Shown here piece after piece: positions 1 to 64,000 of a stretch of 64,000 nt of DNA. Origin of the DNA: Haloferax massiliensis (GTDB taxonomy: Archaea > Halobacteriota > Halobacteria > Halobacteriales > Haloferacaceae); assembly GCF_001368915.1 (NCBI RefSeq), contig NZ_CSTE01000006.1, positions 1 through 64,000 of the forward strand, in the 5' to 3' direction. The notes below the pieces were generated by a model. It was not told the origin of the DNA. It saw only the letters and a list, made by a program, of their open reading frames with translations, and did not search any database. Made by a program: the position numbers and the translations under genes. Positions within the stretch are counted from its first letter, which is position 1. The number at the start of each line of letters is the position of its first letter.

Positions 1-92
1 GTCTGCCGACTCATGCTCCGCCGACGACAGCGAACTCGCGGCGGCGACGGACCGAGCGTCCGCCCGTCGCGGCGCAGCATGAGTCGGCAGAC
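1..92. repeat. 16-bp perfect inverted repeat around two divergent ATG codons
   Basis: Bases 1-16 and 77-92 are perfect reverse complements (right arm GCATGAGTCGGCAGAC). Each arm contains an ATG followed by codons for S-R-Q, pointing outward: position 79 on plus and position 14 on minus. The left arm may continue outside the window. The 60 bp between the arms would hold both promoters if a minus-strand gene really starts at 14. Confidence 0.7.
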
Positions 93-249
93 GGCCCTCG
101 ACACGCTCGACCTCGACGACGACGCCTCCGAGGACGAGGTGAAAGCGGCCTACCGGAAGCGCGTCAAGGAGACCCATCCGGACTCGAAGACCGGCGACGA
201 GGAGGCGTTCAAGCGCGTCAACCGGGCCTACGAGCGACTGAGCGACTGA
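79..249 (+). CDS. Small J-domain (DnaJ-like) protein
   Basis: A 56-residue protein that is nearly all J domain. It has helix II, the diagnostic HPD tripeptide at residues 33-35 (in THPDSK) and a following helix containing FKRVNRAYERL. J domains stimulate the ATPase of Hsp70/DnaK. There is no glycine-rich region, zinc finger or client-binding domain, so it is not DnaJ itself. The frame is open upstream to the window edge through an ATG at 13, but the ATG at 79 lies just ahead of the domain and is mirrored by a divergent ATG at 14 on the other strand, so I take 79 as the start. If the true start lies off the window, the protein could be a longer J-domain protein with an N-terminal anchor. Confidence 0.75.
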   Translation: MSRQTALDTLDLDDDASEDEVKAAYRKRVKETHPDSKTGDEEAFKRVNRAYERLSD

Positions 250-392
250 GCGCGTCTCGGTTTCGTTTCGCATTCGGCCCGCACGGGCCTCGACGGTCGC
301 GTCCGCTCCCGACGCCGTCTCGATTGCGGTACGTTCTCATGGCAATCGCTACCGCGGAAAGCGTTTTCACGGTCGGTTTCCTACCCGAGTCC

Positions 393-1997
393 ATGAGCGC
401 GGATCGGGCTCTCTTGGACGAGGCCCTTGAGCGCGGTGAGGAAGAAGGCGGAAACGTCGAGTTCAAAGAACGCCTCACCCGCGCCGTTCACCTGTCCGAC
501 GGCCGGATGGAGTCGCTCGCTGCCCAACTCAGACACCGAGTGCTCTCCGGCGACGGCGTGGCGACCTACGTGGTCGGCGTCACCGACGACGGCGGCATCG
601 CCGGCATCCCGCCGGACGACTTCTCCGAGACGATGGACGTGCTGTCGCTTCTGGCCGAGGAGGCCGGCGCGCACATCGAAGACGTGGAGACGTGGGGCGT
701 CGGCGACGGGGCCGAACGCGGCCTCGTCGGCGTCGCGACCATCCGCGAGGGCGCGATGCTCGACGTCGACGACGACCACATCGTCGTCGGCACCGCGGGT
801 CACGTCGACCACGGCAAATCGACGCTCGTCGGGTCGCTCGTGACGGGACAGGCCGACAACGGCAACGGAAGCACGCGGTCGTTCCTCGACGTGCAGCCCC
901 ACGAGGTCGAACGCGGCCTGTCGGCCGACCTCTCGTACGCAGTCTACGGCTTTTCCGACGACGGACCCGTTCACATGCGAAACCCCCACCGGAAGTCCGA
1001 CCGGGCGCAGATCGTTCAGGAGGCCGACCGGTTGGTCTCGTTCGTCGACACCGTCGGTCACGAGCCGTGGCTCCGGACGACGATTCGCGGCCTCGTCGGC
1101 CAGCGCCTCGACTACGGCCTGCTCGTCGTCGCCGCCGACGACGGCCCGACGAGAACGACCCGCGAACACCTCGGCATCCTGCTCGCCATGGAGCTGCCGA
1201 CGGTCGTCGCCATCACGAAAATCGACGCCGTCTCCGAGGAGCGCGCCGCCGAGGTCGAACGCGAGGTCGAGCGGCTCCTCCGCGACGTGGGCCGGACGCC
1301 CCTGAGCGTCGAGCGCCACGGCGTCGAGGCCGCGGTCGAGGAGATAAGCGAGTCGGTCGTCCCGCTGTTCCCGACGAGCGCGGTCACGATGGACGGCCTC
1401 GACGACCTCGACCGGCTGTTCGAGTCGCTGCCGAAGCGCAGCGCCGCCGAGGGCGACTTCAAGATGTACATCGACCGGACCTACTCGGTCACGGGCGTCG
1501 GCGCGGTCGCCTCCGGCACGGTCAACTCCGGGGCGGTCGAGGCCGGCGACACACTGCTCTTGGGGCCGATGTCCGACGGCGAGTTCCGCGAGGTCGAGGT
1601 CCGCTCCATCGAGATGCACTACCACCGGGTCGACCGGGCCAACGCCGGCCGCATCGTCGGCATCGCCCTCAAGGGCGTCCGCGAGTCCGAAATCGAACGC
1701 GGGATGGTGCTCCTGCCGGGCGACGCAGAGCCCACCGCCGTCCGCGAGTTCGAAGCCGACGTGATGGTGCTCAACCACCCGACGCGGATTCAGGAGGGCT
1801 ACGAGCCGGTCGTCCACCTCGAAACCGTCTCCGAGGCGGCCGTCTTCCACCCCGACGGCGGGCGACTCCTCCCCGGAGACACCGGCACGACCCGCATCGA
1901 GTTCAAATTCCGCTCGTACTTCGTCGAGGAGGGTCAGCGATTCGTCTTCCGCGAGGGCCGGTCCAAGGGCGTCGGCACCGTGACGAAGGTCGACTAG
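393..1997 (+). CDS. GTPBP1/GTPBP2-family translational GTPase
   Basis: A 534-residue GTPase of the EF-1alpha superfamily. After an N-terminal region of about 130 residues come the G1 P-loop GHVDHGKS (136-143), the G3 motif as DTVGHE (from 219) and a TKID G4 motif (from 275). Two beta-barrel domains resembling EF-Tu domains 2 and 3 fill the C-terminus. The GTPBP1-type layout (long N-terminal domain before the P-loop) separates it from true EF-1alpha and SelB. The eukaryotic relatives act on stalled ribosomes and mRNA decay; the archaeal role is not established. I chose ATG 393 rather than the upstream in-frame ATG at 324 because the conserved acidic N-terminus begins there. It stands alone on the plus strand, with a convergent gene downstream. 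Confidence 0.85.
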   Translation: MSADRALLDEALERGEEEGGNVEFKERLTRAVHLSDGRMESLAAQLRHRVLSGDGVATYVVGVTDDGGIAGIPPDDFSETMDVLSLLAEEAGAHIEDVETWGVGDGAERGLVGVATIREGAMLDVDDDHIVVGTAGHVDHGKSTLVGSLVTGQADNGNGSTRSFLDVQPHEVERGLSADLSYAVYGFSDDGPVHMRNPHRKSDRAQIVQEADRLVSFVDTVGHEPWLRTTIRGLVGQRLDYGLLVVAADDGPTRTTREHLGILLAMELPTVVAITKIDAVSEERAAEVEREVERLLRDVGRTPLSVERHGVEAAVEEISESVVPLFPTSAVTMDGLDDLDRLFESLPKRSAAEGDFKMYIDRTYSVTGVGAVASGTVNSGAVEAGDTLLLGPMSDGEFREVEVRSIEMHYHRVDRANAGRIVGIALKGVRESEIERGMVLLPGDAEPTAVREFEADVMVLNHPTRIQEGYEPVVHLETVSEAAVFHPDGGRLLPGDTGTTRIEFKFRSYFVEEGQRFVFREGRSKGVGTVTKVD

Positions 1998-2036
1998 AAT
2001 AGCACGGGCGGCGGCGCGAGTCGTCCCCGTCGGCGG

Positions 2037-2528
2037 TCAGACCGACTCTCCGACCGCGACGTAGCCGTCCGGTTTTCTCTCCGCCGCGCCGAACAGCACC
2101 GCCCAGTCGAGCAGCCGCGCGACCCTGCCGCGCCAGCGCGATTCCCATCCGTCGGGGTCGCGGTGACGCTCCCAGTTCGGCACGGTCGGCTCGAACGCGT
2201 CGAACACCGCGTCCGCCGACTTCGGTTCGTCGCCGAGGGCGTCGAGCGCCTCGCGCGCGCCGAAGACGTTCCCCTCGAACGCGCTCCGCAGGTCGTCCGC
2301 GTCGGGGTCGTCGCGGACGCGCTCGAAGCCGCGGCTCACCTCGCGGGCGAGGCCGAGCGACTGGCAGAACACGAGCCAGTCGCGGCCCTCGTCGGGCGTC
2401 ACGTCGAGTCGGTTCGCAACCCGGCCGCAGCAGTCGTCTTCGGAGCCGGGAATCAGCGGGACGGCGCGGTGGGCGTCCCACAGTCGGTCGAGGGAGCCCG
2501 GTGCGGGCGGGACGGGCTTGCGCCTCAC
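2037..2528 (-). CDS. Uncharacterised protein translationally coupled to mch
   Basis: A 163-residue acidic protein starting at a GTG whose GTGA overlaps the stop codon of mch by 4 bp, so it is almost certainly co-translated with it. I do not recognise a named family. It is rich in helices, contains a DDCC pair near residue 27 and several Trp residues, and ends in a WERHRDPDGWESRWRGR stretch followed by a hydrophobic patch. The middle resembles a winged-helix or small helical domain. The open frame runs much further upstream, but that part is only the antisense-frame shadow of mch. The coupling suggests a link to tetrahydromethanopterin/folate C1 metabolism; this is inference. Confidence 0.65.
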   Translation of the reverse strand: MRRKPVPPAPGSLDRLWDAHRAVPLIPGSEDDCCGRVANRLDVTPDEGRDWLVFCQSLGLAREVSRGFERVRDDPDADDLRSAFEGNVFGAREALDALGDEPKSADAVFDAFEPTVPNWERHRDPDGWESRWRGRVARLLDWAVLFGAAERKPDGYVAVGESV

Positions 2529-3457
2529 AGTCCGAACGAGTCGGCGAGCACGTCCTCGTCGGTCTCGCCGAGGGTGTACGTCGGGCCGTCGACCACGTCG
2601 ACCGTGACCTGCGCGGGGCCGAACACGTCGGGGTCGACCGCGCCGAAGTCCCAGTCGGCGTCCTCGAACAGCTGTTCGAACGGGACGCCGTAGTCCGCCC
2701 CGGCCGTGGAAATCGCGCGGTCGAAGTCGTCGTAGTCCTCGCTCACGGTGACGTGGACGCGGCCGCCGTAGGCGACGGCGTCGTTCGTCCGACCCATGGC
2801 GACGCTCTCGTCGTAGCTGACGGGGGCGAGCGGGGCGGAACCGTTGATAGAGAGGACGTTCGTCGGGTCGTAGCCCGCCTCGAAGAGGTTGAACACGGCG
2901 AGTTCGGCGGCGCGCGCCGCGCCCGTGACGCTGCCGACGAGCGAGCCGGTCGCGTAGGTCGGCAGGAAGACGGCGCTCGGTTCGAGGCCGGTCGTCTCCG
3001 CGACGTGTTCCGCGACCTCGTCGCTCGGGAGGTCGATGCTCTCGACGGCGAGGACCGTCAGGTCGAACTCGTCGTAGTAGCCGAGGTGGTGGAACTCCTC
3101 TTCCTCGCCGACCAGCGCGCGGGCCGGGCCGGAGCCGAGGCCGTCGAAGTCGTCGAAGGTGAGCTCCCAGCCGGCCTTCTGCGAGCAGAGGAGGGCCAGC
3201 GCCGGGCGGTCGGTGGAGAGTTCGACGTGCGGGCGGGGCGTACCGGCGACATCCCCCATCCGCGTCTGTACCGTGGCGAGACCCGCGGTCTGAATCTCCG
3301 CGAGGAGCATCCCCGCTTCGACACCGCCGTCGGCGTCGACGCCGAAGTCGATGACCGTCGCACCCGAGTCGAGTTCGTAGCCCTCGATGCCGAGTTCCCC
3401 GGCGAAGTCGAGCGCCTCGTCGACCAGTTCGATGGCCATCCGATTGATGCTGTCCAT
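2525..3457 (-). CDS. mch: Methenyltetrahydromethanopterin cyclohydrolase
   Basis: A 310-residue cytosolic enzyme, the usual length for the Mch family, interconverting 5,10-methenyl- and 5-formyl-tetrahydromethanopterin. In halophilic archaea the enzyme serves C1 transfer rather than methanogenesis. The protein starts with MDSINRMAIELVDEAL, typical of Mch, so ATG 3457 is preferred over the ATG at 3502 that would add 15 residues. The conserved stretches PRPHVELSTDRPALAL and FLPTYATGSLVGSVTGAAR are visible. It is followed by an overlapping unknown gene and preceded on the same strand, after a hairpin, by a thiamine-binding-family gene. Confidence 0.93.
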   Translation of the reverse strand: MDSINRMAIELVDEALDFAGELGIEGYELDSGATVIDFGVDADGGVEAGMLLAEIQTAGLATVQTRMGDVAGTPRPHVELSTDRPALALLCSQKAGWELTFDDFDGLGSGPARALVGEEEEFHHLGYYDEFDLTVLAVESIDLPSDEVAEHVAETTGLEPSAVFLPTYATGSLVGSVTGAARAAELAVFNLFEAGYDPTNVLSINGSAPLAPVSYDESVAMGRTNDAVAYGGRVHVTVSEDYDDFDRAISTAGADYGVPFEQLFEDADWDFGAVDPDVFGPAQVTVDVVDGPTYTLGETDEDVLADSFGL

Positions 3458-3544
3458 GCGAGGCGATTGCGCGCCTTCGGCTAAAGGGTTTGTCAGTCGC
3501 ACACCCTCCGGGCCGCGTGGACGTGTCTCGCGCCTCGCACGGCG

Positions 3545-3561
3545 GACCCGCGCGGCGGGTC
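3545..3561. terminator. GC hairpin between the thiamine-binding gene and mch
   Basis: A perfect 7-bp inverted repeat (GACCCGC / GCGGGTC, loop GCG) lies in the gap between the 3' end of the gene at 3578 and the start of mch at 3457, both on the minus strand. It may end or attenuate the upstream transcript. No T-run follows it on either strand, so its function is uncertain. Confidence 0.35.
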
Positions 3562-3577
3562 GCCGCGGCCCGCGAAG

Positions 3578-3892
3578 CTACTCGCGGTCGCTCCTCGCTT
3601 CCCGCCCGAGGTGGGCTTCGACGGCGTCGACCTTGTCGGCGGCCGTCTGGTCTTTCGTTCGCTTGTCGTCTATCTTCAGGAACGTGCTCACGCGGTCGCC
3701 GTCGACCGCCTTGTGGGCCGCGCCGACCGCCGCGAGCAGTTCGTCGATGTCGTCGGCCTCGATGACCGTCCCCATCGGGTTCGTCTCGTAGGACACGGCG
3801 AAGTCGTCGAGGGCCGCGACCGCCTTGGCGACCTCGCCCGACATGCTCCCTTCGACGACCGGCGCGACGCTCAGCATGGCGATGACTGTCAT
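3578..3892 (-). CDS. MTH1187/UPF0045-family thiamine-binding protein
   Basis: A 104-residue protein starting MTVIAMLSVAPV, the first beta strand of the MTH1187/YkoF-like ferredoxin fold. The family signature around YETNPMGTVIEA is present at roughly residues 35-46. These proteins form tetramers that bind thiamine or its pyrimidine moiety and are thought to act as cytosolic thiamine-binding or salvage proteins. ATG 3892 is preferred over ATG 3904 because the first strand starts there. The C-terminal part (DKVDAVEAHLGREARSDRE) is a polar tail. It is transcribed toward mch, but the two genes are 120 bp apart and separated by a hairpin. Confidence 0.85.
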   Translation of the reverse strand: MTVIAMLSVAPVVEGSMSGEVAKAVAALDDFAVSYETNPMGTVIEADDIDELLAAVGAAHKAVDGDRVSTFLKIDDKRTKDQTAADKVDAVEAHLGREARSDRE

Positions 3893-4003
3893 AGCCGACA
3901 CCACGGACCACGTGGTAGTAAAATCGAGGTGTGCGAATTCGTCGCACCGTTCGAGGCGTCCGAACCGACGAGGCTATCTCCGCGAACAGCCACAGTTTCA
4001 TGT

Positions 4004-4171
4004 ATGTTTCAGAGTGAACTAACTCGGCTGGCGCTCGTGTTGGGGGCGAACGTCGTCGGCGGGGTCACCCTCGGGTCGGCCGTCGGCGAGGCGGTCGGCT
4101 ACGCGGCGGAGTGGACCGTCACGGGTGCGGTCCTCGGCCTCGCGGTCGCCGTCTTCGCCGCCCGTCGGTAG
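4004..4171 (+). CDS. Small two-helix membrane protein
   Basis: A 55-residue protein starting MFQSELTRLALVLG. Two glycine/alanine-rich hydrophobic segments (about residues 7-29 and 35-52) end in a positively charged AARR tail, which predicts a hairpin in the membrane. I recognise no family beyond small haloarchaeal membrane proteins. The open frame extends upstream but is antisense to the thiamine-binding gene there, so the ATG at 4004 is the sensible start. It sits 59 bp ahead of the YihY-like gene. Confidence 0.6.
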   Translation: MFQSELTRLALVLGANVVGGVTLGSAVGEAVGYAAEWTVTGAVLGLAVAVFAARR

Positions 4172-4230
4172 TCGTCACCGCCGCCCGACCGCGCATCGCG
4201 CTTTTCTCGTCGGCCGACGTATCAGCGCCC

Positions 4231-5289
4231 ATGAATCAACGCGTCGCGCGAGCGCTCACGCTCGGTCGGGCCATCCTCTACGAGGTCCGCACCGAGCGAC
4301 TCACGTTCATGGCCGGAAGCATCGCTTACGGGGCGTTCGTCTCGTTGCTCCCGCTGTTTCTGCTCGTCCTCGCGGCCGTCTCCGCCACCGGCGACAGCGA
4401 CCTACGCCAGAGCGTCATCGGCGTCATCCAGACGGTCCTGACCCCCGGCGCGGGGGACGTCATCATCGCCGAACTCGAAGCGTCGAGTCAGCTCGCCAGT
4501 TTCTCGGTTATCGGCGTGCTCGTGTTGGTGTGGGGGACGCTCCGAATCTTCCGCGGCCTCGACACCGCCTTCTCGGACATCTACGAGTCCGAGGCCGCGA
4601 ACACGTTCGCCGACCAGCTCTCCGACGGTATCATCGTGCTCGTCACGGTCGCCCTCGCCGTCATCGCCGGCGCGCTCATCGAGTCGGCCCTCCCCGCGCT
4701 CGACGGGACGCTCGGCTGGGTGGTCTACCGCGGCCTCCTCGTCGCCGTCCTCTTTCTGACGTTCTACCCGATGTACTACATCTTCCCCGACGAGGACGTG
4801 ACCTATCTGGAGGTCGTCCCCGGCACGCTCGTCGCCGCCGTCGGGCTGACGACCTTCGAGTCGCTGTTCCGACTCTACGTCGAGTTCAGCAGCCGCGAAC
4901 CCGAATCGAGCGTCGTCGCCGGGATTCTCGTCCTCCTGACGTGGCTCTACTTCAGCGGGCTCGTCATCCTCCTCGGCGCGGCCGTCAACGCGGTGCTCTC
5001 GAACCGCTCGCGCGACGTGAACGTCCGCCCGCTGTTCGGCGGCGTCCCCCTCGACTCGCAGACCGACGCTGTGACGCGCGACGAGGTGACCGCGGCCATC
5101 GAGCGACTCGACCGCCTCCTAGCGGCCGCTCCCGACGAGGACCTGACGCTCCGCGTCGGCGACGAATCCGTCACGCTCCCCCGCCCCGAACGGGTCGTCA
5201 CCGACACCGAAACCAACCGGTTCCTGCCGGAGGGCCCCGTCAGACTGGAGCTTCGATGGTCCTCGTGGCCTGACAGTCACGAGGAGTGA
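4231..5289 (+). CDS. YihY/BrkB-family integral membrane protein
   Basis: A 352-residue membrane protein of the YihY (former RNase BN) family. The conserved N-terminal RLTFMAGSIAYGAFVSLLPLFLL segment marks the first transmembrane helix with its family signature. Five further hydrophobic segments follow to about residue 265, then a soluble acidic C-terminal tail. Members are six-helix proteins of unsettled function, possibly transporters; the old RNase assignment was withdrawn. The ATG at 4231 follows a short stretch after the preceding small gene and avoids an Arg-rich antisense-like extension from ATG 4111. Confidence 0.85.
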   Translation: MNQRVARALTLGRAILYEVRTERLTFMAGSIAYGAFVSLLPLFLLVLAAVSATGDSDLRQSVIGVIQTVLTPGAGDVIIAELEASSQLASFSVIGVLVLVWGTLRIFRGLDTAFSDIYESEAANTFADQLSDGIIVLVTVALAVIAGALIESALPALDGTLGWVVYRGLLVAVLFLTFYPMYYIFPDEDVTYLEVVPGTLVAAVGLTTFESLFRLYVEFSSREPESSVVAGILVLLTWLYFSGLVILLGAAVNAVLSNRSRDVNVRPLFGGVPLDSQTDAVTRDEVTAAIERLDRLLAAAPDEDLTLRVGDESVTLPRPERVVTDTETNRFLPEGPVRLELRWSSWPDSHEE

Positions 5290-5327
5290 CGACGGGCGTT
5301 ATGGGGCTGGCGTGCGTATGCGACACT

Positions 5328-5612
5328 ATGGCAATAAAGACCCCTGCCCGACCGACGGAGCCGGCGCGACCGCTCGACGACGAACGAGCGCGGTGGGAAG
5401 CCGCCGAGACGACCGCCGAGACGGCCTCTCGGGCGGTTCGACCGCCGACCGTCGTCGAACACCGGCGACTGCCCGGGAAGAACTTCGGCGAGGCGCAACT
5501 CGTCTGGCGCTGCGACGACTGCGGCGAACTCGGCGCGCTGACGGCGTTCCCGTCGTCGTGCCCGGACTGCGGCGCGGGCCGCGAGGCGCTGTTCTACTTC
5601 ACCGAGGACTGA
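5328..5612 (+). CDS. Small zinc-ribbon (rubredoxin-like) protein
   Basis: A 94-residue protein with a C-terminal zinc ribbon: two CxxC knuckles (WRCDDCGEL and SCPDCGAG) 17 residues apart, followed by REALFYFTED. Haloarchaea carry several such rubrerythrin/rubredoxin-like short proteins, which bind zinc or iron and are of unknown role. The N-terminal 45 residues are acidic and probably flexible, with a short helical stretch. The ATG at 5328 removes 14 residues that would overlap the upstream stop codon. No operon partner is evident. Confidence 0.7.
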   Translation: MAIKTPARPTEPARPLDDERARWEAAETTAETASRAVRPPTVVEHRRLPGKNFGEAQLVWRCDDCGELGALTAFPSSCPDCGAGREALFYFTED

Positions 5613-5710
5613 CCGCCTCGGCCGAGCGCGGTCCGACACAGACCGACCGCGACCGTTTTCCCGCCGCCCGACAACCCCCGGATATGTATCTCTCTCACCC
5701 CGTCCGTCGT

Positions 5711-5938
5711 ATGCGCGACGACCCCCTCGACGACGAAGTCGCGGCACTCCGCGTCGAACCCGTGGACGACGACGCCCGCGAGACGCTCGAAACCCGCGTC
5801 GAGTCGCTCGGCGGCAGTCTCGAACGCGAACTCCGGTTCGGCGGCGTCGTAGTCTCGCTCGCCGAGTCGGCCGTCTCCGACCTGTGCGAACTCGACGATA
5901 TCGAGCGAATCGAGACGGTCGACACGCTCGGATATTGA
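5711..5938 (+). CDS. Short uncharacterised haloarchaeal protein
   Basis: A 75-residue acidic protein of about four beta/alpha units, with the pattern RETLETRVESLGGSLERELRFGGVVVSLAESAV. It looks like a compact alpha/beta domain, but I cannot name the family. An alternative ATG at 5684 would add nine residues (MYLSHPVRR) on the same frame. Codon use matches its neighbours. No motif indicates an active site. Confidence 0.55.
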   Translation: MRDDPLDDEVAALRVEPVDDDARETLETRVESLGGSLERELRFGGVVVSLAESAVSDLCELDDIERIETVDTLGY

Positions 5939-6022
5939 TTCTCCGCCCACGCGTGCGAGGCCGGGACGGTCCGCTCGGGCATTAGTGTCAACTACTTAGT
6001 GTACTCCCTGCGGACGTGGCGT

Positions 6023-6112
6023 ATGGTTCGTCTGCCCTCCCGAACTGCGCGTGTGACCGGTGTCGTCGCCGCCGACCTCATCGCCCTCGTGAGGTTCCCG
6101 ACCGAATCATGA
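6023..6112 (+). CDS. Possible 29-residue leader-type ORF
   Basis: A short open frame starts MVRLPSRTARVTGVVA and stops at TGA 6110-6112, sharing ATGA with the start codon of the next gene at 6109. The 4-bp overlap is the coupling pattern used throughout this genome, which is the only support. It has no recognised homology and could be chance. Confidence 0.3.
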   Translation: MVRLPSRTARVTGVVAADLIALVRFPTES

Positions 6113-6399
6113 GCGTGCTCGCCGACCTCGGGGGCGTTCCCCTGCTCGTCGCGTACCTGTTGCTCCTCGCGGGCACGGCCGTGCAGTATCGGCGCGGGAA
6201 GCTCTCCGGCACGCGGACGGTTCTCCTCGTCGGGATGTGTCTCACGTGGCTCTCGTACGCCCTCTTGCAGGTGACCCAGTCCGGGACCGTGCCGACGGGC
6301 ACGCCCCTTAACTACGCTCTCGACGCGCTCGCCGTCGTCGTCCTCGTCGTCGGCGTGGGAGCGATGGTCTGGTGGTGGCGGGCGCGGGACGAATCGTGA
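6109..6399 (+). CDS. Three-helix membrane protein of unknown function
   Basis: A 96-residue protein with three clear hydrophobic segments (approximately residues 8-24, 38-56 and 64-88), a basic YRRGK loop after the first and a final WWWRARDES tail. There is no conserved polar motif in the membrane. The start at ATG 6109 is in frame with a more distal ATG at 6016 that would add 31 cysteine- and arginine-rich residues not typical of a real N-terminus. Function unknown. Confidence 0.6.
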   Translation: MSVLADLGGVPLLVAYLLLLAGTAVQYRRGKLSGTRTVLLVGMCLTWLSYALLQVTQSGTVPTGTPLNYALDALAVVVLVVGVGAMVWWWRARDES

Positions 6400-6645
6400 G
6401 TCCTCGGAGACGCGTCGCTGAGTGAGTTGCGTTCGGAGAACTGCGTCGGCTGGGAGTTCACCGAACGCCGTGAGGTGAACTCAGGAGCACCGGCGAGACG
6501 GCGGTCGAGTCGGTGAGACGGGATTTGAACTCCACTCGCTCACTCGCGTTCGCTCGCTAGTTCAAATCCCAGCGTCCCGCATTCACAACTCACAGTCCGA
6601 GCGACACGCACAGCGGTCGCTCGGAAGGTAGGTTCGTTGTAGAAG
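6400..6645. repeat. Non-coding stretch with tRNA-Gly-like fragments and hairpins
   Basis: No gene is visible. Bases 6442-6455 are identical to the 3' end of the tRNA-Gly gene at 6646 (14 nt, same orientation). Bases 6520-6531 and 6559-6570 form a perfect 12-bp inverted repeat made of the tRNA T-arm sequence, and 6560-6573 matches the sense T-arm over 14 nt. A second inverted repeat (GAGTTCACC / GGTGAACTC) lies at 6454-6482. The loop between the T-arm copies is a CTCGCTCACTCGCG-type repeat. Confidence 0.6.
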
Positions 6646-6716
6646 TGCGTCGGCTGGGATTTGAACCCAGGTTGTGACCATGGCAAGGTCACGTGATACC
6701 ACTACACTACCGACGC
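6646..6716 (-). tRNA. tRNA-Gly (GCC), copy 1
   Basis: A 71-nt cloverleaf on the minus strand: acceptor stem GCGTCGG paired with CCGACGC and discriminator A, the D-arm GTGTAGTGGTATCAC, an anticodon stem TGACC/GGTCA with loop TTGCCAT (anticodon GCC), and T-arm with GGGTTCAAATCCC. No intron. CCA is not encoded. Confidence 0.95.
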
Positions 6717-6728
6717 ATGTGGTGGATG

Positions 6729-6799
6729 TGCGCTGGCTGGGATTTGAACCCAGGTTGTGACCATGGCAAGGTCACGTGATACCACTACACTACCAGCGC
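6729..6799 (-). tRNA. tRNA-Gly (GCC), copy 2
   Basis: A 71-nt tandem copy 12 bp upstream (in transcription sense) of the other tRNA-Gly. The body is identical, but the acceptor stem is GCGCTGG/CCAGCGC, so changes on both sides keep the pairing, which indicates both genes are functional. Anticodon GCC. A TATA-like TTATTTATC lies about 50 bp upstream (around 6849-6858). Confidence 0.95.
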
Positions 6800-7028
6800 A
6801 TTCCGCGTGTATCGTGGCGTGCTGCTGCGTTACTCGATAGTGTCGGGTTGATAAATAAGACTTGCGAAACGGGGGAGAAATCGGGCGACGGCGCGCCACC
6901 TGCTACCACGTGAGATTCGCCTTCGGCGACCTGTCGGCGACCGTGTAATTATGTACCACGCGACGTTCGCCAATCCCCCGCAAACTGGGTCGTGGGACGC
7001 TCTATCACCCCAGAATGGATTCGCTACT

Positions 7029-7036
7029 CTTTTAGG
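7029..7036 (+). promoter_or_regulatory. Candidate TATA box for the ribosomal-protein operon
   Basis: CTTTTAGG sits in a locally AT-richer stretch about 55 bp upstream of the first operon gene (ATG 7089). That would give a transcript with a leader of about 30 nt. No other TATA-like site is seen within the 290-bp gap between the tRNA genes and this operon. Confidence 0.4.
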
Positions 7037-7088
7037 TAGGCCCCCGGTACAAACGCCACAGTCTAGACGAGACGAGGATGAACCCGGC

Positions 7089-7931
7089 ATGAAACTCAGC
7101 GTACTCGTGCCGTCCTCACTCGTCCGGGAAGCCGAAGATCAACGCGAGGCAACTCGCAAACTCGGCTACGTCGCCCGCGCGGCGGCGGTCTTCCGGGCGA
7201 ACGAACTCGTCGTCTTCCCCGACGAAGACGGCGAGAACAAGTGGGGCGGCGAGTTCGTCGAAACCGTACTTCGGTACGCCGCGACGCCCCCCTACCTCCG
7301 CAAGGAGGTCTGGGGCAAGCGCGACGAACTCCGCTACGCTGGTATCCTGCCCCCCGTTCTCGTCGCGTCTACGACCGCGGACGACTCCGACGAGTCGCCC
7401 GCGTTGCGAGAAGGAATCGTGACCGAGGTCGGACCTGACGACCGCGTTCGGGTCAATTGCGGAATGCAACACCCGATCTCCCTGTTCGTCCCTCCCGGGA
7501 TGGACCTCACAGAGGGAGAGCGCGTCGCTGTCAGGATCTCTTCGCGAGAACCGGTCCGTGCGCGGATCGTCGACGAGCCCCTCCCGGGCTTCGACGTATC
7601 CCGCATGGACCTCACGGAAGCACTCGGCAGGCCAGATGCGGGCGTGCGAATCGCCACGTCTCGCTATGGCGAACCGCTGTCGGTCCCCAGATTGGGCGAC
7701 CTGACGGCCCGCATCACCGATGCCGGCGGCATGACCGTCGTCTTCGGGTCGCCGGGCCGTGGGCTTCCGGACATGCTCGGGATGCCTCCCGAGGATGTTG
7801 CAGACGTCGAACCTTCCGTTGGTCCGGGGTTCGACCTCTGGCTCAATACGATTCCGCGACAGGGCAGCGAGGTCGTGCGAACGGAGGAAGCGATGTTCGC
7901 CTCCCTCGCCTCCCTGACACTCACGGAGTGA
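7089..7931 (+). CDS. SPOUT-family RNA (uridine) methyltransferase, C9orf114/SPOUT1-like
   Basis: A 280-residue protein opening the ribosomal operon, 4 bp ahead of rpl3. The N-terminus MKLSVLVPSSLVREAEDQREATRKLGYVARAAAVFRANE and the C-terminal half (TVVFGSPGRGLPDM as the SAM-binding trefoil-knot strand-loop, then WLNTIPRQGSEVVRTEEA) match the SPOUT1/C9orf114 group of putative rRNA N3-uridine methyltransferases. A central OB-like insertion lies around residues 95-150. ATG 7089 is selected because the extension back to 6951 encodes promoter sequence. The position suggests coupling of rRNA modification with ribosomal-protein synthesis. Confidence 0.85.
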   Translation: MKLSVLVPSSLVREAEDQREATRKLGYVARAAAVFRANELVVFPDEDGENKWGGEFVETVLRYAATPPYLRKEVWGKRDELRYAGILPPVLVASTTADDSDESPALREGIVTEVGPDDRVRVNCGMQHPISLFVPPGMDLTEGERVAVRISSREPVRARIVDEPLPGFDVSRMDLTEALGRPDAGVRIATSRYGEPLSVPRLGDLTARITDAGGMTVVFGSPGRGLPDMLGMPPEDVADVEPSVGPGFDLWLNTIPRQGSEVVRTEEAMFASLASLTLTE

Positions 7932-7935
7932 ATCC

Positions 7936-8952
7936 ATGCCACAACCAAGCAGACCACGAAAAGGCTCGATGGGCTTCAGCCCGCGCAAGCGAGCAGTCAA
8001 GGAGGTTCCACGCATCAAGTCGTGGCCGTCCGACGACGGCTCCCCAGCGCTGCAGGGCTTCGCCGGTTACAAGGCCGGTATGACCCACGTGATGATGGTC
8101 AACGACGAGGCAGACTCCCCCCGCGAAGGAATGGAGGAGTCCGTCCCGGTGACCGTCGTCGAGACGCCGCCGATGCGCGCCGTCGCCCTTCGCGCCTACG
8201 AGCAGACGCCGTACGGTATGAAGCCGCAGACCGAGGTCTGGGCGGGCGAGTTCCACGACGAACTCGACCGCGTCCTCGACCTGCCGGCAGAAGACACGTT
8301 CGACTCGGACGCCGACGCGCTTCGCGAGGCCGTCGAGGCCGGCGAAGTCGATGACCTCCGCGTCATCACGCACACGGTGCCCTCCGAGCTCGCGAACGTG
8401 CCCAAGAAGAAGCCCGACGTGATGGAGACTCGCGTCGGCGGCGGCTCCATGGTGGAGCGCGCCGACTTCGCCCTCGACCTCGTTTCCGAGGGCGGCGAAC
8501 ACGAGATGTCCGACGTGTTCCGCGCCGGCGAGTACCTCGACGCCGCGGGTGTCACGAAGGGTAAGGGTACGCAGGGTCCCGTCAAGCGATGGGGCGTCCA
8601 GAAGCGTAAGGGCAAGCACGCCCGCCAGGGCTGGAGACGCCGTATTGGCAACCTCGGCCCCTGGAACCCGTCCCGTGTCCGCTCTACGGTTCCGCAGCTC
8701 GGTCAGACTGGTTACCACCAGCGCACCGAGCTCAACAAGCGCCTCATCGACCTCGGTGAGGGCGACGACGCCTCCGTCGAAGGTGGCTTCGTCAACTACG
8801 GCGAGGTCGACGGCTCCTACGCGCTCATCAAGGGCTCGCTCCCGGGCCCCAACAAGCGCCTCCTGCGGTTCCGCCCGGCCATCCGGCCGAACGACCAGCC
8901 GCGCCTCGACCCCGAGGTGCGCTACGTCTCTACCGCATCGAACCAGGGTTAA
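7936..8952 (+). CDS. rpl3: 50S ribosomal protein uL3
   Basis: A 338-residue archaeal/eukaryotic-type L3. It begins MPQPSRPRKGSMGFSPRKRA and carries the GYKAGMTHV strand and the W-finger loop (GTQGPVKRWGVQKRKGKHARQG around residues 210-230) that reaches the peptidyl-transferase centre. The bulge of the protein has an acidic surface typical of halophiles. First ribosomal gene of the operon. Confidence 0.97.
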   Translation: MPQPSRPRKGSMGFSPRKRAVKEVPRIKSWPSDDGSPALQGFAGYKAGMTHVMMVNDEADSPREGMEESVPVTVVETPPMRAVALRAYEQTPYGMKPQTEVWAGEFHDELDRVLDLPAEDTFDSDADALREAVEAGEVDDLRVITHTVPSELANVPKKKPDVMETRVGGGSMVERADFALDLVSEGGEHEMSDVFRAGEYLDAAGVTKGKGTQGPVKRWGVQKRKGKHARQGWRRRIGNLGPWNPSRVRSTVPQLGQTGYHQRTELNKRLIDLGEGDDASVEGGFVNYGEVDGSYALIKGSLPGPNKRLLRFRPAIRPNDQPRLDPEVRYVSTASNQG

Positions 8953-8955
8953 ACC

Positions 8956-9702
8956 ATGCAGGCAACTATCCGAGACCTGAACGGCGACGACGCGGGCAGC
9001 ATCGACCTGCCCGAGGTCTTCGAGACGGCTTACCGTCCGGACCTCATCAAGCGTGCCGTCATCGCCGCGCAGGCAAACCGAAAACAGCCGTACGGTGCCG
9101 ACCCCTACGCCGGACTTCGAACCCCGGCAGAGTCCATGGGCAGCGGCCGTGGGATGTCCCACGACCCACGCCAGAACGGCGTCGCCCGACGCGTCCCGCA
9201 CGCCGTCTCCGGCCGTCGCGCTCACCCGCCGAAGGCCGAGAAGGACCAGGGGAAGGAGATCAACACGAAGGAGCGTAAGCTCGCCGTCCGCTCGGCGCTC
9301 GCCGCCACGACGGACTCCGAGCTCGTCGCCGAGCGCGGTCACCGCTTCGACGACGACGTCGAGCTCCCTCTCGTCGTCTCCGACGACTTCGAGGACCTCG
9401 TCAAGACGCAGGAGGTCGTCGACCTCCTGCAGTCGCTCGGCGTCTACGACGACATCGAGCGCTCCGAGGAGAACAAGAAGGTCAAAAGCGGCCAGGGCAA
9501 GCTCCGCGGTCGCAAGTACACCCGTCCGAAGTCCATCCTCTTCGTGACGGCCGACGAGCCCTCGAAGGCGGCTCGCAACCTCGCCGGCGTCGACGTCGCC
9601 ACCGCGGCGAACGTCTCCGCCGAGGACCTCGCGCCCGGCACCCACGCCGGTCGCCTCACCCTCTTCACCGAAAGCGCACTTGAGGAGGTCGCAGACCGAT
9701 GA
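8956..9702 (+). CDS. rpl4: 50S ribosomal protein uL4
   Basis: A 248-residue archaeal L4 (L1e family), lining the nascent-peptide exit tunnel. The extended loop is visible around residues 45-100 (RKQPYGADPYAGLRTPAESMGSGRG followed by HAVSGRRAHPPKAEK). Three bases separate it from rpl3, and its stop overlaps the rpl23 start by 4 bp. Confidence 0.97.
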   Translation: MQATIRDLNGDDAGSIDLPEVFETAYRPDLIKRAVIAAQANRKQPYGADPYAGLRTPAESMGSGRGMSHDPRQNGVARRVPHAVSGRRAHPPKAEKDQGKEINTKERKLAVRSALAATTDSELVAERGHRFDDDVELPLVVSDDFEDLVKTQEVVDLLQSLGVYDDIERSEENKKVKSGQGKLRGRKYTRPKSILFVTADEPSKAARNLAGVDVATAANVSAEDLAPGTHAGRLTLFTESALEEVADR

Positions 9703-9950
9703 GCATCATCGAACACCCGCTGGTCACGGAGAAGGCGATGAACCAGATGGACTTCGACAACAAGCTCCAGTTCATCGTCCACATCGACTCGACGAAGTCC
9801 GACGTGAAGGACGAAGTCCAGTCGCGCTACGACGTGACCGTCGAGAAGGTCAACACGCAGGTCACGATGAAAGGTAAGAAGAAAGCAACAGTTCGTCTCT
9901 CTGAAGACGACGACGCGCAGGAAGTCGCGTCGCGTATCGGGGTGTTCTAA
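9699..9950 (+). CDS. rpl23: 50S ribosomal protein uL23
   Basis: An 83-residue uL23 located at the exit-tunnel rim, where SRP and the Sec translocon dock. Begins MSIIEHPLVTEKAMNQMDF, the standard archaeal N-terminus. The KGKKKATVRLSEDDDAQEVASRIG end completes the ferredoxin-like fold. Start overlaps the uL4 stop as ATGA. Confidence 0.97.
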   Translation: MSIIEHPLVTEKAMNQMDFDNKLQFIVHIDSTKSDVKDEVQSRYDVTVEKVNTQVTMKGKKKATVRLSEDDDAQEVASRIGVF

Positions 9951-9952
9951 CC

Positions 9953-10678
9953 ATGGGACGCCGAATTCAGGGCCAGCGTCGCGGTCGCGGTACGTCCACC
10001 TTCCGGGCGCCGTCGCACCGCTACAAGGCCGAACTGTCGCACAAGAAGTCCGAGGACAAAGACACCATCACGGGCACGGTCGTCGGCATCGAGCACGACC
10101 CCGCACGCAGCGCGCCCATCGCCCTCGTGGAGTTCGAGGACGAACAGCGCATGATTCTCGCGCCCGAGGGCATCTCTGTCGGCGAAGAGCTTCAGATCGG
10201 CGTTTCCGCCGAAATCAAGCCCGGCAACACGCTGCCGCTCGCCGAGATTCCCGAGGGTGTCCCCGTCTGTAACGTCGAACACCAGCCCGGCGACGGCGGG
10301 AAGTTCGCCCGCGCCTCCGGCGTGAGCGCGCAGCTGCTCTCGCACGACCGCAAGGTCGCTATCGTGAAGCTCCCGTCGGGCGAGGTCAAGCGCCTCAACC
10401 CCAACTGCCGAGCCACCATCGGCGTCGTCGCCGGTGGCGGCCGCACGGAGAAGCCGTTCGTCAAGGCAGGCAAGAAGTACCACAAGATGAAAGCGCGCGG
10501 TATCAAGTGGCCGCGCGTGCGTGGTGTTGCTATGAACGCCGTCGACCACCCGTTCGGTGGCGGCGGCCGGCAGCACCCCGGTCAGCCGAAGTCCGTCTCG
10601 CGGAACGCTCCGCCGGGCCGGAAGGTCGGTGACATCGCCTCCAAACGCACCGGTCGCGGTGGCAAGGGAGGTAAGTAA
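9953..10678 (+). CDS. rpl2: 50S ribosomal protein uL2
   Basis: A 241-residue uL2 with the N-terminal [13 protein letters not shown] segment, the SH3-like/OB barrels, and the C-terminal [22 protein letters not shown] loop that holds the conserved histidine near the peptidyl-transferase centre. This loop is among the most conserved in the ribosome and is intact. Confidence 0.97.
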
Positions 10679-10680
10679 CC

Positions 10681-11103
10681 ATGAGTACGCAATACCGCAC
10701 CGGCCGCGAAGGTGAGTTCACCTACCGCGGCTACACGCTCGACGAGCTGCAGGAGATGGAGCTCGACGAGGTCGCGGAACTGCTCCCCGCTCGTCAGCGG
10801 CGAACCATCACCCGAGGCCTGTCGGCCGAGCACGAGAAGCTGCTCGCGAAGGCTCAGGACAAGACGGAAGAGGAGACGGCAAACGCGCCCATTCGAACGC
10901 ACCTGCGCGACATGCCGATTCTCCCCGAATTCGTCGGTCTCACCTTCGCCGTCTACACCGGTCAGGAGTTCGAGCGCACCCAGATTCAGCCCGAGATGAT
11001 CGGACACTACCTGGGCGAGTTCCAGCTGACCCGTAGCTCGGTCGAGCACGGTCAGGCCGGTATCGGCGCGACCCGGTCTTCGAAGTTCGTGCCCCTCAAG
11101 TAA
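10681..11103 (+). CDS. rps19: 30S ribosomal protein uS19
   Basis: A 140-residue archaeal uS19, longer than bacterial S19 because of an N-terminal extension ([30 protein letters not shown]). The core [23 protein letters not shown] and the C-terminal [23 protein letters not shown] tail, which contacts tRNA in the head of the 30S, are present. Confidence 0.97.
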
Positions 11104-11106
11104 ACC

Positions 11107-11568
11107 ATGGGAATCAACTACAGCGTCGAGGCCGACCCGGACACCACGGCCAAGGGTATGCTCCGGGACCGGCCCATCAGCATCAAGCACAGCAAGGCCA
11201 TCTCCCGCGCCATCAAGGGGATGCCCGTCGCCGACGCAGAGGAGTACCTCGAAGCCGTCATCGACGGCGAGCGGTCGGTTCCGTTCAAGCAGCACAACTC
11301 CGGCGTCGGTCACCGAAGCGACATCGACGGCTGGGACGCGGGTCGGTACCCCGAGAAGGCGTCCAAGGCGTTCCTCGAACTCCTCGAAAACGTTCGCAAC
11401 AACGCGACCGAACAGGGCTTCGACGGACCGGCCATGGAGATCAAGCACGTCGCCGCCCACAAGGTCGGCGAGCGTCAGGGTCGCAAGCCCCGTGCCTTCG
11501 GTCGGGCGGACCCGTGGAACACCCCAATCTGTGACGTCGAACTCATCATCGAAGAGGTCGAGGAATAA
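11107..11568 (+). CDS. rpl22: 50S ribosomal protein uL22
   Basis: A 153-residue uL22. The archaeal N-terminus [21 protein letters not shown] leads into the alpha/beta core; the long beta-hairpin that reaches the exit tunnel is [20 protein letters not shown] near the C-terminus. The final A of its TAA is the first base of the rps3 ATG. Confidence 0.97.
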
Positions 11569-12488
11569 TGGCTGACGAACACCAATTCATCGAGAACGGA
11601 CTGCAGCGGTCCCAGATCGACGAGTTCTTCGCGGAAGAACTCGGTCGAGCGGGCTACGGCGGCATGGACGTCGCCAAGACGCCGATGGGCACCCAGATCG
11701 TGCTCAAGGCCGAAAAGCCCGGGATGGTCATCGGGAAAGGCGGGAAGAACATCCGTAAGGTCACCCGCGAACTCGAAGAGCGATTCAACCTCGATGACCC
11801 CCAGATCGACGTGCAGGAAGTCGACGAACCGGACCTCAACGCCCGGATCGTCGCCGACCGCCTCGCCAACGCGCTCGAACGCGGCTGGTACTTCCGTAAG
11901 GCGGGCCACACGACCATCGACCGCATCATGGACGCCGGCGCACTCGGCGCCGAAATCGTCCTCTCCGGCAAGGTCACGGGCGCTCGCTCCCGCGTGGAGA
12001 AGTTCAACCGCGGCTACATCAAGCACAACGGCGAGCCCGCACAGGAGATCGTCGACGAGGGCCAGGGCGTCGCAGTCATGAAGCTCGGAACCATCGGCGT
12101 GACGGTCAAGATCATCCCGCCGGGTGCGCGCCTCCCCGACGACTTCGAAGTCGAGGAAGACGCCAACCCCGACGCGGTCGAACAGATCGAAGAGACCGAG
12201 AGCGTCGAGGACCTCCTCGAAGAGGAGCCGGAAGAGGTTCCGGACGTCTCCGAGGAGGCCGACGCCGACGCCGAGACGGACGCCGTCGACGAAGACGTCG
12301 TTGAGGAAGCGGCCGTCGAAGCGGTCGAAGAGGAAGTCGTCGACGACGAAGCCGACGACGAGGACGACGAAGCAGTCGAGGAAGTCGTCGACGACGACGA
12401 GGAACTCGACGAAGACGTCGCCGAAGAGGCGGCCGACCTCGTCGCGGAGATGGAAGACGAAGACGACGACGAAACGGAGGAAGAATAA
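11568..12488 (+). CDS. rps3: 30S ribosomal protein uS3 with long acidic tail
   Basis: A 306-residue uS3. The KH domain with the [11 protein letters not shown] loop is at about residues 48-58, and the C-terminal uS3 domain follows to about residue 200. The last 100 residues are a low-complexity acidic tail, overwhelmingly Glu, Asp, Val and Ala, typical of haloarchaeal S3 and presumably disordered. Helicase-like mRNA unwinding at the entry site is the known role of uS3. Confidence 0.97.
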
Positions 12489-12701
12489 ATGGCGATCCTC
12501 TACACCGAAGAGATTCGCGACATGACGCCCGCAGAGCGCACCGCAGAGCTCGAAGAGCTCGAGACGGAGCTGCTCAACGCGAAGGCCGTGCAGGCCGCGG
12601 GTGGCGCGCCGGAGAACCCCGGCCGCGTCTCTGAACTGAAGAAGACCATCGCCCGAATCAAGACGATTCAGGGCGAAGAAGGCGACCTCGACGAAGAATA
12701 A
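12489..12701 (+). CDS. rpl29: 50S ribosomal protein uL29
   Basis: A 70-residue two-helix uL29: the [27 protein letters not shown] helix and the [18 protein letters not shown] helix. It starts immediately after the rps3 stop and its own last base is the first base of the next ATG. Confidence 0.96.
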
Positions 12702-13132
12702 TGCCACTGACACCCGAGACCCTCGTGCGACACGAACTCAACGGCCTCCACGTGGAGGTCGTCGACGCGGCGAACCCCGACCTCGTCGGGATAGCCGGTC
12801 GCATCGTCGTCGAGACGATGCACACGTTCATGGTCGACGACGGCTCTCGGGTGCGGCAGGTGCCAAAGCGAGGGGCGACCTTCGAATTCGAAATTCCGCG
12901 TACAGATGAAGCCGCCGACGCCTCGAAGGCGTCGGGGACCGCGTCCAAACTTCGGTCGGATACTACTGGCGGATTTGATGCCAGTCAGTCTGATCGGCTC
13001 GCCGACTCATCATCGGCGGCTTCCCGTTCCGGGAATTGCGAGGGCGTGGCCTACGTTACGGTGGATGGCGCACAACTGCTCTCACGACCCGCCCTGCGCA
13101 CCGAAACTACAGGTGACTCGAAATGGCGATAG
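12701..13132 (+). CDS. rnp1: Ribonuclease P protein component 1 (Rpp29) with an insertion
   Basis: A 143-residue Rpp29, which binds the specificity side of RNase P RNA together with Rpp21. The N-terminal Sm-like half ([36 protein letters not shown]) and the terminal strand [15 protein letters not shown] are typical. Between them (about residues 67-116) sits a Ser/Ala/Asp-rich stretch that typical archaeal Rpp29 proteins of about 95-100 residues do not have. Its DNA (12903-13045) contains several hairpins. The gene overlaps rps17 by 10 bp. Confidence 0.9.
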
Positions 13133-13467
13133 GACTTGACGTTCCAATGCCTCCGGAACCTGACGATTCCGAGGCTTACGACTACGAAAAATGTCCGTTC
13201 TACGGCTCGCTCTCCGTCCGGGGTCAGACCCTGGAGGGGACAGTCGTCTCGACGGACATGGCAAAGACCGTCATCGTCGAGCGGGAGTACGACGTATTCG
13301 TTCCGAAGTACGACCGCTACATGAAGCGACGTTCCCGCATCCCGGCACACGTGCCGGGCGTGCTCGACGACGTCGCTGTCGGTGACGAAGTAACGATTGC
13401 GGAGACCCGACCTCTCTCGAAGACGAAATCCCACGTCGTCGTCGAGATTATCGGAGGTGACGAGTGA
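13123..13467 (+). CDS. rps17: 30S ribosomal protein uS17
   Basis: A 114-residue archaeal uS17 (S17P/S11e type). An N-terminal extension ([20 protein letters not shown]) precedes the OB fold containing [20 protein letters not shown] and the [13 protein letters not shown] segment, a primary 16S rRNA binder. Start lies inside the end of the Rpp29 gene. Confidence 0.97.
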
Positions 13468-13865
13468 TGGAAGCGCTCAAAGCGGACATCACCAAGGGTG
13501 TCGCCCGTGGCTCGCTGGTCACGTGCGCCGACAACACCGGCGCTCGTGAACTGAAGATTATCAGCGTCGCGGGTTACTCCGGCACGAAGAACCGCCACCC
13601 CAAGGCAGGTATCGGGGACAAGGTGACCGTCTCGGTCACCAAGGGTACCCCCGAGATGCGCCGACAGGTGCTCGAAGCGGTCATCGTCCGCCAGCGGAAA
13701 TCTATCCGCCGGCCCGATGGCACGCGTGTGAAGTTCGAGGACAACGCCGCCGTCATCATCGACGAGATGGAAGAGCCTCGCGGGACCGAAATCAAGGGTC
13801 CCGTCGCACGCGAAGTCGCCGAGCGCTTCGGGAGTATCGCATCGACGGCTACGATGATTGTATAG
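13467..13865 (+). CDS. rpl14: 50S ribosomal protein uL14
   Basis: A 132-residue uL14 with the beta-barrel signature [20 protein letters not shown] and the [26 protein letters not shown] strand pair. ATG 13467 directly abuts the rps17 stop (TGATG); an in-frame GTG one codon upstream would only add a methionine. Confidence 0.97.
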
Positions 13866-13866
13866 T

Positions 13867-14223
13867 ATGACTCGACAACCGCGCAAACAGCGAACCCAGA
13901 TTCGCGACGCGCCGCTCCACGAGCGGCAAAAGCAGGTCCGCGCACCGCTGTCGGCCGAACTCCGCGAGGAGTACGGCAGCCGTAACGTCCGCGTCAACGC
14001 GGGCGACACGGTCGAGGTGCTCCGCGGCGACTTCGCCGGCGAAGAAAGCGAAGTCACCGAGGTCGACCTCAGGGACGCCGTCATCTACGTCGACGGCGTC
14101 ACCGTTGAGAAAGCCGACGGCGAGGAGGCCCCACGCCCCCTTCAGGCCAGTAACGTCCGCGTGACGGAACTGGACCTCGAAGACGACGTGCGCGAGGCCC
14201 GACTCAAGGAGGATAACGAATGA
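13867..14223 (+). CDS. rpl24: 50S ribosomal protein uL24
   Basis: A 118-residue uL24 starting [22 protein letters not shown]. The KOW motif is around [21 protein letters not shown] (about residues 42-62). An assembly initiator of the large subunit. I rejected a start three codons earlier (13858) because the archaeal family begins at MT/SxQPxKQR. Confidence 0.96.
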
Positions 14224-14963
14224 CTCGACACCAGAAGCGACTGTCCGTACCGAAGTCCTGGCCGGTCGAGCGCAAGACAGGCACGTTCACGGTCAAGGCC
14301 GGAGCGGGTCCGCACGGCGAGGCGGGGGTTCCCCTCATCATCGTCCTGCGCGACGTGCTCGGCTACGTTGACTCGAAGAAGGAGGCCCAGTACGCCCTCA
14401 ACCACCAGAGCATTCTGGTCAACGGCGACGTGGCCTCCGACGTCCGCCGTCCCATCGGGATGTTCGACATCCTGGCGTTCGTCCAGCGAGAGGAGTACTA
14501 CCGCGTCTTCCCCGACGAGGGAGGCCGCCTGGCGCTGACGCCCATCGACGCCGATTCGGCATCCAGCCGGCTCGGCAAGATCGTGGGCAAGACGCAGGTC
14601 ACCGGTGGCGACTTCCAGCTGACGCTCCACGACGGGGCGACCCTCGTCGTCGAGGACGCCTCGGAGTACAGCGGCAAGGACTCCATCGTCGTCGACAACG
14701 AGACGAAGGACGTCGTCGCGCACTTCCCCTACGAGGAAGGCGCGCTCGTCACGGCTGTCAACGGGCAGCACGCCGGCGAAATCGGCGAGGTTACAGAGAT
14801 AATCGTCACGCCCGGCAGCGGGAACAACTCCGTTGTCGTCGAGACCGAAGACGGCGAGTTCGAGACGGTCGAACAGTACGTCGTCGTCATCGACGAGAAC
14901 TTCACGGGTTCGGACGACGAGTCCGAAGCACGTCAGGCTACTGACGGCGGTGATGACGAATGA
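14220..14963 (+). CDS. rps4e: 30S ribosomal protein eS4
   Basis: A 247-residue eS4 (no bacterial homologue), with an S4-like RNA-binding domain ([25 protein letters not shown]), a central domain and a C-terminal KOW-type domain ([15 protein letters not shown]). The last 20 residues are an acidic tail. The ATG overlaps the rpl24 stop. Confidence 0.97.
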
Positions 14964-15478
14964 GCGAGGCTGACTTCCACGCGATGCGCGACCCGCGCAT
15001 CGAGAAGGTCGTCGTCCACATGGGCGTCGGCGAAGGTGGTCGCGAACTCGCCAAGGCCGAGGACATCCTCGAAGAGATCACCGGTCAGGAGAGCGTTCGC
15101 ACGATCTCCGGCCGCGCCTCGCAGGACTTCGGCGTTCGTCGCGGCGAACCCGTCGGCGCGAAGGTCACCCTCCGTGGTGACACCGCCGTCGAATTCCTCG
15201 AAACCGCGCTCCCCATCGCGGACCTCTCGGTCTCGTCGTTCGACGAGACTGGCAACTTCGGCTTCGGCGTCGAAGAGCACACGGAGTTCCCGAGCCAGGA
15301 GTACGACCCGCAGATCGGTATCTACGGGCTGGACGTGACGGTCAACCTCGTCCGCCCCGGCTACCGAGTGAAAAAGCGCGACAAGCGTTCCCGGCAGATT
15401 CCGTCGTCCCACCGGATGACCGTCGAGGACGCCGTCGCGTTCATCGAGTCCACGTTCGACGTGGAGGTTGAAGAATGA
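14960..15478 (+). CDS. rpl5: 50S ribosomal protein uL5
   Basis: A 172-residue uL5 of the central protuberance, contacting 5S rRNA and P-site tRNA. The N-terminus [22 protein letters not shown] and the [22 protein letters not shown] loop are characteristic. It overlaps both neighbours by 4 bp. Confidence 0.97.
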
Positions 15479-15651
15479 GCGATAGCGAAACAGAACAGAC
15501 GGGCGAGCACGCGTCCCGCCGCACCGGCCAGGAGAACGAGTGCCGGCGCTGCGGTCGAAAACAGGGACTTGTCAGCAAGTACGACATCAACCTGTGCCGC
15601 CAGTGCTTCCGAGAGATCGCCCGCGAGATGGGATTCAAGAAGTACCGATAA
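15475..15651 (+). CDS. rps14: 30S ribosomal protein uS14, zinc-binding type
   Basis: A 58-residue uS14 reading [18 protein letters not shown] and then a zinc finger with two CxxC pairs ([10 protein letters not shown] and [11 protein letters not shown]), ending in the invariant GFKKYR. It is easily missed because of its size. It starts inside the rpl5 stop (ATGA) and ends 3 bp before rps8, filling what would otherwise be a gap in the operon. Confidence 0.97.
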
Positions 15652-15654
15652 GCA

Positions 15655-16047
15655 ATGGCTGACAACGACCCACTCAGTAGCGCGCTCTCCGGTGTGGACA
15701 ACGCCGAGAGCGTCGGACACCTGTCCCACGAGATCCAGCCCGCCTCCAACATCATCGGCTCCGTCCTCGAGGTCTTCTACGACCGCGGGTACATCGACGG
15801 CTTCGAGTTCGTCGACGACGGCAAGGCCGGTCTGTTCGAGGTCGAACTGAAAGGCGCAATCAACGATTGTGGCGTCGTCAAGCCCCGGTATTCCGCCGGG
15901 GCCGACGACTTCGAGAAATGGGAGAAGCGATTCCTCCCCGCCCGTGACTACGGCGCGCTCATCGTCACGACGAGCCACGGCGTCATGAGCCACTACGAGG
16001 CCCGCGAGAAGGGCATCGGTGGCCAGATCATCGCCTACGTCTACTAG
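15655..16047 (+). CDS. rps8: 30S ribosomal protein uS8
   Basis: A 130-residue uS8 of the archaeal type, a primary binder of the central 16S rRNA domain. The N-terminal [16 protein letters not shown] and the C-terminal [30 protein letters not shown] signature are both present. Confidence 0.97.
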
Positions 16048-16051
16048 AACA

Positions 16052-16588
16052 ATGAGCCGAATAGAAATCGAAATCCCGGACGAGGTATCCGCCGAGGTCA
16101 AGAACCTCGAGCTCACCATCGAGGGCCCCAACGGAAGCGTCACCAAGCGCCTCTGGTACCCGAACGTCTCGGTCTCCGCCGAAGACGACGCTATCGTCAT
16201 CGAGAGCGACGTCGAGAACGCGAAGACCAACGCGACCATCGGTACCTTCGAGAGCCACGTGAACAACATGCTTCACGGCGCGACCGAGGGGTGGGAGTAC
16301 AAGATGGAAGTCCACTACGCTCACTTCCCGATGCAGGTTAGCGTCGAAGGGAGCGACGTGGTCATCAAGAACTTCCTCGGCGAGAAGTCCCCGCGACGAG
16401 CGCAGATTCGCGGCGACACGGACGTACAGGTCGACGGCGAAGAACTCACCCTGACGGGCTCCAACAAGGAGGACGTCGGGCAGACCGCCGCCGACATCGA
16501 ACAACTCACCCGCGTCAAGGACAAGGACACTCGCGTGTTCACCGACGGCGTGTACATCACCCAGAAACCGCAGACTGGTGATGCCTAA
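16052..16588 (+). CDS. rpl6: 50S ribosomal protein uL6
   Basis: A 178-residue uL6 with two related alpha/beta domains near the sarcin-ricin loop. The start [16 protein letters not shown] is taken at 16052; the frame extends 11 codons upstream but that would overlap rps8. [16 protein letters not shown] marks the second domain. Confidence 0.97.
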
Positions 16589-17295
16589 TGTCGGAAGAAA
16601 TCACCGAACTCGAAGACATCAGCGGCGTCGGCCCGTCGAAGGCCGACGCGCTCCGCGAAGCCGGCTTCGAGAGCGTCGACGACGTACAGGCCGCGAGCCA
16701 GTCCGAACTGGCCGGGGCCGACGGCATCGGGAACGCGCTCGCCGCGCGTATCAAAGCCGACGTCGGTGGCCTCGAGGTCTCCGACGAGGCCGAGGCCGAA
16801 GTCGAAGACGAGTCCGAAGCCGAGCCTGAGGAAGAGGAAGCCGAAGAGGTCGAGACGGAGCTTCAGCCCCGCGGTCACGCGGACAAGAAGCCCCAGCTCG
16901 ACGACGAAACCGCGGAGGCCCTGGCGCAGAAGCGCCGCGAGGGCAAGCCGCAGTTCAACCGGCAGGACTACCACAAGAAGAAGCGCACGCCCACGTCGTG
17001 GCGTCGCCCCCGTGGTGGTCTCTCCAAGCAGCGTATCGGCATCAAGGGCAAGGGCCCCAAGGTCGAGGCGGGCTACCGCACGCCGAAGGCCGCCCGCGGC
17101 CTTCACCCGTCGGGCTTCGAGGAGGTCCGCGTGTTCAACACGGACGACCTCGAAGGCATCGACGGCGATACGCAGGCAGTTCGCATCGCCTCCTCGGTCG
17201 GCGCGCGCAAGCGCGAGCGCATCGAGGAAGCGTGTGAGGACCGCGAGATTCGCGTCCTCAACCCCACCTACGTCGAAGTCGAGGTGGACAACTGA
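16588..17295 (+). CDS. rpl32e: 50S ribosomal protein eL32 with N-terminal helix-hairpin-helix extension
   Basis: A 235-residue eL32. The conserved eL32 core ([22 protein letters not shown] through [23 protein letters not shown]) takes up residues 110-235. The first 60 residues are a helix-hairpin-helix module ([20 protein letters not shown] and [12 protein letters not shown]), joined to the core by an acidic linker. Haloarchaeal L32e proteins are long, as in Haloarcula, but the module is absent from most archaeal homologues. Confidence 0.95.
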
Positions 17296-17750
17296 TGACG
17301 GACCTCAAAGCGCAGAAGCGAATGGCGGCCGACGTCCTCGACGTCGGCAAGGGTCGAGTTTGGTTCGACCCCGAGGAACAGGCCGAAATCGCGGAGGCCA
17401 TCACGCGCGAAGACATCCGTGAACTCGTCGACGAGGGAACGATTCGCGCCAAGGACGCCAAGGGCAACTCGAAGGGTCGCGCACGCGAGCGCGCCGCCAA
17501 GCGTTCCTACGGTCACCGCAAGGGTGCCGGCTCCCGCAAGGGCCGTTCCGGCGCTCGACAGAACAAGAAAGACGCATGGGTCAGCCGAATCCGCGCCCAG
17601 CGCCGTCGCCTGAAGGAGCTTCGCGAGGACGGAACGCTCGACCGTTCCCAGTACCGCTCGCTCTACAACAAGGCGTCCGGTGGCGAATTCGATAGCGTGG
17701 ACCGGCTCGAAGCGTACATTCAGAACAACTACCAGGTGGAGATTCAATAA
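17295..17750 (+). CDS. rpl19e: 50S ribosomal protein eL19
   Basis: A 151-residue eL19: N-terminal helical domain starting [15 protein letters not shown], followed by the very basic KGNSKGRARERAAKRSYGHRKG arm that spans the subunit interface, then the C-terminal helix. No bacterial counterpart in this position. Confidence 0.97.
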   Translation: MTDLKAQKRMAADVLDVGKGRVWFDPEEQAEIAEAITREDIRELVDEGTIRAKDAKGNSKGRARERAAKRSYGHRKGAGSRKGRSGARQNKKDAWVSRIRAQRRRLKELREDGTLDRSQYRSLYNKASGGEFDSVDRLEAYIQNNYQVEIQ

Positions 17751-18304
17751 TGGCGACCGGACCACGATACAAGGTTCCGATGCGGCGTCGCCGCGAAGTC
17801 CGGACCGATTACCATCAAAGGTTGCGCCTGCTGAAATCGGGCAAGCCCCGCCTCGTTGCTCGCGTGAGCAACAAGCACGTCAGGGCGCAGCTGGTCACTC
17901 CGGGCCCGCAGGGCGACGAGACCCACGCTGCAGCGACCTCTGCCGACCTCGACGAGTACGGCTGGGAAGCCCCCACGGGCAACCTCCCGAGCGCGTACCT
18001 CACGGGGTATCTGGCAGGTAAGCGGGCGCTGGCCGCCGGCGTCGAGGAAGCGGTCCTCGACATCGGCCTCAACACGGCCACGCCCGGTAACAAGGTCTTC
18101 GCGGTGCAGGAGGGTGCTATCGACGCTGGCCTCGAAATCCCCCACAACGACACAGTACTCGCTGATTGGGACCGCAACCGCGGTGTCCACATCGCCGAGT
18201 ACGCGGAGCAGCTCGACGAGCCGCTCTACAGTGGAGACTTCGATGCCACGAACCTCCCCGACCACTTCGACGAAGTGCTCGGGAACCTTCAGGAGGACGA
18301 ATGA
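17750..18304 (+). CDS. rpl18: 50S ribosomal protein uL18
   Basis: A 184-residue archaeal uL18 (L18P/L5e), the 5S rRNA-binding protein. [21 protein letters not shown] is the basic N-terminus; [17 protein letters not shown] and the [17 protein letters not shown] segments form the core. Confidence 0.97.
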
Positions 18305-18945
18305 GCAGAAATAACAACGGCTGGGAGCCGCGAACGCGGCTCGGCCGCATGGTGCAGAACGGCGACGTCACGTCGATGGACCAGGCGCTCGAGACGGGAC
18401 TTCCGCTCAAGGAACCCCAGCTCGTCGACCAGCTCCTTCCCGGACTGGACGACGAGGTGCTCGACATCAACATGGTCCAGCGCATGACCGACTCCGGCCG
18501 CCGGGTGAAGTTCCGGTGTGTCGTCGCAGTCGGGAACCGTGACGGCTACCTCGGCTACGCTGAGGCCCGCGACGACCAGGTCGGCGGTGCCATCCAGAAA
18601 GCCATCGAGGTGGCGAAACTGAACATCATCAAGGTGGACCGCGGCTCGGGGTCGTGGGAAGACCGCGCAGGCGGCCTCAACTCCCTCTCGCGCAAGGCGG
18701 AGGGGAAGGCCGGCTCCGTGACGGTCCGCATCATCCCCGCTCCGCAGGGCCTCGGCCTCGCGGCCGCAGAGACCGTTCGCAACATCCTCGAACTCGCCGG
18801 TATCCAGGACGCCTGGACCAAGAGCGACGGGAACACCCGAACCACGGTCAACCTCGCGAAGGCGACCTACAACGCGCTCAAGAACGCGTCGCAGTCCCGC
18901 ACGCCGCGGCGCGCTCGCGAAGTCCGTCAGGAGGTGCGCGAATAA
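18301..18945 (+). CDS. rps5: 30S ribosomal protein uS5
   Basis: A 214-residue uS5 with the double-stranded-RNA-binding-like domain ([29 protein letters not shown]) and the C-terminal domain with [23 protein letters not shown]. Involved in decoding accuracy. The start at 18301 gives the usual 4-bp overlap with rpl18. Confidence 0.97.
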
Positions 18946-19409
18946 TGCAGGCTATCGTTCAGCTTCGCGGTGAGGTCAACATCGCACAGGACGTCCGCGA
19001 CACGCTCTCGATGCTCAACATCCACCGCGTGAACCACGCGACGTTCGTGCCGGAGACCGACGCCTACCGCGGGATGATCTCGAAGGTCAACGACTTCGTC
19101 GCGCACGGTGAGCCGAGCGTCGACGTCGTCGAGACCCTCATCAGCACGCGCGCCGAGCCCGAGGAGGGCGACGCCGACATCACCGACGAGTGGGTCTCCG
19201 AGAACACCGACTACGACGACGTGGCCGCGCTCGCGCAGGCCATCGTCGACGAGGAGACGACGCTGCGAGCGCAGGGCGTCTCCCCCGTGCTCCGTCTGCA
19301 CCCGCCGCGCGGCGGCCACCGCGGACAGAAGCACGTCACCAAGGAAGGCGGTCAGCTCGGAAAGCACAGCACCGAACAGATCGACGAGCTCCTGGAGGAC
19401 ATGCGATGA
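18945..19409 (+). CDS. rpl30: 50S ribosomal protein uL30
   Basis: A 154-residue archaeal uL30, longer than the bacterial 60-residue form. [21 protein letters not shown] and HRVNHATFVPETDAYRGMISKVNDFVAHGEP are diagnostic. The C-terminal LHPPRGGHRGQKHVTKEGGQLG extension is archaeal. Start shares the last A of the rps5 stop. Confidence 0.96.
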   Translation: MQAIVQLRGEVNIAQDVRDTLSMLNIHRVNHATFVPETDAYRGMISKVNDFVAHGEPSVDVVETLISTRAEPEEGDADITDEWVSENTDYDDVAALAQAIVDEETTLRAQGVSPVLRLHPPRGGHRGQKHVTKEGGQLGKHSTEQIDELLEDMR

Positions 19410-19903
19410 CGTCCAAGAAGCGACGACAGCGCGGCTCGCGCACGCACAGCGGCGGTACCCACAAGAACCGGCGTGGCGCCGGTCACCGCGGCGGTCGCGG
19501 CCGCGCCGGACGCGACAAACACGAGTTCCACAACTACGAGCCGCTCGGCAAGCACGGCTTCAAGCGACCGGACGTCCTGCAGGACGACGTCGCCGAAGTC
19601 AAGATCCAGAAGCTCGACGAGGACGCGGCGCTCCTCGCGGCCGACGGAGTCGCCGAGAAGGACGGCGACACCTACACCATCGACGCCCGCGACGTGGCCG
19701 AGGACGGCTGGGAAGCGGACGTCGTGAAGGTGCTCGGCGGCGGGCAGGTCCGCAACGAACTGCACGTCGTCGCCGACGCCTTCACGGCCGGTGCCGTCGA
19801 ACTCATCGAAGAGGCAGGCGGCGACGCCGAACTCTCCGAACGCGCTGAAGAAGCGGCCGAGGCCGAGGAATCGGCCGACGCCGACGAAGACGACGAGGAA
19901 TAA
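19406..19903 (+). CDS. rpl15: 50S ribosomal protein uL15
   Basis: A 165-residue uL15. The basic N-terminus MTSKKRRQRGSRTHSGGTHKNR and the GAGHRGGRGRAGRDKHE segment thread into 23S rRNA; the globular C-terminal domain ends in an acidic tail of about 25 residues. Overlaps the rpl30 stop. Confidence 0.96.
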   Translation: MTSKKRRQRGSRTHSGGTHKNRRGAGHRGGRGRAGRDKHEFHNYEPLGKHGFKRPDVLQDDVAEVKIQKLDEDAALLAADGVAEKDGDTYTIDARDVAEDGWEADVVKVLGGGQVRNELHVVADAFTAGAVELIEEAGGDAELSERAEEAAEAEESADADEDDEE

Positions 19904-19906
19904 ATC

Positions 19907-21376
19907 ATGGGATGGAAGGACGCCGCCGAACCAGTGCTTTCGCGGATGCCCGCAGTCGCCCGACCGGAGGGACACGTCCCGTTCCGCCGGAAGCTCGGGT
20001 GGACCGGCGGCATCCTCGTCTTGTACTTCTTCCTGACGAACGTGACGCTGTTCGGCCTCGACGCCGCGACCGCGAACGACCTGTTCGGTCAGTTCCGGTC
20101 CATCCTGGCCGGCCAGCAGGGCTCGGTGCTCCAACTGGGCATCGGCCCCATCGTCACGGCGAGCATCGTCCTGCAACTGCTCGGCGGTGCTGACCTGCTC
20201 GGGCTCGACACGGACAACAACCCGCGCGATCAGGTCCTCTATCAGGGCCTCCAGAAGCTCCTCGTCGGAGTCATGATCTGCCTGACGGGGCTGCCGATGG
20301 TGTTCGCCGGCAACTTCCTGCCGGCCGACCAGGCCGTAGCGACGTCGCTCGGCATCGGGACGTTCGGCGTTCGGAGTCTCATCTTCGCGCAGATCGCCGT
20401 CGGCGGCGTCCTCATCCTGTTCATGGACGAAATCGTCAGTAAGTGGGGCGTCGGCTCCGGCGTCGGCCTGTTCATTATCGCCGGCGTCAGCCAGCAGCTC
20501 GTCGGTGGGCTGTTCAGCTGGCAGGGTCTCGGCGGCACGTCGGGGCTGTTCCCGACGTGGATCGGTATCGTCACCGGTGCCATCGAACTGCCGGCCTCGC
20601 CGAGAGACCTGCTGTCGACGATCTTCCTCGGTCAGGGACAGCTGCTCGCGCTCATCACGACGCTTCTCATCTTCGGCATCGTCGTCTACGCCGAGAGCGT
20701 CCGCGTCGAGATTCCCCTCTCGCACGCCCGCGTGAAGGGCGCTCGCGGTCGCTTCCCAGTGAAGCTCATCTACGCGAGCGTCCTGCCGATGATCCTCGTT
20801 CGCGCCCTGCAGGCGAACATCCAGTTCCTCGGGCGCATCCTCAACAACTCGTGGGTCGGCATGCCCACGTGGCTCGGCCAGTACACGGGCGGACAGGTCA
20901 CCGGTGGCCTGTTCTACTACCTCGCGCCCATCCAGTCGCGCTCCGACTGGATGTGGTTCCTCGGCCTCACGTCGGCCGACCCGCTCGACATCGCCATCCG
21001 CGTGCTCATCGACCTGGTCTTCATGATCGTCGGTGGCGCGGTGTTCGCGATCTTCTGGGTCGAGACGACGGGCATGGGTCCGGAATCGACCGCGCGACAG
21101 ATTCAGAACTCCGGGATGCAGATTCCCGGGTTCCGACGCAACCCGCAGGTCATCGAGAAGGTCATGGAGCGGTACATCCCGCAGGTGACCGTCATCGGTG
21201 GCGCGCTCGTCGGCCTGCTCGCCGTCATGGCGAACATGCTCGGCACCATCGGTGCAGTCTCCGGGACGGGGCTGCTCCTCACGGTCTCCATCACGTACAA
21301 GCTGTACGAGGAGATCGCGGAGGAACAGCTCATGGAGATGCACCCGATGATGCGCAACATGTTCGGCTCCGAATAG
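19907..21376 (+). CDS. secY: Preprotein translocase subunit SecY
   Basis: A 489-residue SecY/Sec61alpha, the pore of the archaeal translocon, with ten predicted transmembrane helices. The plug/helix-2 region (GIGPIVTASIVLQLLGG), the VYAESVRVEIPLSHARVKG loop and the helix 10 region (LLLTVSITYKLYEE) are recognisable. It ends the long operon, 3 bp after rpl15, the standard spc-operon position; adk does not follow here. Confidence 0.97.
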   Translation: MGWKDAAEPVLSRMPAVARPEGHVPFRRKLGWTGGILVLYFFLTNVTLFGLDAATANDLFGQFRSILAGQQGSVLQLGIGPIVTASIVLQLLGGADLLGLDTDNNPRDQVLYQGLQKLLVGVMICLTGLPMVFAGNFLPADQAVATSLGIGTFGVRSLIFAQIAVGGVLILFMDEIVSKWGVGSGVGLFIIAGVSQQLVGGLFSWQGLGGTSGLFPTWIGIVTGAIELPASPRDLLSTIFLGQGQLLALITTLLIFGIVVYAESVRVEIPLSHARVKGARGRFPVKLIYASVLPMILVRALQANIQFLGRILNNSWVGMPTWLGQYTGGQVTGGLFYYLAPIQSRSDWMWFLGLTSADPLDIAIRVLIDLVFMIVGGAVFAIFWVETTGMGPESTARQIQNSGMQIPGFRRNPQVIEKVMERYIPQVTVIGGALVGLLAVMANMLGTIGAVSGTGLLLTVSITYKLYEEIAEEQLMEMHPMMRNMFGSE

Positions 21377-21437
21377 CGAGGGCCGACGCGCTCGACGGCC
21401 GCCGCGCGCCGCGGCGAACGTCACTTCTACAACACTT

Positions 21438-21447
21438 CATTTTTACC
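21438..21447 (+). terminator. Candidate T-rich terminator after secY
   Basis: A run CATTTTTACC lies about 62 bp after the secY stop codon, in otherwise GC-rich sequence. Archaeal RNA polymerase often stops at short U-runs. There is no strong hairpin before it. Confidence 0.35.
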
Positions 21448-21544
21448 GCGCTCGACTGGATAGCGGCGCGCCCGCCTCGACGGACGCCGCCCGCGCCGTC
21501 GGCAATCCGGTCACTTTTGACTCCCGGCGGGGGACAGTCGGGGT

Positions 21545-22279
21545 ATGCACGAGGGGCGACTCGCGGTCGATATCGAGACGGCCAGCCCGAACGGCCCGCC
21601 GAGCGACTTCCGAGACACCGACGACTTCGAGTTGGTCGCGGTCGGGCTGGGCCACCGCGTCGGCGACGGCGTCACTGACGCCGACCCCGAGGTCGAAGTC
21701 GAGGTGCTCCTCCGCGACGGCGACTGGTCGCTCGCCCACACCGCCGACCTCCTCCGGCGAGTCGTCGAGTGGTGCGAGGCCCGCGGCGGGGGCGTCGTCA
21801 CCTACAACGGCGAGTACTTCGACGAACACCACCTCCGCGCGTGGGCCGACCGCGTCGCCGACGCCGGCGTCTGGGCGGACGCGCCGCGGCGAATCGACGC
21901 GCTGTTCGCCGACCACCTCGACCTCGGGACGCTCGCCGCCGAGGCGTACCCGGGTGCGGTCCGGGCGAACCGCGACATCCCGGCGCTGTGGAAGGCGTGC
22001 GAGGAAGCCGGCGTCGACCAGCCGACCGTCTGGTACGACGACTACGACCTCCCGGCGGGCTACCTCAAACGCCTCGGCGTCGAGGACGGCCACGTCAAGG
22101 GGGCGCACGTCGGCGAGGCGCTGGGGGAGGCCTACGTCGAGGGCGTCGTCGCGGGGCTCGACCACACGCGGACGCACGCCGAACTCACTCGGCTCCTCGT
22201 CGACTACGCCGCCGGCGACATCGAGCCGCTGTTTTCGCTCCGCGACGCGCTCCGCCGGACCGACGCGAGCGCGGACTGA
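21545..22279 (+). CDS. Predicted DEDD-type 3'-5' exonuclease-like protein
   Basis: A 244-residue acidic protein with a ribonuclease H-like/DnaQ-like pattern. The first strand carries LAVDIET (Asp8 and Glu10 as the DxE pair), a second acidic site is in TYNGEYFDEHHL near residue 85, and a late helix carries LLVDYAAGDIEPL, in which an Asp could complete the set. No other domain is attached. It is separated from secY by 168 bp, so it is a separate unit. The target (DNA or RNA) cannot be read from the sequence. Confidence 0.6.
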   Translation: MHEGRLAVDIETASPNGPPSDFRDTDDFELVAVGLGHRVGDGVTDADPEVEVEVLLRDGDWSLAHTADLLRRVVEWCEARGGGVVTYNGEYFDEHHLRAWADRVADAGVWADAPRRIDALFADHLDLGTLAAEAYPGAVRANRDIPALWKACEEAGVDQPTVWYDDYDLPAGYLKRLGVEDGHVKGAHVGEALGEAYVEGVVAGLDHTRTHAELTRLLVDYAAGDIEPLFSLRDALRRTDASAD

Positions 22280-22367
22280 CGACACGCGGTAACACGTGTC
22301 GAACCGAGACGGGCGAGCGTCCTGTCTCGCGGCAAACGTTTAGCCGCCGGCAGTCGTAGCCCGTGGT

Positions 22368-22724
22368 ATGAACGACCTCGAACCGGCGGCCGCCGTCGAG
22401 GAGGCGCTCCGCGGCAACGGCATCAGCGTCGAGTCCGTCTCGCTCGACGACTCCGTCTCGCTGACCTATCTCACGGCGTTCCCCGACGTCGAACCCGACC
22501 ACGGCGAAGTCGGCCGGGCGGTCACGGCCTTCCTCGACCTCGCCCAAGACGACGAGTTCGAACCGAGGACCGTCGAGGCGACGGTCCTTCGAAGCGAGGG
22601 CGACGTGCAGGCGACGTGGACGCTCGAAGCCGACTGGATTCGCGCGTACAACGACTACGCGCTGGACGACGAGGAGCTGTCCGAGCGCGTCCTCGACAGC
22701 CTCTACGAGGGGGGCGACGCGTGA
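22368..22724 (+). CDS. Uncharacterised small acidic protein
   Basis: A 118-residue protein with a mixed alpha/beta pattern, starting MNDLEPAAAVEEALRGNGI and containing VEATVLRSEGDVQATWTLEADWI. Its TGA overlaps the GTG start of the following hydrolase (GTGA), so the two are co-translated. I recognise no catalytic motif; similar short acidic proteins are common in haloarchaea. Confidence 0.6.
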   Translation: MNDLEPAAAVEEALRGNGISVESVSLDDSVSLTYLTAFPDVEPDHGEVGRAVTAFLDLAQDDEFEPRTVEATVLRSEGDVQATWTLEADWIRAYNDYALDDEELSERVLDSLYEGGDA

Positions 22725-23662
22725 GCGCGTGGCGACACCGCGGTGAGCCGCCGGCCGCGCGCGGCCCGCGTCGACCCTCGCACTTCGAGTACTCCCGGGT
22801 TTCGCTGACGTTCGACAGCGGGGGGACGAACTGCGCGGGCTGGCTCTATCGCCCTGACGGCGTCGAGTCGCCGCCGGTGGTCGTCATGGCCGGCGAACTC
22901 GCCGCGGAGCGTCGCTTCGGCCTCCGCACCTACGCGGAGCGGCTGGCCGAGGCGGGCTACGCGGCGTTCCTCTTCGACTATCGGAACACCGGCGACTCCG
23001 ACGGCGAGCCCCGGAACCTCGTCGCGCCCGACGCGCAGGTGGCCGACTGGCACGCGGCGCTCTCCGGCCTCCGCGAGCGCGACGAGGTGGACTCGCGCTC
23101 GCTCGTGCTCTGGGGCGCGGGGCTCTCCGGCGGCTACGCTCTCCGCGCGGCGGCCGAAGACGGCCGTGTGGCCGCCGTCGTCGCCCAGAACCCGATGCTC
23201 GACGGGAAGGCGGTCACGCGCGGTCGCGGCGTCAAGGGCACGCTCGCCGCACTCGCGGCCGGCGTCCGGGACAGACTCCAGTCGCGGTTCGTCGGCCCGC
23301 ATCGCGTCCCCGTCGTCGGCGACGGGTCGTCGATGGCCGTCTTCGAAGACCCCGGCGTGCGCGCCGCCTACCGCGACCTCGTGCCGCCGGGGAGCGCGTG
23401 GCGCGACGAGACGCCTGCGCGGCTGTTCCTCTCGTTGCTCCGGTACCGGGCGCTTCCGGACCCCGGGGCGCTCACCTGTCCGGCCCTCCTCGTCGCCGGG
23501 ACGCGCGACGACCTCGCACCCGCCGACGCGGTCGCCGACCTCGCGGACGAGCTTTCGGACGCGACGCTGGTCGAACTCCCCGCGGGCCACTTCGACCACT
23601 ACGACCGGGCGTTCGAACAGACGTTCGGCCACCTCCTGTCGTTCCTCCGAACGGTTCGCTGA
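22721..23662 (+). CDS. Alpha/beta hydrolase
   Basis: A 313-residue protein with a hydrolase fold. The nucleophile elbow is GLSGG (in WGAGLSGGYAL, about residue 135), the acid is likely Asp in GTRDDLAP, and the catalytic His lies in PAGHFDHYDR near the C-terminus. The DYRNTGDSDG loop resembles serine aminopeptidase/dienelactone-hydrolase-like members, so the substrate is probably a small ester or amide. The GTG start at 22721 is coupled to the upstream gene. Confidence 0.75.
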   Translation: MSAWRHRGEPPAARGPRRPSHFEYSRVSLTFDSGGTNCAGWLYRPDGVESPPVVVMAGELAAERRFGLRTYAERLAEAGYAAFLFDYRNTGDSDGEPRNLVAPDAQVADWHAALSGLRERDEVDSRSLVLWGAGLSGGYALRAAAEDGRVAAVVAQNPMLDGKAVTRGRGVKGTLAALAAGVRDRLQSRFVGPHRVPVVGDGSSMAVFEDPGVRAAYRDLVPPGSAWRDETPARLFLSLLRYRALPDPGALTCPALLVAGTRDDLAPADAVADLADELSDATLVELPAGHFDHYDRAFEQTFGHLLSFLRTVR

Positions 23663-23731
23663 CGGAAGTCGTCAATCCGTTGAATCCTCGCGCGAACCAT
23701 TATGTCCTCACCCGGCCTATACTGCATAGAA

Positions 23732-24223
23732 ATGTCCACATCCACCCGTCTCGTCTCGTTGTTACTCGTCGTCGCGCTCGTCGCGGGGGGCGCGTCCGCG
23801 CCGGCGTTCGCACAGGAGTCGGAGACGCCGAGCGACGCTGACACACAGCGGCTTCTCGAAGAGGGGGTCGCGCTGTACAACGACAACATCGAAGAGTTAG
23901 ACGTCTCGTTCGCCCGGAGTCTCGTCGCGGGGCGGACGGTGAACGTCTACGTCGAAGACGGGGGCGAGACCCGGGTGTTCTCGGCGTCGGTGCGAGACGA
24001 CATGCGAATCGAAGACCTGTCGACCGGCCCCGACAGCGAGGCGTCGACCCGAATCACGACGGACCGAGGGACGCTCGAAACCATCGCCGAGTCGCCGGAG
24101 CCGATGTCCGAGGTGCGAAGCGCCCTCTCCGACGACCGCATCCGCGTCAACGGCGAGCGCGGACACCCCGTCGACCAGGTCGTCTGGACCGTCGCCAACA
24201 CGTTCAAGAGCTTCTTCCTCTGA
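23732..24223 (+). CDS. Secreted protein with N-terminal signal peptide
   Basis: A 163-residue protein starting MSTSTRLVSLLLVVALVAGG, a classical Sec signal peptide with likely cleavage after AFA. The mature part is acidic, with an SCP2/helical-sheet pattern (GRTVNVYVEDGGETRVFSASV, ITTDRGTLETIAES) and a final helix VVWTVANTFKSFF. No lipobox. An alternative ATG at 23702 would put ten residues ahead of the signal peptide, and a TATA-like CCTATACTG lies within that stretch, favouring 23732. Confidence 0.6.
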   Translation: MSTSTRLVSLLLVVALVAGGASAPAFAQESETPSDADTQRLLEEGVALYNDNIEELDVSFARSLVAGRTVNVYVEDGGETRVFSASVRDDMRIEDLSTGPDSEASTRITTDRGTLETIAESPEPMSEVRSALSDDRIRVNGERGHPVDQVVWTVANTFKSFFL

Positions 24224-24316
24224 GCCCGTCCCGAACGTCCGAATCCGTCTTTTTCTCCGCGTCGTCTGGTCCGTGCGTCCGTAACCCACTTTGCCACCGT
24301 TCTCGTCTCTCCGTCG

Positions 24317-25558
24317 ATGACGTTCACGCGCACGGTCGAACTCGACGGCCACATCATCGACTCGGGGATGATGCAACAGGCCATGGGTATCGTGATGGAC
24401 CTCGGCGGCGACTTCGACGTCGAGCAGTTCGACGTCGGGCGGCAGAAAGACGAGCCGTCCTACTGCCGGATGTCGGTGACCGCGGGCGACCGCGAGACGC
24501 TCCAGGAGATACTGCACGAGCTCCACCAGATCGGCGCGAACCTCACGGACCCCGTCGACGCCCGCGTCGAGGCCTCGCCGGCCGACCGGGTCGTCCCCGT
24601 GGGATTTTACTCGACGACGAACCACCCGACCGACGTTCGGTATCGCGGCGAGTGGCTCCCGGTCGAGAATATCGAGATGGACTGCGCGATAGTCGTCGAG
24701 GAGACCGACGACGGCCCGCGCGCCTACACGAAGGTCCTCAACGGCATCGAGGAGGGCGACCTCGTCGTCACCGACGAGGCGGGGATTCGCGTCAAGCCGC
24801 CGGAGCGCCCCCGCGATTCCTCCGGCCCCTTCGGGTTCATGCAGGGCGGCGTCTCCTCGGAGCGCCCCTCGGAGTCGCTCATCGGCGAGGTCGCCGACGC
24901 GCTCCGCGAGACCAAGGCAGACGGCGGGAACGTCCTCGTCGTCGCCGGGCCGGCGCTCATCCATTCGGGCGGCGGCGACGCCCTCGCCGACCTCGTCCGC
25001 GAGGGCTACGTGGACATGATTTCGGCCGGCAACGGCTTCGCCACCCACGACATCGAGCGCGGGCTGTACGGCACCTCCCTCGGGATGGACATGGAGACGA
25101 TGGAACACCCCCGGAAGGGCCACAAACACCACATCTACACGATAAGCGAGGTCATCCGCGCCGGCGGCATCGCCGAGGCGGTCGAGGAGGGACTCATCGA
25201 ATCGGGCGTGATGTACGAGTGCGTGAAACACGACGTGCCGTACGTCCTCGCGGGGTCGATTCGGGACGACGGCCCGCTGCCGGACACCATCACCGACACC
25301 ATCGAGGCGCAGAACGCCATCCGCGAGCAGGCCCACCGCGCCGACATGGTGCTCATGCTCTCGACGCTCCTGCACTCGGTCGCCGTCGGCAACTGCCTGC
25401 CCTCGACGGCCAAGACCGTCTGCGTGGACATCAACCCCGCGACCGTCACGCAACTGCTCGACCGCGGCTCCTCGCAGGCCATCGGCATGGTCACGGACAT
25501 CGGAACGTTCGTGCCGACGCTCGCCGAGAAGGTGCTCGAAGCCGACGACGACAACTGA
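24317..25558 (+). CDS. Ornithine cyclodeaminase, nickel-pincer-nucleotide type (TIGR00300, LOR/SDH)
   Basis: A 413-residue member of the archaeal LOR/SDH (TIGR00300) family, which converts ornithine to proline and ammonia. The N-terminal LOR-type domain starts MTFTRTVELDGHIIDSGMM; the C-terminal Rossmann-like half contains NVLVVAGPALIHSGGG, DMISAGNGFATHDIERGLYGTSLG and SVAVGNCLPSTAKTVCVDINPATVTQLLDRGS. The assignment to ornithine deamination and to a nickel-pincer cofactor follows database family knowledge; the cofactor itself cannot be seen. Stands alone, 94 bp after the secreted-protein gene. Confidence 0.8.
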   Translation: MTFTRTVELDGHIIDSGMMQQAMGIVMDLGGDFDVEQFDVGRQKDEPSYCRMSVTAGDRETLQEILHELHQIGANLTDPVDARVEASPADRVVPVGFYSTTNHPTDVRYRGEWLPVENIEMDCAIVVEETDDGPRAYTKVLNGIEEGDLVVTDEAGIRVKPPERPRDSSGPFGFMQGGVSSERPSESLIGEVADALRETKADGGNVLVVAGPALIHSGGGDALADLVREGYVDMISAGNGFATHDIERGLYGTSLGMDMETMEHPRKGHKHHIYTISEVIRAGGIAEAVEEGLIESGVMYECVKHDVPYVLAGSIRDDGPLPDTITDTIEAQNAIREQAHRADMVLMLSTLLHSVAVGNCLPSTAKTVCVDINPATVTQLLDRGSSQAIGMVTDIGTFVPTLAEKVLEADDDN

Positions 25559-25638
25559 CCGGGTCGCCCCCGCCCGTTCCGCCGCGGTGCGCCGTCTGAC
25601 GTGTCTATTATGACCCCGGGTGGTCTCTCGTGTCCTGT

Positions 25639-26352
25639 ATGCAACCCAAAGCAGCGCGAGTGCTCCTCGCCGCAGTCATGATTCTCCTCGCCGGGTGCGG
25701 GGGCGGCGTCGGCGGCGACGCCACGACCGCGACCGAACCGGCGACGGACGCGACGACGGCCGCCGCCGAGTCGACCGACCAGAGCGGTGACGCCGCCGCA
25801 GAACGCTCCTCGGTCACGTTTAACGGGACGTGGGACCAGCAGTACCGGACCGGGCAGTACTACCGCTACGACATCGAGAGCTCGAACATCGACGGCACCG
25901 CCACCTACGAGTGGGAGGTCGTCTCCGCGACCGACGACGAGGTGACGGTTCGGACGAGACTGGTCACGCCAAACGGGACGAGCGAGCAGACCGTGACCGC
26001 GCCGCCGGACGAGGTGTACGGCGAACTCGCCGGAAGCCCGTCGGGGTCGGTCGCCACCCTCGGGTTCGACTCGCCGTACTACAGCGGCGTCGACGGCGAG
26101 ACTCTCAGCGTCGGCGACAGCTGGGAGTCCTCGGGCGCGAACGGGACCGTGAGCTTCGAGGTCGAAGCGCTATCGACCTACGCCGGCCTCGAATGTGCGA
26201 ACTTCGTCGTCCGGACGAACGGCAGCGTCTTCTGGGAGAGCTGCGTCACGCCGGAGAGCCCGCTGCCGGGCTACGTGGCGTTCTACGAGGAGGAGGGCGA
26301 CGAAACTCCGGCGTTCGAGATGGAACTCGTCGAGTACCGAGCCGGAGACTAG
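25639..26352 (+). CDS. Lipoprotein of unknown function
   Basis: A 237-residue secreted lipoprotein. The signal peptide MQPKAARVLLAAVMILLAGC ends in a lipobox LLAGC, followed by a Thr/Ala/Asp-rich linker of about 40 residues, typical of haloarchaeal cell-surface proteins. The mature domain is beta-rich with many NGT/NGS sites for N-glycosylation, one Cys pair (LECANF and WESCVT) and a C-terminal acidic strand. A GTG three codons upstream (25630) is possible. Function unknown; perhaps substrate binding. Confidence 0.7.
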   Translation: MQPKAARVLLAAVMILLAGCGGGVGGDATTATEPATDATTAAAESTDQSGDAAAERSSVTFNGTWDQQYRTGQYYRYDIESSNIDGTATYEWEVVSATDDEVTVRTRLVTPNGTSEQTVTAPPDEVYGELAGSPSGSVATLGFDSPYYSGVDGETLSVGDSWESSGANGTVSFEVEALSTYAGLECANFVVRTNGSVFWESCVTPESPLPGYVAFYEEEGDETPAFEMELVEYRAGD

Positions 26353-26382
26353 CGCGGCCGCGGGCGACTTCGGACGCGACGA

Positions 26383-26784
26383 TCAGACTTTTTCCAGCGG
26401 GACGACCGCCATCGGGATGTTCGAGTTCAAAAGCACGTCCTGTGCCGTGCTCCCGAAGACGATTTTCGAGGTCGGATTGCGCTTTCGGATGCCGATGACG
26501 ATTTCGTCGGCGTCCTGTTCGTCGGCGCACTGGAGGATGTCGTCGGCGGCGTCGTTGCCGCGGATGTACTGGTGGGTCTCCACGTCCACGAGGTCGCCGA
26601 GCCGAGACGTCACGACGTTCAGGGCGTCCTCGCCGTCGCGGACGTCCTCGCTGTCGGTCTCGTCGCCGCCGCGGTGGGAGTTGACGACGTGGAGCACGTC
26701 GCCGGCGTCGATTCGCCGCGAGAGATAGTCGCAGACTTCGGCGCTCGTGTGGACCGAGTTCGTCCCGATAACGTATGTTGCCAT
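26383..26784 (-). CDS. Universal stress protein UspA family
   Basis: A 133-residue single-domain Usp with an alpha/beta Rossmann-like fold: MATYVIGTNSVHTSAEV at the N-terminus, DEIVIGIRKRNPTSKIVFGSTAQ near residues 95-117 matching the G-2x-G-9x-G-S/T ATP-binding pattern approximately, and the final strand IPMAVVPLEK. It is transcribed from its own promoter (26805-26814), with a probable leaderless mRNA. Confidence 0.9.
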   Translation of the reverse strand: MATYVIGTNSVHTSAEVCDYLSRRIDAGDVLHVVNSHRGGDETDSEDVRDGEDALNVVTSRLGDLVDVETHQYIRGNDAADDILQCADEQDADEIVIGIRKRNPTSKIVFGSTAQDVLLNSNIPMAVVPLEKV

Positions 26785-26804
26785 GCCCCATATCGCTACG
26801 CCGT

Positions 26805-26814
26805 CCTATAAAAA
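26805..26814 (-). promoter_or_regulatory. TATA box of the UspA gene
   Basis: On the minus strand ATTTTTATAGG occurs with its centre 27 bp upstream of the UspA ATG (26784). This is exactly the spacing for a leaderless haloarchaeal transcript. Confidence 0.6.
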
Positions 26815-26834
26815 TCCACGCCCGACCGCGCTCG

Positions 26835-26993
26835 TCAGGCCGGCCGCATCATCGCCAGCACGTCGTCTCTCGTCATCGCTTTCCCGTGTTCGTCGTGGGC
26901 GTGTCCCTGAATCACTTTCACCACCTCGTTTCTGTTCTCCGAGGTCACGCTGAACCCGCACGAACACGTCGCCTGCTGCATCGCCTTCGACAT
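26835..26993 (-). CDS. Small DUF1059-family protein
   Basis: A 52-residue protein starting MSKAMQQATCSCGFSVTSEN. The CxC pair near residue 10, the NRNEVVKVIQDHAHDEHGKAM helix with clustered histidines and the TRDDVLAMM end match the DUF1059 family, small proteins of unknown role that may bind a metal. It is easily missed. It lies on the minus strand between UspA and the divergent PGF-CTERM protein. Confidence 0.8.
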   Translation of the reverse strand: MSKAMQQATCSCGFSVTSENRNEVVKVIQGHAHDEHGKAMTRDDVLAMMRPA

Positions 26994-27156
26994 AGCAGTA
27001 CAGATACGCGCTCCGGAGCCAAAGCGTGTGTTCCCCCCCGCCGAGACACTCCCGCCGGCGGGCGGATTCCTGAAACCGTGTCGTCGCCGGCACGTCAGCC
27101 GCTCTCCGAACCCATCGGGGACAAAACATATACCGGATCGTAAATGTCACTCGGGT

Positions 27157-28167
27157 ATGGAAAGAAACGCCCTCCTCACCGCCGGGGCGGTCGGCGTCGT
27201 CGTCGTGGCGCTCGTCGCCGCCGCCGTCGTTCCGGGGGTCGTCGCGGACCCGACCGACGACGGGCCCGTCCGTCCCGGCCCGGTGGACGTCGCCGGCGTC
27301 TCCATCGCGGCCGGGGAGGCGACGGGGGAGACGGTCACGCTCGAAATCGAGACGCGAATCGACCACCGAGGCAACCCGACGGAGAACGTGAGCGTGCTCG
27401 TCCGCGCCGTCGACGCCGAGTCGGGACTGCTGACGACGACGCAGGAACTCGACGTCGGGACGCTCTCGAAGGACGGTGAGACGGCGACGACGACCAACCT
27501 CACGGTGCCCCGCGAGGGCGGCTACGACGTCGAGGTCGTCCTCTACAGCGACGACGAGCGGGTCGACGAGGCGCGAAAGAGCGTCCGCGGCGTCTCGGCC
27601 ATCAAGCCGCCGTACCTCCGGTCGACCACCTCGTTCACCGACAGCGAGGCGCTCCCGCCGGTGTCGTTCGCCATCGCGGAGACCGGCGAGGACCGGACGA
27701 CGCTCGACCTGACGGCGACGCTGACGAACGCCGGCGACGACCCGGCCGAGGAGCTCTCGGTGCTGTTCGTCCTCCGGCAGGCCGAGTCCAACATCGTCGC
27801 CTCCCGGACGACGGTCGACGCGGGGACCATCGAGGCCGGTCGGACCGAGACGGTGGACGCGTCGGCGAGCGTGCCGAACGACTACAACTACTACATCGAC
27901 GCCGTGTTGCTCCGCGACGGAGTCGTCATCGACACCGCTCGCGGCGCGGCGAACCTGAACCCAACGAGGACGATTAGCGTGAACCAGACCAGAGAGGACG
28001 TGGAACTCCGCGTCGAAGACTTCGAGAACGGCGACGGCGGCGACGCGCCGCGAGAGACCGACAACGAACCCGTCGAGACCTCCTCGTCGGCACCCGGCTT
28101 CGGCCCGATACTGGCGGTCGTGGGACTGCTCGCGGCCGTCTTCGTCGCCCGGAGGTGGTCGCAATGA
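27157..28167 (+). CDS. Cell-surface protein with PGF-CTERM sorting signal
   Basis: A 336-residue secreted protein. The N-terminal segment MERNALLTAGAVGVVVVALVAAAVVPG is a signal or anchor; the body is beta-rich, with two repeated Ig-like/CARDB-like units (around residues 50-145 and 160-260). The C-terminus has the tripartite archaeosortase signal: SSSAPGFGP motif, hydrophobic helix and an ARRWSQ basic end. Archaeosortase A would remove the tail and attach lipid. ATG 27157 is chosen; the frame is open further upstream over promoter-like sequence (ATATACCGG). Coupled (ATGA) to the next gene. Confidence 0.8.
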   Translation: MERNALLTAGAVGVVVVALVAAAVVPGVVADPTDDGPVRPGPVDVAGVSIAAGEATGETVTLEIETRIDHRGNPTENVSVLVRAVDAESGLLTTTQELDVGTLSKDGETATTTNLTVPREGGYDVEVVLYSDDERVDEARKSVRGVSAIKPPYLRSTTSFTDSEALPPVSFAIAETGEDRTTLDLTATLTNAGDDPAEELSVLFVLRQAESNIVASRTTVDAGTIEAGRTETVDASASVPNDYNYYIDAVLLRDGVVIDTARGAANLNPTRTISVNQTREDVELRVEDFENGDGGDAPRETDNEPVETSSSAPGFGPILAVVGLLAAVFVARRWSQ

Positions 28168-28526
28168 GCGACGAGACGCGGACGGAGACGGAGCGGTCGA
28201 CGACCGACGAGCCACCGACGGCCGACGACGACGCGACCGGCGTGGACAGGCTTCGAGAGCCCACGGACCCGGCCGACGACGAGGAAAGCGAGAACCGCGA
28301 GTTCGCGGAGCGGATGCGCCGCTACCTCGACTACGCGGTCCTCGCGGGACTGCTGTTGCTCGCGCTCATCGCGGCGCTACAGTTCTACCTCAACGCGAGT
28401 CAGACCATCACGACGTGGGTGAACCCCGAGTACCGCGCGCCGTTCCAAGCGGCGTTCAACCTCGTGTTGCTCCTCGGGGCGGCGCTCGGCGTCTCCGTCC
28501 AGCTTCGCCGGCTGACGAGCGACTGA
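28164..28526 (+). CDS. Two-helix membrane protein, partner of the PGF-CTERM protein
   Basis: A 120-residue protein with a 50-residue acidic, Thr-rich cytoplasmic N-terminus and two hydrophobic segments (about residues 57-75 and 96-113). The ATG sits within the upstream stop (ATGA), so the two proteins are made together. I cannot assign a function; the pairing suggests a membrane partner for the surface protein. Confidence 0.6.
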   Translation: MSDETRTETERSTTDEPPTADDDATGVDRLREPTDPADDEESENREFAERMRRYLDYAVLAGLLLLALIAALQFYLNASQTITTWVNPEYRAPFQAAFNLVLLLGAALGVSVQLRRLTSD

Positions 28527-28587
28527 GCCGCGCCGAGGGGTAGCTCACCACCACACAGTTTTCAGGCCGCCGCCCGAGTCGTCGGCT

Positions 28588-29898
28588 ATGAACTTCCTCT
28601 TCGTGTCGGCGGACGCCGCGCTCATCACCGACCTCGCGTGGCAGGTCCACAGGGAGGGCCACGACGTGCGGTACTACATCGAGGCCGAGCGCGACAGGGA
28701 AATCGGCGACGGCTTCGTCCCGAAGACCGACGACTGGCGCGCGGAGGTCGACTGGGCCGACGTCGTCGTCTTCGACGACATCTGGGTCGGCTCCGACATC
28801 GGGACCGGCGCGCTGGCGCAGGAACTCCGCGAGGAGGGACACGCCGTCGTCGGCGGGACGCCGAACACCGACCGTCTCGAAGAGGATCGCGGCTACGCGA
28901 TGGAGGTGCTCGAAGAACACGGCGTCAACACGGTCGAACAGCGCGTCTTCCGCGACTTCGACGAGGGAATCGAGTACGTCCGGCGGAACCGCGCGCCCTA
29001 CGTCATCAAGCCGCTCGGAGAGGTCCAGAACGTGAAGCGCCTGCTCTACGTCGGCAACGAGGACGACGGCAGCGACGTGGTCGAGGTGCTCCGCGCGTAT
29101 AAGGAGGCGTGGGGCCACCGGATGAAGGGCTTTCAGCTCCAGCGGAAGGTCGAGGGCGTCGAAATCGCGGTCTGCGGCTTCTTCAACGGGGAGACGTTCG
29201 TCGACCCGGTGAACTTCAACTTCGAGCACAAGAAGCTGTTTCCGGGCAACATCGGCCCCTCGACCGGCGAGATGGGCACGTCGATGTTCTGGGCCGGGCG
29301 GAATCGGCTGTTCGAGGAGACGCTGGGCCGGCTCGAACCGTGGCTCGCCGCGGAGGGCTACGTCGGGAGCATCGACATCAACTGCATCGTCAACGAACAC
29401 GGCATCTCACCGCTGGAGTTCACCCCGCGGTTCGGCTACCCGACGATTACGCTCCAAGAGGAGTCGTTCGAGTCGTCGACCGCGCAGTTCTTCTACGACC
29501 TCGCCCACGGCAACGACCCCGACCTCTCGGTCCACAACGGCTTCCAAATCGCGGTCCGCATCGTCCTGCCGCCGTTCCCCTTCACCGACGAGAAGACCTA
29601 CGACGAGAACTCGCGGAACGCGGCGGTCGTCTTCGAGACCGACAGCCGCGAGGGCGTCCACATCGAGGACGCGAAGCTCGTCGACGGGCAGTGGCGCGCC
29701 GCCGGTGAGAGCGGTATCCCGCTCGTCGTCACCGGCAAGGGCGAGACGATGCAGGAGGCGAGAAGACAGGCGTACGACCGCGTCGACGACATCGTCATCC
29801 CGAACCTGTACTACCGAGACGACATCGGGGAGCGGTGGATAAGCGGCGACGGCGACCGACTGCTCGCGTGGGGCTACCTCGGCCCGGCCGACGAGTAG
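28588..29898 (+). CDS. PurD-like ATP-grasp ligase
   Basis: A 436-residue enzyme with the three domains of the phosphoribosylamine-glycine ligase superfamily: N-terminal Rossmann-like MNFLFVSADAALITDLAWQVHREGHDVRYY, an ATP-grasp core (YVIKPLGEVQN as the lysine-bearing strand near residue 135; GPSTGEMGT; SIDINCIVNEHGISPLEFTPRFGYPT for Mg2+/ATP), and a C-terminal domain. The standard purine gene is expected elsewhere and no purine gene is nearby, so this paralogue may couple another carboxylate to an amine; the substrate is open. It is preceded by a 61-bp gap from the membrane protein. Confidence 0.75.
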   Translation: MNFLFVSADAALITDLAWQVHREGHDVRYYIEAERDREIGDGFVPKTDDWRAEVDWADVVVFDDIWVGSDIGTGALAQELREEGHAVVGGTPNTDRLEEDRGYAMEVLEEHGVNTVEQRVFRDFDEGIEYVRRNRAPYVIKPLGEVQNVKRLLYVGNEDDGSDVVEVLRAYKEAWGHRMKGFQLQRKVEGVEIAVCGFFNGETFVDPVNFNFEHKKLFPGNIGPSTGEMGTSMFWAGRNRLFEETLGRLEPWLAAEGYVGSIDINCIVNEHGISPLEFTPRFGYPTITLQEESFESSTAQFFYDLAHGNDPDLSVHNGFQIAVRIVLPPFPFTDEKTYDENSRNAAVVFETDSREGVHIEDAKLVDGQWRAAGESGIPLVVTGKGETMQEARRQAYDRVDDIVIPNLYYRDDIGERWISGDGDRLLAWGYLGPADE

Positions 29899-29917
29899 TC
29901 GATTCGTCGGGACCCGA

Positions 29918-30739
29918 TCAACTGAGCGCCAGCCACGCGGCGAAGACGGCGAGGCCGCCGACGGCGGTGCTCAGCGCGGCGTGGAACCTGAGGCGGTCGA
30001 GAATCTCGTGAGCGTGGCCGTCTTCGACAGACAGGAGTTCGTGAATCTCGCTCCCGATTTCACAGCGCGGGAGGAAGTCCATGGCGACGTGGAGGAACAC
30101 GCCGGAGGCGAAGCCGAAGACGAGGCCGCGGAAGGCGTCGGTCGCCGGGAGCGACACGGCGCTGGAGACGATGGCGGCGATGCCGAGGCCCGCCGCGGGG
30201 AGGAGCAACGGCGCGACCGACCGGTCCTGTCCCGAGAGCCGGCGGGCGGCGGCGTAACCGGCCGGGCCCTTGTGCGAGACGATGGCGAGGCCGAGACCGA
30301 CGCCCACGTCGATGTTGCCGTAGACGATGCCGATAATCGCGCCCGCGGAGACCGCGTGTGCCGAGAGCTCCGCCACGGTGCGGTCGATAGGCAAGTCCAT
30401 GTGGGCGAATCGATGGCCGACGGTATGGGCGGCGAAGCCAGTGAGGATACCGAACGCGATGCCGAAGCCGCCGAACTGGGGGTGGTGACCGAGCGCCTGC
30501 GGGACCAGAAACACCGCGGCGCTCGTCACCATCGCGCCGCTGGCGAGGCCGTAGCCCCACACGAGTCCCTCGGCGTGTTCGGCCCGACTCCGCGCGCCGA
30601 GCGGCGCGGCGAACGCCATCGCGCCGAAAGCGGCCCACGAGACGATAAGCAGGTCCCACGCCTCGGCGCTCGCGGCGTACCCGGAGAGCGCGACGAGCGC
30701 CACGACGCTCCCCGCGCCGATGGCCGTCGAACGGTTCAT
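29918..30739 (-). CDS. ZIP-family metal transporter
   Basis: A 273-residue integral membrane protein with about eight hydrophobic segments. Helix 4 carries VAELSAHAVSAGAIIGIVYGNIDVG and the next contains LAIVSHKGPAGYAAA, aligning with the metal-binding helices 4 and 5 of ZIP proteins (HxxxxG, H and E patterns); a third conserved segment is FASGVFLHVAMDFLP. A His-containing loop (ALGHHPQFGG) precedes them. Expected role: uptake of Zn2+ or another divalent cation. The neighbour on the same strand is the broken dehydrogenase. Confidence 0.75.
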   Translation of the reverse strand: MNRSTAIGAGSVVALVALSGYAASAEAWDLLIVSWAAFGAMAFAAPLGARSRAEHAEGLVWGYGLASGAMVTSAAVFLVPQALGHHPQFGGFGIAFGILTGFAAHTVGHRFAHMDLPIDRTVAELSAHAVSAGAIIGIVYGNIDVGVGLGLAIVSHKGPAGYAAARRLSGQDRSVAPLLLPAAGLGIAAIVSSAVSLPATDAFRGLVFGFASGVFLHVAMDFLPRCEIGSEIHELLSVEDGHAHEILDRLRFHAALSTAVGGLAVFAAWLALS

Positions 30740-30814
30740 ATTATGAACGAAATGGTTCGGATTAATAAGGGGCGCGGTTCCGGCGGAGCGCGGGGGTCGA
30801 AACGGCGAGAGACC

Positions 30815-31463
30815 TCAGCGCGTCGCCCGCTTCCACGCCTTGAGGTCCGCGATATCGCCGTCGAACTCGGCGGGGTCGGCGTCGGTCGCCGCCCAGACGA
30901 ACAGGTCGGCCACGTCGTCGGGGTCGCGGCCCTGTCCGCCGGTGAGGTCGGTGGCGACGAGGCCGGGGTCGACGACCGTCACGGTCCGGTCGCAGTCGGC
31001 GGCGAACTGCCGAACGAGCGCCTCGGCGGCCGCCTTGGAGACGGCGTACGCGCCCATTCCGGGCTTCGCCTCGCGGGCGACGGAGCCGGAGGGGACGAGG
31101 ATTCGCCCGTCGTCGGCCATGTGCGGGAGCGCCTCTTTGACCGCCGCGAAGACGCCGCGGACGTTCGTTCGGAGGGTGTCGTCGAACGCCGCGTAGGACT
31201 CCTCGGGCGCGGGCATCTCGCCGGGCGTCCCGTGGGCGACGGCGGCGTTGGCGACGAGCACGTCGATTTCCCCGCCGGAGCGGGCCGCCGTCTCCATCAG
31301 GCGCTCCATGTCGAGTTCGTCGCGCACGTCGGCGCGGACGGCGCTGGCGGTGCCGCCGCCGCCCTCGATGTCGTCGACGACAGCCGGCGCGACCGAGGGC
31401 GCGCGCGACCGCCGCGCCGATGCCGGAACTCGCACCCGTGACCACCGCGGTGGTGTCGTTCAT
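30815..31463 (-). pseudogene. Short-chain dehydrogenase/reductase broken by a deletion and frameshift
   Basis: The N-terminus MNDTTAVVTGASSGIGAAVARALGRAG (TGxxxGIG cofactor motif) reads in one frame for 27 codons to about 31383. The rest (VVDDIEGGGGTASAVRADVRDE, NAAVAHGTP, YAVSKAAAEALV with the catalytic Tyr/Lys, to 30815) is in another frame, and the usual beta2/alphaB segment of about 18 residues is missing. The open reading frame starting at GTG 31435 would lack the nucleotide-binding motif. Either a real decay event or a sequence error with a deletion; I favour inactivation. Confidence 0.75.
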
Positions 31464-31528
31464 GCGGGGCCGTAAGGAGGGACCGAGCCTAAAGCTACCC
31501 CCCGTCGGCGGTCGGTTCGGTCAGTCGA

Positions 31529-31534
31529 TTTATC
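31529..31534 (+). promoter_or_regulatory. TATA box of the carotenoid operon crtD-lyeJ-cruF
   Basis: GATTTATCC has its TTTATC core at 31529-31534, 25-30 bp ahead of the crtD ATG (31559), which predicts a leaderless transcript. An inverted repeat GTCCGT/ACGGAC lies between the box and the start at 31543-31558. Confidence 0.55.
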
Positions 31535-31558
31535 CCCTCTACGTCCGTACGAACGGAC

Positions 31559-33061
31559 ATGAATTCTGTCTCGGCTCTCGACTCCCTCGCCGGGGAGTCC
31601 GTCGTCGTCGTCGGCGGCGGCTTCGGCGGTCTCTCCACAGCGTGCTACCTCGCCGACGCCGGCGCCGACGTGACGCTGTTGGAGAAGAACGAACAGCTCG
31701 GCGGCCGAGCCAGCACGCTCGAACGCGACGGCTTCCGGTTCGACATGGGGCCGTCGTGGTACCTCATGCCCGACGTGTTCGAGCGATTCTTCGCCTACTT
31801 CGGCAAGCGGCCCGAGGACTACTACGGACTGACGCGGCTCGACCCGCACTACCGCATCTTCTTCAAGGACGGCGACCGCGTGGACATGCTCCCCGACGTG
31901 GCGGCCAACAAGGCCACCTTCGAGTCGTACGAACCCGGCGCTGGCGACAGGCTCGACGACTACCTCCGGAAGGCCGAGCGGAACTACCGCATCGGGATGG
32001 AACACTTCGTCTACACCGACCGCCCGGACCTCACCGACTACATCGACCTCGACGTGTTCCGGTACTCGTGGGGGCTGTCGCTCGTCGGCTCGATGCAGGA
32101 CCACGTCGAGAACTACTTCGACCACCCGAAGCTCCAGCAGATAATGCAGTACACGCTGGTGTTCCTCGGCGGCGCGCCGAACAACACGCCCGCGCTCTAC
32201 AACCTCATGAGCCACGTCGACTTCAACATGGGCGTCTACTACCCCGACGGCGGCCTCGCGGGCGTCGTCGACGCCATCGTCGACCTCGCAGAGGAGTTGG
32301 GCGTCGAGTTCCACACCGACTCGCCCGTCGCCGAAATCGCCGGTCGCCGCGGCGGCTTCGCCGTCCGCACCGAGGACGGCCGCGAGTTCCTCTGCGACCA
32401 GGTCGTCTCCGACGCCGACTACGCCCACACCGAACAGGAACTCCTCCCGGAGAGAAAGCGCCAGTACGACGCCGACTACTGGGACTCCCGAACGTACGCC
32501 CCCTCGGCGTTCCTGCTCTACCTCGGCGTCGAGGGCGACGTGGACGAACTCGCCCACCACACGCTCGTCCTCCCCACCGACTGGGACGACCACTTCGAGA
32601 CGATATTCGACGACCCGTCGTGGCCCGACGACCCCGCGTACTACCTCTGTGTGCCGTCGAAGACCGACGACTCGGTCGCACCCGAGGGCCACAGCAACCT
32701 GTTCGCGCTCGTCCCAATCGCGGCCGGACTGGAGGACACGCCCGAACAGCGCGAGTCGTACCGCGATCTCGTCCTCGACGACATCGCCGACAACACCGGC
32801 GTCGACCTGCGCGACAGAATCGTCGTCGAGGAGTCGTTCTGCGTGAACGACTTCAAGGAGCGCTACAACAGCACGCAGGGCACCGCCCTCGGTCTCGCGC
32901 ACACGCTGTTCCAGACGGCGCTGCTCCGCCCGCCGCACGGCTCCGAGGCGGTCGACGGCCTCTACTTCACCGGCTCGTTCACCACGCCGGGCATCGGCGT
33001 CCCGATGTGTCTCATCAGCGGCCAGCTCACCGTCGAGGAGATGGCCGACGACGCGAGGTGA
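31559..33061 (+). CDS. crtD: Carotenoid 3,4-desaturase
   Basis: A 500-residue FAD-dependent desaturase of the phytoene-desaturase/CrtD family, acting in bacterioruberin synthesis in haloarchaea (desaturation toward bisanhydrobacterioruberin). The FAD-binding VVVVGGGFGGLSTACYLADAGADVTLLEK segment is at residues 14-43, RASTLERDGFRFDMGPSWYLMP follows, and the C-terminal FTGSFTTPGIGVPMCLISGQ completes the cofactor site. Its stop overlaps the lyeJ start. Assignment rests on the adjacency of lyeJ and cruF. Confidence 0.9.
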   Translation: MNSVSALDSLAGESVVVVGGGFGGLSTACYLADAGADVTLLEKNEQLGGRASTLERDGFRFDMGPSWYLMPDVFERFFAYFGKRPEDYYGLTRLDPHYRIFFKDGDRVDMLPDVAANKATFESYEPGAGDRLDDYLRKAERNYRIGMEHFVYTDRPDLTDYIDLDVFRYSWGLSLVGSMQDHVENYFDHPKLQQIMQYTLVFLGGAPNNTPALYNLMSHVDFNMGVYYPDGGLAGVVDAIVDLAEELGVEFHTDSPVAEIAGRRGGFAVRTEDGREFLCDQVVSDADYAHTEQELLPERKRQYDADYWDSRTYAPSAFLLYLGVEGDVDELAHHTLVLPTDWDDHFETIFDDPSWPDDPAYYLCVPSKTDDSVAPEGHSNLFALVPIAAGLEDTPEQRESYRDLVLDDIADNTGVDLRDRIVVEESFCVNDFKERYNSTQGTALGLAHTLFQTALLRPPHGSEAVDGLYFTGSFTTPGIGVPMCLISGQLTVEEMADDAR

Positions 33062-33978
33062 GCGCCGACATGGCCGCACAGACCGAGACCGGAGACGCTG
33101 ACGACGGCGAACGAGAGGGCGACGGACGAACAGACACCGGTCTGCGGGACCGCCTCGTCTACCTCGCGGTCCTCTCGCGCCCCCGATTCTGGCTCTATCT
33201 CGCCGGCCCCGTCGTCGTCGGCGTCGCGGCCGCCGCGAGCGCCCCGAGCGACCTGTTCGGCCTCGAACCGCTCGCCCTGTTCGCGTACTTCCTCGTCCCC
33301 GCGAACGTCTTTCTCTACGGCGTCAACGACGTGTTCGACGCCGACGTGGACGAGGCGAATCCCAAGAAGGACGACCGCGAGGCCCGCTGGCGCGGCGACC
33401 CCGTGAACACCGCCGTCGTCGCCGCCAGCGGCCTGCTCGGACTCGGCCTGTTCGCGCTCGTTCCGCGGGTGGCGTGGCCGTGGCTCGCCGCGCACTTCTT
33501 CCTCGCCGTCGAGTACAGCGCGCCGCCGCTTCGGTTCAAGACGACGCCGCTTCTCGACTCGGTGTCGAACGGGCTGTACGTCCTGCCGGGCGTCGCCGCC
33601 TACGCGGCCGTCTCGGGGTCGAACCCCCCGATGCTCGCCGTCGCGGGCGCGTGGCTCTGGACGATGGGGATGCACACGTTCTCCGCGATTCCCGACATCG
33701 AACCCGACCGCGAGGCCGGGATTCGGACGACTGCGACGGCCCTGGGCGAGCGCCGGACCTACTGGTACTGCGCCGCGACGTGGGCGCTCGCCGCCGTCGC
33801 CTTCGCCGCGGTCGACCCCCGCCTCGGCGCGCTCTTGGCGGCCTATCCGGTCGTCGTCTTCGGCATCGTCGCCGCCGGCGTCGACGTGGACCGGGCGTAC
33901 TGGTGGTACCCCGTCATCAACACCGTCGTCGGTATGCTCATCACCCTCGGGGCGCTCTGGAGGCTCGTCTATGGGTGA
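33058..33978 (+). CDS. lyeJ: Lycopene elongase/1,2-hydratase (prenyltransferase)
   Basis: A 306-residue UbiA-type membrane prenyltransferase with eight to nine transmembrane segments. Two aspartate-rich motifs are visible: NDVFDADVDEANPKKDDR (about residue 95) and IPDIEPDREAGIRT (about 215). The enzyme adds C5 units to lycopene ends and hydrates them, beginning C50 carotenoid synthesis. GTG 33058 overlaps the crtD stop; an ATG four codons later (33070) is equally plausible. Confidence 0.9.
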   Translation: MSADMAAQTETGDADDGEREGDGRTDTGLRDRLVYLAVLSRPRFWLYLAGPVVVGVAAAASAPSDLFGLEPLALFAYFLVPANVFLYGVNDVFDADVDEANPKKDDREARWRGDPVNTAVVAASGLLGLGLFALVPRVAWPWLAAHFFLAVEYSAPPLRFKTTPLLDSVSNGLYVLPGVAAYAAVSGSNPPMLAVAGAWLWTMGMHTFSAIPDIEPDREAGIRTTATALGERRTYWYCAATWALAAVAFAAVDPRLGALLAAYPVVVFGIVAAGVDVDRAYWWYPVINTVVGMLITLGALWRLVYG

Positions 33979-34002
33979 AGGCGAGTCCCCGGAGGTGCGT
34001 CC

Positions 34003-34884
34003 GTGAGCGAGAGCGACCTGCGAGCGCGCCTGCCGTCCACCCGGGACGAGGCCGAGGACGCGCTCGACCGGCTGGTGCGCGACAACCGCTTTACCATCTC
34101 GGTGTTCTTCCCGCTGAACGGCGCGGTGCTCCTCGTCGCCAGCGCGATGGGCTGGCTCCCCGACCCGCTGGCGTTCAACGCGTTTCTCATCCTCCTCGGG
34201 ACGCTCGTGATGCGCTCGCCGCTCGTCGTGGGCGTCCTCCCGCTCGTGACGCGGCGGGCCGCACTCGGCGTCGGCGCGCTCACCGCCTACGCCTACGCCA
34301 TCGAGTACACCGGCGTCACCACGGGCTGGCCCTACGGCTGGTTCCACTACGGCGTCGACCTCGGGCCGACGGTCGCCGGGGTCCCGGTCGGCCTGCCGGT
34401 GTTTTTCATTCCGCTCGTGATGAACGCCTACCTGCTGTGTCTGCTCCTGCTGGGCGACCGCGCCCGCAACGGGGCCGTCCGCCTCGGCGTCGTCATCGCA
34501 GCCGTCCTCGCCATGGACGTGGTGCTCGACCCCGGCGCGGTCGCGCTCGGCTTCTGGGAGTACTACCGCCTCGCCGACGACGCGCACCTGTTCTACGGCG
34601 TCCCGCTTTCGAACTACGCCGGCTGGGTCGTCAGCGCGACCGTCGCCGTCGTCGCGCTCGACTGGTCGTTCGACCGCGAGGCGCTTCTCGCCCGCCTCGA
34701 CCGCACGGAGTTCATGCTCGACGACCTCGTGAGCTTCGTCATCCTCTGGGGCGGCATCAACGCGTGGTTCGGCAACTGGGTTCCCGTCGCGGTCGCGGCG
34801 CTGTTCGGCGTCGGACTGCTCAAGACGGACCGGTTCGACTCGCGGCTCCTGCGGCTTCCGCGGCGGTTGCCGTGGCGGTCCTGA
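34003..34884 (+). CDS. cruF: Bisanhydrobacterioruberin hydratase
   Basis: A 293-residue integral membrane protein, homologous to CruF carotenoid C-1',2' hydratases. Conserved YTGVTTGWPYGWFHYGVDLGP, the AMDVVLDPGAVALGFWEYY segment and NYAGWVV are visible. It completes bacterioruberin from bisanhydrobacterioruberin. GTG start 24 bp after lyeJ, third gene of the carotenoid operon. Confidence 0.88.
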   Translation: MSESDLRARLPSTRDEAEDALDRLVRDNRFTISVFFPLNGAVLLVASAMGWLPDPLAFNAFLILLGTLVMRSPLVVGVLPLVTRRAALGVGALTAYAYAIEYTGVTTGWPYGWFHYGVDLGPTVAGVPVGLPVFFIPLVMNAYLLCLLLLGDRARNGAVRLGVVIAAVLAMDVVLDPGAVALGFWEYYRLADDAHLFYGVPLSNYAGWVVSATVAVVALDWSFDREALLARLDRTEFMLDDLVSFVILWGGINAWFGNWVPVAVAALFGVGLLKTDRFDSRLLRLPRRLPWRS

Positions 34885-34916
34885 TCCTGAGCGTCGGTGT
34901 TCTCAAGCGGCTGTTT

Positions 34917-35864
34917 TCAGTCCGATTCGACGCCGCGCCGACGCCCTCGGTAGGCGGCCCCGATTCGCTCCCACTTGAGCAAGGCGAAGCCGAGGAGGAC
35001 GAGGCCGAACCCGAGAAGCGTGGTCGCGGTCACGGGTTCGGTGAACAGGAACCAGCTGTAGACGGTTCCGAATCCGGCGATGACGTAGGTGATGAGGTTG
35101 AGTTCGACGGAGCCGAGTCTGGGGAGAAGCGAGAAGTACAGCAGGTAGCCGACCGCGCTCACGAACACGCCGAGGTAGACGAGGCCGGCGACGCCCGCGA
35201 GCGACACGTCAACCTGCGCCAGCGACTCCGTCGGACTCGCGGCGCTGGCGAGGTGGCTCAAGGCGGCGCCGACGACCATCGCCCACGCGGTCTGCGCGGC
35301 GAACGGCATCTCGCTCTCGATTCGCTGGGTGAGCACGCCGCCGAGCGCGAAGGACGCCGCGGCCAGCACCAGTATCGCCTGTCCGACGGCGTTCCCCCCG
35401 AGGAGGTTCGACGGGTCCGGGTCGGTGATGACGACGAGTCCGAGGAAGCCGACGGCGACGCCGAGCAGTTCGACCGGGCCGAACCGCTCGTCGGGGAGCC
35501 ACAGTTTCGCGAACCCGATAGTCAGTATCGGAATCAGCCCCGCGAGCACCGACGCGACCGCGCTCGGGACGGTCTGCTGGCCGATGTTCTGGAGGACGCC
35601 GTACCCGCCGAGCGTCAGGAGACCGGCCGCCGCGACGACCGCCCAGTCGCGTCGCGTGCGGGGCCGCCAGTAGTCGGTGCGCCACCCCGCGTACAGCAAC
35701 AGGAGAGCCGCGCCGAGGTCGAGCCGGAGCGCGGCGTACAGAATCGGCGGGAACGACTCCAGCCCGACCGTCACCGCGGGGTAGGTCCCGCCCCATATCG
35801 CCGCCAAGAACACGAACAGGGCGGCGTCTCGGTACCGACCGGCGAGAGGCGACTCACCGACCAT
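34917..35864 (-). CDS. EamA/DMT-superfamily transporter
   Basis: A 315-residue protein with ten transmembrane helices in two repeated EamA halves; the motif AAIWGGTYPAVTVGLESFPPILYAALRLDLGA is typical of the first half. Members export metabolites such as amino acids or nucleotides; this substrate is unknown. It is convergent with cruF (32-bp gap), so it is not part of the carotenoid operon. Confidence 0.85.
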   Translation of the reverse strand: MVGESPLAGRYRDAALFVFLAAIWGGTYPAVTVGLESFPPILYAALRLDLGAALLLLYAGWRTDYWRPRTRRDWAVVAAAGLLTLGGYGVLQNIGQQTVPSAVASVLAGLIPILTIGFAKLWLPDERFGPVELLGVAVGFLGLVVITDPDPSNLLGGNAVGQAILVLAAASFALGGVLTQRIESEMPFAAQTAWAMVVGAALSHLASAASPTESLAQVDVSLAGVAGLVYLGVFVSAVGYLLYFSLLPRLGSVELNLITYVIAGFGTVYSWFLFTEPVTATTLLGFGLVLLGFALLKWERIGAAYRGRRRGVESD

Positions 35865-36035
35865 GGTGGCGCGTCAACCCGCGAGACGGAGGCGTGGCGG
35901 CGTCGATTGCGGTCGTTCGCGGCGGTACGTCGGGGGCCGGCGACGTCCGGTCCACGGTCGAACGCGGCGCGTCGGCGTGTGCGCTCATTACCGAAACGAA
36001 CGCCCGCGACCCCGGAGTAGCCGACGGTTAGTATG

Positions 36036-36794
36036 CTAACGTCCGTCGCCGCCCCCGACGTTCAGCCGGTCGGTGTCGAGGTCGGCGAGCGCGGAGACGG
36101 CGGCCCCGAGGAGCTTTCGCTCCGCGCGCCGGAGCGTCTTCGAGATGGCCACGTCGGAGACGCCGCACCGTTCGCCGAGAGACGCGAGCGACTCCCCTCG
36201 CGGCGTCTCGTAGTAGCCGTGTTCGACCGCCGTGCGGAGCACCCGCGACTCGGCCTCGGTGAGCCGGGCACAGCCGTCGAGGAGCGTCGCGGCCTCGTCG
36301 AAGTTCCGGAAGACGTCGGCCGCGGCCGACCCGCCGAGCGGGGCCTGCTCGACGACGGCGAGTTCGTAGCGGCGGTCGAGCGAGTCGAGGGTCGCGGCCG
36401 CGGCGCGGGGTTCGGCGAAGCCGAGATGCCACCGCTCCCAGCCGTCTCTGTCGCGGAACGGAGCGATGACCGCGCCGCCGTTGGCCATGACCGTCTCGAT
36501 GGCGACCGTCTCTTCGAGTACGACGTGAGCCGTCGCGTTCGACCCGCGCTTCCGCTTCAGTTCGAAGCGGGCGACGCCGTCGGCGTCTCTGAGCGCGCGC
36601 ATGCCGGACTCCAACTGGGCCCGCCCCGGCGACGAGGCTTCGACCCAGAGGTCGCACCGTCCCGTCTCGGGCGAGAGATTCCAGTACGGCGTGGTCAGCG
36701 TCACGTCGTGCGCGGCGGTCACCCGTCCCAGCGGACAGTCGTCTAACCGGGTGTCGAGGGTGACGCGATGCATGCCGTGGGCTCTGTCGGCCAT
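36036..36794 (-). CDS. Bacterio-opsin-activator-like (HTH_10) transcription regulator
   Basis: A 252-residue regulator. The last 70 residues (from LTEAESRVLRTAVEHGYYETPRGESLASLGERCGVSDVAISKTLRRAERKLL) form the Bat-type HTH_10 domain that binds DNA. The N-terminal part is a beta-rich sensor-like domain (WNLSPETGRCDLWVEASS), without a PAS/GAF signature. It lies 39 bp downstream of crtB on the same strand, so co-expression is likely. Bat proteins control retinal and carotenoid genes in Halobacterium; the role here is an inference. ATG 36794 gives a full N-terminus; an ATG seven residues later is possible. Confidence 0.75.
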   Translation of the reverse strand: MADRAHGMHRVTLDTRLDDCPLGRVTAAHDVTLTTPYWNLSPETGRCDLWVEASSPGRAQLESGMRALRDADGVARFELKRKRGSNATAHVVLEETVAIETVMANGGAVIAPFRDRDGWERWHLGFAEPRAAAATLDSLDRRYELAVVEQAPLGGSAAADVFRNFDEAATLLDGCARLTEAESRVLRTAVEHGYYETPRGESLASLGERCGVSDVAISKTLRRAERKLLGAAVSALADLDTDRLNVGGGDGR

Positions 36795-36833
36795 CCAGTA
36801 AATCGTTTCAGTCGCGGAAAAATCGCGCGTGGC

Positions 36834-37916
36834 TCAGTCGGAGCCCCAGCGGCTCAGCGACCGGAGCCACCCAGAGACGCGCCCGCTCCGCCGAGCGCGG
36901 GTGGCCGGCGTCGAACCGGGGCCGAACTCCGCGTCGAGTTCGTCGTCGTCGGGGTAGGGGACGACGCTGACGGCCTTGAACACGGCCACGGGGTCGCGCC
37001 AGACGGCCCAGTACGCCGCGGTCTTCGCGAGGAGCGCGAGCTTTCGCCCGAAGCTCAGTTCGGGCGTCGTCGTGAGCGTGTCGTAGCCGAGCTTTCGAAT
37101 CGACCGGTGGTGGTCGGCGTACAGCACCGCCGAGAGCAACACCGGGAACTGGCAGTCCGCCGGGAGGTACTCGATGCCGGCGACGCCGTCGCGGTACAGC
37201 GACTCCGTTCGGCGGAGTTCGTCGCGCATCACGTCGGCGACGCGCTCGTCGAACTCCAGCGCGAGAATCTGTTCGGTATCGACGCCGTGGCGGTCCAGCG
37301 TCGTCCGCGGCAGGTAGACTCGGTCGCGTTCGACCACGTCTTCGCCCACGTCGCGGAGAAAGTTCGACATCTGGAACGCCTGCCCGAGCGCCGTCGCGTG
37401 CGGGAGCGCCGCCTCGGGGTCGTCGGGCCGCATGACTGCGGTCATCATCCGGCCGACCGCCGACGCCGACCCGTCCATGTACGTCTCTAACTCCTCGTAG
37501 GTCTCGTAGCGGTCCTTCTCGATGTCCGACTCCATCGCGTCGATGAAGACGTTCACGTCGTCGGGGTCGATGCCGTAGCGCTCTCTGAGCTCGGCGAACG
37601 CCGACAGGACGGGGTCGTCGGTCTCCGTCTCGCCGAGCGCCTCGGCGCGGAGGCGTTCGAGGCGCTCGCGCTGTGTTGCCGGCGGCGCGGTCTGCTCGGC
37701 GTCGACGACCTCGTCGGCGACGCGAAAGAACGCGTACAGGACGTACGTGGCGTGTCTGACGCGTTCCGGAAGGAGGCGCGTCGCGAAGTAGAACGTCTTT
37801 CCCGTCCGCTGTTGGATGTCTTTTCCCGCCTCGACCTGTGATTCGTTGAGCATCGTTTCGTGTTCGTGGCCGCGCCCGTCTCGGGACCAACTGAGCTGAC
37901 CGGGGAGGACAGTCAT
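36834..37916 (-). CDS. crtB: Phytoene synthase
   Basis: A 360-residue squalene/phytoene synthase, condensing two geranylgeranyl diphosphates to phytoene, the entry to bacterioruberin. The first aspartate-rich region is in FFRVADEVVDAEQ and the second in DVGEDVVERDRVYLP, each with the expected acidic pattern; IQQRTGKTFYFATRLLPERVRHATYVLYAF is typical of haloarchaeal CrtB. Start choice: ATG 37916 gives 21 residues ahead of the conserved MLNESQ; 37853 would start there, and an in-frame ATG at 37937 is also possible. Confidence 0.92.
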   Translation of the reverse strand: MTVLPGQLSWSRDGRGHEHETMLNESQVEAGKDIQQRTGKTFYFATRLLPERVRHATYVLYAFFRVADEVVDAEQTAPPATQRERLERLRAEALGETETDDPVLSAFAELRERYGIDPDDVNVFIDAMESDIEKDRYETYEELETYMDGSASAVGRMMTAVMRPDDPEAALPHATALGQAFQMSNFLRDVGEDVVERDRVYLPRTTLDRHGVDTEQILALEFDERVADVMRDELRRTESLYRDGVAGIEYLPADCQFPVLLSAVLYADHHRSIRKLGYDTLTTTPELSFGRKLALLAKTAAYWAVWRDPVAVFKAVSVVPYPDDDELDAEFGPGSTPATRARRSGRVSGWLRSLSRWGSD

Positions 37917-38021
37917 TAGTTCGGTCGCCGCCGACATAACGCTTCGTGCCGTCGTGAAATCAACCCGCGAACCCGCCGACTTCGCGGCGGCCCCGTTTCG
38001 GGCGTCTTCTGTCAGGTTTCG

Positions 38022-38174
38022 TTACCAGAACGTGTCGCTGCAGTCGTAGACGACCCCGTGTTCCGGGCAGACGTACTTGCAGTGGCGGTGGTCCATCGAT
38101 GTGCCGCAGAAGGGGCAGGGTCTACCCTTCGGGGATTCGATGGCGCACGCGTTCCGTCCGGCGTCGTCGTCCAT
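38022..38174 (-). CDS. HVO_2523-family small zinc-finger protein
   Basis: A 50-residue protein starting MDDDAGRNACAIESPKG, with four knuckle cysteines in CPFCG and a later CKYVCPEHGVVYDCSDTFW. It matches the small zinc-finger family named after the H. volcanii gene next to crtB. Haloarchaeal microproteins of this type often affect biofilm or swarming, but this one is untested from what I know. Upstream by 260 bp from crtB on the same strand; easily missed by ORF callers. Confidence 0.8.
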   Translation of the reverse strand: MDDDAGRNACAIESPKGRPCPFCGTSMDHRHCKYVCPEHGVVYDCSDTFW

Positions 38175-38410
38175 ACGAGTTTTCGTAGGACGCGACCGAC
38201 ATATCCCTTACTGCCGTCGGCGGGGTCCTCAGTCGGCTCGCCTCGTTCGGCCCAGTGGCGAGGTGGACTCGGCACGTCCGAACTCGACCCGGATTTGGTA
38301 CGGAACTGGAACAACGCTCATGTGCGGTCGTCGCCGAGTCGAACTCGTCGCGTCGAACGGCACCCGCGAGAATAATACCGCGCTCGACCAATCAACCAAA
38401 CGAACAGTCG

Positions 38411-38686
38411 ATGGAAAAGGCGCTCTGGTATCTGCTCACGGCGACCCGCGGCGGCGAGAACCGCGTCCGCATCATCCGCGTCCTCTCGGAGCGCCCGCAG
38501 AACGCGAACCGCCTCGCCGACGAACTCGACGTGGGCTACAAGACCGTCAGACACCACCTCGACGCTCTCGAATCCCACGGCGTCGTCGAGGCCGGCGGCG
38601 ACAAGTACGGGCGACTGTACTTCCTCACCGACCAGTTCGAACGGTACCGCGACACCTTCGAAGAGATCGCGACACAGCTCGATTGA
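38411..38686 (+). CDS. Winged-helix (ArsR-type) transcription regulator
   Basis: A 91-residue protein that is a single wHTH domain: RIIRVLSERPQNANRLADELDVGYKTVRHHLDALESHGVVEAGG (residues 20-63) is the DNA-binding part, followed by LYFLTDQFERYRDTFEE. No effector domain. The ATG at 38411 follows a TATA-like AATAATACC 34 bp upstream, at about 38371-38379. It sits 2 bp ahead of a small membrane protein, so the pair forms an operon. Confidence 0.8.
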   Translation: MEKALWYLLTATRGGENRVRIIRVLSERPQNANRLADELDVGYKTVRHHLDALESHGVVEAGGDKYGRLYFLTDQFERYRDTFEEIATQLD

Positions 38687-38688
38687 TC

Positions 38689-38985
38689 ATGGCAATGGAC
38701 ACCCAAATCGTGGCGGCGAGCGCCCTCTCGGGCGTGAACATCCTCCTCCTCGCGGCGCTGACCGCCGTGTGGATTCGCAACTACCGGACGTTCCGCACCT
38801 CGCTCGTCCTCGGCCTGCTCGCGTTCGCCGTCGTCATGCTCGTCGAGAACGCCGTCGCGCTCTACTTCTTTTTCACGATGCAGAGCCTCTACTCCGGGGA
38901 CCCCCACGTCCAGCAGGCCGTGTTGGTCCTCCGCGGCCTCCAACTCGTCGCGCTGGCGTTCCTGACCTACGTGACGGTCCGGTGA
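38689..38985 (+). CDS. Three-helix membrane protein paired with the wHTH gene
   Basis: A 98-residue membrane protein starting MAMDTQIVAASALSGVNIL, with hydrophobic segments at about residues 9-27, 37-63 and 76-96. The arrangement of a soluble regulator followed by a small membrane protein recurs in haloarchaea; the membrane protein may sense a signal. An alternative ATG is two codons later. Confidence 0.65.
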   Translation: MAMDTQIVAASALSGVNILLLAALTAVWIRNYRTFRTSLVLGLLAFAVVMLVENAVALYFFFTMQSLYSGDPHVQQAVLVLRGLQLVALAFLTYVTVR

Positions 38986-39150
38986 GCACCCCGGCGGTAT
39001 CGCACGCGCCAGACCCGTCCCGCTCGCACCCCGCCCGAATTTGGTACTGACTCGACCCCGATTCGTCACGGAGTCTCCCCGAATCTCGAAAAACCGCCTT
39101 TAGCCGGTCTCGCGTCTTCGTTCTCGTGGCACCGACCACACGTGAGACCA

Positions 39151-39939
39151 ATGAGAGACACGACGACTCCGACGACGCGACGAACCGTACTCGGACTGAC
39201 CGGCGCGGGCGTGCTGGCCGCCCTCGCCGGCTGTCTGGGTAGCGCGAGCCTCCCGGGCCAATCGGCCGGAAACGGGAACGGAAACGCCCAGTCCGCGCGG
39301 ACCTACCGCGTGACGGTGGCGAACCTCACGACCGGACAGCCGTTCACCCCGCCGGCGGTGGTCGCCCACCGCGCAAGCGTGGAGCTGTTCGCCGTCGGCG
39401 ACCCGGCGAGCGACGCCATCAGGGAAGTCGCCGAGAACGGCAATCTCGGCCCGCTCGGCGAGTTGGCCGAGGAAGCCGACGACGTTCGTGGCATCGCGGT
39501 CGGTGACGCGCCGCTCGTCCCCGAGGAACTCCCGGCGAGCGAGATGTTCCCCGCGACCGCGACGCTCGAACTGGAGACCGACGCCAGCGGCGCGTACCTC
39601 TCGTTCGTCAGCATGCTCATCGGCACGAACGACGGCTTCGCCGGCCTCGACACCGTGCCGCTCCCGGAGCGAGTCAACGAGTCGCGGTCGTACTTCGCGG
39701 CCAGCTACGACGCCGGAACCGAAGTCAACACCGAGGCGTACGGCGACATGGTCCCCCCTGCGCAGGCCCTCTACGGCATCGACTCCGGGACCGAGGGAAC
39801 CGGAACGAGCGACCCGGACCTCGCCGAGGACGGGGTCGTCACGCCCCACGCCGGCATCGTCGGCGACGGCGACCTCGACCCGACCGTCTACGGCTGGGAC
39901 GACCCTGTCGCGCTGATTCAGGTCGAGCGACTCGACTGA
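39151..39939 (+). CDS. Tat-exported lipoprotein with spondin-like domain
   Basis: A 262-residue secreted lipoprotein. TRRTVLGLTGAGVLAALAGC contains the twin arginines and a lipobox (LAGC), then a Gly/Asn linker. The body starts RTYRVTVANLTTGQPFTPPAVVAHRASVELF and includes SFVSMLIGTNDGFAGLDTVPLP and YDAGTEVNTEA, which is the spondin N-terminal domain pattern, including the conserved SFVSML(I/V)PTND-like core. Role in cell-surface attachment is inferred from eukaryotic F-spondin. ATG 39151 follows MRPM at 39142. Confidence 0.75.
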   Translation: MRDTTTPTTRRTVLGLTGAGVLAALAGCLGSASLPGQSAGNGNGNAQSARTYRVTVANLTTGQPFTPPAVVAHRASVELFAVGDPASDAIREVAENGNLGPLGELAEEADDVRGIAVGDAPLVPEELPASEMFPATATLELETDASGAYLSFVSMLIGTNDGFAGLDTVPLPERVNESRSYFAASYDAGTEVNTEAYGDMVPPAQALYGIDSGTEGTGTSDPDLAEDGVVTPHAGIVGDGDLDPTVYGWDDPVALIQVERLD

Positions 39940-40437
39940 GCCGGTCGCGGCCTGCACAACCCTCGTCGGCCGCCGTGGGCGCGTCGCTCACGGCTCACGA
40001 GTACAGCGGAGCACGGAAAACTGAGTCGTGGACGCCGTCGGAAGCGAACGACCGGGGGCGGCCGTCCGGCGAAACCACGTAGCGTACCACGCGGCGAGTG
40101 CGGGAGACTCGGCCGCGCGATGCTGTTTCAGCTGCGACTACCCGTTGTCGGAGCGCGTTGAACCGCTCTGGTGGTGATGGTGGTGGGGGTGGGGGGCGTC
40201 CGGTCGGCGAGAGACCGACGCGAACGGGAGGGTCTCTGACAACGGCGATTACCAGTTCGTTATCACCTGTCAAAGCTGTACCGGTGGTTCGGGAACCGCG
40301 TTATCGGGTATCGATGAGAGCGCATTCGCCACTGAGACGGCGTGTCACGGCCCGTGGGCTCGTTTCGTCTACCGAACGATTGGGGACCGGTATCGAACCC
40401 GAGTGGCGGCGTTTCGCGCGTCGGCCCCCCGGCCGGT
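39940..40437. other. 498-bp non-coding gap
   Basis: I see no gene here. Notable content is a polypurine stretch GGTGGTGATGGTGGTGGGGG at about 40170-40189 and the following G-run; the rest is GC-rich with only shadow reading frames. It separates the lipoprotein gene from the Lrp regulator, whose 3' ends face each other. Confidence 0.5.
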
Positions 40438-40911
40438 TTACTCGCCGCCCCCGTCGCCGAACTTCGCGTACGGCCGGCGGTGGGTGTTCCGAATCAGGTC
40501 CTCGTCGGAGACGCGAAGCCCCAGTTCGTCCAACTCCTCGCCGATTCGGCTGAGGTCGTCGCCGTCGACGCCGATGGCCCGGACCATGACGTTCCGCTCG
40601 CCGGTCATCACCTCCTGTACCTCGACGACGCCGGGGACCGCGGCGGCGGCCTCGGCCAGTTCCTCGCGCTCCGGAATCGGTGCCGTACAGACGATGAGCG
40701 TGTACAGCTGGTAGCCCGCCCGCTCGTAGTCCACGTCGGCGTGATAGCCGCGGAGCACCCCGTCGGCTTCGAGCCGCTGGATGCGGTTCCGGACGGTGCT
40801 CGCCGAGGCGTCGAGTTCGTCGGCGATGTCGGTCGACGACGTGCGGCGCGCCTCCGCCTGCAGGGTGTACAGTATCTGCCTGTCCAGCGCGTCGAGTTCT
40901 CGACTCGTCAT
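40438..40911 (-). CDS. Lrp/AsnC-family transcription regulator
   Basis: A 157-residue Lrp: N-terminal HTH (LDALDRQILYTLQAEARRTSSTDIADELDASASTVRNRIQRLEADGV) and the C-terminal RAM/ACT-like domain (ELAEAAAAVPGVVEVQEVMTGERNVMVRAIG). It likely binds an amino acid and acts as an octamer. Candidate TATA AAGTTAATG lies about 28 bp upstream (40938-40946), giving a leaderless transcript. The regulated gene is not evident; the divergent CorC-like gene begins 165 bp away. Confidence 0.88.
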   Translation of the reverse strand: MTSRELDALDRQILYTLQAEARRTSSTDIADELDASASTVRNRIQRLEADGVLRGYHADVDYERAGYQLYTLIVCTAPIPEREELAEAAAAVPGVVEVQEVMTGERNVMVRAIGVDGDDLSRIGEELDELGLRVSDEDLIRNTHRRPYAKFGDGGGE

Positions 40912-41076
40912 TCAGTTGCTCCTGTGTCCGCTGCGGCATTAACTTTCTCGCTCGTCTTCATCAGAACCGCAATTAAATCCAGATAAAACGCAACTCCCGA
41001 TAAAGTAACTTATGTATTTCCGGACGGACGATGCTTTCTAACGGGTCGAACCCGAACGAACGGGACACCGACACAG

Positions 41077-42138
41077 ATGAACCCAACAGAGATCGGTATA
41101 CGCCTCGTCGCGGGGGCGTTACTCATCCTCACGAACGGTTTCTTCGTCGCTATCGAGTTCGCGCTGACCCGTGCGCGGCAGTTCACCGAATCCGAGTTCG
41201 TCGACGGCGACTCCCGACTCGAACGCGCGTGGGAGATGACCCAAGAACTCGAACTGTATCTCACGACCTGTCAGGTCGGGATCACGGCGTCGAGCATCGC
41301 CGTCGGTATCGTCGCCGAGCCCGCGCTGGCGGCGCTGTTCGAACCGCTACTCGAACCGCTTTTCGCCGGGACGACGCTCGCGACCATCGGAGCCGGCGCG
41401 CTCATCGCCTACCTGATTATCAACCTCCTGCACCTCACCCACGGTGAGCAGACGCCGACGTACCTCGGCGTCGAGCGCTCCCGGATGGTCTGTCGCTACG
41501 GCGCGACGCCGCTCCACTGGTTCTACGTCGCCATCTCGCCCATCATCAAGTTCGGCGACTGGGTCGCCAAGTGGACGCTCAAGCTCTTCGGCATCGAGAT
41601 GTCGGGCGCGTGGCTCGAAACCGAGACCGACGTCATCGAGTCCCGCGGTCAACTCCGCGAGCGCCTGCACTCCCTGCTCGAAGAGGGCGAACTCCCCGAG
41701 GAGCGCCGCGACGAGGTGCTCAACGCGCTCGACGTGGACGAGCTCTCCATCAGCGAGATTATGATTCCCAGCAACGACATCGTCTCGCTCTCGACGACGG
41801 CGACGCCCGGCGAGAACTTCGACCGGATTCGAAACACCCCCCACACCCGCTTCCCGCTGGTCGGCGACTCGCTCACCGACTTCCGCGGCGTCGTCTACGC
41901 GCCCTCCATCATCGACAACTTCGAGGCGCTCCGCGCCGGCGAGCGCTCGTTCGAGGAAATCGCCGCGCCGACGATGACGCTCGCCGCCGACACCAACGTC
42001 AGCGACGCGTTCGACCAGTTCCAAGCCGAAGACCAGGAACTCGCACTCGTCCTGCGAGACGGCGAGGTCGTCGGCCTCCTCACCGCCACCGACGCCCTCG
42101 AAGCGGTCATGGGCGAACTCGACGACCCGCTGGACTAG
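41077..42138 (+). CDS. CorC/hemolysin-family (DUF21 + CBS) membrane protein
   Basis: A 353-residue protein with a DUF21 membrane domain of three to four helices (residues 1-130: TNGFFVAIEFALTRARQFTE and LTTCQVGITASSIAVGIVAEP are the typical segments) followed by two CBS motifs (MIPSNDIVSLSTTATPGE and PTMTLAADTNVSDAF). There is no CorC_HlyC transporter-associated domain at the C-terminus. CBS pairs bind adenine nucleotides; the family is linked to Mg2+/Co2+ efflux. Downstream a T6 run ends the transcript shortly before the CRISPR leader. Confidence 0.85.
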   Translation: MNPTEIGIRLVAGALLILTNGFFVAIEFALTRARQFTESEFVDGDSRLERAWEMTQELELYLTTCQVGITASSIAVGIVAEPALAALFEPLLEPLFAGTTLATIGAGALIAYLIINLLHLTHGEQTPTYLGVERSRMVCRYGATPLHWFYVAISPIIKFGDWVAKWTLKLFGIEMSGAWLETETDVIESRGQLRERLHSLLEEGELPEERRDEVLNALDVDELSISEIMIPSNDIVSLSTTATPGENFDRIRNTPHTRFPLVGDSLTDFRGVVYAPSIIDNFEALRAGERSFEEIAAPTMTLAADTNVSDAFDQFQAEDQELALVLRDGEVVGLLTATDALEAVMGELDDPLD

Positions 42139-42156
42139 CGCCGTCGACTCCGCCTT

Positions 42157-42167
42157 CGGTTTTTTCA
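42157..42167 (+). terminator. T6 run after the CorC-like gene
   Basis: CGGTTTTTTCAG lies 22 bp after the stop codon of the upstream gene. It would stop read-through into the CRISPR leader that follows. Confidence 0.45.
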
Positions 42168-42251
42168 GCGTTCGGCCGAGGCTCACTGACGAGACGGACG
42201 CATGACGCATATCCGCGGAAGTGGCTCTCAACCGCCGGTGCTGAACCGTCG

Positions 42252-42298
42252 TTCCGTCGACCCCCCGGGGGGTTCGGGGGAATTGGGGGTCGACGGAA
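42252..42298. repeat. 14-bp inverted repeat within the CRISPR leader
   Basis: TTCCGTCGACCCCC (42252-42265) and its perfect complement (42285-42298) flank a 19-nt loop, itself G-rich. The structure lies 53 bp from the first repeat. It could form a stable hairpin in DNA or RNA. Confidence 0.7.
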
Positions 42299-42351
42299 AC
42301 GTTGATGTGAGTTCGCCATGTACAGCCGCCTACCCCCGTGAATTCGGACGG

Positions 42352-45300
42352 GTTTCAGACGAACCCTTGTGGGATTGAAGCCGACATCGCCACCGGTCGC
42401 TCTTGGGGCGCGTCGTGTTTCAGACGAACCCTTGTGGGATTGAAGCGCGGACGACGCCACCGGCACGCCCGCGGCGGACGACGTTTCAGACGAACCCTTG
42501 TGGGATTGAAGCCAGTCGGCGGCCATCGCGACTGGTGCGAATCCGAGCGTTTCAGACGAACCCTTGTGGGATTGAAGCAGAGCTACAAGGAAGAACACGT
42601 CGGCAAAAGCGGCGTTTCAGACGAACCCTTGTGGGATTGAAGCGACTGGACGCTGGAGTTCGTGCTCCGGGGCGCGGAGTTTCAGACGAACCCTTGTGGG
42701 ATTGAAGCGGTGTGGATGAACTCGGTGTCCGATTGGAACGCCTTGCGTTTCAGACGAACCCTTGTGGGATTGAAGCGGGTTCTTGAGATACCGGTCGGCC
42801 TCGTCGATAGAACGTTTCAGACGAACCCTTGTGGGATTGAAGCATTTTGAGGTCGCCCTCGACGAGTCGCTCAGTCGCGTGTTTCAGACGAACCCTTGTG
42901 GGATTGAAGCCATCCACGCACCAACCATGGCCCGCACGTCGTCTTCGTTTCAGACGAACCCTTGTGGGATTGAAGCCTCCAGTTCAATCGCGTTGTCCAC
43001 GTTAAAACCATGGTTTCAGACGAACCCTTGTGGGATTGAAGCACCCACCGCTGCACATCCTGCGGGACGTCCTACAGCGTTTCAGACGAACCCTTGTGGG
43101 ATTGAAGCACGGTCAACGAACCCCACCGCGGCTGTGATTGTGGTTTCAGACGAACCCTTGTGGGATTGAAGCTGGTCGGTGCCGTGGACAGAGTCGAACG
43201 CGTCGACGTTTCAGACGAACCCTTGTGGGATTGAAGCTCCGAGTGCCCGTTCCGCGATGTGACGGCCGCGGGCGGTTTCAGACGAACCCTTGTGGGATTG
43301 AAGCCTCGTCGGTCGGCACGATGCGGACCTCACACCCGCGTTTCAGACGAACCCTTGTGGGATTGAAGCGGCTACAGGCGACCCGTGACTGCGCGTGGGA
43401 GAAACGTTTCAGACGAACCCTTGTGGGATTGAAGCACGAGACGGTCGTCGACTGCATGACTGAGTTCGGAATGGTTTCAGACGAACCCTTGTGGGATTGA
43501 AGCTCGGTCGCGAGCGGAGCGGTTACTCGAAGACTGTTGTTTCAGACGAACCCTTGTGGGATTGAAGCAATGTCAACTAAATCCCAATACGGTACGATGG
43601 GGGTTTCAGACGAACCCTTGTGGGATTGAAGCGTCTCGGAGGACGATGGGACGTGCGAGACGTGGCGTTTCAGACGAACCCTTGTGGGATTGAAGCACCC
43701 CACGTCGTATCAAGGTCACATGGTTCTGTAGGCGTTTCAGACGAACCCTTGTGGGATTGAAGCTACCCCCCACGCAACCATGATAGCGCGGAACATTGGT
43801 TTCAGACGAACCCTTGTGGGATTGAAGCGTCAGTCACCTCTTGCCCATTGGCGTAGTCGTCACGTGTTTCAGACGAACCCTTGTGGGATTGAAGCAGGCA
43901 GTTGGTACAGACTCGGCTGGAGTTGAGGAGTTTCAGACGAACCCTTGTGGGATTGAAGCGACGGGAGCGTGACGAAAGCGAACATCGTCACCGTTTCAGA
44001 CGAACCCTTGTGGGATTGAAGCAACCACATCTCGCGTTTATCAACGCCCCGAACAACCGTTTCAGACGAACCCTTGTGGGATTGAAGCAAACTTTAAAAC
44101 TATCATCTGGGCTGTTTCTCGGCTCGTTTCAGACGAACCCTTGTGGGATTGAAGCTCTTGGGCGTCTGGAAGCCATCTGTTCGACATTTCGGCGGTTTCA
44201 GACGAACCCTTGTGGGATTGAAGCTTACTCGGCGGAACTACCCTCAGGGGTCTAATCGGTTTCAGACGAACCCTTGTGGGATTGAAGCCTCCCGGGGCTT
44301 GCTTGACTGCGTAGCTTCAGCGCTGGTTTCAGACGAACCCTTGTGGGATTGAAGCGCGCTGTCGCCGCCGGCGACCCCTGACGACCACGACCGTTTCAGA
44401 CGAACCCTTGTGGGATTGAAGCCCCCCAGTCGGTTTCTCGCCAGAACTCGGAGAGAATGGTTTCAGACGAACCCTTGTGGGATTGAAGCACCAAAGTCTG
44501 CGATTTCTGCAAGTGACTTGATTTGCAGTTTCAGACGAACCCTTGTGGGATTGAAGCCCATCGACGAGGGACGGGCCGAAGAACTCCAGCACGTTTCAGA
44601 CGAACCCTTGTGGGATTGAAGCTGCGTTCACATGGTAGACATCGCCGTCGGGCTCGCCGTTTCAGACGAACCCTTGTGGGATTGAAGCGCGGCATTAGGA
44701 CGAACGATTATTGAAGCACTCCCGGTTTCAGACGAACCCTTGTGGGATTGAAGCCCGTCGTCGAGTCGGACGTCGTCGCCCGGCTCGATGAGTTTCAGAC
44801 GAACCCTTGTGGGATTGAAGCCTCGTTGCATCCCTCGACTTCGAGGACGCCGACATGTTTCAGACGAACCCTTGTGGGATTGAAGCCTTGCCCAGGACAC
44901 CGATAATTTCTACACCGTTTGTTTCAGACGAACCCTTGTGGGATTGAAGCGACTACGACGCCGTCGACGACGTGTAAGCGCGACACGCGTTTCAGACGAA
45001 CCCTTGTGGGATTGAAGCTCACTACAAGATTTATTTCGTAACGTTGTGATTTTAGAGTTTCAGACGAACCCTTGTGGGATTGAAGCAGTCCTCGCGAGTT
45101 CGTCGCGCTCGTTGTCGGAGCGTTTCAGACGAACCCTTGTGGGATTGAAGCTCGACCGGCTCGCAGTCGACGACCTCCAAGCCATCAGGTTTCAGACGAA
45201 CCCTTGTGGGATTGAAGCCCCCTCCAGCTCGTCGAGACGGGCGTCGATTGCGTCGAGTTTCAGACGAACCCTTGTGGGATTGAAGCTGCTCGCGGTCGGT

Positions 45301-45620
45301 CCGCTCCGACGTCGTCTGCCGGGTTTCAGACGAACCCTTGTGGGATTGAAGCATCGGTCCCGACGCGTCGACCGACGATGTCGCTGGCGTTTCAGACGAA
45401 CCCTTGTGGGATTGAAGCGAACTTTTCCCCGATATCATGCTCATTGTATGCAGGGGTTTCAGACGAACCCTTGTGGGATTGAAGCCCGGAGTCCCGACTC
45501 GCGCGCATCGAACACGAGGCGGCGGTTTCAGACGAGCCCTTGTGGGATTGAAGCTGTGACTCGTGTGGAGAGGTGCACTTTGCACCGCACGTTTCAGACG
45601 AACCCGTATGGGGTTAAAAC
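42352..45620 (+). CRISPR. CRISPR array, type I-B repeat, 50 repeats and 49 spacers
   Basis: The 30-nt repeat begins GTTTCAGACG and ends ATTGAAGC; it starts at 42352 and recurs every 63-69 bp. I count 50 copies, with spacers of 33-39 nt (mostly 35-37). Copies 1-48 look identical. Copy 49 (45525) has one change (A to G at repeat position 12), and copy 50 (45591-45620) differs at five positions, marking the leader-distal end. The repeat is the H. volcanii type I-B repeat, whose last 8 nt form the 5' handle after Cas6b cleavage. No cas gene is in this window, so interference proteins must come from elsewhere. No two spacers look alike by eye. Confidence 0.97.
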
Positions 45621-45626
45621 GAGTGA

Positions 45627-45645
45627 AACGTCGGGAGACGACGTT
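45627..45645. terminator. Hairpin just beyond the CRISPR array
   Basis: AACGTCG/CGACGTT, a perfect 7-bp inverted repeat with a 5-nt loop, begins 7 bp after the last repeat, between the array and the convergent tRNA-Met gene. Probably a stop for the pre-crRNA or for tRNA read-through. Confidence 0.45.
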
Positions 45646-45686
45646 ACGACTCTCGTATCAGTCGACCGCGTACCAGAATCGAAGAA

Positions 45687-45835
45687 TGCCCGGGGTGGGC
45701 TCCGAACCCACGATCTCCGCATGTCCCAGGTGCGAGGCCGGCATGACCTCGCGGGGGGCGGAGGCTTCCAAGGCGTTCCGCACCGATTGTGAAACCCTAT
45801 GAGTGCGGCGCTATGTCCAGCTAAGCCACCCGGGC
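45687..45835 (-). tRNA. Elongator tRNA-Met (CAT) with 75-nt intron
   Basis: Minus-strand gene with exons 45835-45798 (38 nt) and 45722-45687 (36 nt), split by an intron at 45723-45797 after the base following the anticodon (position 37/38). Acceptor GCCCGGG pairs with CCCGGGC, anticodon stem CCGCA with TGCGG, T-arm GTGGGTTCGGAGCCCAC. The 75-nt intron length matches the one known in H. volcanii and would be cut at a bulge-helix-bulge. Mature length 74 nt without CCA. Confidence 0.95.
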
Positions 45836-45963
45836 TCAACTTCCCGTTGTGTGCTGGTTGTATTTAAGCTTCTCATCTTCGACGACCGCGGGGCGAGTCA
45901 CCACGCCACTCGATTCGAGTCATCACCCGCGGATTTATGTCCCAACACCGGATGCACACACGC

Positions 45964-47103
45964 ATGAGCCAACCGGAGATCGTCCAGTCCGTCCTCGGAG
46001 AGGAAGACGTGGTGACCCGCGTCCACCTCGGGGGCGAGGACGAACTGTTTGTAACTCCGACGCGGACGCTCGTCTATCGGGCCGAAGGCCTCCTTTCGGA
46101 CGAGTCCGTCGACGAATTCTCGCACGCCGCCGAGCGACTGTCCGTCAAGGAGGGGCGACGAAAAGCGAAGATATCGCTGGACTACGGCCTCGACGGGAGC
46201 GAGACGTTCTCGCTGTCGACGAAGCGCCTCGACGACGCGCTCCAGCCAATCGTCGAGGGCGTCCTCGCGGCCGCCGGCGTGACCGACGAGGACGGCGAGC
46301 GCCTCGTTCAGGCGTTCCGGTTCAGCGAACTCACGTTCGTCATCACCGACGCCCGCGTCGTCCGGCACATCGGGAGCGCGGTCTGGGACGAGGACTACGA
46401 GTCGTACCGCTTCGCCGACGTGACCGACCTCGAATTCGAGTCGGGGAGCGTCGCCACGACGGTCGTGCTCACCGTCGACGGTCGCCAAGAGCGGTTCAAG
46501 ATTCCCAACGAGCAGGCGCGGCTCGTCCGCGAGAAACTCGCGCGGGCGCTGTGTGACTACCACGGCGTCGGCAGCCTCGAAGAGTTCCGCGTCCAGATGG
46601 AAAAAGCGCAGGCGAACGCCGAATCCTCCGACACGGAGCGCGACAACACCGACTTCGGCGCGGGCCCCGACCCGCTGAGCGCGAACCCCGGCGAGCTGTC
46701 CGACGAGCCGGCGAACGCCACCCGCTCCGAGGGCGACGCGCCAGCCGAACCGGCCCAGCGGGCCGCCCGGAACCAGTCGGTCGAAGCCACGTCCGCGACC
46801 GGCGCGGTGGCGGAAGCGAAGGCGGCCGAGGCCGCGACGACCCAGTCGGCCACCGAATCGCCGGCCACTGAGCAGTCGGCCGACAACGTCGCCGACGCCG
46901 GCGACCTCGGGTTCGAGGGGTCGGGATTCGAGTCGGCCGCCGAGTCCGAGGCGGCCGGAGGCGCCGGTTCGGACGCCGATTACGCCGAACTCGCCGCCGA
47001 AATCGAGTCGCTCCGCGAGGTCGTCGAGGCCCAAAGCGAGCAGATTCGCTACCAGCAGGAGCTGGTCGAACAGCTCATCGAAGAACTCCGCCGCGGGCGG
47101 TAA
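45964..47103 (+). CDS. Haloarchaeal protein with PH-like domain and C-terminal coiled coil
   Basis: A 379-residue protein of a haloarchaea-specific family (probably DUF7115). Two similar beta-rich units of PH/bPH2-like type seem to occupy residues 1-95 and 100-195 (KIPNEQARLVREKLARALCDYHGV closes the second). A 130-residue Ala/Glu/Ser-rich linker follows, and the last 45 residues (ELAAEIESLREVVEAQSEQIRYQQELVEQLIEELR) form a coiled coil. No membrane segment. ATG 45964 is preferred over 45937. Confidence 0.65.
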   Translation: MSQPEIVQSVLGEEDVVTRVHLGGEDELFVTPTRTLVYRAEGLLSDESVDEFSHAAERLSVKEGRRKAKISLDYGLDGSETFSLSTKRLDDALQPIVEGVLAAAGVTDEDGERLVQAFRFSELTFVITDARVVRHIGSAVWDEDYESYRFADVTDLEFESGSVATTVVLTVDGRQERFKIPNEQARLVREKLARALCDYHGVGSLEEFRVQMEKAQANAESSDTERDNTDFGAGPDPLSANPGELSDEPANATRSEGDAPAEPAQRAARNQSVEATSATGAVAEAKAAEAATTQSATESPATEQSADNVADAGDLGFEGSGFESAAESEAAGGAGSDADYAELAAEIESLREVVEAQSEQIRYQQELVEQLIEELRRGR

Positions 47104-47143
47104 CGCGACCCCCGGCCACCGGCCGGTCGCGGCCCCCCGCGAG

Positions 47144-47515
47144 TCACTCCCGACCGAGCACTTTTCTGACGCACGACGAGCCGAACGGCCCGAGTTCGCC
47201 CGACTCGAACCGCACGAAGTGGCCCGTCGAGATGGACGCGCCACAGCGGCGGCAGTCGAAGTCGCCCTCGCGCTGGACGACCTGACTCTCGAACCGGACG
47301 AACGTGCCGCCGCGGTTGTGACGGATGCGGCCGCCGTCGCGCTCGATGATGCCCCGAAGCTCCGCCGCGTCGAGGATGTCGCGCGTGAGCGTCGGGTCCG
47401 TGGTGACCGTCTCGATGCGGTCGACGACCTCGGCGAGGGAGAGTTCGTCGGCTTCGAGGTGCGCGAGGAGGTCGAGCGCGAGTTCGACGCGCTCGTCGCG
47501 TGTGGGCTCGGTCAC
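47144..47515 (-). CDS. Small protein with helical domain and zinc-binding C-terminus
   Basis: A 123-residue protein starting at GTG 47515 (MTEPTRDERVELALD). The N-terminal part (LAEVVDRIETVTTDPTLTRDILDAAELRGIIERDGGRIR) looks like a winged-helix; the C-terminal part has a CxxC (FDCRRCGASI) and a later Cys (GSSCVRKVLG), suggesting metal binding. The haloarchaeal family DUF5830 fits, though I am not certain. Convergent with the PH-like gene. Confidence 0.65.
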   Translation of the reverse strand: MTEPTRDERVELALDLLAHLEADELSLAEVVDRIETVTTDPTLTRDILDAAELRGIIERDGGRIRHNRGGTFVRFESQVVQREGDFDCRRCGASISTGHFVRFESGELGPFGSSCVRKVLGRE

Positions 47516-47605
47516 GGTTCGGGAGCCAATCGAACGGGGTCGGGCTAAAGCCCTCCGAAGCACAAAGCGTTTGGTCGCGGCGCGACGACCGACTCCAGAG
47601 CTTCC

Positions 47606-48238
47606 GTGCCCCGTCCGCGTCTCGCCGCCGGCCTCGCGCTCGCGGCCGTCGTCGCCGGCCTGCTGTTCGCGTCGCCAGACGCCGTCATCGCTCGCGCGGC
47701 GTGGGTCGCCGCCGACCCCGTGCGACTCGTCGTCGTCGCGAGCGCGCTCGCGCTCGTGAGACCCCTTCTCGCGTGGCCGACGACGCTCCTCGCGCTCGTC
47801 GTCGGCTACGGCCTCGGCCCGGTCGGCGTGCCGTTCGCGCTGGCGCTCATCGTCCTCACGAGCGTCCCGCCGTTCCTCTTCGCGCGGCGCTACCGCGGGG
47901 CGACCGGACTCGCCGACGTCGGCGAGCGAACGGTCGAACAGACGGGCTCGGTGCGGGGCGTGGCCGCGAGCCGTCTGCTTCCGATTCCCTCCGACGTGGT
48001 GTCGGTGGCGGCGGGCGTCGCCAACGTCCGACTCGGCGCGTTCGCGCTCGGAACCGCCGTCGGCGAACTCCCGTGGGCCGTCGCGGGCGTCGTCGCCGGC
48101 GCGTCGGTCGAGACGCTCACGACCGAGTCGCTGGCCGCGGCCGTCCGCCCGGAGTTCGTCGTCCTCGCCGCCGTCGCGGGCGTGTCGATGCTCGTGCCGA
48201 CCGCGTACCGTCGCTATCGAAGCGGCTCGGGCGCGTAG
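47606..48238 (+). CDS. TVP38/TMEM64-family (VTT domain) membrane protein
   Basis: A 210-residue membrane protein with five to six hydrophobic helices. The VTT core includes LLALVVGYGLGPVGVPFALALI and ERTVEQTGSVRGVAASRLLPIPSDVVSVAAGVANVRLGAFALGTAVGELPW, with the conserved R-x-x-P-x-P-x-(D/N)-x-x-(N/S) motif. The family contains scramblases and DedA-like proteins. Starts at GTG 47606 and is divergent from the zinc-binding gene. Confidence 0.8.
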   Translation: MPRPRLAAGLALAAVVAGLLFASPDAVIARAAWVAADPVRLVVVASALALVRPLLAWPTTLLALVVGYGLGPVGVPFALALIVLTSVPPFLFARRYRGATGLADVGERTVEQTGSVRGVAASRLLPIPSDVVSVAAGVANVRLGAFALGTAVGELPWAVAGVVAGASVETLTTESLAAAVRPEFVVLAAVAGVSMLVPTAYRRYRSGSGA

Positions 48239-48283
48239 GGTGACTCGGAAAGAGAGAACGGAGAGTCCGCGAGCGACGGCGAC

Positions 48284-49858
48284 CTATTCTAACAGCGACT
48301 CGCCGGTCATCGCGGTCGGCTGGTCGACGCCGACGAGTTCGAGGATAGTCGGCGCGATGTCGCACAGCGAGCCGCCCTCGCGGACGGTCCGGCCGCCCGA
48401 AAGCGGGTGGTCGGGGTCGGCGTGCTCGCCCTCGGCGTCGTTTTCCGCGGTCGCCTCGTCGTCGCGGTCGGCCGCGAGGTAGACGAACGGGACGGGGTTG
48501 AACGTGTGGGCCGTGTGAGGGTCGTCTTCGGTGCCCATGTCGTCGGCGTTGCCGTGGTCGGCCGTGATACATACGTGGCCGCCGTGGGCGCGGACGCTCT
48601 CGACGAGCCGCCCGAGCTGTTCGTCGACGGCCTCGACCGCTTCGATGGCGGCCTCGTAGTCGCCGGTGTGGCCGACCATGTCGGGGTTGGCGTAGTTGAG
48701 CACCATCACGTTCGGGTCGTCGGACTCGATGATACCGATGGCCGTGTCGGTGAGCTCTCTCGCGGACATCTCGGGCTGGAGGTCGTAGGTCGGCACGTCG
48801 GGGCTCTCGACGATTTCCCGAATCTCGCCGTCGAACTCGACCTCGCGGCCGCCGTTGAGGAAGTAGGTGACGTGGGGGTACTTCTCCGATTCGGCCATGC
48901 GAAGCTGCGTCATGTGTTCCTCGGCGAGCACCTCGCCGAGCGTGTCCTCGGGCTGTTCCGGCGGGTAGGCGACAGAGACGTCGAACGTCTTGTCGTACTG
49001 CGTCATCGTCGTCATGAGAATCTCCGGCGGCGTCGTCTCGAACTCCCAGACGGGTTCGATGTCGCAGAGCATCCGCACGAGCTGTCGCGCGCGGTCGGCG
49101 CGGAAGTTGAAGAAGACGACCGAGTCGCCGTCTTCGAGCGCGGGCGCGTCGTCGACGACGGTCGGCTCGACGAACTCGTCGGTGTCGCCGCGGTCGTACG
49201 ACTCGGTGACGGCGTCGACGGCGGTGTCGGCGGTCCACTCGGCCTCGCGCTCCACGATGGCGTCGTAGGCGCGCTTGGTGCGCTCCCAGTTCTGGTCGCG
49301 GTCCATGGCGTAGTAGCGCCCGGAGACGGTGGCGACGCCGCCGGTGCCCTGCTCGTCGGCGACGGCTTCGAGGTCAGAGAGGTACGCCTCGCCGCCGGTG
49401 GGGCTGGTGTCGCGGCCGTCCGTGAACGCGTGGGTGACGGCCTCGACGCCGCGCTCGGCGGCGAGTTCGATGAGCGCGTGGAGGTGTTGTTGGTCGGAGT
49501 GGACGCCGCCGTCGGAGACGAGGCCCATGAGGTGGACGCGCCCGTCGTGTTCGTCGGCGTGGTCGTAGGCGGCCGCGATGGCCTCGTTCTCGAAGAACGA
49601 GCCGTCGTCGATGCTGTCGCCGATGCGGGTGTACGCCTGCTTGACGACGCGGCCGGCCCCGATGTTGAGGTGGCCGACCTCGCTGTTGCCCATCTGGCCG
49701 TCCGGGAGGCCGACGCGCCGCCCGTCGACGATGAGCGTCCCGAAGGCTCCCGCGTCGCGGTAGCGGTCGAAGTTCGGCGTGTCCGCCGCCTTGATGGCGT
49801 CGCGGCGGTCGTGGTCGCCGAGTCCCCACCCGTCGAGGATGATGAGTGCTGCGTCCAT
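48284..49858 (-). CDS. gpmI: 2,3-bisphosphoglycerate-independent phosphoglycerate mutase
   Basis: A 524-residue glycolytic/gluconeogenic enzyme interconverting 3- and 2-phosphoglycerate with two Mn2+ ions. MDAALIILDGWGLGD carries the first metal Asp; MGNSEVGHLNIGAGR holds the nucleophilic Ser at about residue 63; TADHGNADDM at about 440 completes the metal site. Length is usual for the GpmI (bacterial-type) form. The open frame extends 270 codons upstream, but only as an antisense shadow. Confidence 0.95.
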   Translation of the reverse strand: MDAALIILDGWGLGDHDRRDAIKAADTPNFDRYRDAGAFGTLIVDGRRVGLPDGQMGNSEVGHLNIGAGRVVKQAYTRIGDSIDDGSFFENEAIAAAYDHADEHDGRVHLMGLVSDGGVHSDQQHLHALIELAAERGVEAVTHAFTDGRDTSPTGGEAYLSDLEAVADEQGTGGVATVSGRYYAMDRDQNWERTKRAYDAIVEREAEWTADTAVDAVTESYDRGDTDEFVEPTVVDDAPALEDGDSVVFFNFRADRARQLVRMLCDIEPVWEFETTPPEILMTTMTQYDKTFDVSVAYPPEQPEDTLGEVLAEEHMTQLRMAESEKYPHVTYFLNGGREVEFDGEIREIVESPDVPTYDLQPEMSARELTDTAIGIIESDDPNVMVLNYANPDMVGHTGDYEAAIEAVEAVDEQLGRLVESVRAHGGHVCITADHGNADDMGTEDDPHTAHTFNPVPFVYLAADRDDEATAENDAEGEHADPDHPLSGGRTVREGGSLCDIAPTILELVGVDQPTAMTGESLLE

Positions 49859-50020
49859 ACGTCGCCGTTCGGCGCGCCGGGGTAACTGTCCTTTGCTCCC
49901 GACATGGGATGACAACGTATCGCGTACGGAGATGAGAGGTCGGCGTTCGAGCCCCGACGGCGGGGTTTCGACGCGCCCGCCCCGACGGCCTTTTCTTTCG
50001 GCGCGCCGTCGGACTCGGCG

Positions 50021-50698
50021 ATGGGTCTGCGCGATTTCGACCTCGACGCGGCGGTCGACGACTGGGCGGAGTACTACCTCGGAAACGGCCCGAGCCTCGT
50101 CGTCTTTCTCGTCCTCAACGCCGCCGCGTTCCTCGTCGGCGTGAGCTTCTACGTCCACTCCGACCCCGCGCTCTCGGACCTGCCGACGTTTCTCTACCCG
50201 CTTTTCGGCGACTCGCCGACCGCCCTCGCGCTGATGACGCTGTCGGCCGCGACGCTGCTTCCGAACCTCGGTCGCCGCGTCGCCGACGCGCCCGTCAACC
50301 GACCGCTCGCGTACCTCCACACCCTCGCGTTCGTCTGGCTCGTCAAGTACGGCGTCTGGACGGTCGTCGCGCTCAACCTCCGTCCCGACCTCTACGTCGG
50401 CTTCTCCGGAGCCGCGCTGTGGGACTACTGGGGCATCATGCTCACCCACGCGGGCTTTCTCGCGCTCGCGCTCCTCGTCCCGCGCTACGGCGCGACCACG
50501 AAGGGCGCGCTCGGATTCGCCCTCGTCCTCGCGCTCGTCAACGACGTGTTCGACTACGGCCTCGGCTACTACCCACCGCTGAAGTACGAGGCGGGGGCGC
50601 TCCTCGCGGGCATCACCGTCGCCCTCTCGTTCCTCGCGGTGTTCCTTGCCTCCCGGGCGTTCGACCACCTCTCAGAGACGCCGGAGCCGACCCCCTGA
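50021..50698 (+). CDS. DUF1405-family membrane protein
   Basis: A 225-residue membrane protein with six to seven helices and the family-type segments LPTFLYPLFGDSPTALALMTL and FVWLVKYGVWTVVALNL. The N-terminal 20 residues are soluble and acidic. Function unknown. A wHTH regulator gene follows after a 112-bp gap containing three copies of TGAGTCA-type half-sites. Confidence 0.8.
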   Translation: MGLRDFDLDAAVDDWAEYYLGNGPSLVVFLVLNAAAFLVGVSFYVHSDPALSDLPTFLYPLFGDSPTALALMTLSAATLLPNLGRRVADAPVNRPLAYLHTLAFVWLVKYGVWTVVALNLRPDLYVGFSGAALWDYWGIMLTHAGFLALALLVPRYGATTKGALGFALVLALVNDVFDYGLGYYPPLKYEAGALLAGITVALSFLAVFLASRAFDHLSETPEPTP

Positions 50699-50727
50699 AC
50701 GCCCCGGTCCCGCCCCGACAGCGCCCC

Positions 50728-50777
50728 GTGAGTCACAATCGCTAATCGCACGACGGCGCTGTGACTCACATGAGTCA
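50728..50777. promoter_or_regulatory. Three TGAGTCA/TGACTCA half-sites, candidate operator
   Basis: TGAGTCA at 50729-50735, TGACTCA at 50762-50768 and TGAGTCA at 50771-50777. The last two form a palindrome with 2-bp spacing; the first two make a 10-bp inverted repeat (GTGAGTCACA / TGTGACTCAC at 50760-50769). All lie 30-85 bp ahead of the regulator gene at 50811, as expected of an autoregulatory site. Confidence 0.55.
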
Positions 50778-50810
50778 GGCTTTTCCCCACCGGCAGTCTA
50801 TGACCTCGTA

Positions 50811-51464
50811 ATGGACTCCGCGGTACTGCTCGACCTACTCGGGAACGAAAACCGCCGGCGCATCCTGCGGTTGCTCTCGCACAAACCGTGCTACGTCACC
50901 GAGATCAGCGAGTACCTCGGCGTCAGCCCCAAGGCCGTCATCGACCACCTCCGAAAGCTGGAGGACGCGGGGCTCATCGAGTCGCGCACCGACGACCAAC
51001 GGCGCAAGTACTTCCACATCTCCCGGAACCTCCGACTGGAGGTGAACGTCTCGCCGTACGGGTTCGGCGCGAAGAGCGCCTACCCGCCGAGTCCGAGCCT
51101 CGACATGGCCGGGCGCTGTCCGCACGTGACGCTCGAAGTCGAGAGCGCCGGCACCGACGACGTCTCGGAGTTAGCGCGCGAACTCGGCAAACTGGAGGAA
51201 CTCGACAACGAACTCTCCTTGGCCCAGCGGTGGGTGCAGGGCCGCATCACCGACGTGCTCGACCGCCTCAACGACCGCCTCGGCGTCGACGCCGACAGCC
51301 GCTTTTACGCGGAGATTCTGGCCGCGCTCGCCAACGGGTCGAACACCGTCCGCGGCATCGCGAAGGACCTCAACGCGGACCCCGCGGTCGTCGACAGCGC
51401 GCTCCACCACCTCGCCGAGGGCGGCCTCGTCGCCCACAACGGCGACCGCTGGCGAATCGACTGA
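50811..51464 (+). CDS. ArsR-like winged-helix regulator, two wHTH domains
   Basis: A 217-residue regulator with an N-terminal wHTH (VLLDLLGNENRRRILRLLSHKPCYVTEISEYLGVSPKAVIDHLRKLEDAGLIESR) and a C-terminal region that looks like a second wHTH (ILAALANGSNTVRGIAKDLNADPAVVDSALHHLAEGGLV), joined by a helical linker (about residues 105-155). A Cys in GRCPHVTL may sense metal or redox state. Chosen start ATG 50811; upstream half-sites may control it. Confidence 0.85.
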   Translation: MDSAVLLDLLGNENRRRILRLLSHKPCYVTEISEYLGVSPKAVIDHLRKLEDAGLIESRTDDQRRKYFHISRNLRLEVNVSPYGFGAKSAYPPSPSLDMAGRCPHVTLEVESAGTDDVSELARELGKLEELDNELSLAQRWVQGRITDVLDRLNDRLGVDADSRFYAEILAALANGSNTVRGIAKDLNADPAVVDSALHHLAEGGLVAHNGDRWRID

Positions 51465-51467
51465 CGG

Positions 51468-51962
51468 CTACAGCTCCTGTGTCAGGCCGTTTCTGAGGTC
51501 GCGGCCGAAGTAGTGCCCGACGAGCGCCGCGAGCCCGCCGCTCGCCGCGCCGACGCCCGCGATGGCGACGCCGTAGTCCGCGAGCAACTGCACCGCGAAG
51601 GGCGCGAACACGGCGAACAGCGTCGAGAGGACGAACGCGAGGCCGGCGGCGATTGCGCCGGCGAGGACGACCTCCGTGTAGTGTCGCTTCGACCCGACGA
51701 GGCCGAGGAGGAAGCCGGCGGCGGCGATGCCGGCGAACCGGCCGAGGAAGCCGACGAGGGGAATCGCGCCGCCGACGAGCAGTCCCCCGATGGAGAGCAG
51801 GAGCGCCGCGAGGAACGCGCGCGGGGAGAACAGCCCGCTGAGGCGACCGCCGCCGGACGACCCCGACGAACTGGTCGGCGTCGCGCCGTCGCGCTCGCGG
51901 CTCATCCCGGAGAGCACGTCGTCGACGGACTGCTCAGACTCCTTTTGGTCCGACCGTTGCAT
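51468..51962 (-). CDS. Membrane protein with glycine-rich helices
   Basis: A 164-residue protein with a 45-residue polar Ser/Gly-rich N-terminus, then three to four hydrophobic helices rich in Gly and Ala (AFLAALLLSIGGLLVGGAIPLVGFLG; EVVLAGAIAAGLAFVLSTLF; LADYGVAIAGVGAASGGLAALVGHYFG). DUF456-like topology is possible. It faces the regulator gene and ends 3 bp from it. Confidence 0.65.
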   Translation of the reverse strand: MQRSDQKESEQSVDDVLSGMSRERDGATPTSSSGSSGGGRLSGLFSPRAFLAALLLSIGGLLVGGAIPLVGFLGRFAGIAAAGFLLGLVGSKRHYTEVVLAGAIAAGLAFVLSTLFAVFAPFAVQLLADYGVAIAGVGAASGGLAALVGHYFGRDLRNGLTQEL

Positions 51963-52043
51963 GTGTACAGGGTCGCGGGCGAGCCTGATGGCTCTTGTGC
52001 CGGTGCGTCAGGTCCCCGTCGAAAAGGAGGCGCGACGCGGTCG

Positions 52044-52253
52044 TTACGACCCCCGACCCAAGATGAGGTACAGGACGAGACCCAGAAGCGGCGCGAGGAA
52101 GACGACGACGGCCCAGAGGAACGCCGGATGACTGCTGTTTCGCTTCGCGTCTCGGTACGTCCACACCACCATCCCGAGGTACAGGAGGAAAAACAGCAGG
52201 CCGATTACGAACGCGCCTGCGCCGCGCGACTGGAGGAGTATCGTGGGGAGCAT
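52044..52253 (-). CDS. Small PLDc_N-type membrane protein
   Basis: A 69-residue protein starting MLPTILLQSRGAGAFVIGLL. Two hydrophobic segments surround WTYRDAKRNSSHPAFLWAVVVF, which is the short PLDc_N (phospholipase D N-terminal-like) pattern. ATG 52253 is used; the longer frame upstream is antisense of gatD. Function unknown. Confidence 0.65.
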   Translation of the reverse strand: MLPTILLQSRGAGAFVIGLLFFLLYLGMVVWTYRDAKRNSSHPAFLWAVVVFLAPLLGLVLYLILGRGS

Positions 52254-52494
52254 ACGCTGGCCGACGGTCGGTCGGATAAAATGTCTTGTGCCCGTTATGT
52301 CGGCGACACGGACATCTCGCTCGTTGCACTCGGGCGGGGCGGCTCCACCCCAGTTGTCGTACCGAGCGGCGAGCGAAGCGAGCCGTTCGGCATTTTTGGT
52401 CCAGATTTTTGCTCCGAGCGGGTCGCTACGCGACCCCGAGGAGGAAAAAGGTGGAATGGTGGGTTTGAAGTCTGCCCCCGCGGTATCCCGCGAT
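52254..52494. repeat. Non-coding hairpin-rich element before gatD
   Basis: No gene. It contains a CGAGCGAAGCGAGC stretch, an AT-rich TTTTTGGTCCAGATTTTTG element (52394-52412) and the near-palindrome GCGGGTCGCTACGCGACCC (52419-52437). I recall this combination as a dispersed element in Haloferax intergenic regions. The gatD promoter is also expected in this interval. Confidence 0.5.
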
Positions 52495-53742
52495 ATGAAC
52501 GCAGGGGACCGCGTCCGCGTCACCCGCGCGGACGTCACGAACGAAGGCGTGCTCATGCCGTCTTCCACCGAGGACCACCTCGTCGTCAAGCTCGACGGCG
52601 GGTACAACGTCGGTATCGCCCGCGAGGGAGCCGACGTGGACGTGCTCGAAACCGACGTGTACGACATCGAAGACGCGCAGTCCGAGGGCGACGGCACCTC
52701 CGAAATCGAGTTCGACGACGACCTGCCGACCGTCTCGCTCATCTCGACCGGCGGGACCATCGCCTCGACGGTCGACTACCGCACGGGCGCGGTGACCGCG
52801 CAGTTCGACGCCGAGGACGTGCTCCGGGCCGTCCCCGACCTCGCGGGGCGGGCGAACTACCGCGGCCGCGTCGTCGCCAACATCCTCTCGGAGAACATGA
52901 CGACTGACGTGTGGGTCGACCTCGCGGAGGCCATCGCCGAGGAAATCGAGGCCGGAGCCGACGGCGTCGTCGTCATGCACGGCACCGACACGATGCAGTT
53001 CTCCGCGTCGGCGATGTCGTTCATGCTCGACACGCCCGTGCCCATCGTCTTCACGGGGAGTCAGCGCTCGGCGGACCGCCCCTCCTCCGACAACGTGATG
53101 AACGCCGTCTGCGCCGTCGAGGCCGCGAAGGCCGACGCCGCCGAGGTCATGATCTGCATGCACGCCTCGGAGTCCGACGACGTCTGCGCGCTCCACGAGG
53201 GGACGCGCGTCCGCAAGAACCACACCTCCCGCCGCGACGCCTTCGAGACCGTCGGTGCGAAGCCGCTCGGCGAAGTCGACTACGAGGCCGAGGAGGTCAC
53301 GTTCCGCCGCGACTACGCCCCCCGCGGCGAGGCCGACCTCGCGCTCCGCGCCGACCTCGAATCCGAGGTGGAACTCGTGAAGTTCACGCCGGGGATGGAC
53401 CCCGCGGCGCTCGACTACCTCGACAGGAAGGCCGGCGTCGTCATCGAGGGGACGGGCCTCGGCCACGTCCACACCGACCTCATCCCGCGGTTAGAGGAAC
53501 TCATCGAGGACGGCACGGTCGTCGCAATGACCTCGCAGTGTCTCGAAGGCCGCGTCTGCGACCGCGTCTACGACACCGGCCGCGACCTGCTCGACGCGGG
53601 CGTCGTCGAGGCGGGCGACACGCTCCCCGGCACGGCGAAGGTGAAGCTGATGTGGGCGCTCGCCAACGTCTCTGACCCGACGGGCGCGATGGGCCGCAAC
53701 CTCGAAGGCGAACTGACCCAGCGCTCGGTCCCGTGGGAGTGA
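52495..53742 (+). CDS. gatD: Glutamyl-tRNA(Gln) amidotransferase subunit D
   Basis: A 415-residue GatD, the asparaginase-like subunit of the archaeal GatDE amidotransferase that makes Gln-tRNA(Gln). An N-terminal beta-barrel of about 80 residues precedes the asparaginase core: SLISTGGTIASTVDYRTGAV (active-site Thr at about residue 90), VVVMHGTDTMQFSASAMSF (second Thr-Asp motif, about 165) and the C-terminal half. gatE is not in the window. ATG 52495 fits the family N-terminus MNAGDRVRV. Confidence 0.95.
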   Translation: MNAGDRVRVTRADVTNEGVLMPSSTEDHLVVKLDGGYNVGIAREGADVDVLETDVYDIEDAQSEGDGTSEIEFDDDLPTVSLISTGGTIASTVDYRTGAVTAQFDAEDVLRAVPDLAGRANYRGRVVANILSENMTTDVWVDLAEAIAEEIEAGADGVVVMHGTDTMQFSASAMSFMLDTPVPIVFTGSQRSADRPSSDNVMNAVCAVEAAKADAAEVMICMHASESDDVCALHEGTRVRKNHTSRRDAFETVGAKPLGEVDYEAEEVTFRRDYAPRGEADLALRADLESEVELVKFTPGMDPAALDYLDRKAGVVIEGTGLGHVHTDLIPRLEELIEDGTVVAMTSQCLEGRVCDRVYDTGRDLLDAGVVEAGDTLPGTAKVKLMWALANVSDPTGAMGRNLEGELTQRSVPWE

Positions 53743-53746
53743 CCTG

Positions 53747-54655
53747 ATGGAGATTCGACCCGCCCGACCCGAGGACTACGACGCGGTCGCCGCGTTCACC
53801 CGCGACACGTGGGCCGACCGCGGCGGGTCGGACTACATCCCCGACATCTACCACGACTGGATCGCGCCCGGCGAGTCGGAGCGGGCGACGCTCGTCGTCG
53901 ACATGGGCGAGGAGACGCCGTCCGACGACGTGGCCGCAATCGCGCAGGTCGTCATGCTCTCGGAGTACGAGGGCTGGGCGCAGGGCATGCGCGTCGCCCC
54001 CGACTACCGCGAACAGGGGCTGGCGACCCGGCTGTCGCACGCGCTGCTCGACTGGGCGCGCGACCGGGGAGCGCGCCGCGTCCGAAACATGATTCACTCG
54101 TGGAACGTCCCGAGCCTCGCCAACGCCCGCACGGTCGGCTTCGACCCCGGCATCGAGTTCCGCTGGGCGACGCCCGACCCCGACCCGACCGCCGACCCGG
54201 AAGCGGCCGTCGGCCACGACGCCGACGCCGCGTGGGCCTACTGGACCGGGTGCGAGGCGCGGACCGAGCTCACGGGGCTCGCGCTCGACCCCCGCGAGTC
54301 GTGGGCGCTCTCCGAGCTGACCCGCGACCGCCTCCACGACGCCGCGGCCGACGACCGCCTGTTCGTCGTCGGCGACGACCGCACGACCGGCTTCACCTAT
54401 CGGAACCGGACCTACTCGCGCGAACGCGACGGCGAGGGCGAGGTGACGTGGGCCGAGTACGCGGTCGCCGCGTGGGACGACGCGCCGGCCTGCGAGTCGC
54501 TTTTGGACGCGGTTCGACGCGACGCCGCCGCGGTCGGTGCGGACCGGACGCGGGTTCTCCTCCCCGAGCGAATCGATTGGATTTCCGACGCGTCGCTCGC
54601 CCGGAGCGACCTCGCCGAGGAGCCGACGTTCGTCATGGAAGCCGACGTCTCCTGA
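53747..54655 (+). CDS. GNAT-family N-acetyltransferase
   Basis: A 302-residue acetyltransferase starting MEIRPARPEDYDAVAAFTRDTW. The acetyl-CoA-binding motif A is QGMRVAPDYREQGLATRLSHALL (about residues 81-103), followed by NVPSLANARTVGFDP. The rest of the protein, with TFTYRNRTYSR, could be a second, degenerate GNAT unit. It begins 4 bp after gatD and is probably co-transcribed. Substrate unknown. Confidence 0.85.
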   Translation: MEIRPARPEDYDAVAAFTRDTWADRGGSDYIPDIYHDWIAPGESERATLVVDMGEETPSDDVAAIAQVVMLSEYEGWAQGMRVAPDYREQGLATRLSHALLDWARDRGARRVRNMIHSWNVPSLANARTVGFDPGIEFRWATPDPDPTADPEAAVGHDADAAWAYWTGCEARTELTGLALDPRESWALSELTRDRLHDAAADDRLFVVGDDRTTGFTYRNRTYSRERDGEGEVTWAEYAVAAWDDAPACESLLDAVRRDAAAVGADRTRVLLPERIDWISDASLARSDLAEEPTFVMEADVS

Positions 54656-54688
54656 CGCCGCGGGGGTGCCGCGCCCGCCGAGCGCCGA

Positions 54689-55726
54689 TTACCGCCAGTC
54701 GACGCCGCGGACTTCGAAGCGTGCCCCGCCGAGTTCCGAGTCCACCACGTCGAACTGCCAGCCGTGCAGGTCGGCGATTCGCCGCGCCGTCGAGAGATGT
54801 GTGACATCGTAATCGACGCCGAGCAACTGGTTCGAGCCCGCACCGACCGCCGCGCGCTCCTCCGGGGACGGGAGGGGGCCGTCGTCGTCGACGTAGAACC
54901 CGTCGGCGGTCGTCCCCACGACGACGCTGGACGGCAGACCGAGCGACGCGTTCCGCTCGTAGCAGTTCGTGAGCACCGCGACCAGAAACAGCCCGAACAG
55001 GTGGGTGTCGGCCAAGAGCGACCCGTCGCCGACGACCCGGAGCGAGGCGTCGTCCGCGCCGTCGGGCGACGCGACGGCCCGCGCTTGCGCGACGTGCGAG
55101 CGGAAATCCACCGGCGCGAGGTCGAGCGTGCTCGGTTGCCCGGCGACGGCGATGCCCCAGTCGACGAGCGAGTCGATGCGCGAGAGGCTCTCGGAGAGCT
55201 GCACCGCGTCGTCGCCGTCGACGGCGGCGAGTCGCTCGGCGGACGCGGTGGCCGACGCGAGCTGGGCTTTGAGCTCCGAGGCGAGCACGCTGACGAGCGC
55301 CGCGAGGTGCTCGTTTTTCTCGTTGACCTGCAGCTCGGCGAGCCGCCTGTCGGTGATGTCGAAATGGGTGACGAGCGCGAAGCTCCCGTGTCTCGGCGTG
55401 TCTATCGGGACGACGCGGAGCGCGAACCACCGATACACCGTTGGCGAGTGACACGGGTACTCGGCGGTAAAGAGATCGCGGTCGCCGCGGAGCACCGCGC
55501 GGATGCCGTCGGCGACGACGCCCGCGATTTCGTCGGTCTCGCGGGCCGCGTCGCACACGTCGAGGTAGTTGACGCCCGTCGAATCGGGGTCGCCGGCGTA
55601 GTCGTTCGCGTCGGCGAACGCCCGCCACGCCCGGTTCGTGTAGACGATGTCACCGCGCCTGTCGAGGAGCGCAATCGTCGCCGGGAACTCCTCGAAGCCG
55701 CGTTCGATGAGCGATACGTCGTCCAT
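54689..55726 (-). CDS. PAS-domain protein with degenerate histidine-kinase module
   Basis: A 345-residue protein. A PAS domain covers about residues 10-125 (PATIALLDRRGDIVYTNRAWRAFADAND and HFDITDRRLAELQVNEKNE). Where haloarchaeal kinases have the H-box VLRHNLRN, the sequence reads LVSVLASELKAQL, without histidine. The ATPase part lacks clear motifs too: N-box as VAVLTNCYERNAS, G1 as VDDDGPLPSPEE. The ending GARFEVRGVDWR follows a true HATPase pattern. It may be a pseudokinase or a binding partner. Confidence 0.75.
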   Translation of the reverse strand: MDDVSLIERGFEEFPATIALLDRRGDIVYTNRAWRAFADANDYAGDPDSTGVNYLDVCDAARETDEIAGVVADGIRAVLRGDRDLFTAEYPCHSPTVYRWFALRVVPIDTPRHGSFALVTHFDITDRRLAELQVNEKNEHLAALVSVLASELKAQLASATASAERLAAVDGDDAVQLSESLSRIDSLVDWGIAVAGQPSTLDLAPVDFRSHVAQARAVASPDGADDASLRVVGDGSLLADTHLFGLFLVAVLTNCYERNASLGLPSSVVVGTTADGFYVDDDGPLPSPEERAAVGAGSNQLLGVDYDVTHLSTARRIADLHGWQFDVVDSELGGARFEVRGVDWR

Positions 55727-55897
55727 CACAGAGCGTACGCCGGGAACCCGTTTGTCAGTTTCTACCAGATTGGGTCCGAAATACGCGTCGCGTCGTTCGC
55801 GGCCTGAGAGTGCGAAAAACGGTGTTCGACCGCCACGGTCGGGGTGCAATCGACCGCGGCGTCGGGCGTTCGGTGGTCGGGGTCGTGGTGGTGGTGG

Positions 55898-56980
55898 TCA
55901 GTCCGAGGCGGCGACTCGGGGCTTACGCTCGTTTCCCTCCGTACCCGCCATGGCGAGCACGTCGTCGAAGAAGCCGAGCGAGTCGTGGGGACCGGGGTGG
56001 GCTTCGGGGTGGTACTGGCGCGTGATGACGCTCAGTTCCTCGCTGGCGAGGCCTTCCGCGGTGTCGTCGTTGACGTTGACCTGCGTCACGTCGAGTTGGT
56101 CGCCGGGGTCGGCGACGGTGTAGCCGTGGTTCTGGGTCGTCATGACGACTTTTCCGCTCCGGAGGTCGCGGACCGGCTGGTTGACGCCGCGGTGGCCGAA
56201 GGCCATCTTCTCGGTGGTACCGCCGAGCGCGCTGGCGACGATCTGCTGGCCGAGGCAGATGCCCGCCAGCGGGACCTCGCCGGCGAACTCCTCGACGAGG
56301 TCGCGCGTCGCGGTGTAGTTCTCGGGGTCGCCGGGACCGTTCGAGATGAAAAGCACGTCGGGGTCGAGCGCGGACACGTCCTCGGCGGCCGCGTCGTAGG
56401 GGAGCACGTGGACCGTCGCGCCGCGGTCGACGAGGGAGTCCACGATGGAGCCCTTCGCGCCGCAGTCGACGAGCGCGACGGTGGTGTCGCCGTCGCCCTC
56501 GAACGTCGTCAGTTCGGTCGTGGTGACCTGCGCGCCGATGTCGACGTGCTCGCTCATGCCCTTACACTGCGCGAGTTCCTCCTTCGCGTCCTCCGGGGTC
56601 ACGTCCTCGCCGACGGCGATTCCGACCTTCATCGCGCCCTCCTCGCGGATGGACGTGACGAGGTCGCGCGTGTCGAGGTGGTCGACCGCCGGAACGCCCT
56701 CGTCTGCGAGCCACTCGACGACCTCCTCCGTGAACTCGCGTGCGACGGCCGCCCGAGGGTGGACCCGGTCGGACTCGAATCGCTCGGCTCGGACGCCGTA
56801 GTTCCCGATGAGGGGGTACGAGAAGGTGAGGACTTGCTCTTCGTACGAAGGGTCGGTCAGACTCTCTTCGTATCCCGTATATGCGGTTGTGAACACCAGT
56901 TCACCGCGTGTGCGCCCCGGAACACGGCCACGCGCTTCGACCACGCGTCCGTCTTCCAGCGCCAGATAGGCGTCCGACAT
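55898..56980 (-). CDS. carA: Carbamoyl-phosphate synthase small (glutaminase) subunit
   Basis: A 360-residue CarA. The N-terminal domain starts MSDAYLALEDGRVVEARGR; the C-terminal class-I glutamine amidotransferase has VLFISNGPGDPENY, the nucleophile Cys in PLAGICLGQQIVASALGG (about residue 250) and the His-Glu pair in YHPEAHPGPHDS. It supplies ammonia to CarB for pyrimidine and arginine synthesis. carB is not adjacent here. Upstream TATA and an Lrp-type palindrome face the divergent regulator. Confidence 0.95.
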   Translation of the reverse strand: MSDAYLALEDGRVVEARGRVPGRTRGELVFTTAYTGYEESLTDPSYEEQVLTFSYPLIGNYGVRAERFESDRVHPRAAVAREFTEEVVEWLADEGVPAVDHLDTRDLVTSIREEGAMKVGIAVGEDVTPEDAKEELAQCKGMSEHVDIGAQVTTTELTTFEGDGDTTVALVDCGAKGSIVDSLVDRGATVHVLPYDAAAEDVSALDPDVLFISNGPGDPENYTATRDLVEEFAGEVPLAGICLGQQIVASALGGTTEKMAFGHRGVNQPVRDLRSGKVVMTTQNHGYTVADPGDQLDVTQVNVNDDTAEGLASEELSVITRQYHPEAHPGPHDSLGFFDDVLAMAGTEGNERKPRVAASD

Positions 56981-57006
56981 TACGAGAAACGAACGGAACA
57001 CGGGTG

Positions 57007-57012
57007 CATAAG
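57007..57012 (-). promoter_or_regulatory. TATA box of carA
   Basis: On the minus strand CACTTATGC has its core about 29 bp ahead of the carA ATG (56980), consistent with a leaderless transcript. Confidence 0.5.
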
Positions 57013-57031
57013 TGTTGCTTTCGAAGGTGAG

Positions 57032-57046
57032 TTACGAAATTCGTAA
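57032..57046. promoter_or_regulatory. 15-bp palindromic Lrp/AsnC-type operator
   Basis: TTACGAAATTCGTAA is a perfect palindrome (7-bp arms about one central base) in the carA-lrp intergenic region, 32 bp before the lrp ATG and about 50 bp from the carA start. It has the TACGA-AAT-TCGTA form that I recall for palindromic sites of haloarchaeal Lrp proteins. Confidence 0.65.
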
Positions 57047-57077
57047 TCGGTAAGTCGCTGGGGTGGACACGTGGGGT

Positions 57078-57491
57078 ATGGACGAGCTTGACCGGCGCAT
57101 CCTCGATATCCTTCGACGGGACGCTCGGACCCCCAACACGGAGATTGCGGCCGAGGTCGGGACCTCCGAGGGGACAGTCAGGAACCGCGTCGAGCGGTTG
57201 GTCGAGGAGGGCGTCATCGAGCGCTTTACCATCTCGACCCGCACGGGGAACCTGAAGGCGATGATAGAGGTGACCGTCGCGGTCGACGTCGACACCAACG
57301 ACGTCTCCGAGCTGATGGCCGACTGGAAGGACGTGGACTTCGTCTGGCAGGTCTCCGGCGAGGAGGACATCGTCCTCGTCGTCGAGGCCGCCGACACCCG
57401 CGCCGTCAACGAGCTCATCACCCGCGCCCGCGAGCACGACGACGTCAAGAGTACCAAGACCCGCCTGATTCTCGACGAGCGCCTCGGCTGA
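57078..57491 (+). CDS. lrp: Lrp/AsnC-family regulator divergent from carA
   Basis: A 137-residue Lrp protein with HTH (MDELDRRILDILRRDARTPNTEIAAEVGTSEGTVRNRVERLVEEGV) and the RAM domain (LKAMIEVTVAVDVDTNDVSELMADWKDVDFVWQVSGEEDIVLVVEA). It shares a 97-bp control region with carA, with a palindrome overlapping its own promoter region, so it probably controls both genes. I selected ATG 57078 in place of 57063. Confidence 0.88.
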   Translation: MDELDRRILDILRRDARTPNTEIAAEVGTSEGTVRNRVERLVEEGVIERFTISTRTGNLKAMIEVTVAVDVDTNDVSELMADWKDVDFVWQVSGEEDIVLVVEAADTRAVNELITRAREHDDVKSTKTRLILDERLG

Positions 57492-57568
57492 CGCCGCGCC
57501 GCCGCGCCGCCGCGTGGTCCGCGATTCGCATCGAAGCTTAGTTGACCCCCGACTCCGACGGAAGGCAC

Positions 57569-58138
57569 ATGAGCAACGCAGCGGCCGACGAGGCTACTGA
57601 ACTCCACGAGAACGCAGCGCAGGACGTCATCGCCGTCGACTCCGACGACAACGCGGAGGGGACGGTCAACCGACTCGACGCCCACACGGGCGACGGCATC
57701 CGCCACCGCGCCTTTACCTGCCTCGTGTTCAACGAGGAGGGCCAGATACTCCTCGCCCAGCGCGCGCCCAACAAGCGCCTGTGGGACACCTCGTGGGACG
57801 GCACCGTCGCCTCCCACCCCGTCGAGGGCCAGACCCAAGAGGAGGCCACCGAAGAGCGCCTCGAAGAGGAACTCGGCATTAGCCCCGACCAGTACTCCGA
57901 CCTCCGCGTCACGGACAAGTTCGAGTACAAGCGCTACTACGAGAACGCCGGCCTCGAATGGGAGGTCTGTGCCGTCCTGAAGGTCACGCTCGAAGACACC
58001 TCGCTCGACCCCGACGAAGACGAGATTGCGGGCATGCTCTGGGCGGACTACGAGCACCTCCACGACAACCCCGAGTGGTACCGCCAACTGCGCCTCTGCC
58101 CGTGGTTCGAAATCGCCATGCGCCGTGACTTCGAGTAG
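57569..58138 (+). CDS. idi: Isopentenyl-diphosphate delta-isomerase, type 1
   Basis: A 189-residue Nudix-fold IDI, supplying DMAPP for lipids and carotenoids. AHTGDGIRHRAFTCLVFN carries two metal His residues; WDGTVASHPVEGQTQEEATEERLEEELG is the Nudix region; LEWEVCAVLKV has the catalytic Glu. In the bacterial enzyme the Nudix strand reads SVCGHP with a catalytic Cys; here it is TVASHP, so that Cys is Ala. The last 14 bp overlap the following gene. Confidence 0.9.
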   Translation: MSNAAADEATELHENAAQDVIAVDSDDNAEGTVNRLDAHTGDGIRHRAFTCLVFNEEGQILLAQRAPNKRLWDTSWDGTVASHPVEGQTQEEATEERLEEELGISPDQYSDLRVTDKFEYKRYYENAGLEWEVCAVLKVTLEDTSLDPDEDEIAGMLWADYEHLHDNPEWYRQLRLCPWFEIAMRRDFE

Positions 58139-58544
58139 GCTCACCCTCGCAGACGACGCGCGAGCTGTGATTCTCTCGCACGCCCGCGAGGGTGCCGCCC
58201 GCGACCCACCCGCGGAGGTCTGCGGCGTCCTCGCCGGCGACGGCGACGCGCGCACCGTCACCGCCGCCCACCCCGTTTCGAACGTCGCCGACGAGCCGCG
58301 GGTCGCCTACGAACTCGACCCCGAGGAGACGGTTTCGATTCTCGAAACCGTCGAGGCGGCCGGCGACGACGCGGTCGGCTTCTACCACTCGCATCCCGAG
58401 TCCGACCCCGTGCCGAGCGCGACCGACCGCGAACAGGCCTCGTGGCCGGGCTACGTCTATCTCATCTGCTCGCCCGACGGCCGGCTGACCGCCCACGAGT
58501 GGACCGGCGACGAGCTCCGCGAACTCGCCGTCGCGGTCGAGTGA
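58125..58544 (+). CDS. jamm1: JAMM/MPN metalloprotease, desampylase (HvJAMM1-like)
   Basis: A 139-residue JAMM protein, cleaving the isopeptide bond of ubiquitin-like SAMP modifiers. The zinc motif is complete: Glu in PPAEVCGVLAGD, then HSHPESDPVPSATD, which fits H-x-H-x7-S-x2-D. GTG 58125 lies inside the end of idi, so the two genes are coupled. The position next to idi matches HvJAMM1 of H. volcanii from memory; the biochemical activity is known for that protein, not shown here. Confidence 0.88.
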   Translation: MTSSRLTLADDARAVILSHAREGAARDPPAEVCGVLAGDGDARTVTAAHPVSNVADEPRVAYELDPEETVSILETVEAAGDDAVGFYHSHPESDPVPSATDREQASWPGYVYLICSPDGRLTAHEWTGDELRELAVAVE

Positions 58545-58632
58545 CTCGTCGGCCTCCCGGACCCTCGCCGGTACGCCGCGCCCGCCGGCGCGCTTCGGTG
58601 AGAATATCCTTTCCGAGTCCGCAGACGCATCC

Positions 58633-59331
58633 ATGGAACCCGACCGCTACGACGACCTCGACGGACAGGTCGCGCTCGTCACCGGCGCGAACCGAGGCAT
58701 CGGCCGCCAGATAGCCGAGAACCTCCGCGACCGCGGCGCGACGGTGTACGCGGGGTCCCGAAGCGTCACGAACGAGACGCCCGAGGGAACCGAGCGCGTC
58801 CTCCTCGACGTGACCCAAGAAGGCGACATCGAGGAGGTCGTCGACGGCGTCTTCGCCGACCAGAGCCGACTCGACATCCTCGTCAACAACGCCGGTATCG
58901 CCGAGGACGGCGAGGACATAGTCGCCGAACCGACCGAGCGAATCGACCGCACCCTCGGCGTCAACCTCCGCGGGCCGATGCTCATGTGCAAGCACGCCGT
59001 TCCCCTCCTGCTCCAGTCCGACGGCGGCCGCGTCGTCAACGTCTCCTCGGGGATGGGCGCACTCGGCGAAGAACAGTCCGGAGGGTCGCCGGCGTATCGA
59101 ATCTCGAAGACCGGCCTCAACGGCCTCACGGTCTACCTCGACGGCCAGTACGGCGACGACGGTCTCATCGCCAACTCGGTGTGTCCCGGCTGGGTCCGCA
59201 CCGACATGGGCGGCGAGGAGGCGAACCGGCCGGTCGAGAAGGGCGCGGAGACGCCGACGTGGCTCGCCACGTTCAAGCCCGGCGCGCCCGCGGGGAAGTT
59301 CTGGCGCGACAAGGAAGTCATCGACTGGTAA
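58633..59331 (+). CDS. Short-chain dehydrogenase/reductase
   Basis: A 232-residue classical SDR. VALVTGANRGIGRQIAENL is the TGxxxGIG cofactor motif (residues 13-31), LVNNAGI lies at about residue 85, the catalytic Ser is in NVSSGMG and YRISK holds Tyr and Lys at about 156-160. This is intact, in contrast to the broken SDR at 30815. Substrate unknown; carbonyl reductase-like. Confidence 0.85.
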   Translation: MEPDRYDDLDGQVALVTGANRGIGRQIAENLRDRGATVYAGSRSVTNETPEGTERVLLDVTQEGDIEEVVDGVFADQSRLDILVNNAGIAEDGEDIVAEPTERIDRTLGVNLRGPMLMCKHAVPLLLQSDGGRVVNVSSGMGALGEEQSGGSPAYRISKTGLNGLTVYLDGQYGDDGLIANSVCPGWVRTDMGGEEANRPVEKGAETPTWLATFKPGAPAGKFWRDKEVIDW

Positions 59332-59358
59332 GCGACCGACTCCCCGCCGCCGCGACCC

Positions 59359-60663
59359 TCACGTGACGCCGCCGCTCTGCTTCTCGAACGCCTCGTATTC
59401 GTCCCCGTCCAGAATCTCTCGGAAGTGCTCGACCGCCCGGTACACGTCCTCGAAGCCGACGTAGGCCGGCGCGGGGGCCATGCGGACGACGTTCGGCTGG
59501 CGGAAGTCCACGACGACGCCCCGCTCCTTGAGCGCGAGGCTGACGCGGTCGGCCTCGGGGTGTTCGACCGCGACGTGGCCGCCGCGGGCCGCGGGATCTC
59601 GCGGGGTGCCGACCTCGCACTCCGGCAGTCTGTCGTCCACGAGGTCGATGAGGAAGTCCGTGAGCGCCAGCGACTTCTCGCGGAGCGCCCCCACGCCGCC
59701 GGCGTCCTCGACGATATCGAGCGCGCCGTCGAGAGGGGCCGCCGACAGCACCGGGACCGTCCCGGACTGGAACGCGCCGGCGGACTGCGCCGGTTCGTAG
59801 GTCATCGCCATGTCGAACTGCGTCCCCTTGTCGTTGCCCCACCAGCCGGCGAGCGCGGGCGTGACGCCGAAGTGGCGCTCGTTGACGTAGAGGCCGGCGA
59901 CGGAGCCGGGGCCGGCGTTGAGATACTTGTAGTGACACCAGACGGCGAAGTCCGCGCCCACCTCGGAGAGGCGGTGCGGGACCGCGCCGACCGAGTGCGC
60001 GAGGTCGAAGCCGGCCAGCGCGCCGGCCTCGTGAGCCGCCTCGGTGATGGTCTCGATGTCGAACAGTTGGCCGCTCCGATAGAGGACCGACGGGAGAAAC
60101 ACCATCCCCACGTCGTCGTCGATGGCGGCGAGCACGTCCTCGGTCTCGATGGTCCGCCCGTCGCGGCTCTCGACCACGCGAAGCGCCTCGTCGGGGTCGC
60201 GGCCGGCCGCCCGGAGTTGCGCGCGAATCGCGTAGTGGTCCGTCGGGAAGTCGAGGTCGTCGACGACGATTTGCTCGCCGCGGGCGGGGTCGTAGAACGT
60301 TCCGACGAGCGCGTGGATGTTGACGGTGGTGGAGTTGGCGACGACGACCTCCTCGGGCTTCGCGCCGACGAGCGGCGCGAGTCGGTCGCCCAGTCGCTCG
60401 CCGTAGCTGAACCACTCGGGGTCGGCGTCGGTCCACCCGCGGATGGCGAGGTCGCGCCACTCGTCGACGACGCGGTCGAGCGCGGCTTCGGCGTCGACAG
60501 AGAGCGGGCCGAGCGAGTTGCCGTCCAGATACAGTTCGCCCTCGGGGACGAAAAAGCGGTCGCGGAGGTCCGAAAGCGGGTCCGTCGCGTCCATCTCGCG
60601 GGCGGTGTCGACGGTGAGCACGTCGGATTCGTCGGAGTCGCCGGGGTCGTCGGGTTCGGCCAT
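59359..60663 (-). CDS. kynU: Kynureninase
   Basis: A 434-residue PLP enzyme cleaving kynurenine (or 3-hydroxykynurenine) to anthranilate and alanine. DGNSLGPLSVDAEAALDRVVDEW and the substrate region STTVNIHALVG are typical; the PLP lysine is in WCHYKYLNAGPGSVAGLYV (about residue 245). MAEPDD at 60663 is taken as the start. It is convergent with the SDR. The haloarchaeal enzyme belongs to tryptophan breakdown. Confidence 0.9.
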   Translation of the reverse strand: MAEPDDPGDSDESDVLTVDTAREMDATDPLSDLRDRFFVPEGELYLDGNSLGPLSVDAEAALDRVVDEWRDLAIRGWTDADPEWFSYGERLGDRLAPLVGAKPEEVVVANSTTVNIHALVGTFYDPARGEQIVVDDLDFPTDHYAIRAQLRAAGRDPDEALRVVESRDGRTIETEDVLAAIDDDVGMVFLPSVLYRSGQLFDIETITEAAHEAGALAGFDLAHSVGAVPHRLSEVGADFAVWCHYKYLNAGPGSVAGLYVNERHFGVTPALAGWWGNDKGTQFDMAMTYEPAQSAGAFQSGTVPVLSAAPLDGALDIVEDAGGVGALREKSLALTDFLIDLVDDRLPECEVGTPRDPAARGGHVAVEHPEADRVSLALKERGVVVDFRQPNVVRMAPAPAYVGFEDVYRAVEHFREILDGDEYEAFEKQSGGVT

Positions 60664-60732
60664 ACGCGCCTCGAAGCGCCCGCGCGACAAGTAGGTGCGC
60701 GGCCCGCGCTGGAACCCGAGTGGCGGGTCCGC

Positions 60733-61776
60733 TTATTCGGCGTCGGTCGCCGACGACTCGGCCTCGCGGGCGAGTCGCTCGTAGGCGGCCCACGAGGGGT
60801 CCACGTCGGGGTGTTCGATGCGCTCGCCGTCGACGACGACGCCCTCGCCCGCGACGACGGTGCCGGCGACGCCGACGGGGGTGCCGCGGGCGTCGAGCGC
60901 GGCGACCACGTCGTCCGTGACAGAGGGGTCCGTGGCGATGATGAGCGAGCCGGCGGTAGTCGAGCGCCACGGGTCGATGCCGAGGAACTCGCAGGTCTCG
61001 CGGACGCCGGGACGGAGCGGGACGCTCGACTCGTCGATTTCGAGTTGGACGCCCGCGCTCTCGGCGATTTCGTTGAGCGCGCCGTGGACGCCGCACTCGG
61101 TGGCGTCGTGCATGGCGTGGACGCCGCGGCCGCCGGCGGCCGAGACGGTCATCGCGTCGCGGACGGCGTCGGTCTCGTCGAGTCGGTCCTGCGCGGCCGC
61201 GAGCACGTCGGCGTCGAGGTCGGCGAAGGCGTCGGGGAACAGCGTCGTCAGGAGGCCGGTCGCCTCGACGCCCGGTCCCTTCGTCACGAGCACGTCGTCG
61301 CCGGGTCGCGCGCCGTCCGGGCGGACCACGTCGTCGTGGTCGCCGACGGCGAGGGCGGTCGCGCCGCCGACCCACGGGTACGAACAGCCGGCGTAGCGGG
61401 CGGTGTGGCCGGTGACAATGCTGACGCCGAGGTCGTCGGCCTCGTCGTGCATCGCGCCCCAGAGCTCCGCGAACTGCTCGTCGGTCATCTCGGGCGGCAG
61501 CGTAAAGGAGACGGCGAGGTGCGAGGGGTCCAGCCCCGAGACGGCGATGTCCGAGAGGACGATGTCGATGGCGAAGCGGCCCGCGCGCTCGAAGCCGAGC
61601 GCGGGGAGCACGGAGACGGGGTCGGTCGCGATGGCGACGGCGGTGCCGTCGACGTCGAGGAGGCCGAAGTCGACGCCGTGGGTCGGGCCGAGCGCCACGT
61701 CGTCGCGGGCCGCGCCCAGCCGCGGGTAGATGTACTCGTCGAAGAACTCGCGGTCGACCTTTCCGAGGTCGGTCAT
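60733..61776 (-). CDS. AIR-synthase-like (HypE/PurM-fold) protein
   Basis: A 347-residue protein of the PurM/SelD/HypE superfamily. MTDLGKVDREFFDEYIYPRLG leads into IDIVLSDIAVSGLDPSHLAVSF, the ATP-binding DDVLVTKGPGVEATGLL and the C-terminal domain ATECGVHGALNEIAESAGVQLEID. It is nearest to the HypE-like archaeal AIR-synthase-related proteins, which lack hydrogenase partners in haloarchaea, so the reaction is open. 69 bp before kynU on the same strand. Confidence 0.8.
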   Translation of the reverse strand: MTDLGKVDREFFDEYIYPRLGAARDDVALGPTHGVDFGLLDVDGTAVAIATDPVSVLPALGFERAGRFAIDIVLSDIAVSGLDPSHLAVSFTLPPEMTDEQFAELWGAMHDEADDLGVSIVTGHTARYAGCSYPWVGGATALAVGDHDDVVRPDGARPGDDVLVTKGPGVEATGLLTTLFPDAFADLDADVLAAAQDRLDETDAVRDAMTVSAAGGRGVHAMHDATECGVHGALNEIAESAGVQLEIDESSVPLRPGVRETCEFLGIDPWRSTTAGSLIIATDPSVTDDVVAALDARGTPVGVAGTVVAGEGVVVDGERIEHPDVDPSWAAYERLAREAESSATDAE

Positions 61777-62135
61777 ACGCGACCTCGGGGGGCCGCCAGT
61801 AAGAACGTACTCATCCGCCGCCGGCGGGGTCGGAGCCGGGCCCGGGACCGGAGAATCCCGGATTCGGTCTCGGTCTCGGCGCGGGTCGCGCTCGACTGAC
61901 TCGCCGACGCGGCCGCTCGCCGGTCGAAAGGCGGGACGGTCCCCCGTCCCTGCTCATGAAGAGACGCGGAGACGGTTCGAAGGGGCATGGAAAGTCCCAC
62001 CACCGGACTGCTCCCGCGTCGATTCAACGTGAACGCCGGACCTACAAGAACCTCGCTAAGTTCCCTCGATGGACCTATATATCTCCAACGAGGCGTCAGC
62101 AAATACTGCCGCATCGGGGAAATCGCCCCCGCCGC
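61777..62135. other. Non-coding region with an isolated TATA-like sequence
   Basis: I see no convincing gene in this 359-bp gap. The GC-rich left part may hold the promoter of the AIR-synthase-like gene, and CCTATATATCTCC at 62073-62085 is a strong TATA-like site without an annotated target, about 300 bp upstream of that minus-strand gene. Confidence 0.5.
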
Positions 62136-63086
62136 TCAGACCGGCCGGTGCCCCGCTTCGTCGGGGGTGTTGTTCGGCGTCCGCCACGCGTCGTCGAGGT
62201 GTTCGACGAGCGCGCGGGCGACGGCGACCGGCTCCTCGTGGTGGACCCAGTGGGTCGCCTCGTCGAACGTCCTGAGGTGGCCGTCCTCGCAGAACGCGAG
62301 GCTCTCGCGCGCCATCTTCGGTCGGAGGAACCTGTCTTTGCTCCCCCAGACGACGAGCGTCGGCGGTTCGACCGTCTCGGCGCGGGGACGCGGGCGCTCG
62401 CGGACGACCGCGCGATACCAGTCCACCATCGACCCGTAGGCACCCGGCACCGACCACGCGGCGCGGTAGTAGTCGAGGTCGGTCGCCGAGAACGTGCCGG
62501 GAAGCGCGGAGCCGGTCATCGCCCGCTCCAGGACGGCCCAATCGCCCACGGGCGCGACGAGTTCGGGGAGCTTCGGGAGTTGGAAGAACAGGACGTACCA
62601 GCTCCGGAGCTGTTGGGCCGGGTCGCGGCGGAGGTGGCGGGCGAACACCGCGGGATGCGGGAGGTTCATCGCGGTGAGCGAGCGCACCCGCTCCGGGTGG
62701 TGGAGCGCGGTCCACCACGCCACCGCGCCGCCCCAGTCGTGACCGACGACGTGCGCCTTCTCGTGGCCGAGCGCGTCCGCGACGCCGACGACGTCGCCGG
62801 CGAGTTCGTCGATGCTGTACCACTCGACGCCCGAGGGGCGGTCGCTCAGGTTGTAGCCGCGCTGGTCGAGCGCGACGACCCGATAGCCCGCCTCGGTCAG
62901 CGGGCGGAGGTAGTCCGCCCACGCGTACCAACACTCCGGGAAGCCGTGGAGGAGCACGGCGAGGTCGCCGTCTTCCGGTCCGGCTTCGACCGCGTGGAGC
63001 GTGACCTCGCCCACCTCGATACGACGGCTCGCCGCCTCGACGGGGAGTTCCACGTCGTCGCGCGACAGCCCCGATTGCTTCGCCAT
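62136..63086 (-). CDS. Alpha/beta hydrolase of the epoxide hydrolase type
   Basis: A 316-residue hydrolase. LLHGFPECWYAW carries the oxyanion HGxP motif, GHDWGGAVAWWTALHHPERV gives an Asp nucleophile (GHDWGG) as in epoxide hydrolases and haloalkane dehalogenases, and WVHHEEP near the C-terminus supplies the catalytic His, with Asp in WGSKDRFLRP. An epoxide-type reaction is the best guess. Start MAKQSGL at 63086 chosen over 63113. Confidence 0.85.
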   Translation of the reverse strand: MAKQSGLSRDDVELPVEAASRRIEVGEVTLHAVEAGPEDGDLAVLLHGFPECWYAWADYLRPLTEAGYRVVALDQRGYNLSDRPSGVEWYSIDELAGDVVGVADALGHEKAHVVGHDWGGAVAWWTALHHPERVRSLTAMNLPHPAVFARHLRRDPAQQLRSWYVLFFQLPKLPELVAPVGDWAVLERAMTGSALPGTFSATDLDYYRAAWSVPGAYGSMVDWYRAVVRERPRPRAETVEPPTLVVWGSKDRFLRPKMARESLAFCEDGHLRTFDEATHWVHHEEPVAVARALVEHLDDAWRTPNNTPDEAGHRPV

Positions 63087-63179
63087 ACTCACCGCTACGG
63101 CGGCGAGGGACAAATGTGCCGCGGCGGCGAGCGGCCGTCGTCTGCGAGAAATGCGTCGGTGTCGCGGCGGGAGTCGAAC

Positions 63180-64000
63180 CTACCCGAACAGGCGCTTTCT
63201 GATGCTCCGCGTGCGGCTCTGTTCGGCCATGAGAACCGAACACTCCACGTCTTCGACGACGTCCATGACGACGGTGCCGCGGACCAGCCGCGAGAGGAGG
63301 CCGCGTTCCGTCGCGCCGATGACGAGGAGCGAGGCGTCGGTCGCGTGGGACTCGATGGCCGCCTCGACGTCTCCGGTCTCGACGGTGAGCGTGGCGTCGC
63401 CGAGGCCGCGTTCGTCGGCCCACTCCTGCAGGAAGCGCTCGCCCTCCGCCGCGTCGTCGGCGACGTGGAGGAGTTCGACCTCCGCGTCACAGAACTCCCG
63501 GAGGACCGAGGCGATGGACGCCGAGAGGTCGGAGTCCGGGCCGCCGGCGGTCGGTACGAGCACGTGCGAGGGGTCGAAGCCGCGGTCCTTCAGCACCAGC
63601 ACGTCGTAGGGGAGCGAGTGGGTCATCTCCTCGAACGCGCTCTCGGCGCGGCCGGGGGACCCGTGGCTGTCGGGACCCCAGCCCATGACGACGAGGTCGG
63701 CGTTGTAGGTCTCAGCCGCGTCGAACACCTCCTCGAACGACCGGTGGGAGAGGACGGTGTGAGTCTCGATGTCCACGTCGAGTTCGTCGGCGTCGGCGCG
63801 GGCCTGTTCGAGCAGGCGGTCGGCCTCGGCGAAGTCGTACTCCTCGCGGGCCGATTCGAGGGCGGTCTGGTCCGGTACCTTCACGATGTGGACGCCGACG
63901 AGCGTCCCGTCGTTGGCCTTGGCGACCGACCCGGCGAGCGACACGAGGTCGCGCTCGCTTTCGGGGTTCGCGAGCGGGACCATGACGCGGTAGCCGCCGT
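63180..64000 (-). CDS. Tandem Usp domains, probable C-terminal part of a cut transporter fusion
   Basis: The frame reads from the right edge (GYRVMVPLANPESERDL) and stops at 63180. It contains two Usp domains: one with VVMGWGPDSHGSPGRAE at about residue 98, the second (HVLVPTAGGPDSDLSASIASVL) with LLVIGATERGLLSRLVRGTV. The phrase GYRVMVPLANPE at the start is typical of the join in amino-acid permease/Usp fusions, so the gene likely begins outside the window. If the Met at 63983 is real, it is a two-domain Usp of 267 residues. Confidence 0.75.
   Translation of the reverse strand, partial: GGYRVMVPLANPESERDLVSLAGSVAKANDGTLVGVHIVKVPDQTALESAREEYDFAEADRLLEQARADADELDVDIETHTVLSHRSFEEVFDAAETYNADLVVMGWGPDSHGSPGRAESAFEEMTHSLPYDVLVLKDRGFDPSHVLVPTAGGPDSDLSASIASVLREFCDAEVELLHVADDAAEGERFLQEWADERGLGDATLTVETGDVEAAIESHATDASLLVIGATERGLLSRLVRGTVVMDVVEDVECSVLMAEQSRTRSIRKRLFG

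Follow-up and report, generated by a model that had tools for sequence, protein, structure and literature searches.

Alanine is fixed at the catalytic cysteine position of the type 1-like isopentenyl diphosphate isomerase of Halobacteria

The idi gene of Haloferax massiliensis encodes a type 1-like isopentenyl diphosphate (IPP) isomerase (IDI) with alanine at the position of the catalytic Cys67 of the Escherichia coli enzyme, and this alanine is the fixed state across Halobacteria, not a local mutation. The reading that we favour, with a probability of roughly 0.5, is that the gene supplies the cell's IPP isomerase, a member of a haloarchaeal subfamily of the type 1 fold in which Ala is fixed in place of the usual acid/base Cys and in which a different residue, Cys177, is the likely base. 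The gene lies in a window of 64,000 nucleotides, the whole stretch of DNA analysed (contig NZ_CSTE01000006.1, positions 1 to 64,000 of the forward strand), and the features discussed here are collected in Table 1.

Alanine at the Cys67 position across Halobacteria

The available part of PMC3547716 names a Cys and a Glu motif as features of type I IDI, and the hallmark Cys before HP is replaced by Ala in all 138 haloarchaeal rows of our alignment (137 distinct locus sequences plus the H. massiliensis protein, with several species present from two sources and the H. massiliensis locus itself also among the 137). A preliminary description of this DNA, made from the sequence alone, had claimed that Ala replaces the usual catalytic Cys, had proposed an alignment of haloarchaeal type 1 IDIs at this position as a check, and had allowed that its own alignment could be wrong. 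A phmmer search of PDB chains with the protein picked up type 1 IPP isomerases from human, E. coli and Salmonella. TVASHP aligned without a gap to SVCGHP of the E. coli and Salmonella enzymes, which places Ala81 at Cys67, bears out the original claim and rules out misalignment at this residue. The TVASHP motif is also present in 80/80 relatives from named records (the best 80 of 141), all of them haloarchaeal, the closest being proteins of Haloferax.

At the level of genomes, a type 1 gene was found at E <= 0.001 in 386 of 391 Halobacteria genomes, and the DNA pattern W-D-x-T-V-A-x-H-P gave one match each in the identical 386, with the reversed control pattern matching only G089 and G268. Both the gene and the Ala pattern are missing from G021, G218, G285, G381 and G382. 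Because the Ala is common to 386 genomes, an assembly or sequencing error is ruled out as its source. The H. massiliensis genome (4.0 Mb, 99.75% complete) contains a single type 1 match at E <= 0.001, and no second, Cys-bearing type 1 copy was found in it. Only one genome, G239, has two type 1 matches, the second of which is 26% identical.

The 189-codon frame is free of stops, and a TTG at 57542 is a possible alternative start that would give a longer protein. Immediately 5′ of idi lies a gene for an Lrp/AsnC-type regulator, and the gene that follows, for a JAB/MPN+ metalloprotease, begins with a GTG that lies inside idi, so that the two genes share 14 bases; its Haloferax volcanii counterpart we take to be the desampylase HvJAMM1. 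A kynureninase-like protein is encoded further downstream on the opposite strand. The Lrp gene is upstream of idi in 23/80 loci and the JAMM gene downstream in 21/80, although a few loci do not extend far enough to tell, and the arrangement with carA, the Lrp gene and the JAB gene is shared by no more than roughly one in four of these loci. The neighbourhood of idi is not class-wide.

Table 1. Features of the idi locus of H. massiliensis, in positions of the window
Feature	Position	Strand	Basis
Lrp/AsnC-type regulator	57063..57491	+	
idi, type 1-like (Nudix-fold) isopentenyl diphosphate isomerase, 189 aa	57569..58138	+	translation; PDB sequence matches; fold matches
His39, E. coli His25	57683..57685	+	invariant in 138/138 rows
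His46, E. coli His32	57704..57706	+	invariant in 138/138 rows
Ala81 codon, position of E. coli catalytic Cys67	57809..57811	+	phmmer alignment; haloarchaeal row alignment
His83, E. coli His69	57815..57817	+	invariant in 138/138 rows
Tyr120, E. coli Tyr104, catalytic	57926..57928	+	invariant in 138/138 rows
Glu130-Trp131-Glu132; Glu130 and Glu132 are E. coli Glu114 and Glu116 (metal ligand and acid/base)	57956..57964	+	both Glu invariant in 138/138 rows
Cys134, E. coli Cys118	57968..57970	+	Cys in 138/138 haloarchaeal rows and 7/13 Cys67-type bacterial rows
Cys177 codon, candidate relocated acid/base; position of Ser159 in E. coli, with Trp179 two residues further on	58097..58099	+	row alignment; DNA pattern
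Trp179, E. coli Trp161	58103..58105	+	invariant in 138/138 rows
JAB/MPN+ metalloprotease	58125..58544	+	Prok-JAB, E 7.5e-18
Kynureninase-like protein	59359..60690	-	KYNU_C, E 7e-32

Kept active-site residues and candidate replacements for the cysteine

Every type 1 active-site position that we checked is kept in the haloarchaeal protein, save Cys67 and with Lys21 present as Arg. Invariant among the 138 rows are R35, H39, H46, A48, F49, R65, K69 and W76, which correspond respectively to K21, H25, H32, A34, F35, R51, K55 and W62 of E. coli; equally invariant are H83, P84, R97, E101, Y120, E130, E132 and W179, the counterparts of H69, P70, R83, E87, Y104, E114, E116 and W161. This invariance upholds the earlier statement that the metal His residues and the Glu of the EWEVCAV segment are retained. 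We take His25, His32 and His69 of the E. coli enzyme to be metal ligands and Trp161 to stack against the carbon chain that undergoes reaction, and the parts played by the other metal and phosphate residues are likewise those that we presume for type 1 IDI. The yeast active-site residue set, in the portion of PMC5925831 at hand, offers a check on these metal and phosphate roles.

At positions conserved or nearly conserved among nine bacterial rows, the class carries Thr50 for Ser36, Asp77 for Thr/Ser/Ala63, Gly78 for Asn64, Ala81 for Cys67, Leu137 for Phe/Tyr121 and Cys177 for Ser/Thr159. Position 159 is Cys in all 138 of the Cys67-less haloarchaeal rows and Ser or Thr in all 13 Cys67-type bacterial rows (the nine together with four Cys67-type proteins out of eight added plasmid proteins, the other four being Nudix proteins). 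The DNA pattern Y-R-Q-x-x-x-C-P-W-F, which covers this Cys, is present in 386/391 genomes, the same 386 as the Ala pattern, and residues 134 and 177 are the only invariant Cys in the 138 rows. The main caution is that the changes at Ala81 and Cys177 both fall on the stem of a single clade (one branch, with 100/100 support; stem of 3.35 changes per column), and because both arose on this one stem their pairing counts as a single event and not as a statistical association.

An AlphaFold2 model built from 55 haloarchaeal sequences (H. massiliensis and 54 of the 80 related loci) had a mean pLDDT of 83.5 and a pTM of 0.79, and in it a helix is predicted to begin at residue 178, in a C-terminal part that is weakly modelled (means of 69 and then 49 in the last two blocks). 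The alignment of the model with 1nfs, which runs over 18..188 on 4..170, is consistent with Cys177 at position 159. The available text of PMC5925831 also speaks for the favoured reading: the yeast substitution W256C is reported to raise lycopene output, and docking locates the residue close to the hydrophobic portion of IPP. By the spacing of Tyr195 and Glu207, yeast W256 maps to E. coli position 161.

From its position and invariance we think it close to an even chance that Cys177 is the second base, in place of Cys67. It is quite possible that the acid/base Cys has left position 67 for position 159, where the C-terminal helix begins and the active-site Trp is close by. In type 1 enzymes, according to the accessible part of PMC3547716, the Glu takes part in protonating the double bond, and the Cys thiolate assists in proton removal. 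In the reading that we favour, H39, H46, H83, E130 and E132 would hold the metal, R35, R65, K69 and R97 would lie on the diphosphate, and IPP would be positioned as in E. coli. C4 would be protonated by Glu132 with Tyr120, and the C2 proton would most likely be taken by Cys177, located just ahead of the C-terminal helix to which Trp179 belongs; a thiol placed where a helix begins in this way would be expected to have its pKa lowered.

An unlikely alternative, but the most serious one, is that the enzyme is an active isomerase that uses no Cys at all. The two proton steps would then fall to Glu132 with Tyr120, or to an ordered water occupying the room left by Cys67, perhaps on a single face, and Cys177 would have a purely structural role. 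Both Glu132 and Tyr120 are invariant, Ala leaves room at position 81, and a helix-start role would account for the Ser or Thr at position 159 of the bacterial enzymes. The invariance of a new Cys beside the active-site Trp would nevertheless need some other reason, and loss of the Cys abolishes the activity of the E. coli and yeast type 1 enzymes. A close parallel is the E. coli C67A mutant (PDB 1ow2), in which substitution, position and fold are all the same; an Ala is also present in 1hx3. We take this mutant to be inactive. It is, however, a laboratory mutant that keeps Ser159, whereas the haloarchaeal Ala is a natural fixed state. A C67A mutant structure is described in the title of a reference cited by PMC3509576, as far as the part available of that paper goes.

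It is improbable that another polar residue takes the place of the Cys, be it Cys134, two residues after Glu132, Asp77, four before Ala81, or Glu119, beside Tyr120. All three are invariant in 138/138 rows, Asp77 and Glu119 being class-wide polar residues. Cys134 and Glu119 are nevertheless weaker candidates than Cys177, because their equivalents also occur in enzymes that bear Cys67 (for Cys134 in 7/13 of the Cys67-type rows, for Glu119 in two of them, L219 and L220) and so are not specific to the Cys-less state, and an Asp at the position of Asp77 is shared with the plasmid Nudix protein L223.

Fold and relation to known enzymes

The predicted structure has the fold of type 1 IDI. When the AlphaFold2 model was compared by VIA-align, ranks 1-9 were all filled by type 1 IDI entries of human and E. 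coli (Z 13.4 to 12.3), and the next matches were the YfcD / DR0079-like Nudix proteins 2fkb (Z 11.8) and 2o5f (Z 10.2). With the type 1 enzymes (E. coli Idi, yeast Idi1, human IDI1; TIGR02150) the haloarchaeal protein shares the fold, the metal His and Glu, the diphosphate Arg and Lys, and the equivalents of Tyr104, Glu116 and Trp161; it differs from them in having Ala for Cys67, Gly for Asn64, Cys for Ser/Thr159 and Arg for Lys21, in forming a separate clade on a long stem, and in scoring just below the curated cut-offs. The H. massiliensis protein reached 125.3 against a cut-off of 127 for NF002995 and 98 against 105.8 for TIGR02150, and among the phylum-scan matches no member of the class passed the TIGR02150 cut-off. 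The curated type 1 IDI models narrowly miss the haloarchaeal protein. Because its defining Cys is an Ala and its scores lie under these cut-offs, we class it as a Cys67-less haloarchaeal variant, of type 1 fold and probably working as type 1 enzymes do, and not as a canonical type 1 IDI. Human IDI2 (PDB 2pny) also has the type 1 fold (Z 12.8 to the haloarchaeal model); its activity is presumably weak, with Ser in place of the catalytic residue, but it stands beside a normal IDI1, whereas H. massiliensis has no second copy.

In a tree of 18 of the 138 haloarchaeal rows, 13 Cys-type rows and seven Nudix rows, the haloarchaeal clade lies with the Cys-type enzymes and apart from the Nudix proteins; the Cys-type rows fall on one side of a branch in only 46% of bootstraps, at a point where long branches meet. 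The presence of type 1 IDI in haloarchaea, with bacteria as its most likely source, has already been published, in the part available of PMC3533463. Elsewhere in the phylum, outside Halobacteria, type 1-like matches were found in 5/294 genomes. Three such candidates (L212, L213 and L214) were rejected as isomerases, as the isomerase residue set is missing and they look by eye like Nudix hydrolases. A further locus, from a non-haloarchaeal genome of the phylum (L211:177-728), is mixed by eye: it retains a TPW motif resembling the one in type 1 IDI, together with three of the His and one Glu, yet carries Ser in place of Cys67 and lacks Tyr104 and Glu114. A scan of viral contigs with the query P0001 and four bacterial queries returned two partial relatives.

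The near misses against both curated models, and the lack of any phylum-scan match above the cut-off, could also be taken to mean that the protein is a Nudix hydrolase or regulator rather than an isomerase, with DMAPP supplied by an unknown enzyme. The segment WDGTVASHP does resemble Nudix hydrolases such as that of a Parabacteroides plasmid (L223:230-721), a protein that combines the isomerase His/His/His/Glu/Glu set with a full Nudix box and lacks Cys67 and Trp161. Against this, the full Nudix box (GX5EX7REUXEEXGU) occurs in 0/138 haloarchaeal rows and in 3/4 of the plasmid Nudix proteins, the isomerase His triad and the equivalents of Tyr104 and Trp161 are invariant, and in the tree the haloarchaeal rows fall beside type 1 IDI, separated from the Nudix proteins (97/98). 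The gene is, moreover, near-universal in the class, and four of the five genomes without it have a type 2 IDI. We regard a Nudix hydrolase or regulator as very unlikely.

Backup isomerases and implications

Type 2 IDI (FMN-dependent; TIGR02151) catalyses the same reaction with a fold and chemistry unrelated to those of type 1, and is absent from the H. massiliensis genome: the best TIGR02151 match was partial and reached 20.7 bits against a cut-off of 281.3, with nothing at E <= 1e-15. As the same search also matched all 14 control genomes, the 20.7 bits are probably background. IspH is likewise absent from this 99.75% complete genome. Haloferax volcanii, used as a control, matches type 1 and has no type 2 match at E <= 1e-15.

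Across the 391 Halobacteria genomes, type 2 matches at 1e-15 occur in 117 and matches over the cut-off in 115; the latter include 111 of the 386 genomes with a type 1 gene, leaving 275 in which the Ala type 1 gene is the only one. Of the 377 better genomes, a type 2 match is present in 113 and missing from 264, and the two better genomes that lack type 1 (G021 and G218) both have type 2. Of all genomes without type 1, 4/5 have type 2, the exception being G381 (88% complete), which has neither; compared with the 111/386 this gives a Fisher p of 0.028, although the four come from two families and their independence is weak. Partial type 2 matches below the cut-off (G009:C1:1792146-1792382, G041:C2:5963-6226 and G231:C19:99508-99783) are possibly remnants of lost genes, and G214, G180, G162, G283 and G181 have two or three over-cut-off type 2 IDI genes each.

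The Cys-less protein is very probably the working isomerase, because the H. massiliensis genome has no type 2 IDI or IspH, 275 genomes have type 1 alone and 4/5 of the type 1-less genomes have type 2; its universality, its complementarity with type 2 and its kept active site make us confident that the haloarchaeal protein is active. The reading that the type 1 enzyme is weak or dead, with a type 2 isomerase as its backup, has a basis in the 111/386 type 1 genomes with type 2 over the cut-off, but is highly improbable given the 275/391 genomes with type 1 and no type 2 over the cut-off and the invariant active site, which a dead gene would not keep, and for the H. massiliensis genome it is refuted unless the assembly misses the gene. 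The preliminary description had offered two options: a weak enzyme with a type 2 gene elsewhere, which fails on the genome search, and another residue in place of the Cys, which is the better supported, with Cys177 as the leading putative candidate.

In published work on related species, within the parts available, HVO_2506 IdiA is named as the isomerase in PMC13358004, and HFX_2519 is named in PMC6282799 by 32% identity to E. coli idi. We treat both as putative isomerases. In the same part of PMC6282799, overexpression of candidate genes in Haloferax mediterranei gave lycopene only with crtB and no visible effect with idi, a result that is uninformative for idi since CrtB was limiting. In the open literature that we read, we found no statement on the missing Cys of haloarchaeal IDI and no activity measurements on such an enzyme, and subscription papers may differ.

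The Cys is treated as one of the two residues that define type 1 IDI, and a whole archaeal class manages without this Cys, in a reaction on which its membrane lipids and carotenoids depend and in genomes most of which, among those sampled, have no type 2 match. If Cys177 is indeed the base, the haloarchaeal IDI would represent a third active-site solution, beside the Cys67 type 1 and the flavin type 2 enzymes. As well as offering a clean case for distinguishing a catalytic residue that has moved from one that has been dispensed with, this natural counter-example makes the two-base mechanism directly testable in the tractable H. volcanii. It also carries a warning, that a missing Cys alone is no ground for calling such proteins inactive.
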